This document shows positions 1-39,832 of a DNA stretch of 39,832 nucleotides, one piece after another (within the stretch, counting starts at the first letter, position 1; each line of letters begins with the position of its first letter). The notes under the pieces were generated by a model. It did no database searches and was not told the DNA's origin. It saw only the letters and a program-made list of their open reading frames with translations. Both the position numbers and the translations under genes were made by a program. Source of the DNA: Candidatus Thioglobus sp. (GTDB taxonomy: Bacteria; Pseudomonadota; Gammaproteobacteria; PS1; Pseudothioglobaceae); the NCBI GenBank assembly GCA_008364125.1, contig VSKZ01000002.1:1-39832 (forward strand). The letters are read 5' to 3'.

Positions 1-1
1 G

Positions 2-784
2 CTGGGGCTGCCGTCTGTGTTAATATCATTTATGCCGACACCGCAGAGTTTTTTTGGCAATCCGCAGGCGGCACTCAGCAGTTTCAAGGAAAAGCACCGC
101 TCGCTGGCGGCTATGGGTCTGGATATGCACCTGATTATTGGTTTTAATGCGGCATTTTCTCAGCTATCAGCACAAGACTTTGTGCGCACAATTTTGCTGG
201 ACAAACTGGCAATGAAATGCTGTTTGGTTGGCGATGATTTTCGCTTTGGAAAGGGCAGAGAGGGCGATTTTGCACTGCTTGAAAACTTGGCAAAAACCCA
301 TAACTTTGCACTGGAAAAAACTCCCAGCATTCTGGCAGCCGGCAGTCGCGTCAGCAGCTCAAAAATTCGTAACTATTTGCAACAGGGTGATATGCGTTCA
401 GCGGCACAAATGTTGGGGTATGAATTTTCAATCAGCGGCACAATTATTCACGGTTTAAAAAATGGGCGGCGACTTGGTTTTCCGACTATTAACCTGCCGA
501 TTAAACGCGAAATCAGCCCCATTTATGGCGTATTTGCCGTTGTTGTAAAGTTGCAGGGCAAAAGCTATCAGGGCGTTTGTAGCCTCGGAAATCGCCCAAT
601 AATTGGCGGCTTGAAAACCTTACTGGAAGTGTTTTTATTTGATTTTGAAGCACAGGTTTATGGGCTTGAAGCAATCACCATTTTCAAACACAAACTTAGA
701 GATGAGCGCAATTTTGACGATTTCAAAGCGTTGGCTAAACAAATAGAAACTGATGTTGCAGATGCCAAGAATTATTTTGCTTAA
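2..784 (+). CDS. ribF: Bifunctional riboflavin kinase / FAD synthetase, 5' end outside window
   Basis: RibF phosphorylates riboflavin to FMN and then adenylylates FMN to FAD in the cytoplasm. The frame is open to the first bases of the window, and the first readable residues ([18 protein letters not shown]) match the middle of the N-terminal adenylyltransferase domain. The real start and the nucleotide-binding HxGH region therefore lie upstream, and about 50 residues are missing compared with a usual length near 310. A GTG at 17 is in frame but is not a credible start. The C-terminal kinase domain is complete, with the hallmark RLGFPTINL segment followed by YGVFAV, and later SLGNRP and LEVFLFDF. 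The stop shares four bases with the stop of pyrC on the other strand, so the two genes converge without a spacer. Identification is firm. Confidence 0.95.
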
Positions 785-1812
785 AGCATTTTCCAATCAA
801 GAGTTTTGCCTGCCATAAAAGGCACAACTGCACCATCAGCAAATTCAAATTCAGCTGCCACCGTCCACTTTTTGCGTTCCAAACTGATTGTGGTTGTGTT
901 GCGTGGCAAGCCATAAAAATCAGCACCAAACTTTGAGGCAAAGCCTTCCAACCGCTCCAACGCGCCAGCACGCTCAAACGCCTGTGCATACAGTTCGATG
1001 GCATGTGGCGCAGAAAATACGCCAGCACAGCCGCAAGCAGACTCTTTTTCGTGCTTGGCGTGGGGCGCAGAATCAGTGCCTAAAAAGAATTTGGGATCGG
1101 CACTAATTGCCGCCTCAATAAGTGCTCTTTGATGACTGGCGCGTTTCAAAACCGGCAGGCAGTAAAAGTGCGGTTTGATACCGCCCACCAACATATCGTT
1201 GCGATTACTCAGAAGGTGTTGCGGAGTGATTGTAGCGGCGATATTATCAGCACTCTGGCGCACAAAATCCACTGCATTTTTAGTGGTAATATGCTCAAAC
1301 ACAATTTTCAACTCAACAAAATCATTCGCCACCTTGCTCAAAATTTCGTCAATAAACACAGCCTCACGATCAAAAATATCCACCTCAGAGCGGGTAACTT
1401 CCCCATGCACCAGCAGCAACATCCCCGACTTTTGCATTGCTTCAAGTGCGGGATAAATGTTGCCAATATCGCTAACGCCGCTGGCAGAATTGGTGGTTGC
1501 CCCTGCTGGATATAGCTTGGCAGCAACAACTCCACTGCTTGCCGCCCGTTCAATATCGGCAGTTGTGGTGTTGTCAGTCAGATACAAAACCATCAGCGGC
1601 TCAAAATTGCTGCCTGCTGGCAAGGCCGCCAAAATTGCGTTTTTATACGCCTGAGCCTGCGCCGCATTCACCACAGGTGGATTCAGATTAGGCATAATAA
1701 TTGCGCGCCCCATTTGCGCCGCTGTCATCCCCACAACCGCTTCCAACGCCTTGCCACTGCGCAAATGCAAATGCCAATCGTCAGGTTTGATTATTGTTAT
1801 TTTATTTTTCAT
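781..1812 (-). CDS. pyrC: Dihydroorotase, class II (PyrC)
   Basis: PyrC reversibly cyclises N-carbamoyl-aspartate to dihydroorotate, the third step of de novo pyrimidine synthesis. The 343-residue length matches E. coli-type homodimeric enzymes. The binuclear zinc site is visible: H14 and H16 in WHLHLR, the carbamylated lysine K99 in AAKLYPAG, H136 in VHGE, H174 in FEHITT and the catalytic D247 in GTDSAPH, each offset by three from the E. coli positions. The ATG at 1812 is the only good start because the protein begins directly before the conserved domain. Its upstream region is unusual: the first unit of a 40-bp tandem repeat starts inside the start codon, and I see no Shine-Dalgarno sequence. 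The next step of the pathway, pyrD, is at 11.7 kb. Confidence 0.97.
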
Positions 1813-1930
1813 CTGTTCAAAAATTGCTGTTTTCTATATATATTATTTTTAACTGTTCAAAAATTGCCGTTTTCTATGTATATTATTTTTAACTGTTCAA
1901 AAATTGCTGTTTTCTATGTATATTATTTTT
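1811..1930. repeat. Three 40-bp tandem direct repeats abutting the pyrC start codon
   Basis: Units run 1811-1850, 1851-1890 and 1891-1930. Each opens with (A/T) CTGTTCAAAAATTGC and closes with a run ending TATTATTTTT. Units 2 and 3 differ at one position; unit 1 differs at a few, including its second base, which belongs to the pyrC ATG. A fourth, shortened unit follows as the palindrome at 1918-1975. The array fills the whole leader and promoter region of pyrC (minus strand). I found no convincing -35/-10 pair or ribosome binding site within it, although AT-rich TATACA/TATATA strings recur once per unit on the minus strand. Confidence 0.95.
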
Positions 1931-1975
1931 AACTGTTCAAAAATTGCGTTTTTTGGACAGTTAAAAATAATATGC
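1918..1975. repeat. Long palindrome, left flank of the Fic gene
   Basis: Arms 1921-1943 and 1950-1972 pair over 23 positions with one G-T pair around the 6-base loop TTGCGT; three more outward pairs (one G-T) extend it to 1918 and 1975. Its central part, 1929-1962, is identical to 3107-3140 on the other side of the Fic gene. The left half is also the start of a fourth 40-bp tandem unit. No T-run follows the stem on either strand, so it is not a standard intrinsic terminator. It could be an operator, a cruciform or the end of a mobile element. Confidence 0.9.
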
Positions 1976-1989
1976 TAACTTGTTATGCA

Positions 1990-3063
1990 TTATAATTCTT
2001 TCATATTTTTAGTATTGGACAAAATTGCAACTAATTTTTGGTTGAAATAATAATTTTCTCGCCCGATTTTTTCCCGCATTAATAGCCCTTCTTGGGTTAA
2101 TTTTTCTAAATAGCGGCTCGCTGTTAGTCTGGACACACCTAAATCTTCCTGTAAAAAAGCAATTTTGGTATAGGGGTGTTTGAATATATTATTAATCAGT
2201 TCTTGTGAATAAATCTTGCCAAGTTTTTGCTTCATTATGCCTTTATATTCTTGCTGCAACTGTTTAATATTGTTGATAAGCGCTATGCTGTCTTTAGCTG
2301 TTCGCGTTACCGCGTTCAGCATAAAAATCGTCCATTCTTGCCAGTCGCCTGCGTCTCGCACGCTTTGCAATAATTGATAGTATTTGTCCTTATTGTGATT
2401 GATATAGCGACTTAAATATAAAACTGGCATATCCAGCAAGCCTTGCTGTAACAAATAAATAATATTGATAATGCGGCCGATACGCCCATTGCCATCATAA
2501 AACGGGTGGACGCTTTCAAACTGATGATGGATAATTGCCATTTTAATAAGCGGGTCTAAACCTGCCTCGCTACTGTTAATAAAGCGTTCCAAATCGCTTA
2601 GTAATGGTTGCAAATCCTGCGGCTGGGGCGGAGTATAAACAACTTCATTGGTAACATCATTGCGCAAAACCGTCCCTATTTGCGTCCTCACACCTGCCTC
2701 GTTGCCCTTTATAATTTTTTGCGCATAAATCATAGCGTTGATAGTAATCAGATTGTTGCCTTCCAACTGCTTATGGCAATATGTCAACGCCTCTGCATAA
2801 CGGCTAACTTCTTTTGTGGCTGCATTTGCGGCATTTGGCTGCAACCTGTATTTAAGAATTTCATCTTGGGTGGTGATTATGTTTTCAATCTCAGAGCTGT
2901 CTTGCGCCTCTTGCAAGGATAGGCTGTCAATCAAAATAGACGGATTTGGCACACTTTGGCACAGCCCTTTGAGCTCGCCCAAATGACGATGCGCCGCACT
3001 CAAAGCCTTTAAAATAGCTGTGGTTTCAAAATCATTTTTTAAAATGTCAGCAATATAAGGCAT
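1990..3063 (-). CDS. Fic-family protein adenylyltransferase with N-terminal inhibitory helix and C-terminal winged helix
   Basis: Fic proteins usually transfer AMP from ATP to hydroxyl side chains of target proteins. The 357-residue protein has the architecture of class II Fic enzymes such as Shewanella SoFic. The N-terminal part carries the inhibitory motif [S/T]xxxE[G/N] as SSEIEN (56-61), with E60 as the autoinhibitory glutamate. The catalytic loop HPFYDGNGRIGR (186-197) is intact, including H186. A C-terminal winged-helix domain follows (about 300-350, with LGVSRLTASRYLEKL as the recognition region). The ATG at 3063 has only a weak GGAT-like ribosome binding site. It lies on the same strand between anmK and pyrC, and identical 34-bp palindromes flank it. 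Enzyme family is certain; the target is unknown. Cis-inhibition would remove the need for a separate antitoxin, and none is seen. Confidence 0.93.
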   Translation of the reverse strand: MPYIADILKNDFETTAILKALSAAHRHLGELKGLCQSVPNPSILIDSLSLQEAQDSSEIENIITTQDEILKYRLQPNAANAATKEVSRYAEALTYCHKQLEGNNLITINAMIYAQKIIKGNEAGVRTQIGTVLRNDVTNEVVYTPPQPQDLQPLLSDLERFINSSEAGLDPLIKMAIIHHQFESVHPFYDGNGRIGRIINIIYLLQQGLLDMPVLYLSRYINHNKDKYYQLLQSVRDAGDWQEWTIFMLNAVTRTAKDSIALINNIKQLQQEYKGIMKQKLGKIYSQELINNIFKHPYTKIAFLQEDLGVSRLTASRYLEKLTQEGLLMREKIGRENYYFNQKLVAILSNTKNMKEL

Positions 3064-3106
3064 ATTTTTTATCCATAAAATGCTAATTCTACCACAACAT
3101 CACTGG

Positions 3107-3140
3107 TTAACTGTTCAAAAATTGCGTTTTTTGGACAGTT
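3107..3140. repeat. 34-bp palindrome, right flank of the Fic gene
   Basis: Identical over 34 bases to 1929-1962. Arms 3109-3121 and 3128-3140 pair over 13 positions with one G-T pair. It lies 2 bases past the anmK stop and 43 bases before the Fic start codon, so it occupies the Fic promoter or leader region. Unlike the left copy, the pairing hardly extends beyond the shared core. Confidence 0.92.
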
Positions 3141-3142
3141 TA

Positions 3143-4207
3143 TCATATTTGATAAATCGCTCCAAGAATGCGCTCGCCCTGTGCGCCTGTTACTGCTGGA
3201 ATGTTTGCTGTGGCGCTGTTGGTAGTTTGTTTGGCAAATAGGGCAAAGGCGGCGGCTTCGACGAAATCTGCTGCCACGCCCAAATCATCAGTCAGGGCGA
3301 TTTTACTGGTAGGGGCTTGCTGTTTGAGGCGCTCGGTTAAGAGTAAATTGCGAGCGCCGCCGCCGCATAAATATACCTTGTCGCCAGTGGGAATATTGGC
3401 GCAAATGCTTTTTACTGTTAGTTCCAACAGTGTTCTTTGCACATCCTCTGGTCGCTCGTTGCCAGACAAATATTGCGCTAGCCACTCTAAATTGAAATAT
3501 TCTGTGCCGGTGCTTTTTGGCGGCAGTTTGTGAAAATAATCATCCGTCAGCAACGCTGTTAACAAAGCTTCATTTACCGATCCGCTGCGCGCCCACAGCC
3601 CGTCTTTGTCGTAATCTAAGTTTTTGTGTTTGTTGATCCAGCAGTCCATCAGGGTGTTTGCCGGGCCGGTATCAAAGCCAATAGTTTGCTTATTTTTAAT
3701 AATAGTTATATTGGCAATGCCACCTATATTTACAATCGCCCCATCCTTGCCAGCGAGTAAATGCCGATGGTAAAAGGGCGTAAGTGGCGCACCTTGTCCG
3801 CCAGCAGCCACATCTTGCATACGAAAATCAGCCACCGTAGTGATGCCAGTTTGTTCGGCAATCAAAGCGCCGTGGCCGATTTGCATTGAATAAACGCCGC
3901 CTTGGTGGAAAATCGTTTGCCCGTGCGAACCGATGGCACAAATCTCGTTTTTAGATATTTGCTTTTGTTTGAGCAACTTGGTGACAGTCTGGGCAAATAG
4001 TTGAGCCACGGCAATATCTAATTGTGCCAAGTCTTTCAAGCTAACAGTCTGCCGTTGAGCAAGTTGGCGCAACTGGGTTTTGAGCTCTGGGGGATATGGC
4101 AAAAAAGCAGTGGCTTTGGTGTTCTCGCAGCGATTGTCCATCACCACACCATCAACGCCATCCATGCTGGTGCCTGACATTAGTCCGATGTAATAAGTTT
4201 TAGCCAT
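3143..4207 (-). CDS. anmK: Anhydro-N-acetylmuramic acid kinase
   Basis: AnmK phosphorylates and opens 1,6-anhydro-MurNAc to MurNAc-6-phosphate, recycling peptidoglycan fragments in the cytoplasm. The 354-residue protein begins with the nucleotide-binding loop [13 protein letters not shown] (8-20) and contains GSHGQTIFH (93-101), NIGGIANIT (160-168) and GFDTGPAN (177-184), where D179 is the presumed catalytic base; a late GGGARN follows. The ATG at 4207 lies inside the last codons of secA, giving an 8-base overlap, so the two are likely co-transcribed and translationally coupled. The stop is 2 bases from the right palindrome of the Fic region. Confidence 0.96.
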
Positions 4208-6866
4208 GGCAACTTTTGTATTTTTTGCCTGAACCGCAGGGGCAAGGGTCGTTGCGTCCTACTTTTTTGCCGGAACGCTGATAGGTCTGGGTATTTTCGT
4301 CATTGGCAATTTGCGCATTGGCAGCTTCTTCGTGTTGCCCCAAAGCCGCTTCGTTGTTTTGCTGCTCTACATCGCTGGCGCTGGTTTCGGGATTGATGGT
4401 AACGCTGGAAAGCGCCTTGACCACCTCGATATCGATTGTGTCCAACAGCGTCTCAAACATCGTAAAAGATTCACGCTTATATTCTTGGGTTGGATTTTTT
4501 TGTGCATAGCCACGCAGCCCAACACTTTGACGCAAATAGTCCATCGCTGCCAGATGCTCTTTCCAAAAGTGATCCAAGGTTTGCAACATCACCGCCTTTT
4601 CAAAACCACGCATTTGCTTAGCGCCAACCAGCGCTTCTTTTTGCGCACAAATGTCTGCCAATTCTTGCTCGATTTTATCGTCAAATTCATCAATTTCCAA
4701 GCCATCTTCAAGCCATTTTTGCAATGGAAAATCTGCGGCATAATCTGATTTTAAGGCATGGCCAAGACCTTCAATGTCCCAATCATCTTCGGTTTGTGCC
4801 GTAGAAATATAGCCCCCAATCACACTGCTAATAACGATTTTGCGCATTGCCACAAATTTATTTTGCACATCGTCAGCACCCATTAACTCATCACGCAAAT
4901 CGTAGATAATTTTGCGCTGGTCGTTGGCAACATCGTCATATTCTAAAAGGTGTTTGCGCGCATCGTAGTTCATTCCCTCGACTTTCTTTTGCGCATTTTC
5001 AATCGCACGATTGACTATTTTATGCTCAATCGCTTCGCCCTGTTCCATCCCCAATCTTTGCATCATTCCTGCCATTTTGTCACTGGCAAAAATGCGCATC
5101 AAATCGTCTTGCAAAGATAAATAAAAACGCGTTGAGCCAACATCACCTTGCCGCCCAGAACGCCCTCGCAACTGGTTATCTACGCGGCGTGATTCGTTGC
5201 GTTCGGTGCCGACAATATGCAGCCCACCAGCATTAAGAACGGCATTATGTTGCTTTTGCCAATCGGCTTTTTGCGCCTCATTTGCCTCCTCTGCCAGCTT
5301 GCCACCAAGCACAATATCTGTGCCTCGCCCTGCCATATTTGTGGCAATCGTAACTGCCCCCAAACTGCCAGCATTGGCAATAATTTGCGCCTCGCGTTCG
5401 TGTTGCTTAGCGTTTAAAACTTCGTGTTTGACTTTTTTGTCTTTTAATAATTGTGAAATTGATTCAGAATTTTCAATGCTGCTGGTGCCAACTAAAACCG
5501 GCTGCCCAGTTTTTTGACAGTCTTCAACTGCCTTAGCAATGGCAGTCAGTTTTTCCTCCAAAGTCAGGTAAATTTGGTCAGACATATCATTACGAGAAGA
5601 CGGTTTATTTGGCGGAATTACCACCGTTTCCAAGCCATAAATCGCCTGAAACTCAACTGCCTCGGTGTCTGCCGTGCCAGTCATTCCTGCCAATTTGCTG
5701 TAAAGTCTAAAATAATTTTGGAAAGTAATTGCTGCCAGCGTCTGGTTTTCTTTCTTGATGCTAACCCCTTCTTTGGCTTCAATCGCCTGATGCAAGCCCT
5801 CAGACCAGCGCCGCCCGGGCATAGTTCTGCCAGTAAATTCGTCCACAATCACAATTTCATCGCCATCAATAATGTAGTGATCGTCTTTGTGAAATAGCAT
5901 ATGGGCGCGCAGGGCGGAGCTTATGTGTTGCATTAGCAGGATATTGCTGGCATCGTAAAGACTAGAACCGGTTGGTAAAACGCCGCTTTCGATTAGCAGA
6001 CCTTCTGCTTTGCTGTGTCCATCATCGGTTAAAAATACTTGCTGATTTTTCTCGTCAACAGTGTAATCGCCATCCTTTTCAACGACCACTTCCTTGCCTT
6101 CGCCGCTCTCAATTTGCTGGTTAAAATGCGCAATCATTTTGTTAATCGCCTGATAAACATCAGCGTAGTCATCCGCTGGTCCGGAGATAATTAGCGGCGT
6201 TCTCGCCTCGTCAATGAGGATGGAATCAACCTCGTCAATAATGGCAAAACTGAGCTGGTGTTGCACTTTTTGCTCTGTTGAAAAAGCCATATTGTCTCTT
6301 AAATAATCAAAGCCCAGCTCGTTATTAGTGGCATAAACAATGTCGCAATTGTATGCGCTTTTTTTGTCTTCTATCGCCATATCAGCAGTAATAATGCCAA
6401 CACTGAGCTGCAAAAAATCAAACGCTTTGCGCATCCATTTTGCATCTCGGGCTGCCAAATAATCGTTGACAGTAACAATATGAACCCCTTTGCCTGTGAG
6501 CGCATTCAGATAAGCTGGCAGCGTTGCCACCAGAGTTTTGCCTTCACCAGTGCCCATTTCAGCAATGTTGCCATTGTGCAAAACGATGCCACCAACCATT
6601 TGCACATCATAATGACGCAAACCCAAAACCCGAACACTTGCCTCGCGCATAACTGCAAACGCTTCTGGCAGTAAGTCATCGGGCGTTTCTTGCGCTTCAA
6701 GCCTTTGCCTGAACTCTTGGGTTTTAGCGCCAAGAGCTGCATCATCCAAAGCTTGGAGCGATTCTTCAAAACCGTTTATGCTTGCTACCGCCTTGCTAAT
6801 TTTCTTCACCATCCTTTCGTTGCGAGAGCCAACAACTTTGGCGACTAATTTAGTTATAATATTCAT
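4200..6866 (-). CDS. secA: Preprotein translocase motor ATPase SecA
   Basis: SecA drives unfolded preproteins through SecYEG using ATP. The 888 residues are close to the 901 of E. coli. Walker A is GTGEGKT (105-111), the Walker B region reads [15 protein letters not shown], and the preprotein cross-linking and scaffold regions are continuous. The C-terminal zinc-binding tail is complete with C875, C877, C886 and H887, the element that binds SecB and phospholipid. Divergent from dciA with 92 bases between them, an arrangement common in proteobacteria, and overlapping anmK downstream. SecG, a partner of the same channel, is at 25.5 kb. Confidence 0.98.
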
Positions 6867-6958
6867 TAATATTTATTACAATGTGGTTTTAAAATGGTTC
6901 TATTTTACGCACAGATGTTGCGGTGCTGGCGGATTTATCCGACTTTTGTCAATTTTAA

Positions 6959-7267
6959 ATGATTATGTCTAAAAAAATAACTAATTTGGCAAACTTTGCT
7001 CCGCACGGGGCTTTGGGGCTGGCATTTACACAGGCAAGAAAACTTGGCCATCTCAATTCACAACTATTGCAATATTTGCCTGAGCCGTTGCAATCGCTGT
7101 CTTTATGCGCATTTGACGACAATACTGCCACCTTTGTTGCTGATAATCAGGCGCTGGCATTTCGCGCGCAAAAACAGTCCTCGGTTTTGCTTGAAGCGCT
7201 ATGGCAAATTGAGGCGCTTACACAAATTAAAAAAGTGGCAATCAAAGTTGATTTGCAAAAATATTAG
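6959..7267 (+). CDS. dciA: DciA-like (DUF721) replicative helicase partner
   Basis: A 102-residue protein that fits the DUF721/DciA family, whose members bind DnaB helicase and help load it in bacteria lacking DnaC or DnaI. The visible pattern is the early Q..L..LP..L..L.. segment (LNSQLLQYLPEPLQSL), then alternating strands ending in the conserved AFRAQKQSSVLLEAL helix and a final IKKVAIKVD strand. Two ATGs compete, at 6959 and 6965; the second begins MSKKITNL, and neither has a clear ribosome binding site. Divergent position next to secA is typical for this family. Assignment rests on weak primary sequence plus context. Confidence 0.75.
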   Translation: MIMSKKITNLANFAPHGALGLAFTQARKLGHLNSQLLQYLPEPLQSLSLCAFDDNTATFVADNQALAFRAQKQSSVLLEALWQIEALTQIKKVAIKVDLQKY

Positions 7268-7299
7268 AAATTTTTATGCCATTTAGGGCTTGCATACAT

Positions 7300-7305
7300 T
7301 ATAAT
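7300..7305 (+). promoter_or_regulatory. Candidate -10 element for petABC
   Basis: A perfect TATAAT 85 bases before petA, the only consensus -10 in the 117-base gap after dciA. The -35 region at proper spacing (TGCCAT) is weak. An AAGGA about 11 bases before the petA ATG serves as ribosome binding site. Confidence 0.45.
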
Positions 7306-7384
7306 TATTGGGTTTTTATTTTCAATTTGCCTTTTAATTTAATTCGTTTTTATTAAGGCAACACTTAAAAGGATTGATAATTTT

Positions 7385-8020
7385 ATGTCAGAACAAGTAA
7401 TAGACTTAAAGAAAAGGCGCTTTTTAACTCAGGCGACAAGTGTGGTTGGCGCTGTTGGAGTGGGCTTTGTGGCAATGCCGTTTTTGTCCACTTGGAATCC
7501 ATCTGCTCGGGCAAAGGCAGCTGGCGCACCGATTGAAGTCAATATCTCTAAATTAGAGCCGGGGCAGTTGGTTCGCGTTCTGTGGCGTAAAAAGCCTGTT
7601 TGGATTTTTAGACGCGACAAAACCACTATTGCTAATTTAACCGGACTGAAAAATCTTTTGACCGACCCAGACAGCGCTAATAGCTCTCAACAGCCAGAAT
7701 ATACCAAAAATCTTTATCGTTCAATCAATCCTGATGTTGCTGTGATTGTTGGTGTTTGCACGCATTTAGGCTGCTCGCCAACTTATCGCCCTGAATTAGG
7801 AGCGGCCGATCTCGGCGGCGATACTTGGAAAGGCGGCTTTTATTGCCCATGCCACGGTTCCAAATTTGACTTGGCTGGACGCGTATATAAAGGAGCGCCA
7901 GCGCCAACTAATTTAGTAATTCCGCCTTATCGTTTTATGTCAGACTCTGTCATTAAAATTGGCATTAGCCCAAAAGAACACGAAATAAAGCCTATTTTTA
8001 AATCTAACAAACTAACTTAA
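7385..8020 (+). CDS. petA: Ubiquinol-cytochrome c reductase, Rieske iron-sulfur subunit
   Basis: The Rieske protein takes one electron from quinol at the Qo site and passes it to cytochrome c1. The 211-residue protein starts with a twin-arginine type leader (KKRRFLTQ at 9-16) followed by one membrane anchor (about 18-36). The 2Fe-2S cluster ligands are in CTHLGC (125-130) and CPCHGS (154-159): C125, H127, C154 and H157, with the disulfide pair C130 and C156. First gene of petA-petB-petC, two bases before petB. Confidence 0.98.
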   Translation: MSEQVIDLKKRRFLTQATSVVGAVGVGFVAMPFLSTWNPSARAKAAGAPIEVNISKLEPGQLVRVLWRKKPVWIFRRDKTTIANLTGLKNLLTDPDSANSSQQPEYTKNLYRSINPDVAVIVGVCTHLGCSPTYRPELGAADLGGDTWKGGFYCPCHGSKFDLAGRVYKGAPAPTNLVIPPYRFMSDSVIKIGISPKEHEIKPIFKSNKLT

Positions 8021-8022
8021 TT

Positions 8023-9249
8023 ATGGATAACAACAAAAATTGGATTGACCAAAGATTCCCACTTACCAAAGTTTGGAACGAGCATTTGGCAGAATATTAC
8101 ACTCCAAGAAACTTCAATTTCTGGTATTTTTTTGGCTCGTTAGCAATACTGATGCTGGTTATGCAAATCGTAACGGGCATTTTTCTTGCTATGCATTTCA
8201 AGCCCGATGCCGCTACTGCTTTTGCCTCTGTTGAATATATTATGCGTGATGTCAGCTGGGGCTGGCTGATTCGCTATCTGCATTCAACTGGCGCATCGGC
8301 GTTTTTTATTGTGATTTATTTGCATATGTATCGCGGCTTGCTATATGGCTCATACAAATCGCCGCGCGAGCTGATTTGGATTTTGGGTATGGTGCTTTAT
8401 ATTGCGCTGATGGCTGAGGCGTTTATGGGTTATGTGTTGCCGTGGGGACAAATGTCCTATTGGGGAGCGCAGGTTATTATTTCACTATTTGGCTCAGTGC
8501 CGTATATTGGGCACGATTTATTGATTTGGATTTTGGGCGACTATGCTGTTGGCGATCCGGCGCTGAATCGCTTTTTCTCATTGCATGTTATTGCCTTGCC
8601 GCTGATTTTGGCTGTGCTGGTGTTTTTGCACATCGTGGCGCTGCACACAGTTGGCTCAAACAATCCTGACGGTGTTGAAATTAAAAGTAATAAAGACAAA
8701 GACGGCATTCCAAAAGACGGCATTCCATTCCATCCATATTACAGCGTTAAAGACATTGTTGGCGTGGTGGTATTTTTGATGCTTTTCTCAGCAGTGGTAT
8801 TTTTTGCACCAACCCTAAACGGCTACTTTTTAGAAAGTGCCAATTTTGTTGAAGCAAACCCTTTGAAAACCCCAGACCACATTGCTCCACTTTGGTATCT
8901 AACCCCTTTCTACTCAGTATTAAGAGCAATCCCGCCAATGTTCGGCTCGCAATTTCCGGGAGTTATTGGTATGTTTTCAGCGCTGCTAATTCTGCTGGCA
9001 TTGCCGTGGTTAGACCGCTCTAAGGTAAAATCAATCAGATACCGCTCAGCGCCTTACAAATATGCGCTGGGTATTTTTGTGCTCAGTTTTGTCTATTTGG
9101 GCTATCTCGGTATGCAGCCAGTAACTCCAACAAACGCCTTGTTAGCGCGAATTTTCACCGCTACCTACTTTGGCTTCTTTATTTTAATGCCTTGGTTCAC
9201 TTCTATCGGCAAAACCAAACAAGTGCCTGAAAGGGTAACGGGGAAATAA
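8023..9249 (+). CDS. petB: Cytochrome b of the bc1 complex
   Basis: Cytochrome b carries haems bL and bH and forms both quinone sites of complex III. At 408 residues it is a full-length protein, not the split b6/subunit IV form. Haem ligands are H87 and H101 (LHSTG and LHMYRG) and H188 and H203 (SLHVI and LHIVALH). The Qo-site motif usually written PEWY is PLWY here (289-292), followed by the conserved TPFYSVLRAIP. Multiple hydrophobic helices run throughout. Two bases separate it from petA and one from petC, so the three are one operon. Confidence 0.98.
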   Translation: MDNNKNWIDQRFPLTKVWNEHLAEYYTPRNFNFWYFFGSLAILMLVMQIVTGIFLAMHFKPDAATAFASVEYIMRDVSWGWLIRYLHSTGASAFFIVIYLHMYRGLLYGSYKSPRELIWILGMVLYIALMAEAFMGYVLPWGQMSYWGAQVIISLFGSVPYIGHDLLIWILGDYAVGDPALNRFFSLHVIALPLILAVLVFLHIVALHTVGSNNPDGVEIKSNKDKDGIPKDGIPFHPYYSVKDIVGVVVFLMLFSAVVFFAPTLNGYFLESANFVEANPLKTPDHIAPLWYLTPFYSVLRAIPPMFGSQFPGVIGMFSALLILLALPWLDRSKVKSIRYRSAPYKYALGIFVLSFVYLGYLGMQPVTPTNALLARIFTATYFGFFILMPWFTSIGKTKQVPERVTGK

Positions 9250-9250
9250 G

Positions 9251-9937
9251 ATGAAAAAAACACTAACAACAGCGTCTGTTTTGGCAGGTTTAATAATCTC
9301 TTTTGCCGTAACGGCTAACAGCAACGGCATACATCTTGACCATTCAAACGCCGATATAAACGACCAAAAATCGCTGCAAAACGGCGCACAACTGTTTATG
9401 GATTACTGCTCTGGCTGCCACTCTATCTCGCTTATGCGCTACAATCGCATCGGCGAAGACCTCAACATTCCTGCTGCCGATGTCAGGAAAAACCTAATTT
9501 TTGGCGACGGCAAAATTGGCGATAGAATAACCTCTTCGCTGTCCAAAAAAGGCGCAGAGGCTTGGTTTGGCACAACTCCGCCAGATTTGTCTTTGGTTTC
9601 TCGCTCAAAAGGAGGCGACTGGATTTACACTTACTTACGCAGCTTTTATGCCGACAAATCCCGCCCATTCGGGGTCAACAACTCAGTCCTGAAAAACGCC
9701 TCTATGCCTGATGCTTTGTGGGATTTGAAGCAAAGAAAATCATCCGCAGAATTTGATAATGATGTCAAAGATATTGTTAATTTTTTAAACTATGTCAGCG
9801 AGCCAGCTAGATTAGTGCGAGTTGATTTAGGTTACAAAGTGCTGGGCTTTTTACTGGTTTTACTCATCCTCTCTTATTTGCTGAAAAAGGAATATTGGAA
9901 GGATGTTAAATATGGCAAATGGAAGGCTAAAAGCTGA
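9251..9937 (+). CDS. petC: Cytochrome c1 of the bc1 complex
   Basis: Cytochrome c1 passes electrons from the Rieske protein to a soluble cytochrome c on the periplasmic side. The 228-residue precursor has a signal peptide (1-24, cleavage near ANS), the haem-binding CSGCH (C53, C56, H57), the likely axial methionine M152 in NASMPDALWDLK, and a C-terminal membrane anchor (about 195-212) followed by a basic tail. Last gene of petABC; sspA follows after 74 bases, a pairing common in beta- and gammaproteobacteria. Confidence 0.97.
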   Translation: MKKTLTTASVLAGLIISFAVTANSNGIHLDHSNADINDQKSLQNGAQLFMDYCSGCHSISLMRYNRIGEDLNIPAADVRKNLIFGDGKIGDRITSSLSKKGAEAWFGTTPPDLSLVSRSKGGDWIYTYLRSFYADKSRPFGVNNSVLKNASMPDALWDLKQRKSSAEFDNDVKDIVNFLNYVSEPARLVRVDLGYKVLGFLLVLLILSYLLKKEYWKDVKYGKWKAKS

Positions 9938-10011
9938 CCAAATTGCAAATTGCACCTTGCTGATACTTTGTGCAAACAGGCGCGGATTTTTATTTTTAAA
10001 GGACAAAGACT

Positions 10012-10644
10012 ATGACAAACAAACCAAATCCATCTTCAACCATTCTTTATTCGTCTGAGGACGATATGCCTTCGCATGCGGTGCGTTTCATTATGGCAGA
10101 GAAAAACATTGAGCGCGAGGTGGTTATTCTCGACGCCAACAAAAAAATGCCTGAAGAGGTTTTGGACAAGAGCCCATCTCAGTCACTGCCTACTCTGTAT
10201 GACCGCGGCACAGTTTTATACGACCTTTCTGTGATTATGGAATATTTAGACGAGCGCTTTCCATTTCCGCCGCTGCTTCCTGTTGACCCGATTGAAAAAT
10301 CAGAGAAACGCCAGCTGGTTTTTAGGTTCACACGGGCTGCTGGCAGCTGGTTTGAACAAGTCAAAATTATGGAAACCGGCAGCAAAAAAGCCGCCGCTGC
10401 CGCTAAAAAATCCCTCAAAAACTCACTGATTGAAATATCGCCTTTGTTTGAAAGCAAACCTTTTTTTAAAAGTGATGATATGACGATTGTCGATGCTTGT
10501 TTAGCGCCACTTTTGTGGCGTTTGAAAAAATTAGGCATCGACTTAGGCAAGCCGGGAAAAGCGGCTTCTGACTATGGAAATCGCCTATTTGCCAAAGAAA
10601 GTTTTAAGCAAAGTTTGACCGATTGTGAAAAAGAATTCAACTAA
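10012..10644 (+). CDS. sspA: Stringent starvation protein A
   Basis: SspA is a glutathione-S-transferase-fold protein that binds RNA polymerase and alters transcription during stress and stationary phase. The 210-residue protein has the N-terminal thioredoxin-like half (ILYSSEDDMPSHAVRF, then SPSQSLPTLYDRG and YLDERFP) and an all-helical C-terminal half. AAAGGA 7-12 bases before the ATG is a good ribosome binding site. Its end overlaps sspB by 20 bases. Confidence 0.93.
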   Translation: MTNKPNPSSTILYSSEDDMPSHAVRFIMAEKNIEREVVILDANKKMPEEVLDKSPSQSLPTLYDRGTVLYDLSVIMEYLDERFPFPPLLPVDPIEKSEKRQLVFRFTRAAGSWFEQVKIMETGSKKAAAAAKKSLKNSLIEISPLFESKPFFKSDDMTIVDACLAPLLWRLKKLGIDLGKPGKAASDYGNRLFAKESFKQSLTDCEKEFN

Positions 10645-11005
10645 ACAACTCACACCTGCCGTTGCACCTTACCTAATCAGAGCCTACCACCAGTGGATGG
10701 AGGATTCTGATCTCACAGCGCACATATTAGTTGATTGCTCAAAACCCAAAATCAGAGCGCCGAAAGCATTTATCCAACAAGGGAAAATCTCTCTCAACAT
10801 CGCCAATAGCGCAACCAATACCTTGCTTATAAGCAACGAGAGTATTTCATTCAAGGCGCGTTTTGCTGAAAAATCTGAAAATATATTTGTGCCAATTGAG
10901 GCTGTGCTCAGTATTTATGCGGGTGAAAACGGCGAAGGTATGTTTTTTGAAGACCAGTCAGTAAAGAAAAAAACTAAGCGCCCCAACTTAACGCTGCTGG
11001 ATTAA
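10625..11005 (+). CDS. sspB: ClpXP adaptor SspB
   Basis: SspB delivers ssrA-tagged proteins to the ClpXP protease. The 126-residue protein has the substrate-binding domain (PYLIRAYHQWMEDSD, then IFVPIEAVLSIYA.ENG.GM.F) and ends with a short flexible linker and KRPNLTLLD, matching the C-terminal ClpX-docking peptide of the family. The start is a GTG within sspA, 20 bases before its stop, which implies translational coupling. The 3' end overlaps the 3' end of bioD by 18 bases. Confidence 0.93.
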   Translation: MKKNSTKQLTPAVAPYLIRAYHQWMEDSDLTAHILVDCSKPKIRAPKAFIQQGKISLNIANSATNTLLISNESISFKARFAEKSENIFVPIEAVLSIYAGENGEGMFFEDQSVKKKTKRPNLTLLD

Positions 11006-11638
11006 CGCAACAATTGTCGCCTCAAACTCTGCCAATTTGTCGGTATTAAAAACCACAACTTCTACATCCGTATAAGCTCTTAGCGCCTCGGCATTGCCCA
11101 AATTGTTAGGCTTTATTTGGTTCAACACCAGCAGTGCAGTAGCAATCCCACACTTTTTAGCAGCGCCGATGGCAAGCAAAGATTGATTGATAGCGCCAAG
11201 CTCGTCTGCTACCACAATTACCAGCGGCAAGCCCAGACTGGCAGCAAAATCGCTATTTAAAATTTGCTTGGCAATGGGTGAATAAATACCGCCAGCGCCT
11301 TCAATCACCACAAAATCATCGTCATCAGTCGGCTGTGCTGATTGCAATAAATCTTGCAGGCTTATCACCTCGCCCTGCTGCTTGCTGGCTTTTTCACCGC
11401 TGGCACAAGCTTCAAACTTAAAACGGCAGACGACATCTATCGCCTCTGGATTTGCGCAAGCGGCATTTAATCGCAAAGCGTCTTGCGCCAACAGTCCATC
11501 AGCGCCTCTGAGGCAAGCGCTTTCAACCGGCTTTCTGGCAACAACATTATATTTGCCTCGCAGTGCTTTGATGATGTGGCTGGCAACTGTGGTTTTTCCC
11601 ACATCGGTGCCGCTGCCACTTATAAACAATCCTTTCAT
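10988..11638 (-). CDS. bioD: Dethiobiotin synthetase
   Basis: BioD closes the ureido ring of dethiobiotin from 7,8-diaminopelargonate, CO2 and ATP, the second-last step of biotin synthesis. The 216-residue protein has the P-loop GSGTDVGKT (8-16), the catalytic K36 in ARKPVES and the EGAGGIYSPI loop. It stands alone; no bioA, bioB or bioF is in the window. It is convergent with sspB and divergent from pyrD, with a 49-base gap to the latter. Biotin serves acetyl-CoA carboxylase, one subunit of which (accD) is at 34 kb. Confidence 0.95.
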   Translation of the reverse strand: MKGLFISGSGTDVGKTTVASHIIKALRGKYNVVARKPVESACLRGADGLLAQDALRLNAACANPEAIDVVCRFKFEACASGEKASKQQGEVISLQDLLQSAQPTDDDDFVVIEGAGGIYSPIAKQILNSDFAASLGLPLVIVVADELGAINQSLLAIGAAKKCGIATALLVLNQIKPNNLGNAEALRAYTDVEVVVFNTDKLAEFEATIVALIQQR

Positions 11639-11674
11639 AAGCGCAATTTTATCGTATTTACCCGAAGTGGGCTA

Positions 11675-11680
11675 TATAAT
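11675..11680 (+). promoter_or_regulatory. Consensus -10 directly before pyrD
   Basis: A perfect TATAAT ending 7 bases before the pyrD ATG, with only a weak -35. Transcription from it would begin at or next to the start codon, leaving no leader and no ribosome binding site. Confidence 0.5.
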
Positions 11681-11687
11681 AGCGCCT

Positions 11688-12617
11688 ATGCATAAAAATC
11701 TTACCACTGAATTTTGCGGACTTAAACTAAACTCGCCGATTGCGCTACTGTCGGGCTGTGTTGGTTTTGGCGAGGAATATACCCGTGTTCAAGGCTTTTC
11801 CAACAAATCCGCGGGCGTGGTTTGCCTGAAAGGCACAACTCTGAAACCGCGACTTGGCAATCAGCCGCGGCGAATTAGCGAAACTCCGAGCGGAATGCTC
11901 AACGCAATTGGGCTGCAAAACCCCGGTGCTGATGCAGTTATAAGCAATATTTTGCCAAATTTGAACAAAGCAGAAACACGCTTTATCATCAACATTTCTG
12001 GCTCATCGGTGAAGGAATATGGCGAGCTTGCCAAGCGTTTTGACGACAGCGATATTGATGCAATAGAAATCAACATCTCTTGCCCAAATGTGGACGAGGG
12101 CGGCGTGGCTTTTGGCAACGACCCAGATATGTCTTATCGCGTGGTTGAGATTTGTAGGAAAAATACCACAAAGCCGCTAATCACCAAACTTTCACCCAAT
12201 CAAACAGACATCGCAAATAGTGCGCAGCGCTGCATTGACGCTGGAACTGACGGTTTGGCAGTCATCAATACGCTGATGGGAATGGCAATTGACAGCAACA
12301 GCAGAAAACCGATTATTGGCAACAATCAGGGCGGTCTTTCTGGGGCGGCAATCAAGCCGATTGCGTTGCTAAAAGTGCATCAAGTCTATCAAGTCAGCAA
12401 GCTTCACGGCGTGCCTATTATTGGTCAGGGCGGCATTATGAGTGCTGCCGATGCCATAGAATTTATAATCGCTGGCGCAGATTTAGTTGGCGTTGGCACT
12501 GCTCTATTTTACAACCCACTGGTGTGCAATGAAATCAACAGTGGCATCAGCCAATATTTAAGCGTTAATAATATAGCCCGTGTTGCTGATTTGGTAGGCA
12601 GTTTGGAGCTCAACTAA
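11688..12617 (+). CDS. pyrD: Dihydroorotate dehydrogenase, class 1B catalytic subunit
   Basis: Oxidises dihydroorotate to orotate, the fourth step of pyrimidine synthesis, in the cytosol. The signatures are those of class 1B (NAD-linked) enzymes: SGCVGFGEEY (22-31), MLNAIGLQNPG (70-80), the active-site cysteine C132 in NISCPNV, and the GGLSGAAIKPIAL and GQGGI segments that bind FMN and phosphate. There is no membrane-binding N-terminal extension as in class 2. The frame continues upstream to 11382 through bioD, but similarity starts at the ATG at 11688, giving 309 residues. No Shine-Dalgarno precedes it. Class 1B enzymes normally need the electron-transfer subunit PyrK, which is not in this window. 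The stop overlaps the next ATG by one base. Confidence 0.93.
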   Translation: MHKNLTTEFCGLKLNSPIALLSGCVGFGEEYTRVQGFSNKSAGVVCLKGTTLKPRLGNQPRRISETPSGMLNAIGLQNPGADAVISNILPNLNKAETRFIINISGSSVKEYGELAKRFDDSDIDAIEINISCPNVDEGGVAFGNDPDMSYRVVEICRKNTTKPLITKLSPNQTDIANSAQRCIDAGTDGLAVINTLMGMAIDSNSRKPIIGNNQGGLSGAAIKPIALLKVHQVYQVSKLHGVPIIGQGGIMSAADAIEFIIAGADLVGVGTALFYNPLVCNEINSGISQYLSVNNIARVADLVGSLELN

Positions 12618-13165
12618 TGGGCGAAAAATACCAAGAAATACCGAAAAACTTGCAAGATTTCATTGCCGCGCAAAAGCTGTTTTTTGTTGCAACGGCAAGT
12701 GCAAAAAGCTATATTAACCTTTCTCCAAAAGGCTCTGACTCGCTGCGAGTGTTAAGCAAAAACCGTGTGATTTGGCTCAATTTAACTGGCAGCGGCAACG
12801 AAACGGCAGCTCACGCCGAAGATGGGCGAATGACTATTATGTTTTGCGCTTTTGCTGGCAGCCCGATGATTTTGCGCCTATACGGCAAGGCTACGGCGGT
12901 GCATAAAAACGACAAACAGTGGGCGCAACTTTACTCGCTATTTCCTGCTAATATTGGCGCTCGGCAAATATTTGATTTGCAGGTGGATTTGGTGCAAACT
13001 TCTTGCGGTATGGCCGTTCCGTTTTTTGATTATCAGTCCGAACGCCATCAACTTGACGATTGGGCAAGCAAAAAAGGCGGCGATGGCATCGCCAAATATT
13101 GGCAAGATAAAAACGCCATCAGCCTTAATGGCAAGCCCAGCAAAATCAAAGACAAAAATCTATGA
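12617..13165 (+). CDS. Pyridoxamine 5'-phosphate oxidase-like flavin-binding split-barrel protein
   Basis: A 182-residue protein of the PNPOx-like FMN-binding family. The early region ([23 protein letters not shown]) and the middle strand pattern ([40 protein letters not shown]) are characteristic of the group often annotated as pyridoxamine 5'-phosphate oxidase family. The true substrate of these proteins is mostly unknown, and it lacks the full PdxH pattern, so I do not call it PdxH. It sits between pyrD (one-base overlap) and leuS (four-base ATGA overlap), so all three are translationally coupled. Confidence 0.85.
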
Positions 13166-15606
13166 GCCAATATAATCACCAAAAAATAGAAAAAGCGGCG
13201 CAGCAATACTGGCACAAAAACCGCTCGTTTGAAGTTGTTGAAGATGACAGCAAAGAAAAGTTTTACTGCCTAAGTATGTTTCCGTATCCTTCTGGGCGGC
13301 TGCATATGGGGCATGTGCGCAATTACAGCATCGGCGATACTATTGCCAGATTTCAAAAAATGCAGGGCAAAAATGTGCTGCAACCTATCGGCTGGGATGG
13401 CTTTGGCTTGCCGGCTGAAAATGCTGCAATAAAAAATCAAGTTGCGCCAGCTAAGTGGACTTACGAAAATATCAATTATATGCGTAAACAGTTGTCAGCG
13501 CTGGGTTTTGGCTACGACTGGTCGCGCGAATTGGCAACTTGCCATCCGCAATATTATCGCTGGGAGCAATGGCTGTTTGTCAAATTATTTGAAAAAGGTC
13601 TGGTTTATAAGAAAAATTCGCTGGTCAACTGGGACCCGATAGACCAAACTGTGCTTGCCAATGAGCAGGTGGTTGATGGCTGTGGCTGGCGTTCTGGCGC
13701 GCCGATTGAGAAAAAAGAAATATCTCAATGGTTTATGCGCATCACCGATTATGCCGATGAGTTATTAGACTCGTTGGACTCGCTAAAAGGCTGGCCTGAT
13801 GCGGTTAAGACTATGCAAAAAAATTGGATTGGCAAGTCGGTCGGCGTGGAAATTGACTTCATCAGAGGTGGCGCGCCGCTAAAAGTTTATACCACTCGCC
13901 CAGATACGCTGATGGGCGTTACTTATTTGGCAATTGCCGCCGAACACCCGCTGGCAGCCGAGGCGGCTCAAACGAATACCGCTGTGCTAGCGTTTATTGA
14001 TGAGTGTAAATCCTTGCAAACCACTGAGGCAGCAATGGAAACAATGGTCAAAAAAGGCATCGATTCTGGGCTTACTGCCACCCATCCAATCACCGGCAAA
14101 GAGACGGCGATTTGGATTGCCAATTTTGTGCTAATGGGTTATGGCACTGGTGCGGTAATGGGTGTGCCAGCACATGATGAGCGCGATTATGAGTTTGCCA
14201 AAAAACACGCTATTGATATGCTTCAAGTTATTGATAAAACAAGCAATATTGACGATGGGGCAATCACCGATAAAGGTATTTTATTCAATTCTGGGAAATT
14301 TGATGGTATGGACTTTGAGCAAGCTTTCGCTGCCATCAGCAAAACCCTTGATGACAAAGGGCTTGGTAGCAAAAAAACCAACTATCGCCTGCGTGATTGG
14401 GGAGTTTCACGGCAACGCTATTGGGGCTGCCCGATTCCAATTATCAACTGCCCTGATTGCGGCGCTGTTGCTGTTCCTGCGGCTGATTTGCCAGTGGTGC
14501 TGCCAGAAAAAGTGCATCTTGACGGCGTTAGCTCGCCCATCAAAAATATGGCTGAATTTTATCAAACTAACTGCCCAAAATGCGCTGGGGCGGCGCGGCG
14601 CGAAACCGATACTTTTGATACTTTTTTTGAGTCTTCTTGGTATTTTGCCCGCTACGCTTGCAAGGACAACGACAAATTTATGCTTGATGAGCGCGCCAAT
14701 TATTGGCTCGGCAACGGCGGTGTAGATCAGTATATCGGCGGCATTGAGCATGCTATTTTACACTTGCTGTATGCTCGTTTTTTCAACAAGTTGCTGCGTG
14801 ATGAGGGCTTGATAAAAAATGATGAGCCTTTCAAAAACCTACTCACACAAGGAATGGTTTTAAAAGACGGCGCTAAAATGAGCAAGTCAAAAGGCAACAC
14901 CGTTGACCCGCAAGAAATGATAGACAAATATGGTGCAGACACCGTGCGCCTATTCATTTTATTTGCCGCTCCGCCAACCCAAGATTTAGAGTGGAATGAC
15001 TCGGGCTTAGAGGGTGCGTATCGCTTTATTAACAAGGTTTATCGCTTGGTTGACGAATTTTTAAAAGACCTCAAAACCAACAAAATCGGCAAGTTAGACA
15101 ACCTCAACAGCAAGCAAAAAAATATGCGCCGTGAAACCCATCAAACCCTGAAAAAAATCACCGATGACATCCAGCGCCGACACTTATTTAACACCGCGAT
15201 TGCCGCCTTGATGCAACTTAGCAACAGCCTGTCAAAATTTGACGCTATTGATGCGACTTCAATGGCTGTGCGTCAAGAATCGCTTAATATTCTGCTACAA
15301 ACGCTAAGCCCGATTGCACCGCATATCTGCCATCATTTATGGCAAAAAATGGGTGGCGTCAAAGCGATTATTGACAATTCTTGGCCGCGCGTTGACAACA
15401 GCGCCCTTGTTCAAGATGAGGTGCAGATAATCGTTCAAGTCAACGGCAAGCTGCGCGCTAAATTGATGTTGGACGCACAACTGGACAAAAATGAGGTTGA
15501 GGCTTGCGCTTTGGCAGACAAAACTGTTGCCAAATTTACCACAGGGAAAACGCTGCTCAAAGTGATTGTAGTGCCAAATAAATTGGTAAATATTGTTGTT
15601 AAATAA
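13162..15606 (+). CDS. leuS: Leucyl-tRNA synthetase
   Basis: Charges tRNA-Leu with leucine. The 814-residue class I enzyme has the HIGH signature as HMGH (48-51), a zinc-like insertion with CPDCG and CPKC, the editing domain with [11 protein letters not shown], the KMSKS loop (572-576) and the C-terminal anticodon-binding helices. Its length is somewhat below the E. coli 860. The ATG overlaps the preceding gene by four bases. A substrate tRNA-Leu(GAG) is encoded at 25.9 kb. Confidence 0.98.
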
Positions 15607-15611
15607 CCAAT

Positions 15612-16919
15612 CTATGCGAGCGTTGATATGCCAAAACCAACCAAGGCACTAACAGCGATGACGGATATGATGCTGATTTTGAAGCGGAATAGAGCGACAA
15701 AAGCGCCACAGGTGATAGCTAAGGCGACCCAGTCTATCTGATTGTTTTGATAAAGCGTAGCAAGGGCAAAAAAGGCGGCAAGATTGACGATAACGCCGAC
15801 CACAGCAGCGGTAACAGCGGATAGTGGGGCGACTAATTTTAGCTCGCCGCGACTGCTTTCGATGATGGGTGCGCCCAAAAATATGAATAAAAACGATGGC
15901 AGAAAAGTAAAAAATGTTGCCACCGATGCGCCGACAAAACCCGCCAACAACATTTGCTCAGCGCCAAAAATTTCTTTAACACTGGCGCCAACAAAGCCCA
16001 CAAAAGCCACCACCATAATTAGCGGCCCGGGAGTGGTTTCGCCGAGTGCCAAGCCGTCTATCATTTGATGGGCGTCAAGCCAGTGAAATTGCTCAACGCC
16101 GCCTTGGTAAATATAAGGCAAAACTGCATAAGCACCGCCAAAAGTAACCAGCGCCGCCTTGGTGAAAAATTCTGCCATCTCCTGCAAAACCTTGTTTTCC
16201 AGCAGTGCTATTGTCAAAAATCCAAGCCCAATCCCAACAACAGCAAAGCTGATTAAGCGCCAAAGTTTAAATCTGGCGTGCTCTGGAACTGGGGTATTGT
16301 CGTCAATCAGCGCTGCGCCAAAACTGCCTTTTTCATTAGAGTGCGCTGCGGTTTTGAAGCTGTCCGGGATAAAATGCACGCCTAAATAACCACTGATAAT
16401 TGCCGCTAAAACAATGTAAGGGAAGGGCACGGAAAACGCATAAATAGCGATAAAAGCCAGCAGCGCCAAGGATTTGAGCACATTGCTTGTTAGCGCCCTG
16501 CTGCCTATACGCCAAGCGGCAAATAGCACGATGGCAGTTATCGCTGGCTTAATGCCATACAAAATGCCAACGCTGGCGCTAAGGTCGCCATAGTTTAAAT
16601 ATGCCCAAGTTAATGCACTCAAAATAAATAGCGAGGGCAAAACGAACAATATACCAGCTACCAAGCCGCCAGTAACTCCAAACATCAGCCAGCCAATATA
16701 GGTCGCCAACTGCTGCGCCTCTGGGCCCGGCAGCAGCACAGCATAATTCAGCGCATGCAGAAAACGCTGCTCAGAAATCCAGCGCCGGCGTTCCACCAGC
16801 TCTTGGTGCATCATTGATATTTGCCCTGCTGGACCGCCAAAACTAATAAAACCAAGTTTCAGCCAATATAGAAAAAATTGTGCAGATGTGGGCTTTTTTG
16901 GCACTTTACCGATACTCAT
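15612..16919 (-). CDS. chrA: Chromate-transporter family (CHR, two-domain) membrane protein
   Basis: The 435-residue protein is a long-chain CHR family member with two homologous halves (about 14-190 and 250-430). The conserved motifs FGGPAGQISMM and LLPGPEAQQLA mark the first half, and TFGGAYAVLPY and GETTPGPLIM the second, with about ten hydrophobic helices. Family members exchange chromate or sulfate-like anions across the inner membrane, but without resistance data the natural substrate here is uncertain. It converges on leuS with 5 bases between stops and lies 72 bases after prkB. Confidence 0.9.
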   Translation of the reverse strand: MSIGKVPKKPTSAQFFLYWLKLGFISFGGPAGQISMMHQELVERRRWISEQRFLHALNYAVLLPGPEAQQLATYIGWLMFGVTGGLVAGILFVLPSLFILSALTWAYLNYGDLSASVGILYGIKPAITAIVLFAAWRIGSRALTSNVLKSLALLAFIAIYAFSVPFPYIVLAAIISGYLGVHFIPDSFKTAAHSNEKGSFGAALIDDNTPVPEHARFKLWRLISFAVVGIGLGFLTIALLENKVLQEMAEFFTKAALVTFGGAYAVLPYIYQGGVEQFHWLDAHQMIDGLALGETTPGPLIMVVAFVGFVGASVKEIFGAEQMLLAGFVGASVATFFTFLPSFLFIFLGAPIIESSRGELKLVAPLSAVTAAVVGVIVNLAAFFALATLYQNNQIDWVALAITCGAFVALFRFKISIISVIAVSALVGFGISTLA

Positions 16920-16991
16920 AGCTTGTTTCTTTGAGTTTTAAATAAAAAAATACTGTCGCGCAATTATGGTTTTTGACTCTGCTTATGTGTT

Positions 16992-17879
16992 TTATTTGCC
17001 TTTGAGCATCTTATGGATAAGCGGATAGAGGATGATTTCCATCGCCAAACCCATCTTGCCGCCCGGAACTACAATCGTGTTGCTACGCGACATAAATGCA
17101 CCTTCAATCATATTTTTGATGTGGCCAAAATCAACTGGGGTTTTGGCTAAATCCTTAAAACGAATAACCACCAGCGACTCGTCTGGCGTGGGAATATCGC
17201 GAGTAATAAACGGATTTGAGGTATCCACGGTGGCAATGCGCTGAAAATTGATGTCTGTTTGTGAAAATTGCGGGGTGATAAAGTTGATGTAATCGGGCAT
17301 TCTGCGCAGGATTGTGTCAACGGTTTCAGTTGCCAAATAGCCGCGTTCAGCATTGTCGCGGTGAATTTTTTGAATCCATTCGAGATTCACGCTGGGCACA
17401 ACGCCGATTTTTAAATCACCATATTGCGCCATATCCACACCGTCAGCAACAACAACGCCGTGCAGCCCTTCGTAGAATAATAAATCTGTGCCAGCACCAA
17501 CTTTTTCCCACGGAGTAAATTCGCCAGGATTAAGGTTTGAATTTAGTCTTTTATTATGTTCAGCCGCCTCTTCATCGGAGTGAATATAGTAGCGGCGGTT
17601 GCATTTTCCGCTGCTGCCATATTCTTTAAAAGACTCTTCAATTTTGCTAAATTCATTGGCATCTGGTCCAAAATGTGAGAAAAAATTGTTGCCTTTTTCT
17701 TCTTGTTTTTGCACTGCAACTTTCATTGCTGCGCGATCGTATTTGTGAAAACTATCACCCTCAATAATTAGTGGATTGATATTTTCCTTGCTAAAAATAT
17801 GCTCAAACGCACGCTTTACAAAAGTAGTTCCAGCGCCAGAAGAGCCTGTTACTACAATAACGGGGTGTTTTTTTGACAT
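16992..17879 (-). CDS. prkB: Phosphoribulokinase, class I
   Basis: Makes ribulose-1,5-bisphosphate from ribulose-5-phosphate and ATP, the committed step that supplies RuBisCO in the Calvin cycle. The 295-residue length and sequence match the octameric proteobacterial class I enzyme. The P-loop is GSSGAGTT (12-19), followed by IIEGDSFHKYDR with the catalytic-region aspartate, and later HSDEEAAEHN and YEGLHGVVV. TAGGAG lies 9 bases before the ATG. It is 25 bases after gyrB on the same strand, so the two are probably co-transcribed; no other Calvin-cycle-specific gene is adjacent. Confidence 0.96.
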   Translation of the reverse strand: MSKKHPVIVVTGSSGAGTTFVKRAFEHIFSKENINPLIIEGDSFHKYDRAAMKVAVQKQEEKGNNFFSHFGPDANEFSKIEESFKEYGSSGKCNRRYYIHSDEEAAEHNKRLNSNLNPGEFTPWEKVGAGTDLLFYEGLHGVVVADGVDMAQYGDLKIGVVPSVNLEWIQKIHRDNAERGYLATETVDTILRRMPDYINFITPQFSQTDINFQRIATVDTSNPFITRDIPTPDESLVVIRFKDLAKTPVDFGHIKNMIEGAFMSRSNTIVVPGGKMGLAMEIILYPLIHKMLKGK

Positions 17880-17904
17880 ATTATTACTCCTATTTTAGGT
17901 TGTT

Positions 17905-20364
<2,460 letters not shown>

Positions 20365-20371
20365 TTAGCGT

Positions 20372-21463
20372 TTATTTTTGCTGAGTAATTTCGCCTTGAT
20401 TAATTTTAAAAATAGCAGTAGCAGGATTTATTTGCTCAATCGCTAAATTATGGCTAATATCGGTCATAAAAGTCTGCACATTTAACAATTGTAAATGTTG
20501 CAAAATAGTGTTTACTTTGTCATCGTCCAATTCTGATGACAAATCATCAATTAAAATAATTGGCTTTATGCCTAAATCTACCAGCATTACCACTTGCGTT
20601 AACCAGAAAATAATAGACAGAGTTTTTTGCTCACCCCTTGAAAAAAAGCACTCACTTCTATTGCCAAAAGTGAAAAAAATATTGGCCTTGTGCGAGCCAT
20701 AATTTAAATATTTGGTGTGTAATAAATGTTGTTTATGTTTTTTTAAATGTTGGTAAATACTTTGCTCATCAAGTTTATCAACCTCTTTTGGCCAGCCGGA
20801 TGAAAATTTGTAGTCAAATTTATCTGTCGAATCTATCAGCTTATCTAAGTTTTTGATTTTTTCAGAAAACATAGTTTTTTTAAGTTGTTGCAAATACTCA
20901 ACTCGATTTTTATTAATTATGGCAGCAGATTTTGCTAACTCTAAAAACCAAAAATCCAATTCATCAGCTTGTTTTTTTGCTAACAAAATGTTTATATTTT
21001 TTAAAGTTTTATTGTAGGTTTTAAATGTTTTAGCGGCTTTTGGTTTCACGTGAAACACACCCCAATCTAAATAAGAACGCTTGTTTTTTGGTATGCCATT
21101 AACAACAAAACCCTTGTCCGGAGTGATAATTTGAATAGGGAGCAATTGGCTAAGCTTTGAAGAATTACCAACTTTTTGTTGGTTAATGCTAATTTTGGTG
21201 ATGGTTTTTGATTTCTCTAACTTGATTTTGTTTTTGTCAACCTCAGCTCCCAACTGAAAAGAATCAGCTTCAAAATTTATGATTTCTTTGAGAATTTTTG
21301 TTTTAAATGAGCGATTATGTCCCAAATAATAAATTACCTCAATTAGATTGGTTTTACCTTGGGCATTATCACTAATAAACAGATTAATACCAGCACAAGG
21401 GCTAATAAACTGCGTTGTTAAATTACGAAATTGATGGATTGATAATTTGTTAATAACTGCCAT
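20372..21463 (-). CDS. recF: DNA replication and repair protein RecF
   Basis: RecF is an SMC-like ATPase that with RecO and RecR loads RecA onto gapped DNA. The 363-residue protein has the N-terminal INKLSIHQFRNL, the P-loop SDNAQGKT (31-38), the ABC signature SRGEQKTLS and the Walker B IILIDDLSSELD. The first P-loop position is serine rather than the usual glycine. Order and orientation after dnaN (21 bases apart) are standard. Confidence 0.96.
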   Translation of the reverse strand: MAVINKLSIHQFRNLTTQFISPCAGINLFISDNAQGKTNLIEVIYYLGHNRSFKTKILKEIINFEADSFQLGAEVDKNKIKLEKSKTITKISINQQKVGNSSKLSQLLPIQIITPDKGFVVNGIPKNKRSYLDWGVFHVKPKAAKTFKTYNKTLKNINILLAKKQADELDFWFLELAKSAAIINKNRVEYLQQLKKTMFSEKIKNLDKLIDSTDKFDYKFSSGWPKEVDKLDEQSIYQHLKKHKQHLLHTKYLNYGSHKANIFFTFGNRSECFFSRGEQKTLSIIFWLTQVVMLVDLGIKPIILIDDLSSELDDDKVNTILQHLQLLNVQTFMTDISHNLAIEQINPATAIFKINQGEITQQK

Positions 21464-21484
21464 ACAAATCTTGCTTGGCGCTAA

Positions 21485-22588
21485 TTAAACTCGCATCGGC
21501 ATAACAACATATTGGTAAGTATCGTCATCAGCACTGCTTATTAAGCAAGATTGACTTTCGCCGTTTGGAATAACCATATTTATATTATCTGTTTGAATAT
21601 TTTCCAAAATAGAGATGAGATAATGAATGTTGAAAGTAATATCAATTTCTTTATCAAAGTTGTCAATATCTACTTTTGTTTTTGCTTGGCCTCGTTCAGA
21701 ATGAGTAAATATGTTGATTTGATTATCTTTGAAAGACAGCTTAACCCCTTTGGTGCGTTCTTCTACAAAAATTGAAGCTTGTTGTAGATTATCCAAAAAA
21801 TTTTGACGCTCAATAACCACGGTATTTTCACAATCTGTTGGGATTACTTGTGAATAATTAGGAAAATTACCATCAATTAGGCGGCTGATGATTGTCGTAT
21901 TATCGCTAACTAAATAAAAATAGTTGTCTGAAAGATGAATATCTACTTCTTTATTTTCATCTTTTTCCAAAATTTTAGTTAATTCCATTACCGCTTTTCT
22001 TGGCAAGATAACATTTTTTTTGTCTGTTAATTCATTAGTTTGTTTAATTTTACCAATTGCTAAACGATGCCCATCGGTTGCCACAACAGCAATATTGTCT
22101 TGTGTTGCTTCAAAATATAGCCCATTCAAATAAGCACGAATATCCTGATTGCCCATTGAAAAAGAGGTTTTTTTGATTAATTCGTTTAGAACAAGGCGAT
22201 TAATATGAATAATTTCGCTATCTTTAATTTTTGGTAATGAGGGAAAATCTTCGGCATCAAAGGTATTAAGTTCAAAAGAATTATTGTTAGTTTTAATATA
22301 GACTTTTGTTTTTTCAATAATAAATTCAATAGCTGTATCTTCTTTAAGTTTGCGTAAAATATCAATCAAATCTTTTGCATAAATCGTCCAACTAACATCT
22401 TTTTGAGGCTTGATTTTTGTTGTAGCTCTAAGCTCAATTTCCATATCTGTTGTTATCAGTGTGAGATTTTCGTCTTTAATTTGAATAAGCACATGTGAAA
22501 CAATAGGCAACGATTGTCTTTTTTCAACGACACCAATAACGGTTTGAAGTGGCTCTAATATTTCTTTAACGGTAAGTTGTATATTCAT
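21485..22588 (-). CDS. dnaN: DNA polymerase III beta sliding clamp
   Basis: DnaN forms the dimeric ring that tethers polymerase III to DNA. The 367-residue length is canonical, with three repeated clamp folds, an N-terminus close to that of E. coli (LQTVIGVVEKRQSLPI) and the terminal VMPMRV that contributes to the peptide-binding pocket. AAAGGA 7-12 bases before the ATG is a good ribosome binding site. The 211-base gap before it holds the candidate origin. Confidence 0.98.
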   Translation of the reverse strand: MNIQLTVKEILEPLQTVIGVVEKRQSLPIVSHVLIQIKDENLTLITTDMEIELRATTKIKPQKDVSWTIYAKDLIDILRKLKEDTAIEFIIEKTKVYIKTNNNSFELNTFDAEDFPSLPKIKDSEIIHINRLVLNELIKKTSFSMGNQDIRAYLNGLYFEATQDNIAVVATDGHRLAIGKIKQTNELTDKKNVILPRKAVMELTKILEKDENKEVDIHLSDNYFYLVSDNTTIISRLIDGNFPNYSQVIPTDCENTVVIERQNFLDNLQQASIFVEERTKGVKLSFKDNQINIFTHSERGQAKTKVDIDNFDKEIDITFNIHYLISILENIQTDNINMVIPNGESQSCLISSADDDTYQYVVMPMRV

Positions 22589-22806
22589 AAAAAATCCTTT
22601 AATTAAGTATTATTGTTATTATTAGTGGCATAACTTTTTGCTGAAAAGTCTTTATTTTCTTTAAAAAACAACAAATTAAACTGTTGATAACAATATCTTA
22701 TTTTATGTAAAAATAATAGACAATGTTAACAAATTTTAACTATTTGCTAACTTATAAACATTGTCCACAATGGATTGTAAAATGTCCTGTGGATAGTGTT
22801 TATAAG
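22589..22806. other. Candidate replication origin (oriC) between dnaA and dnaN
   Basis: The gap contains three near-consensus DnaA boxes, each one mismatch from TTATCCACA: TTGTCCACA (22761-22769), CTATCCACA on the minus strand (22788-22796) and TTATCAACA on the minus strand (22682-22690). The first two lie inside a 19-base inverted repeat (22751-22769 and 22788-22806, 17 of 19 matching) that overlaps the last bases of dnaA. Toward dnaN there is a very AT-rich stretch (about 22597-22680) that could be the unwinding element. No T-run follows the inverted repeat, so it is not a simple terminator. It may instead be, or also be, a dnaN promoter region under DnaA control. Confidence 0.55.
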
Positions 22807-24092
22807 TTGGTTAATTTTAGCTTTAATAATTCGTAATCATCCTTTGTTTCAGCCTGTATTTCCAACTTTTCTTTAATCTTTTTGATTGCGTGTAAAACTG
22901 TAGAATGGTCTCTATTGCCAAAATGTCTTCCAATTTTTGACAAGGATAAATTAGTCATTTCGTGAGCAATAAAAATAGCCATTTGCCGTGCAAAAACAAT
23001 ATTTTGCTTGCGGCTTTTTGAGCTTAAATCAGACACGGTAACGCCATAATGTTTGGCGTTTTCTTTTTGAATATCATTAATATCAACATTTCTGGCCTTG
23101 GGTTTTATCAAATCTCCAAGTGCTGAGTCCACAACCTCTTTGGTAACAACAATGTTTTTTAGGTTGGAGAAATCAATAAAAGCTTTGAGTTTGAGCAAAG
23201 CCCCCTCTAAATCACGCACATTTGAAGTAATATTGCCGGCAATATATAATGCTATGTCTTCGTTGAGGTTGACAGCGATGCACTCTGCTTTTCTTAGCAA
23301 AATAGCGGCCCTCATTTCTAATTCTGGCGGGGTTAGAGATAGATTTAACCCTTGCGCAAACCTTGTTTTTAAGCGCTCTTCCAGCGAGCGGATATTTACT
23401 GGTGGCTGGTCACAAGTGAGGATAATTTGTTTTTTGGTGGTGAACAGAAAGTTGAATATGTGAAAAAATTCTTCTTGGGATTTTTCCTTGCCGCCAATTA
23501 GGTGAATGTCATCCACCAGCAGTAAATCAGCAGATTGATAGTAAGTTTTTATGCCCTCAATGGTGTTGTGGCGCAGGCTGGCAGTAATATTTTTGACAAA
23601 ATCCATCACCGGCGCATAAATCACTCTGGTTTTTGGATTTTGCTCTTTTACTAAATGCCCTGCGGCCTGCATCAAATGTGTTTTTCCTAATCCAGATGCG
23701 CCGTAAATAATGCAAGGATTATAAGGCGATTTTTTCAAGTTTTCCGAAATTTGTCGAATAGCTCCATACGCAATTTGGTTGGCGTTGCCCATCACTAAAT
23801 TGTCAAAAGTGTATTCTGCAAACAGTGGAGTTGAGTGCTTAGTGTTTTTTTTTGGCTGTTGGCTTGCGGCGCCGATTCTGATTTTTAAGTCTTTGTCGTA
23901 TTCTGCTACCGCACTTTTAATTTTTTGTTTGAGGTTTTTTTTAAGGTATTCCACCGCTGAGGCGTTGGGCGCTGTTATGGTTAAAACCCCGTCTTTTTCC
24001 ACTGCTTTTATCGGCCGAATCCAGACGCTAAACTGCCCAACCGGGACGGTGTCTTTCAGAGTTTCAAGGCTTTTTTTCCAAGTTGTGGGCAT
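22800..24092 (-). CDS. dnaA: Chromosomal replication initiator DnaA
   Basis: DnaA binds origin boxes, melts DNA and recruits helicase. The 430-residue protein has domain I (1-70), a short linker, the AAA+ domain with GASGLGKT (131-138) and LLLVDDIH (190-197), and the DNA-binding domain with the signature RDHSTVLHA (394-402), which predicts recognition of standard DnaA boxes. It is shorter than the E. coli 467 because of the linker. No rpmH is upstream; instead a yqhA-like gene is divergent. Confidence 0.98.
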   Translation of the reverse strand: MPTTWKKSLETLKDTVPVGQFSVWIRPIKAVEKDGVLTITAPNASAVEYLKKNLKQKIKSAVAEYDKDLKIRIGAASQQPKKNTKHSTPLFAEYTFDNLVMGNANQIAYGAIRQISENLKKSPYNPCIIYGASGLGKTHLMQAAGHLVKEQNPKTRVIYAPVMDFVKNITASLRHNTIEGIKTYYQSADLLLVDDIHLIGGKEKSQEEFFHIFNFLFTTKKQIILTCDQPPVNIRSLEERLKTRFAQGLNLSLTPPELEMRAAILLRKAECIAVNLNEDIALYIAGNITSNVRDLEGALLKLKAFIDFSNLKNIVVTKEVVDSALGDLIKPKARNVDINDIQKENAKHYGVTVSDLSSKSRKQNIVFARQMAIFIAHEMTNLSLSKIGRHFGNRDHSTVLHAIKKIKEKLEIQAETKDDYELLKLKLTNL

Positions 24093-24146
24093 AGGTTATT
24101 GGTTTTGCAAAACGAGATTTATAAAGCTCGTATTTTAGTCGCTTAG

Positions 24147-24174
24147 TTGCAATTAAAATGAATAATGATATACT
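24147..24174 (+). promoter_or_regulatory. Promoter of the yqhA-like gene
   Basis: TTGCAA (24147-24152), a 16-base spacer and TATACT (24169-24174) with a TG one base upstream (extended -10). The predicted start near 24181 leaves a leader of about 26 bases that holds GGGAG, the ribosome binding site for the ATG at 24207. Confidence 0.65.
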
Positions 24175-24206
24175 AAATTTTTAATTTTTAAATGGGAGTC
24201 TGCAAA

Positions 24207-24725
24207 ATGAATATATTTGAAAAATATTTTGAAAAGATGTTGTGGGGCTCGCGCTTAATGGTGCTTGCTGCCGTTGTTTCTTCGTTGCTATTGTCGTTGC
24301 TTTTGTTTGTTGTTACTGCCGTAGATGTCGGCGAATTACTGTCACATATTGGCGACTATTTAGTCGCAACAACCGATGTCAGAAAGGCACTTAAAATTGA
24401 AATGGTAGCGCACACAGTTGGTGCTATTGATGGCTTTTTGTTAGCAACTATTTTGCTGATATTTTCGCTTGGACTATACGAATTATTTATCAGCGATATT
24501 GACGAAGCAAAAGGCAGTGATAAGTCTTCAAAGGTGTTGGTTATCAATTCATTAGACGATTTGAAATCAAAATTAGCCAAAGTTATTTTGATGATTTTAG
24601 TGGTTACTTTTTTTGAGGTTTCCTTATCTATGAATTTTAATCAGCCGCTGGATTTGATCTATTTTTCCTTTGGTATTTTAATGGTTTCTTTGGCGCTTTA
24701 TTTCAGCGCAAAATCATCGCATTGA
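24207..24725 (+). CDS. YqhA/UPF0114 family inner-membrane protein
   Basis: A 172-residue membrane protein of the YqhA/UPF0114 family, function unknown. The N-terminal FEKMLWGSR leads into a first membrane helix; a second carries AIDGFLLATILLIFSLGLYELFI, and two more lie at the C-terminus. The conserved NSLDDLKSKLAKVILMILVVTFFE is the family hallmark. Of two in-frame ATGs, 24192 and 24207, I choose the second because GGGAG (24194-24198) is 8 bases before it and the first ATG overlaps that site. It is divergent from dnaA and followed by tpiA. Confidence 0.85.
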   Translation: MNIFEKYFEKMLWGSRLMVLAAVVSSLLLSLLLFVVTAVDVGELLSHIGDYLVATTDVRKALKIEMVAHTVGAIDGFLLATILLIFSLGLYELFISDIDEAKGSDKSSKVLVINSLDDLKSKLAKVILMILVVTFFEVSLSMNFNQPLDLIYFSFGILMVSLALYFSAKSSH

Positions 24726-24782
24726 TTGATTTTTAGCGTTAGGTAGAGTAACATTGCCGTTTTTTACGAAAACAACTTATTT

Positions 24783-25529
24783 ATGCGACCAATAATCGTA
24801 GCCGGCAACTGGAAAATGAACGCCTCAAAAGAGGCTGTGAATACTTTGGTGCTCGGCATTCTTGAAGACTTGCCTGATATTGATTCACAGGTTATCGTCT
24901 GCGCGCCATTCCCTTATTTGTCCCAAGTTGAAGCATTGACAGCGCACTCACAGCTAAAATTGGGCGCACAGGATTTGAATCCCAACACTTCTGGTGCTTT
25001 TACTGGCGAAATCAGCGCCGATATGCTCAAAGATTTTGGCGTGGAATATGTAATTCTCGGTCATTCTGAGCGCAGAAGTCTATACTTTGAAACTGATGAA
25101 ATCGTTGCCACCAAAGTGCAAACGGCGATAGACAATGGGCTAACGCCGCTATTATGTATTGGCGAGTTGTTGGCAGAAAGAGAAGCCGGCAACACCGAGG
25201 AAGTGCTTGCCCAGCAGCTTAATGCCGTGATTGACAAGGTCGGCATCGAGGCATTTAAAAACATCATCATTGCCTATGAGCCAGTTTGGGCAATCGGCAC
25301 CGGCGTTACCGCAACCCCAGCGCAAGCGCAAGCTACACACGCATTTATTCGCAAACTATTAGCACAAAGCGATGCAAATATCGCCCAATTAACCCCTATT
25401 CTTTACGGTGGCAGCATGAACCCGCTCAACGCAGCAGAGCTGATAGCTTGCGCAGACATTGACGGCGGGCTAATCGGCGGCGCATCGCTAAAAGCAGAGG
25501 ATTTTTTACACATTTGTAAGGCGAGGTAA
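24783..25529 (+). CDS. tpiA: Triosephosphate isomerase
   Basis: Interconverts dihydroxyacetone phosphate and glyceraldehyde-3-phosphate, serving glycolysis, gluconeogenesis and Calvin-cycle regeneration. The 248-residue TIM barrel has the catalytic residues K11 (GNWKMN), H94 (GHSERR) and E166 (AYEPVWAIGTG), and the phosphate-binding GGSM and GGASL loops. secG starts two bases later, a widely conserved pair. Confidence 0.98.
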   Translation: MRPIIVAGNWKMNASKEAVNTLVLGILEDLPDIDSQVIVCAPFPYLSQVEALTAHSQLKLGAQDLNPNTSGAFTGEISADMLKDFGVEYVILGHSERRSLYFETDEIVATKVQTAIDNGLTPLLCIGELLAEREAGNTEEVLAQQLNAVIDKVGIEAFKNIIIAYEPVWAIGTGVTATPAQAQATHAFIRKLLAQSDANIAQLTPILYGGSMNPLNAAELIACADIDGGLIGGASLKAEDFLHICKAR

Positions 25530-25531
25530 TT

Positions 25532-25900
25532 ATGTCATTTCAACTTATTTTAATTATTCACATATTGCTGGCGCTGGCACTAATCGCGCTAATTTTAATG
25601 CAACACGGCAAAGGTGCTGATGCTGGCGCTGCCTTCGGTGCTGGCGCATCGGGCTCGGTATTTGGTTCGCGTGGCGCTAATTCATTCGTCTATAAACTGA
25701 CTGCTAGCGTTGCTGTCGGCTTCTTTTTGACCAGTCTGACCTTGGCTTATCTTGCCACCAATGAAAATACTGGCGCATCGGGTGAAACTAAAAGTATTGT
25801 GGAAGAGATTTTTTCAGATGTTCCAGCGGTGGACGGAGCGCCGGCAGCACCAGCAGATGTGCCGGCAGTTGACACAAAAACAAACAATATTCCCAAATAA
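25532..25900 (+). CDS. secG: Preprotein translocase subunit SecG
   Basis: SecG is the small, non-essential subunit of the SecYEG channel and assists SecA cycling. The 122-residue protein has two membrane helices (about 5-22 and 54-74) around the conserved loop MQHGKGADAGAAFGAG.S.SVFGSRG. The tail is rich in Ala, Pro, Val and Asp, with a short repeat of PADVPAVD type. It lies between tpiA and tRNA-Leu, the common gammaproteobacterial order. Confidence 0.95.
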   Translation: MSFQLILIIHILLALALIALILMQHGKGADAGAAFGAGASGSVFGSRGANSFVYKLTASVAVGFFLTSLTLAYLATNENTGASGETKSIVEEIFSDVPAVDGAPAAPADVPAVDTKTNNIPK

Positions 25901-25915
25901 GTTATTTAGTTATTT

Positions 25916-26001
25916 GCCGATGTGGTGAAATTGGTAGACACGCTACCTTGAGGGGGTAGTGGGCTATGCTCGTGCCAGTTCGACTCTGGCCATCGGCACC
26001 A
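25916..26001 (+). tRNA. tRNA-Leu(GAG), CCA encoded
   Basis: The acceptor stem GCCGATG/CATCGGC closes the molecule, the anticodon stem CTACC/GGTAG holds the loop TTGAGGG with anticodon GAG (25950-25952), and a long variable arm identifies a class II tRNA. The T-arm GCCAG-TTCGACT-CTGGC is intact, and discriminator A plus CCA (25998-26001) are encoded. It reads CUC and CUU codons. Its place 15 bases after secG matches E. coli leuU, so co-transcription with secG is likely. Confidence 0.97.
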
Positions 26002-26101
26002 TTTTTTGCCTTCTGCGGCGTTGAATTTTAAAAATACTTAGTTGCGTAGGAGAGCTACGCGCCTGCGTATTTTTAAAATCCGCCTTGCAGGAGACAAAAA
26101 T
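26001..26101. repeat. 100-bp imperfect palindrome abutting the tRNA 3' end
   Basis: Arms of about 36 bases (26001-26037 and 26067-26101) pair with a few small gaps. The inner 13 bases (26025-26037 and 26067-26079) are perfect. Between them is a separate hairpin, GCGTAG (26044-26049), a 5-base loop and CTACGC (26055-26060). The left arm begins at the last base of the tRNA CCA with a T6 run that could end the tRNA transcript. The overall form resembles a miniature inverted-repeat element, but no second copy is visible in this window. Confidence 0.8.
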
Positions 26102-26113
26102 ATTTGCAAAAAT

Positions 26114-26533
26114 TTAGATTGAAATTAGCTCAACGGACAGTTTGTGAGACTTTTCTATCATTTCTAAAAACTTTGGGTCTATCCTTTTTTTAAGCGATTC
26201 TATTCCTCCATCCTCAGAAATAAACACTAGTTTTTGTAGTTGGTTTTCCTCGTGATTTATATTATAGGTAAGCGCCTTTACAAGATCTTTGAAGAATTCG
26301 TGGTGGGCGTTTTTCCCAGATACCTTGAGCTCGTATGCTGTGCGGTTTGTGCGGTCAACAATATCTATTTTCTCGTTGTTGCTGGGCGATACCTTAACCT
26401 CGCTTCGTATCGTTTTGTTACAAACTGCATCTTGCCATTCCTTGGTAATAGTTATTGCCGAGCGGGTATAAGCGGACACATTGCCATTGGTAATTCGGTG
26501 TTCTCTGTGTATTTCTCTTAGCTTGTCAATCAT
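26114..26533 (-). CDS. Small PD-(D/E)XK nuclease-like protein of unknown function
   Basis: A 139-residue protein I do not recognise as a named family. It shows the core pattern of PD-(D/E)XK nucleases: D57 in KIDIVD, then E68 and K70 in AYELKVS, with an upstream acidic E33 in a helix and a following helix rich in conserved-type polar residues (HHEFFKDLVKALTY). The FISEDGG strand near the end would complete the fold. No DNA-binding domain is apparent. The ATG overlaps the folA stop (ATGA), so it is probably translated from the folA message. It could be a remnant or orphan restriction-type endonuclease, a DNA-repair protein, or an inactive fold member. No methyltransferase is nearby. Confidence 0.6.
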   Translation of the reverse strand: MIDKLREIHREHRITNGNVSAYTRSAITITKEWQDAVCNKTIRSEVKVSPSNNEKIDIVDRTNRTAYELKVSGKNAHHEFFKDLVKALTYNINHEENQLQKLVFISEDGGIESLKKRIDPKFLEMIEKSHKLSVELISI

Positions 26534-27021
26534 AACTGTTTCCTATCCAAAACCACAAAATCGTATGCGCTATTGTTTTTTTCATCGGCTGCGTGGGATT
26601 CTCGGGAGGTTTCGATGAAGTCGGCGCGGTTGAATTTGGGGAAATAGGCGTCGCCTTTGAAGCTGCCTTTGACTTCGGTGATGTAGATACGGTGGGCGTT
26701 TTGGAGGGTTTGTTGGTAGAATGAAGCGCCGCCTATTATCATTATTTCAGCGTCATTTTTTGCCAGCGCTAATGCAGCGTCAATGTTGCTGGCTGTCTCA
26801 ATGCCGGGGGCTTGGAAATCTGGGTTACGGCTGATGACGATATTGCGGCGATTTGGCAACGGTTTGCCGATGGAATCGTAAGTTTTGCGCCCCATTAACA
26901 CGGTTTTACCGGAGGTGGTTTGTTTGAAATATTGCAAATCTGCGGGCAAATGCCACGGCAGGGCGTTGTTATTGCCGATGAGTTGGTTTTCGTCCATTGC
27001 CACAATAATTGATAATTTCAT
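26530..27021 (-). CDS. folA: Dihydrofolate reductase
   Basis: Reduces dihydrofolate to tetrahydrofolate with NADPH for thymidylate and purine synthesis. The ATG at 27021 gives 163 residues beginning MKLSIIVAMDENQLIG; the open frame continues far upstream through the antisense of maf and is rejected. The substrate-binding D28 lies in LPWHLPADL, followed by VLMGRKTYDSIG and the nucleotide-binding IIGGASFY. It shares a 55-base divergent region with maf and overlaps the nuclease-like gene by four bases. Confidence 0.96.
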   Translation of the reverse strand: MKLSIIVAMDENQLIGNNNALPWHLPADLQYFKQTTSGKTVLMGRKTYDSIGKPLPNRRNIVISRNPDFQAPGIETASNIDAALALAKNDAEIMIIGGASFYQQTLQNAHRIYITEVKGSFKGDAYFPKFNRADFIETSRESHAADEKNNSAYDFVVLDRKQL

Positions 27022-27040
27022 AGAAAAAGCTGTAAATAAA

Positions 27041-27068
27041 GTAAAATAAACCATTTTACAAATATACT
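27041..27068. promoter_or_regulatory. Divergent folA/maf promoter region with small palindrome
   Basis: GTAAAAT (27041-27047) and ATTTTAC (27053-27059) form a perfect 7-base inverted repeat with a 5-base spacer, in the only gap between the divergent folA and maf genes. TATACT (27063-27068) is a -10 candidate for maf that ends 8 bases before its GTG start. The palindrome could be an operator for either gene. Confidence 0.4.
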
Positions 27069-27076
27069 CATCGGTT

Positions 27077-27673
27077 GTGCCACTAATTCTTGCCTCTTCG
27101 TCGCCATTTAGAAAAATATTACTTAAGCGTCTTGGATTGGCGTTTGAGGTGGTTGTGCCGGATATTGATGAGAGCAGAAAACCCCTTGAAAGCCCAGAGC
27201 AACTGGCATTTCGACTGGCACAAGAAAAAGCATCTGAGGTGGCAAAAACCCATAGTGGGCTTATTATTGCCTCCGACCAAGTGGCAACGCTTGGCAACGC
27301 TGATGCGCCAGATGCTGTTGTTTTGAGCAAGCCGCACAATTTTGAAAACGCCACAAAACAGCTTGAACAAAGCTCTGGTAGGGCAGTTACTTTTTTAACA
27401 AGTTTGGCGCTTTTAAATACAAATACCCGCAAAATGCAGACAATTATCCACACGACAACGGTTTTTTTCAAACAGCTGAGTGCCGAAAAAATTGCAGATT
27501 ATTTGCAAAAAGACCAGCCTTATAATTGCGCTGGCAGCTTCAAATCCGAAACCGCGGCAGGCAAGAATCTTATTGAGCGGATAGAGGGCGATGATCCTGA
27601 TGCGCTGGTCGGTTTGCCGCTTATTCAACTGAGAAAAATGCTGACAACCAATGGCATCGCTCCCAAAAATTAA
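27077..27673 (+). CDS. Maf-family nucleotide pyrophosphatase, YceF type (m7GTP)
   Basis: Maf proteins hydrolyse non-canonical or modified nucleoside triphosphates. The 198-residue protein follows the YceF subgroup, which prefers 7-methyl-GTP: it opens with ILASSSPFRK.LL, has DIDES and IIASDQVA, and carries the subgroup hallmark CAGSFKSE and DPDALVGLPLI.L. The start is a GTG with no ribosome binding site. mfd begins 4 bases after its stop, so they are likely co-transcribed. Confidence 0.9.
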   Translation: MPLILASSSPFRKILLKRLGLAFEVVVPDIDESRKPLESPEQLAFRLAQEKASEVAKTHSGLIIASDQVATLGNADAPDAVVLSKPHNFENATKQLEQSSGRAVTFLTSLALLNTNTRKMQTIIHTTTVFFKQLSAEKIADYLQKDQPYNCAGSFKSETAAGKNLIERIEGDDPDALVGLPLIQLRKMLTTNGIAPKN

Positions 27674-27676
27674 CTG

Positions 27677-30600
27677 ATGAGCCACCTTTATCCGCATGGC
27701 TTAGACCTCTTTAAAAACACACAGAAGGTTTATTGGGGCTCGCTACGAGGAAGTGCGCAAGCCCTTGCTCTGATTGAATTTACCAAGGTTCAGCAACAGG
27801 TTATTTTGGTGGCAGCAGACGATATTAGCCATTTTGAGCAACTGTCAAAATCGCTAAATTTTTACAATGATGGGCTGGATATTTTGAGTTTTAACGACCC
27901 AGAAGTGTTACCGTTTGACCATTTTTCCCCGCATCCAGACATCACTTCCAGCCGCCTGAGCACCCTATCCAAGCTGCCAGACCTCAAATGCGGCATCGTC
28001 ATCACCACGATTGAGACGCTATTACAGCGCTTGTGTCCGTTAGAATTTAGCAAGCAATACAGTTTCAGCCTGAAAAAAGGCGATAGTTTAGACCCTCAGG
28101 CCTTCGCCCAGCGCCTGCTAAAAATTGGCTACAACCGAGTGTTGACCGTCAGGGAGCGCGGTGAATTTTGCACCAAAGGCTCGTTGATTGACCTATTTCC
28201 AATGGGCTCAAATCTGCCATATCGGCTGGATTTATTTGACCGAGAAATCGAGAGCATACGCACTTTTGACGCTCAAACTCAGCGTTCTATCGGCGAGGAG
28301 GAGCGGGTGTTTTTACTGCCAGCCAGAGAGTTTGCCACCGATAAAGACAGCATCGAACTGTTCAAAAAAAACTATCAAAATACCTTTGCTGACAACGCCA
28401 GTTTTATTTTAGACGAGGTTAGCGAGGCGCGCCTGCCAAGTGGAATTGAGTTTTATCTTTCGTTGTTTTTTACCCACACTAACACCCTATTTGACTATTT
28501 GCCGCAGAATGCTATTATTGCCAGCAGCCAAAGTTTTGGCGAGATCTTGCAGGCGAATTATGCTGAAATTGACAGTCGCTACCAGCTTGCCAGTCAGAAT
28601 CACGAGCGCACTCCGCTGCCAGTTAACCAAGTATTTATTGAGAAAAATCAATTACTTGCAATAATCTCACAGCGCCAGCAGTTGATTATAAGCAGCTCTA
28701 AAATTGCAGAAAAAACAGGTGTTCTGAACTTTCCCAGCAAGCTGTTGCCGTCGCTGACCATCAGCGCCCAGCACAAAAATCCGCTGAGCAAACTGCTGAA
28801 TTTTGCCAAGAGTTTTGCCGGCAGGATTTTGCTCGTTTGCGAATCTGAAGGGCGGCAAAGTGTGCTGAACGATTTACTTGCAAATCACGGCGACATTCCA
28901 ATTGCAGTGCGACATTGGCAGGATTTCATCAGCAGCAATCACAGCCTTTGTAGCACCAATGACGAGCTTACCGAAGGGCTGCTGACTGCCGATTTTGCCG
29001 TTATCACCGAGGCCAATTTGTTCGGTGCAGATGTGGTAAAGCAGCAGCGACGCAGGCGTGCCAAGCACAAGGATTTTGACGAGGCGATTAAAAGCTTGGT
29101 GGAAATTAAAGTAGGCGATCCAATCGTGCATGAAAACTATGGAGTTGGGCGTTATTTGGGATTGAAAACGCAAACTTTTGACGGGTTGAGCCAAGATTTA
29201 TTGGTGCTTGAATATGCCAATAAATCAAAATTAATGGTGCCGATGACTTCGCTAAATCTGATTTCTCGCTATTTGGGAGCAGCGCCAGAAGTCGCACCAT
29301 TGCACAAACTTGGCGCAGTCGGCTGGAATCGTGCCAAGCAAAAAGCGCGAGATGCTTTGCACGATGTTGCCGCAGAATTGTTGGAAGTTTATGCCAAACG
29401 CGCGGCGCAAACTGGTTTTGCTTTCCCGCCGCCAAATGATGCTTATTCCTCGTTTGTTGCCAGTTTTCCCTTTGAAGAAACTCCCGACCAACTTAAAACT
29501 ATGGGTGAAGTTTTAGCGGATATGCAAGCGCAAAGGCCAATGGATAGGCTGGTTTGCGGCGATGTTGGTTTTGGCAAAACTGAGATAGCAATGCGTGCGG
29601 CTTTTTTGGCAGTTGAGGCAGGAAAACAGGTGGTCATTTTGGTGCCAACGACCCTGTTGTCAAACCAACATTTTGTATCTTTCAAAGACAGGTTTGCAAA
29701 ATATCCGGTTGAAATCACCAGCCTGTCGCGTTTTAAAAGTGCCGCAGAGCAAACACAAATCAAGCGCCAACTGCAAAACGGCGAGGTGGACATCGTTATT
29801 GGCACACACAAATTGATTCATGGCAGCATCAAATACAAAAATTTGGGGTTGATTATTATTGACGAAGAACATCGGTTTGGAGTTAAACAAAAGGAGTCGC
29901 TGAAAAAATTGCGTGGCGAGGCGGATATTTTAACGATGACTGCCACGCCGATTCCTCGCACCTTAAATATGGCGCTTGGTTCGCTCAGAGAGCTGTCTAT
30001 CATTGCCACACCGCCGCAAGGTCGGAGTGTGATTCAGACCTTTGTTAGCGAGTGGGATGACGGCGTTATCAAGGAGGCTTGCTCGCGCGAATTGCATCGT
30101 GGAGGGCAAATATTTGTGCTGCACAACGACATTGACAGCATTGATAATATGGCAGAAAGTTTGAAATCGCTGATGGCAAATGTGCGAGTGCGGATCGCTC
30201 ATGGACAGATGCCAATGCGCGAATTAGAACAGGTTATGGGCGATTTTTATCATGGCCGTTTTCAGATTTTGGTCTGCACCACCATCATCGAAACTGGCAT
30301 TGACATTCCGAATGCCAACACTATTATTATCAACAATGCGCAGAATTTTGGCTTGGCACAGTTGCATCAATTGCGCGGCAGAGTTGGGCGCTCGCACCAT
30401 CGGGCATACGCATATTTGCTGATTAAATCGCACAAATCGTTGAGTCAAAATGCAAAAAAACGCTTAGAGGCGTTGGAATCTTTGCAAGAGTTGGGAGCTG
30501 GATTTATGCTTGCCAGCCACGATTTGGAAATTCGTGGCGCTGGTGATTTGCTTGGCGATAAGCAGTCGGGAAAAATCAGCGAAATCGGCTTTAATATGTA

Positions 30601-31114
30601 TCACGACTTGCTTAAACGCACTGTTGATGCTTATCGCTCTGGCAAAAAAATCAATCTAAACGAGGCGCTAAATCACGAAATTGAAATCAATACTGGGCTG
30701 GCATGCGTCCTGCCGCAGGACTATCTTTTTGATGTTCACGAGCGTTTGGTTTTATACAAACGCATTGCTAGCTGTCAAAATAATACCGAGTTAAAAGATT
30801 TGCAAATTGAGATGATTGACCGTTTTGGAATGTTGCCAGAGCCGAGCAAAAACCTGCTGGCCGTTACTAAATTGAAGCTGTTGGCAGAAAAAATCGGTGT
30901 TGATAAAATCTCAATTTATGATGACAAAGTGCAGTTGATTTTTGATGCAAAAACCACAGTATCGCCAGAAAAAATTATAAACTTAGTGCAAACACAATCG
31001 CAAATCTATCGCATCCAAGGGCAAAACCAACTCATCATCAGCCGTAAAATGCCCGAAGATATTGAGCGCATCAATTGGGTTGGAGAATTTCTGGCGCGCT
31101 TGGAGGCAAAATAA
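27677..31114 (+). CDS. mfd: Transcription-repair coupling factor Mfd
   Basis: Mfd removes stalled RNA polymerase at lesions and recruits UvrA. The 1145 residues match the E. coli length (1148). In order there are the UvrB-like module (about 1-330), the RNA-polymerase-interacting domain (about 470-550, DPIVHENYGVGRYLGL), the translocase motor with GDVGFGKT (628-635) and DEEH (729-732), and the C-terminal TRCF domain. The ATG at 27677 is 4 bases after maf. Confidence 0.98.
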   Translation: MSHLYPHGLDLFKNTQKVYWGSLRGSAQALALIEFTKVQQQVILVAADDISHFEQLSKSLNFYNDGLDILSFNDPEVLPFDHFSPHPDITSSRLSTLSKLPDLKCGIVITTIETLLQRLCPLEFSKQYSFSLKKGDSLDPQAFAQRLLKIGYNRVLTVRERGEFCTKGSLIDLFPMGSNLPYRLDLFDREIESIRTFDAQTQRSIGEEERVFLLPAREFATDKDSIELFKKNYQNTFADNASFILDEVSEARLPSGIEFYLSLFFTHTNTLFDYLPQNAIIASSQSFGEILQANYAEIDSRYQLASQNHERTPLPVNQVFIEKNQLLAIISQRQQLIISSSKIAEKTGVLNFPSKLLPSLTISAQHKNPLSKLLNFAKSFAGRILLVCESEGRQSVLNDLLANHGDIPIAVRHWQDFISSNHSLCSTNDELTEGLLTADFAVITEANLFGADVVKQQRRRRAKHKDFDEAIKSLVEIKVGDPIVHENYGVGRYLGLKTQTFDGLSQDLLVLEYANKSKLMVPMTSLNLISRYLGAAPEVAPLHKLGAVGWNRAKQKARDALHDVAAELLEVYAKRAAQTGFAFPPPNDAYSSFVASFPFEETPDQLKTMGEVLADMQAQRPMDRLVCGDVGFGKTEIAMRAAFLAVEAGKQVVILVPTTLLSNQHFVSFKDRFAKYPVEITSLSRFKSAAEQTQIKRQLQNGEVDIVIGTHKLIHGSIKYKNLGLIIIDEEHRFGVKQKESLKKLRGEADILTMTATPIPRTLNMALGSLRELSIIATPPQGRSVIQTFVSEWDDGVIKEACSRELHRGGQIFVLHNDIDSIDNMAESLKSLMANVRVRIAHGQMPMRELEQVMGDFYHGRFQILVCTTIIETGIDIPNANTIIINNAQNFGLAQLHQLRGRVGRSHHRAYAYLLIKSHKSLSQNAKKRLEALESLQELGAGFMLASHDLEIRGAGDLLGDKQSGKISEIGFNMYHDLLKRTVDAYRSGKKINLNEALNHEIEINTGLACVLPQDYLFDVHERLVLYKRIASCQNNTELKDLQIEMIDRFGMLPEPSKNLLAVTKLKLLAEKIGVDKISIYDDKVQLIFDAKTTVSPEKIINLVQTQSQIYRIQGQNQLIISRKMPEDIERINWVGEFLARLEAK

Positions 31115-31169
31115 ATATTTTGAGAGGGCGGATTTCTGTAACATAAGATGATAAATACAGGGGAAAACA

Positions 31170-31673
31170 ATGAAACAGTTAACAAAAATAAAAATCGCAT
31201 TTCTATTGCTTTGTTTGCCACTGGTGGCGTTTGCTGGCAGTTATACCGATAGCGCCAAAGTGTTGTCAGTGAAAGACATTTTCCGCGAGCACACTATACG
31301 CACCCCATACCAAGATTGCTACACACAGCAAGTGCGTCAAAATTCAAGAGGCGATGGTTCGGCTACCAATGAGTTATTTGGAAGCTTGATCGGTGGAGCA
31401 ATTGGCAATCGGTTTGGCAAGGGCGATGGCAAAAAGGCAATGACCGTAGCAGGGGCGCTACTCGGTGCTTCAATTGCCAATGACGCAGAAAAAAACCCTT
31501 ATCGCCTTGTGAACAAAGAGGTGTGCGAAACCAAATATAGTCATAGCAACGAAAGCCGTTTCAGCCATTATTTGGTTCGATACGAATATCAAGGCAAGCG
31601 TTATTCTTACACAACAACCAACCACCCTAAAACTGATAATATTCGCGTTCGCGTCAATATCGCTCCGTTTTAA
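31170..31673 (+). CDS. Secreted glycine-zipper 2TM protein
   Basis: A 167-residue exported protein with a signal peptide (1-22, cleavage after AFA) and a glycine-zipper segment (71-101: GSLIGGAIGN then AGALLGASIA), as in the Rickettsia 17-kDa antigen type. There is no lipobox cysteine at the signal cleavage site. Two cysteines (C50 and one near residue 116) may form a disulfide, and a C-terminal beta-rich part follows (YLVRYEYQGKRYSY). GGGG precedes the ATG at good distance. Likely periplasmic or outer-membrane associated; the role is unknown. The 3' end overlaps the pfkB-type gene by four bases. Confidence 0.8.
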   Translation: MKQLTKIKIAFLLLCLPLVAFAGSYTDSAKVLSVKDIFREHTIRTPYQDCYTQQVRQNSRGDGSATNELFGSLIGGAIGNRFGKGDGKKAMTVAGALLGASIANDAEKNPYRLVNKEVCETKYSHSNESRFSHYLVRYEYQGKRYSYTTTNHPKTDNIRVRVNIAPF

Positions 31674-32620
31674 GTGAGGCTAAACAAAGACGCTGCATAG
31701 TTTTCTATGTAGAGTTTTTTAATTTCTGCCAAGTCAAACTTGTGGTTTTGCGTGCCCAGATGGGTAACTTTGATGGCGCCGAGTAAGCTCGCTAATTGTC
31801 CCGTGGTTTTCCAATCTAAACCCTGCATCAGCCCATACATCAGCCCCGCACGATAAGCATCACCGCAACCAGTTGGATCTTTTGCAATTCCAACGCTGAC
31901 AGCTTTGATGCGGATAATTTCACCATTGGTGTGGATTTCGCTGCCCTCGCTGCCCTTAGTGATAATCAACGCCTCAACCATCGAAGCAATAGTGGCTAAG
32001 TCAAGGCCAGTTTTATCCTGCAACATTTGCGACTCATAATCGTTCATAGCAAGATAGGTCGCCTGCTTGATAAAGACGGTCAGCTCTGCACCAGAAAACA
32101 TCGGCAGCCCTTGCCCAGGGTCAAAAATAAAAGCAATTTTGCCATCAGTAAACTGCTGGGCATGCTCAATCATCCCTGTGCGACCATCAGGCGAAACGAT
32201 GCCAATATCAACAGCGCCGGCATCTGTTACTTTATTTTGTTGTGAGGCATCCATTGCCCCAGGGTGAAAAGCGGTAATTTGATTATCGTCCATATCGGTG
32301 GTGATAAACGCCTGTCCGGTGTAAGCGCCTTTGATGGTTTTTATGTGCGCTGTGTTGATGCCATTTGATTTCATCCAACTCATATAAGGGGCAAAATCCT
32401 CGCCGACTGTTGCCATCGGCAGGACATTAGCGCCGAGCAAATGTAGGTTATAAGCGATATTGCCGCCGCAACCACCAAATTCCTTACGCATAGTTGGCAC
32501 CAAAAAAGACACATTGAGCATATGAATCTTATCTGGCAGAATGTGGTTTTTGAATTTATCCTGAAAAACCATAATTGAATCAAAAGCGTAAGAACCACAT
32601 ACCAAAGCCGTTTTAGCCAT
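31670..32620 (-). CDS. PfkB-family sugar/nucleoside kinase, adenosine kinase-like
   Basis: A 316-residue ribokinase-fold enzyme. The N-terminal GG motif (FGGCGGNIAYNL, 48-59) binds the sugar and the C-terminal DPTGCGDAYRAGL (248-260) holds the catalytic base D254 and anion hole. Overall form (MAKTALVCGSYAFDSIM; NDYESQML) resembles proteins annotated as adenosine kinase in gammaproteobacteria, so that substrate is likely but unproven. Two bases after ispH, it closes the hemE operon and converges with the glycine-zipper gene. Confidence 0.85.
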   Translation of the reverse strand: MAKTALVCGSYAFDSIMVFQDKFKNHILPDKIHMLNVSFLVPTMRKEFGGCGGNIAYNLHLLGANVLPMATVGEDFAPYMSWMKSNGINTAHIKTIKGAYTGQAFITTDMDDNQITAFHPGAMDASQQNKVTDAGAVDIGIVSPDGRTGMIEHAQQFTDGKIAFIFDPGQGLPMFSGAELTVFIKQATYLAMNDYESQMLQDKTGLDLATIASMVEALIITKGSEGSEIHTNGEIIRIKAVSVGIAKDPTGCGDAYRAGLMYGLMQGLDWKTTGQLASLLGAIKVTHLGTQNHKFDLAEIKKLYIENYAASLFSLT

Positions 32621-32621
32621 A

Positions 32622-33560
32622 TTATTTCTCCTTGTTTAATATTCTCAATTCCGCTGGCACGGGAAAATGCACGCTTTCTTTTGCGCCGTTTATCTCAACA
32701 ACCTCGCTGGCGCCATAATCGCGCAAATAGTCAATCACCTCTTGCACCAACACTTCTGGCGCTGAAGCCCCAGCAGTAACACCAACAGTGCCAACGCCGC
32801 TCAGCCACTTGTCGTCAATCTCGTTAGCGCCGTCAATCAGATAGGCTTTTTTCTGCATTTTTGTAGCAATCTCGCGTAGTCGGTTGGAGTTGCTGGAATT
32901 GTTAGAACCAAGCACTAAAAGCAAATCCGAATCTTGCATCAGCGTTTTTACTGCATCCTGCCGATTTTGCGTAGCGTAGCAAATATCGTCTTTTTTCGGC
33001 GCTTTAATTGTAGGAAATTTTGCCTTTAACGCCTCCACAATTTGCCGAGTATCATCCACAGAAAGCGTGGTTTGCGTTGTATATGAGACCTCGCCTTGCA
33101 ATTCAAGCCGCTCTACATCGCAAGCAGATTCAACCAAGGCGATGTTTGAATCTGGCGCTGATTGTCCAAGCGTGCCTTCAACTTCTGGGTGGCCATGGTG
33201 TCCAATCAGAATAACCTGATGCGCCTGTTTTTGCTTACGCACCACCTCTTTATGCACCTTTGTTACCAACGGGCAAGTGGCATCATAGATAATTGCGCCA
33301 ATTTTTTCGGACTGTTTGCGCACCGCTTTAGAAACTCCGTGAGCGCTAAAAATAACCACTTTGCCCGCCGGCACCTGATTTATTTCTTCAACAAAAATAG
33401 CGCCCTTGCCCTTCAAATCATCAACCACAAAGCGATTATGCACAACTTCGTGACGCACATAAATAGGTGCGCCGTGCAGTTTTAATGCACTCTCAACAAT
33501 CTCAATCGCGCGATCAACGCCAGCGCAAAAACCCCGCGGATTAGCCAGCAGCACTTTCAT
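32622..33560 (-). CDS. ispH: 4-hydroxy-3-methylbut-2-enyl diphosphate reductase
   Basis: Last step of the MEP isoprenoid pathway, producing IPP and DMAPP with a 4Fe-4S cluster. The cluster cysteines are C12 (GFCAG), C96 (DATCPLV) and C194. [15 protein letters not shown] and SSNSNRL form the substrate pocket. The ATG at 33560 gives 312 residues and overlaps the fkpB stop as ATGA; a longer frame start at 33599 adds residues lying in fkpB and is rejected. The fkpB-ispH pair is conserved in E. coli. Confidence 0.97.
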
Positions 33561-33964
33561 AGTATCTCGATGATTTCCACCTGAAAAGATACACCGCAAC
33601 CTGCAAGCGGATGGTTGAAATTGACGCTGATATTGTCGCCGTCAATTTTGTCAATGCAGCCCGCAAAAGACTCGTCTGTCGGGGTTTTGAACTCAATGCC
33701 AGCGCTAAGTTTGAGAGCCATATTAGCTGGAAAATCTTGCCGTTTCATCACCTGAATAGCAGCAGGATTAACCTCTCCAAAACCATCATCAGCGGACAAT
33801 AAAAAAGTGCGTAGCTCGCCAACTTTTGCCTCTTTAACGCAAGATTCCAAACACGGATCAAGCTGCCCATCGCCGATTTCAAACTCAAAAGGCGAACTGC
33901 CAGAGCTGTCCACCAAGGTGCCATCGGCGTGCGTTAGTTTGTAGAATATTTTATATTTGCCCAT
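33557..33964 (-). CDS. fkpB: FKBP-type peptidyl-prolyl isomerase, SlpA/FkpB type
   Basis: A 135-residue SlyD-like PPIase without the histidine-rich tail. [27 protein letters not shown] opens the FKBP domain, the insert-in-flap chaperone region spans about 65-115, and [18 protein letters not shown] closes it. Upstream of and overlapping ispH, as in E. coli. It probably assists protein folding in the cytoplasm. Confidence 0.93.
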
Positions 33965-33973
33965 AGCCGCTGC

Positions 33974-34816
33974 TTATGAGGGGCGTAGTGCCTGCAATAT
34001 TTGATGGATTTTGTCACGCAATTTGTGGCGATGGACAATCATATCAATTGCTCCTTTTTCCAACAAAAATTCGCTGCGTTGAAACCCTTCCGGTAGTTCT
34101 TCACGCACTGTTTGTTCCACTACCCTTTTGCCAGCAAAGCCAATCTGCGCACCGGGTTCGGCAATATGAACATCACCAAGCATAGCAAAACTTGCTGAAA
34201 CTCCGCCCATGGTTGGGTCGGTTAAAACCGAGATGAAGCCAATTTTTTTGTCGCTCAATAATTTTATTGCCAATGAGGTTTTGCTCATTTGCATAAGCGA
34301 AAACACCCCCTCCTGCATACGCGCGCCGCCCGAGGCAGAAAAGCACACCAGCGGCATCCCAGTTTCCATACTGAGTTGCACTGCGCGGACAAATTTTTCG
34401 CCAACAACCGAGCCCATCGAGCCGCCCATAAATTTGAAATCAAACGCTGCCACAACAACGCCATCGCCGTGCAGAGTGCCACTTTTGACAACCAAAGCGT
34501 CTTTTTCGCCAGTGTTTTTTTGTGCTTGTGAAAGCCGATCTTTGTATTTTTTTTGGTCTTTGAATTTTAACGGATCGGCGCTGAGCAAGTCCGCACAAAT
34601 CTCTTCTTGCCCGTCCTCATCAAGGAAACTTTCAATACGACTACGCGCAGAAATTCGCATATGGTAGTCACATTTTGGGCACACATAATTTAGATTTTTC
34701 AGCTCTTCTGAATAAAGCGTGGACTCACACTTTTGGCATTTACTCCATAAACCTTCTGGGATGTTTTTCTTAACAACGCTGGTGATGGAGGGCAGGATTT
34801 TTTCTAACCAACTCAT
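33974..34816 (-). CDS. accD: Acetyl-CoA carboxylase carboxyltransferase subunit beta
   Basis: With AccA it transfers CO2 from biotin to acetyl-CoA to form malonyl-CoA for fatty acid synthesis. The 280-residue protein has the N-terminal zinc ribbon C27, C30, C46 and C49, and the crotonase-like core with SGGARMQEG and [15 protein letters not shown]. It lies 9 bases before fkpB and 16 after trpA. The trpA-accD pairing is widespread in proteobacteria. Confidence 0.97.
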
Positions 34817-34832
34817 ATTTTTCCCCGTTTAA

Positions 34833-35630
34833 CTATTTAATTGCGCTTGAAATTTCATTGGCCAAAGCGCCAACACTTGCTAACATTTTAGCCTTATCTG
34901 CACCGTGTTTTTCAACAAATGCAACTAATGAAGAGCCGACAATCACCGCATCGGAAAATTTGGAAACCGCCTTGGCAGTTGCCGCATCCTTGATGCCAAA
35001 GCCCACGCCAATGGGCAAATCGATAAATTGACGGATTCTACTAAGGTTGTTATTTACCGTTTCTACATCCAAATTTCCAGCTCCAGTAATGCCTTTTAGC
35101 GACACAAAATATACAAATCCAGAGGCGATTTTTGCCAAAGATTTTAAGCGCTTATCGGTGGTAGTTGGCGCGATTAAAAAAATCAAGTCAATGGAGTTTG
35201 CGCTAAGATTTTGCTTCAAGTCAGCCGCTTCTTCTGGTGGCATATCAACAACTATCACGCCATCCACGCCGCTTTTGCTGGCTGCAATTGCGAATTTTTG
35301 ATAGCCAAAAACCTCAATCGGATTGAGGTAGCCCATTAACACCAGCGCCGTTTTGTCGTTGGTTTGCCGAAATTTTTGCACCAAATTTAAAACATCTTGC
35401 AAGCTCACATCGGCACTTACCGCGCGCTCATGCGATTTTGCAATCACTGGGCCGTCTGCCATCGGGTCAGAAAACGGCACTCCCAGCTCAATAATATCAG
35501 CGCCATTTTCCACCAAAGTTTGCATCAATTCAAAGGTGTTGTCCAAGCCACTATCGCCAGCAGTAATAAACGGAATAAAGGCTTTTTGCCCTTGTGGTAA
35601 GCTGGAAAATACAAAGTTGAGACGCGACAT
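34833..35630 (-). CDS. trpA: Tryptophan synthase alpha chain
   Basis: Cleaves indole-3-glycerol phosphate to indole, which passes to TrpB. The 265-residue TIM barrel has the catalytic pair E48 and D59 in IIELGVPFSDPMADG and the phosphate-binding VGFGIK and VIVGSS loops. It is separated from trpB by three unrelated genes (hemE, rpmE, glmU). The start shares one base with the hemE stop. Confidence 0.97.
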   Translation of the reverse strand: MSRLNFVFSSLPQGQKAFIPFITAGDSGLDNTFELMQTLVENGADIIELGVPFSDPMADGPVIAKSHERAVSADVSLQDVLNLVQKFRQTNDKTALVLMGYLNPIEVFGYQKFAIAASKSGVDGVIVVDMPPEEAADLKQNLSANSIDLIFLIAPTTTDKRLKSLAKIASGFVYFVSLKGITGAGNLDVETVNNNLSRIRQFIDLPIGVGFGIKDAATAKAVSKFSDAVIVGSSLVAFVEKHGADKAKMLASVGALANEISSAIK

Positions 35631-36670
35631 TATCTGTAATCCTGACTAAATTTATGCACGCAATCTACTAAAACCTGCATATTTTCTGGGTCAATATCGG
35701 GGGTAATTCCGTGGCCGAGATTGAAAATATGGCCAGTATCGCCCTTAAATTGTGCTAATATTTTTTTGACTTCGCGCTCAATTATCTCAGGAGTTGCATA
35801 CAAAACCGCAGGGTCAAGATTGCCCTGAATGGCAAGCCTTTCACCCACTTGCGCTTGCGCATCGTCGAGCTCAACCGTCCAATCGATGCCCACGCCATCA
35901 CAGCCAGTGTCGGCTATATGCGATAGGTGTTTGCCGCCGTTTTTGCTGAATAATGTTATTGGAATATTGGGGTGCTGCGCCTTCACGCCTTTGACGATTT
36001 TTGCCATATATTTAAGCGAAAAATCAAGGTAATTTTGTTTGGACAGCACTCCGCCCCAAGTATCAAAAACCATCACGCTGTCTGCCCCAGAGAGGATTTG
36101 CTGGTTTAAATATTCAATCACACTATTGGTCAATTTGTCCAGCAGCAGGTGCAACGATTTTGGCTCGTTGAAGAGTATTTTTTTACTGTTGGCAAAGGTT
36201 TTGCTGCTGCCGCCTTCGAGCATATAAGTTGCCAAAGTCCAAGGGCTGCCACTAAAACCAATCAGCGGTATGCGCCCAGACAAGGCTTTTTTGATGGTGG
36301 AAACGCCGTCAAAAACATAGCTCAAATCGTCGTTAATATAGGTTGGCAGCTTTTCAATATCTGCAAGATTTTGCAGTGGATTTTTGAATTTTGGACCCTC
36401 GCCCTCGGAAAAATACAGCCCCAGACCCATTGCATCGGGGATGGTGAGAATATCGGAAAATAAAATTGCCGCGTCTAAATCAAACCTGTCAATCGGCTGC
36501 ATAGTAACTTCGCAAGCAAGATTGGGGTTTTTGCATAGCGCCATAAAATCGCCAGCTTTTTTGCGACTGGCGCGATATTCTGGCAAGTAGCGCCCTGCTT
36601 GACGCATCACCCAGATTGGCGTGCGCGTAGTTGGTTTTTTTAATAGGGCGTTGATGTAGTCAAAAGACAT
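35630..36670 (-). CDS. hemE: Uroporphyrinogen decarboxylase
   Basis: Decarboxylates uroporphyrinogen III to coproporphyrinogen III in haem synthesis. The 346-residue protein carries the signatures [14 protein letters not shown] near the N-terminus, the catalytic-aspartate region [16 protein letters not shown] and [13 protein letters not shown]. It heads a minus-strand operon hemE-trpA-accD-fkpB-ispH-pfkB with spacings of 16 bases or less. Haem is needed by the cytochromes encoded at 8-10 kb. Confidence 0.97.
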
Positions 36671-36698
36671 AGTTTGAGTGATTGTTTATGAGCAAATT

Positions 36699-36707
36699 AT
36701 TATAACA
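36699..36707 (-). promoter_or_regulatory. Extended -10 promoter of the hemE operon
   Basis: On the minus strand TGTTATAAT, a perfect extended -10, lies 29 bases before the hemE ATG and just past the rpmE terminator. No good -35 is seen, as is normal for extended -10 promoters. Confidence 0.6.
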
Positions 36708-36728
36708 ATTTTCCCTGCAAGCGGGCAT

Positions 36729-36755
36729 AAAAAAAGCCACAAACTGCGGCTTTTT
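36729..36755 (-). terminator. Intrinsic terminator of rpmE
   Basis: On the minus strand AAAAAGCC (36755-36748), a 9-base loop and GGCTTTTT (36738-36731), continuing to a run of seven T. It starts 17 bases after the rpmE stop and separates rpmE from the hemE operon. Confidence 0.85.
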
Positions 36756-36771
36756 GTTGGATGCTTTTTTG

Positions 36772-36984
36772 CTAACGCTTGAAAGCGCCGTAGCGAGATT
36801 TGAACTTTTCAACCCTACCAGCGCTGTCCATAATTTTTTGCTTGCCGGTGTAAAAAGGGTGGCAGCTGGAACATACATCTAAATGTAACTCGTCTTTGCC
36901 GATAGTTGAGCGTGACACAAAAGTGTTGCCGCAAGAGCATATTACTTTTACATCGGCGTAATTTGGGTGGATGTCTGTTTTCAT
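36772..36984 (-). CDS. rpmE: 50S ribosomal protein L31
   Basis: A 70-residue L31 of the zinc-binding (C+) type with C16, C18, C38 and C41 (CSCG and CSSCHP), starting MKTDIHPNY and ending FKSRYG. The ATG at 36984 is chosen; a TTG 27 bases upstream would add non-homologous residues. It has its own promoter and terminator and is divergent from glmU. Confidence 0.97.
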
Positions 36985-37019
36985 AATTCTAATAACGATG
37001 GGAAATCTCAAAGAGAAAT

Positions 37020-37049
37020 ATTATACGCTATTGTTAGGCTAAAATGCAA
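37020..37049 (-). promoter_or_regulatory. Promoter of rpmE
   Basis: On the minus strand TTGCAT (37049-37044), an 18-base spacer and a perfect TATAAT (37025-37020). The predicted start near 37013 leaves a leader of about 29 bases. The -35 reaches to 2 bases before the glmU ATG, so the divergent signals are interleaved. Confidence 0.6.
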
Positions 37050-37051
37050 AT

Positions 37052-38410
37052 ATGAAAAATATTAACGCCATTATTCTCGCTGCTGGAAAAGGTGCGCGGA
37101 TGAGGTCAGACAAGCCGAAAGTTTTGCAAGTTTTGTCTGGTAAAACTCTGCTTGAATATGTAATAGATAGCGCCCACAAACTTTGCGCGAAAATGTATGT
37201 GGTGTATGGTTTTGGCGGCGAAAAGGTGCAACAGACAATTAAAAGTGATTGGATTAACTGGGTTGAGCAGGCCGAGCAACTTGGCACTGGACACGCAGTT
37301 ATGCAGGCGCTGGGGCAGATTGAAGACGGCGTTATTTGCCTAATTTTGTATGGTGATGTGCCGTTGATTACGCAAAAATCACTGCAAAAACTCATCGCCG
37401 AGGCGCAAAAAAATAGTGCTGCCTTGCTTACTATTGACTTGGAAAATCCAACAGGTTACGGTAGAATTGTGCGTCAAAATGGGCAGATAAAAGGCATTGT
37501 TGAAGAGCAGGATGCAAGCGACGAACAGCGGGCTATTTGCGAGGTCAACACAGGGATTATGGCTTTTGATAGTAGTTTATTAAGGCGCTATTTAAAGGCG
37601 CTTGACAATGACACTGCGCAGGGCGAATTTTATTTGACAGACATTATTGCAATTGCAGTTGCCGATGGCAAGGAAGTCGCATCAGTAGTTGCAGAAGACG
37701 AAATGGAGGTAGCGGGCGTGAACGATAAAGAGCAATTAGCAGGATTAGAAAGGGCCTTGCAAAAAAAACAAGCAAAGCAATTTATGCAAGACGGTTTGAC
37801 GCTAAAAGACCCGTCTCGCTTTGATTGTCGTGGCAATTTTAGCTTTGGCAAAGATTGTATTTGCGATATAAATGTATTGATTGAGGGTGAGGTTTCTTTG
37901 GGCAACAATACGCTAATTGCGCCGAACTGCATATTAAAAAACGCTAAAATCGGCAATAATGTGGTTATTCTCGCAAACACAATAATTGATGGCGCAACTA
38001 TTGATAGCGGTGCTACCATCGGTCCATTCGCTCGCATTCGCCCAGAAACGGACATAGGCGCCAACGCCAAAATCGGTAATTTTGTTGAAGTGAAAAAATC
38101 CGTTATTGGTGCAAATTCAAAAATCTCGCACCTGAGTTATGTGGGCGATACCGTGATGGGCAAGGGCGTAAACATCGGCGCTGGAGTGATTACCTGCAAC
38201 TATGACGGCGCAAATAAACACCAAACTAACATCGAAGACGGCGCATTTGTTGGCTCAGGCTCGCAGCTTATTGCCCCAGTTGTAGTGGGCAAAAACGCCA
38301 CCATCGGTGCTGGTTCAACCATCAGCAAGAACGCGCCAGCAGAGCAATTAACTCTCAGCCGCAGCAAACAAACCAGCCTTAAAAACTGGAACAAACCCAG
38401 TAAAAAATAA
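37052..38410 (+). CDS. glmU: Bifunctional GlmU: glucosamine-1-P acetyltransferase / GlcNAc-1-P uridyltransferase
   Basis: Makes UDP-GlcNAc, the precursor of peptidoglycan and lipopolysaccharide. The 452-residue protein has the N-terminal nucleotidyltransferase domain starting AIILAAGKGARM with K for the phosphate (DKPKVL), then YGDVPL and E.NTG, and from about residue 250 the left-handed beta-helix of hexapeptide repeats with NYDGANKHQT and the acetyltransferase histidine region. No clear ribosome binding site is seen. It is convergent with trpB, 2 bases between stops. Confidence 0.97.
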   Translation: MKNINAIILAAGKGARMRSDKPKVLQVLSGKTLLEYVIDSAHKLCAKMYVVYGFGGEKVQQTIKSDWINWVEQAEQLGTGHAVMQALGQIEDGVICLILYGDVPLITQKSLQKLIAEAQKNSAALLTIDLENPTGYGRIVRQNGQIKGIVEEQDASDEQRAICEVNTGIMAFDSSLLRRYLKALDNDTAQGEFYLTDIIAIAVADGKEVASVVAEDEMEVAGVNDKEQLAGLERALQKKQAKQFMQDGLTLKDPSRFDCRGNFSFGKDCICDINVLIEGEVSLGNNTLIAPNCILKNAKIGNNVVILANTIIDGATIDSGATIGPFARIRPETDIGANAKIGNFVEVKKSVIGANSKISHLSYVGDTVMGKGVNIGAGVITCNYDGANKHQTNIEDGAFVGSGSQLIAPVVVGKNATIGAGSTISKNAPAEQLTLSRSKQTSLKNWNKPSKK

Positions 38411-38412
38411 GC

Positions 38413-39618
38413 TTAAAAACTGATGCCTTCAATGTCGGCAATGGTGTGGATGTCCTTGTCGCCTCTACCGGAAAGGTTGATGATGATGTTTTTATCTTTG
38501 CCTAATTCTTGAGCGAGTTTGATTCCGTAAGCAACGGCGTGAGACGATTCCAGCGCTGGCAAAATGCCCTCGGTTTTGGTGAGTGTGTGAAAACCGGCAA
38601 GCGCTTCTTTGTCAGTAATGGCAACATATTTTGCCCGCCCACTGTCTTTTAAATAGGCATGTTCAGGGCCAACGCCGGGATAATCCAAACCGGCGCTAAT
38701 CGAATGCCCTTCGATAATTTGCCCATTTTTATCCTCCATCAAATAAGTGCGATTGCCATGCAACACTCCAACTTCACCGGCGCAAAGTGGTGCTGCATGG
38801 GCAGTTGCACCTTTTTCTAAACCATAACCTGCCGCCTCCACGCCATAAATTGCCACTTGTGAATCGTCAATAAAAGGGTGAAATAAGCCAATTGCATTTG
38901 AGCCACCACCAACACACGCCACCAAAGCATCAGGCAGGCCGCCGACTTGCTGGGCAAATTGCGCCTTTGCCTCTTTGCCGATAACGCTTTGAAAATCGCG
39001 CACCATCAATGGATAAGGGTGCGGGCCGGCAACAGTGCCGATGATGTAAAAAGTGTCGTCAATGTTTGTTACCCAATCGCGCATCGCCTCGTTCAGCGCA
39101 TCTTTGAGCGTTTTTGAGCCCGAGCTTACTGGCACAACTGTTGCCCCCAAAAGCTTCATCCGAAATACATTCAGCGCTTGGCGCGCCACATCGACTTCGC
39201 CCATATAAACCACACATTCCAAACCCAAACGCGCTGCCACCGTTGCCGTTGCTACGCCGTGCTGCCCAGCACCAGTCTCGGCAATAATGCGAGTTTTGCC
39301 GATGCGTTTTGCCAATAGCATTTGTCCGATGGCGTTGTTAATTTTATGCGCGCCAGTGTGATTGAGGTCTTCGCGTTTTAGATAAATCTGCGCCCCGCCA
39401 GTTTTTACGCTGAGATTTTTGGCATGATAAAGCGGTGTTTCACGGCCGACATAATGTTTGAGATCGCTGGCAAATTCAGCCAAAAACTGCGTATCAACGC
39501 TATATTTTTTATAAGCCTCTTTGAGCTCAGACACCGCTGTTATTAATGTTTCCGCAATAAAAGTGCCACCATATTGCTCAAAATGCCCTTTGTCGTCTGG
39601 TAAATTGTATTTTTTCAT
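38413..39618 (-). CDS. trpB: Tryptophan synthase beta chain
   Basis: Condenses indole with serine to tryptophan using PLP. The 401-residue protein has the PLP lysine K92 in [10 protein letters not shown], the catalytic glutamate in AETGAGQHG, the phosphate-binding [10 protein letters not shown] and the C-terminal LSGRGDKD. It follows trpF on the same strand after a 72-base gap. Confidence 0.98.
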
Positions 39619-39690
39619 AATTTTGGAAATGGTTTGTTTAATAATGATAAATATGGTCTCAATGCTGTTAAAACAAAGGCTTAGAAACCC

Positions 39691-39832
39691 TTATTTTACG
39701 CTATTTACAAATTGCTTAATTTTGGCAATATCTTTAATGCCTTTGGAGCTTTCCACACCGCTGGAAACATCTACTGCATAAGGGTTGACTTGAGAAATCG
39801 CCTCAGCAACTGTGGCTGGATTTAAGCCTCCT
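39691..39832 (-). CDS. trpF: Phosphoribosylanthranilate isomerase, C-terminal end only
   Basis: The last 46 codons of a frame running off the window edge. The sequence [25 protein letters not shown] matches the C-terminal phosphate-binding end of TrpF, which converts phosphoribosylanthranilate to CdRP in tryptophan synthesis. The start and catalytic cysteine lie outside. Its place upstream of trpB is the usual trpF-trpB order. Confidence 0.93.

Follow-up and report, generated by a model that had tools for sequence, protein, structure and literature searches.

A small predicted PD-(D/E)XK-like nuclease family often carried on integron cassettes, with one copy lodged behind folA in Candidatus Thioglobus

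The 39,832-nucleotide stretch of Candidatus Thioglobus sp., a sulfur-oxidizing bacterium of symbiont type, analyzed here (hereafter the window) encodes, directly behind folA, a stand-alone protein with a predicted PD-(D/E)XK fold whose relatives are, in five of the eight loci with both ends visible, integron gene cassettes. This mode of movement is newly shown here, and a search by title and abstract start found no published description of the nuclease family. Taken together, the evidence leads us to a moderately probable reading, in which the gene encodes a minimal restriction-type defense nuclease that acts without a methyltransferase, spreads on cassettes, and in the window lineage was stranded behind folA after transfer.

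At the locus itself (Table 1), the start of the nuclease gene overlaps the folA stop within an ATGA motif, and a tRNA gene and a long palindrome lie beside the frame, as the first-pass annotation of this DNA had described. By eye, the remaining large ORFs of the window are housekeeping types around dnaA, and no methyltransferase, helicase partner, or defense gene was recognized among the window ORFs adjoining the nuclease gene, in keeping with its earlier designation as an orphan. One ORF set among the housekeeping genes, at window positions 1990–3063, resembles a Fic-family protein by eye. An argument for horizontal transfer from base composition was set aside as not decisive, the G+C content of dnaA (39.4%) being as low as that of the nuclease ORF (39.5%), with folA at 47.4%.

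Table 1. Features of the window around the nuclease gene, and loci of its relatives in other genomes
Feature or locus	Position	Strand	Remarks
Stand-alone PD-(D/E)XK nuclease ORF, BglII/BamHI-like predicted fold	26114..26533	-	139 aa from ATG
D57 codon, strand 2	26363..26365	-	invariant in 9/9 rows of alignment A2
E68 codon, strand 3	26330..26332	-	invariant in 9/9 rows of alignment A2
K70 codon, strand 3	26324..26326	-	invariant in 9/9 rows of alignment A2
E45 codon, strand 1, conserved acidic residue	26399..26401	-	invariant in 7 rows of alignment A4 (E46 in its first sequence)
ATGA, folA stop overlapped by nuclease start	26530..26533	-	sequence
AGGA, ribosome-binding-like motif near nuclease start	26541..26544		sequence
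folA	26530..27021	-	DHFR_1, E 5.9e-65
tRNA-Leu (GAG)	25916..26001	+	
Imperfect palindrome between nuclease and tRNA	26003..26100	none	matches own reverse complement
25-nt arms of the palindrome	26025..26049 and 26055..26079		between tRNA-Leu (GAG) and nuclease ORF
L005			Tepidicella
L006			Marinobacter; one internal stop
L007			Marinomonas
L008 and L010			Gilvimarinus, two copies
L009			Epsilonproteobacteria MAG
L011			Thermodesulfovibrionales MAG
L012			Vicingaceae MAG
L013			Bathymodiolus brooksi thiotrophic symbiont; contig end cuts gene; same stretch as L002 of genome G003
L014			Dehalococcoidia MAG; distant, frame-broken end fragment

An AlphaFold2 model of the window protein (mean pLDDT 94.9, pTM 0.89) displays the element order of a PD-(D/E)XK core (helix 19–37, strands 42–47, 55–60, and 65–70, helix 76–93, strand 101–106), with D57 placed on the second strand and E68 and K70 on the third. 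Structure comparison with VIA-align, run over the top chains returned by Foldseek, ranked the model closest to BglII (Z 9.7, rmsd 3.4, 127 of 139 residues aligned), BstYI (Z 9.3, rmsd 3.5, 124 aligned), OkrAI (Z 9.2, rmsd 3.7, 128 aligned), and BamHI (Z 8.6, rmsd 3.7, 123 aligned), followed at lower rank by NucS-type enzymes (Z 7.3–7.4), Can2, Card1, NucC, and CdiA-CT (Z 5.2). Foldseek alone gave weak matches against the PDB, the best being NucC at E 0.019 and none reaching E ≤ 0.001, and a profile of alignment A2 retrieved no PDB sequence at E ≤ 1. The same three solved folds came first for a second model, built from the L011 protein (54% identical to the window protein, pLDDT 85.3), with BglII at Z 8.8, OkrAI at 8.2, BstYI at 8.1, and the next match at 6.5. 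As modeled, the window protein is a nearly bare PD-(D/E)XK catalytic core, and its predicted fold and active site make it very likely to be a nuclease.

The enzymes closest in fold (BglII, BstYI, OkrAI, and BamHI) are of type IIP and work with a methyltransferase, a likeness which could also point to a type II restriction enzyme that stands as an orphan, its methyltransferase lost or encoded elsewhere in each genome, that is, to a remnant of a restriction-modification system. We consider this improbable given that the window's genome yielded neither PF02384 nor PF01555 in a search covering these two methyltransferase families, and that the only methyltransferase among 30 scanned neighbors of the relatives was the type I HsdM next to HsdS in L006. 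The restriction-type remnant entertained in the first-pass annotation also fits poorly with an intact frame and a conserved family, though copies in Marinobacter do decay.

The window protein had no NCBIfam match, and its matches to Pfam, PHROG, and PADLOC models were all sub-threshold or weak, including the best PADLOC ones (PDC-M38B, E 0.0014; GajA, E 0.0062); matches to Geminin, FtsK_SpoIIIE_N, and tail-fiber models were discarded as chance. When two conserved stretches of the protein were sought in a set holding a single genome for each species, ten loci emerged (Table 1), eight of them full-length (counting L006 with its internal stop) and two partial. We set aside four weak genome matches, L003, L004 (by eye similar to RmuC), L015, and L016, as either fortuitous or only very remotely related PD-(D/E)XK proteins. 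Alignment A2 holds nine rows, namely the window protein and eight relatives at 52–60% identity to it, L006 having been left out for its stop. The D/E/K residues at the positions of D57, E68, and K70 are also present in L006 and L014, and are hence unchanged in 11 of 11 loci; together with the predicted fold, this bears out the initial reading of the protein as a PD-(D/E)XK-like orphan nuclease. Further invariant residues, among others H77, H78, E79, K82, D83, K86, and Y90, fall in the helix after strand 3. No relative was detected in phages, plasmids, or viral contigs using the window protein, a Gilvimarinus relative, or the alignments as queries, nor in plasmids and phages using a 33-residue stretch of L014.

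Across genomes the family is thinly scattered: it occurs in 2 of 83 genomes of the window's own family, in 2 of 124 in a search of the genus Marinobacter (one being a 28-residue relic), and in 1 of 48 and 1 of 144 in two further family searches. This patchiness, along with spread on cassettes, speaks against a nuclease of DNA repair or recombination that, like NucS/EndoMS, would target damage or mismatches, a role that the NucS-type fold matches would accommodate and that we regard as having a low probability. Where the gene is kept, it appears to be under purifying selection, with dN/dS between 0.12 and 0.27 in three pairs (0.12 for L005 against L008 and L010, which share 90–91% nucleotide identity with it; 0.27 between the two Gilvimarinus copies). 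We take L005 to come from a betaproteobacterium and L008 and L010 from a gammaproteobacterium.

Both ends are visible at loci L005 to L012 (n = 8), and the five that are integron gene cassettes (L005, L007, L008, L010, and L011) carry GTTAAAT in the 20 nt that precede the start codon, and ATTTAAC (RYYYAAC) across the stop; by comparison, of 135 other ORFs that begin with ATG and encode 100 aa or more, 3 have a GTTRRRY core in that place. No cassette ends were found at L006, L009, and L012. A scan for attC-like pairing placed sites behind the gene in L005, L007, and L011. It overlooked L008 and L010, in which the 3′ core does not conform to GTTRRRY. The attC bottom strands fold better than most shuffled sequences in four of the five cassettes (z −2.2 to −4.0), that of L008 being no better than its shuffles (z −0.79) though the core motifs are present. 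The L005 locus has four attC-like sites in an array, together with a truncated integron-integrase fragment at about L005:5037–5315, and full integron integrases above the family cut-off were found in 3 of the 10 genomes queried (G827, G828, and G829). These observations are best explained if the gene passes between phyla chiefly as an integron cassette that holds it alone.

Integrons are also home to toxin–antitoxin modules, and the nuclease could by analogy be a conflict toxin that damages the DNA of its own cell once released from control. Seven of nine family members weakly match Tox-REase-9 (PF15650; best E 7.3e-5), CdiA-CT is among the fold matches as noted above, and the L005 array includes a two-gene cassette that by eye looks like what we take to be a Phd/YoeB-type pair. 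The single-gene nuclease cassettes, however, leave no space for an antitoxin (that of L007 spans about 0.49 kb), and the window protein scores 17 bits against the PF15650 cut-off of 27.3. We thus rate this toxin reading as unlikely.

Neither a GTTRRRY core nor an attC site was found flanking the window copy; a GTT just before its ATG is a possible cassette scar, too short to count. The window's genome (G000, 98.4% complete) has no integron integrase over the TIGR02249 cut-off, and its partial integrase matches are of a kind also given by all 14 control genomes. In four sister genomes (G001, G003, G006, and G011), the palindrome and then the tRNA gene come next after folA, leaving the site empty of a nuclease gene. 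The folA product ends in LDRKQL in the window and in LDRK or a close variant in most sister copies, which indicates that the folA stop was changed at the insertion, and the empty site and the altered folA end together indicate that the nuclease gene was inserted at the folA stop codon. It may have arrived through an integrase acting at a secondary site, with later loss of attC, or by another route.

Since the nuclease gene is missing from sisters that keep both folA and the palindrome, its link to folA must be accidental and local, and the adjacency is indeed seen in the window's genome only. These two observations weigh against the earlier suggestion that the protein is a repair factor with a link to thymidylate metabolism. 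The palindrome, found at the same place in the four sisters, is older than the insertion, and we rejected it as part of the nuclease system on the same ground. It was likewise rejected as a dispersed repeat, as a search of its own genome returned the palindrome itself (on both strands) and one contig-end match. At nearly 100 bp (window 26003–26100), it may be a two-way terminator.

The absence of an attC site at the window copy could also fit a passenger gene that is decaying or whose product is catalytically idle, particularly as the Marinobacter copies are broken, L006 by one stop and G914 down to a 28-residue relic. Yet the window frame is intact and all active-site residues are present, leaving this interpretation with little probability. 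The G914 relic (locus L061) matches the C-terminal end of the nuclease; close to it is a RhuM-like ORF, and a similar ORF is found near the broken L006 copy.

To gauge the company kept by the relatives, 30 neighboring proteins were scanned with PADLOC, the first ten having been picked for looking like defense genes. At E ≤ 1e-10, 8 of the 30 were matched, in four of the eight loci, and none of ten control proteins taken at arbitrary positions across this set of genomes; because of the pre-chosen first ten, this difference is suggestive only and not decisive. In L006, a ZacB/PDC-M27-like pair stands on one side of the nuclease gene and type I HsdM/HsdS on the other. In L010 the nuclease gene is followed by an LmuB-like gene (E 6e-69) and in L008 by an HNH gene matching the mREase_IV model (E 2e-31), and the L012 gene overlaps a WYL regulator gene with PDC-S26 nearby. 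No strong PADLOC match was obtained for neighbors of L005, L007, L009, and L011. Known or candidate defense genes are thus neighbors in half of the loci, although their enrichment is weak. In L010 (6542–10276), the lone nuclease cassette is directly followed by a three-gene set with the LmuB-like ATPase, the other two genes of which had no PADLOC or Pfam match; it is perhaps a new Lamassu-like variant. In the Vicingaceae MAG (L012:209–1589), the WYL-domain regulator gene overlaps the start of the nuclease gene, which suggests a regulated operon there.

Cassette mobility, patchy spread, purifying selection, the presence of defense genes beside half of the loci, and the anti-phage cassettes of integrons, which PMC12409362 describes in the part cited here as a known source of many anti-phage genes, together make defense the likeliest use of this protein. 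A new small defense nuclease is accordingly the best of the three options first put forward for this gene, favored by the neighborhoods and the cassette mobility of its relatives and short of proof. As a counterpoint, the window copy lies among housekeeping genes and not in a defense island. The lack of a methyltransferase makes an ordinary type II system less likely, and would favor either recognition of something that the host lacks or activation triggered by infection.

In our proposed model, the nuclease would be a minimal restriction-type core with a complete predicted D...E-x-K metal site. By analogy with the BglII/BamHI-like fold, it probably forms a homodimer that cuts double-stranded invading DNA. 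The host would probably be spared by recognition of modified or otherwise foreign DNA, as with type IV enzymes, or alternatively the nuclease may be switched on during infection. In the window lineage, the gene would have been captured behind folA, its attC lost or never present, and is now probably translated through the ATGA overlap.

More tentatively, and with a clearly lower probability than the model above, these proteins may constitute a new methyltransferase-independent anti-phage nuclease family, among the smallest known and moving across phyla in single integron cassettes, whose members would be safe for any host by reading a feature of phage DNA instead of an unmethylated site, and one of which would have been domesticated through translational coupling to folA in a lineage of chemosynthetic mussel symbionts. 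Should phage restriction be borne out, the nuclease would rank near the lower size limit of self-contained restriction enzymes, mobile between distant bacteria without a protecting methylase, and the way in which such an enzyme avoids host DNA would become directly testable. The window copy would also illustrate how a cassette gene can leave its integron and take up a place after a housekeeping gene, here in a lineage of mussel-symbiont type.

Among known systems, BglII, BstYI, OkrAI, and BamHI share their fold with nearly the whole chain of the window protein (Z 8.6–9.7), as well as the D and E acidic pair. The window protein is nevertheless smaller, at 139 aa against 192–218 residues in the solved chains, and PvuII, at 18.3 kDa, is placed on the small side of type IIP subunits in the section of a review (PMC4081073) drawn on here. 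The third active-site position is K in the window protein, Q in BglII, and E in BamHI (same section of PMC4081073). Restriction-modification systems of the BglII/BamHI type include a cognate methyltransferase, whereas none was recognized beside the window nuclease gene, and the family has no sequence match to this group in the PDB at E ≤ 1. The resemblance to Tox-REase-9 consists of the weak profile match in seven of nine members, the window protein scoring below the curated cut-off and having neither a delivery domain nor an immunity gene. Integron anti-phage cassettes (Darracq et al. 2025; Kieffer et al. 2025), as portrayed in the cited part of PMC12409362, are likewise single small genes with an attC site and a patchy spread, sometimes next to other defense genes; unlike these, the window copy no longer has the form of a cassette, and the anti-phage role of its family is putative. 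Type IV (modification-dependent) enzymes, whose recognizable modified-base-binding domain the window protein lacks, likewise restrict without a methyltransferase, and an HNH gene resembling mREase_IV lies just downstream of the nuclease gene in L008.
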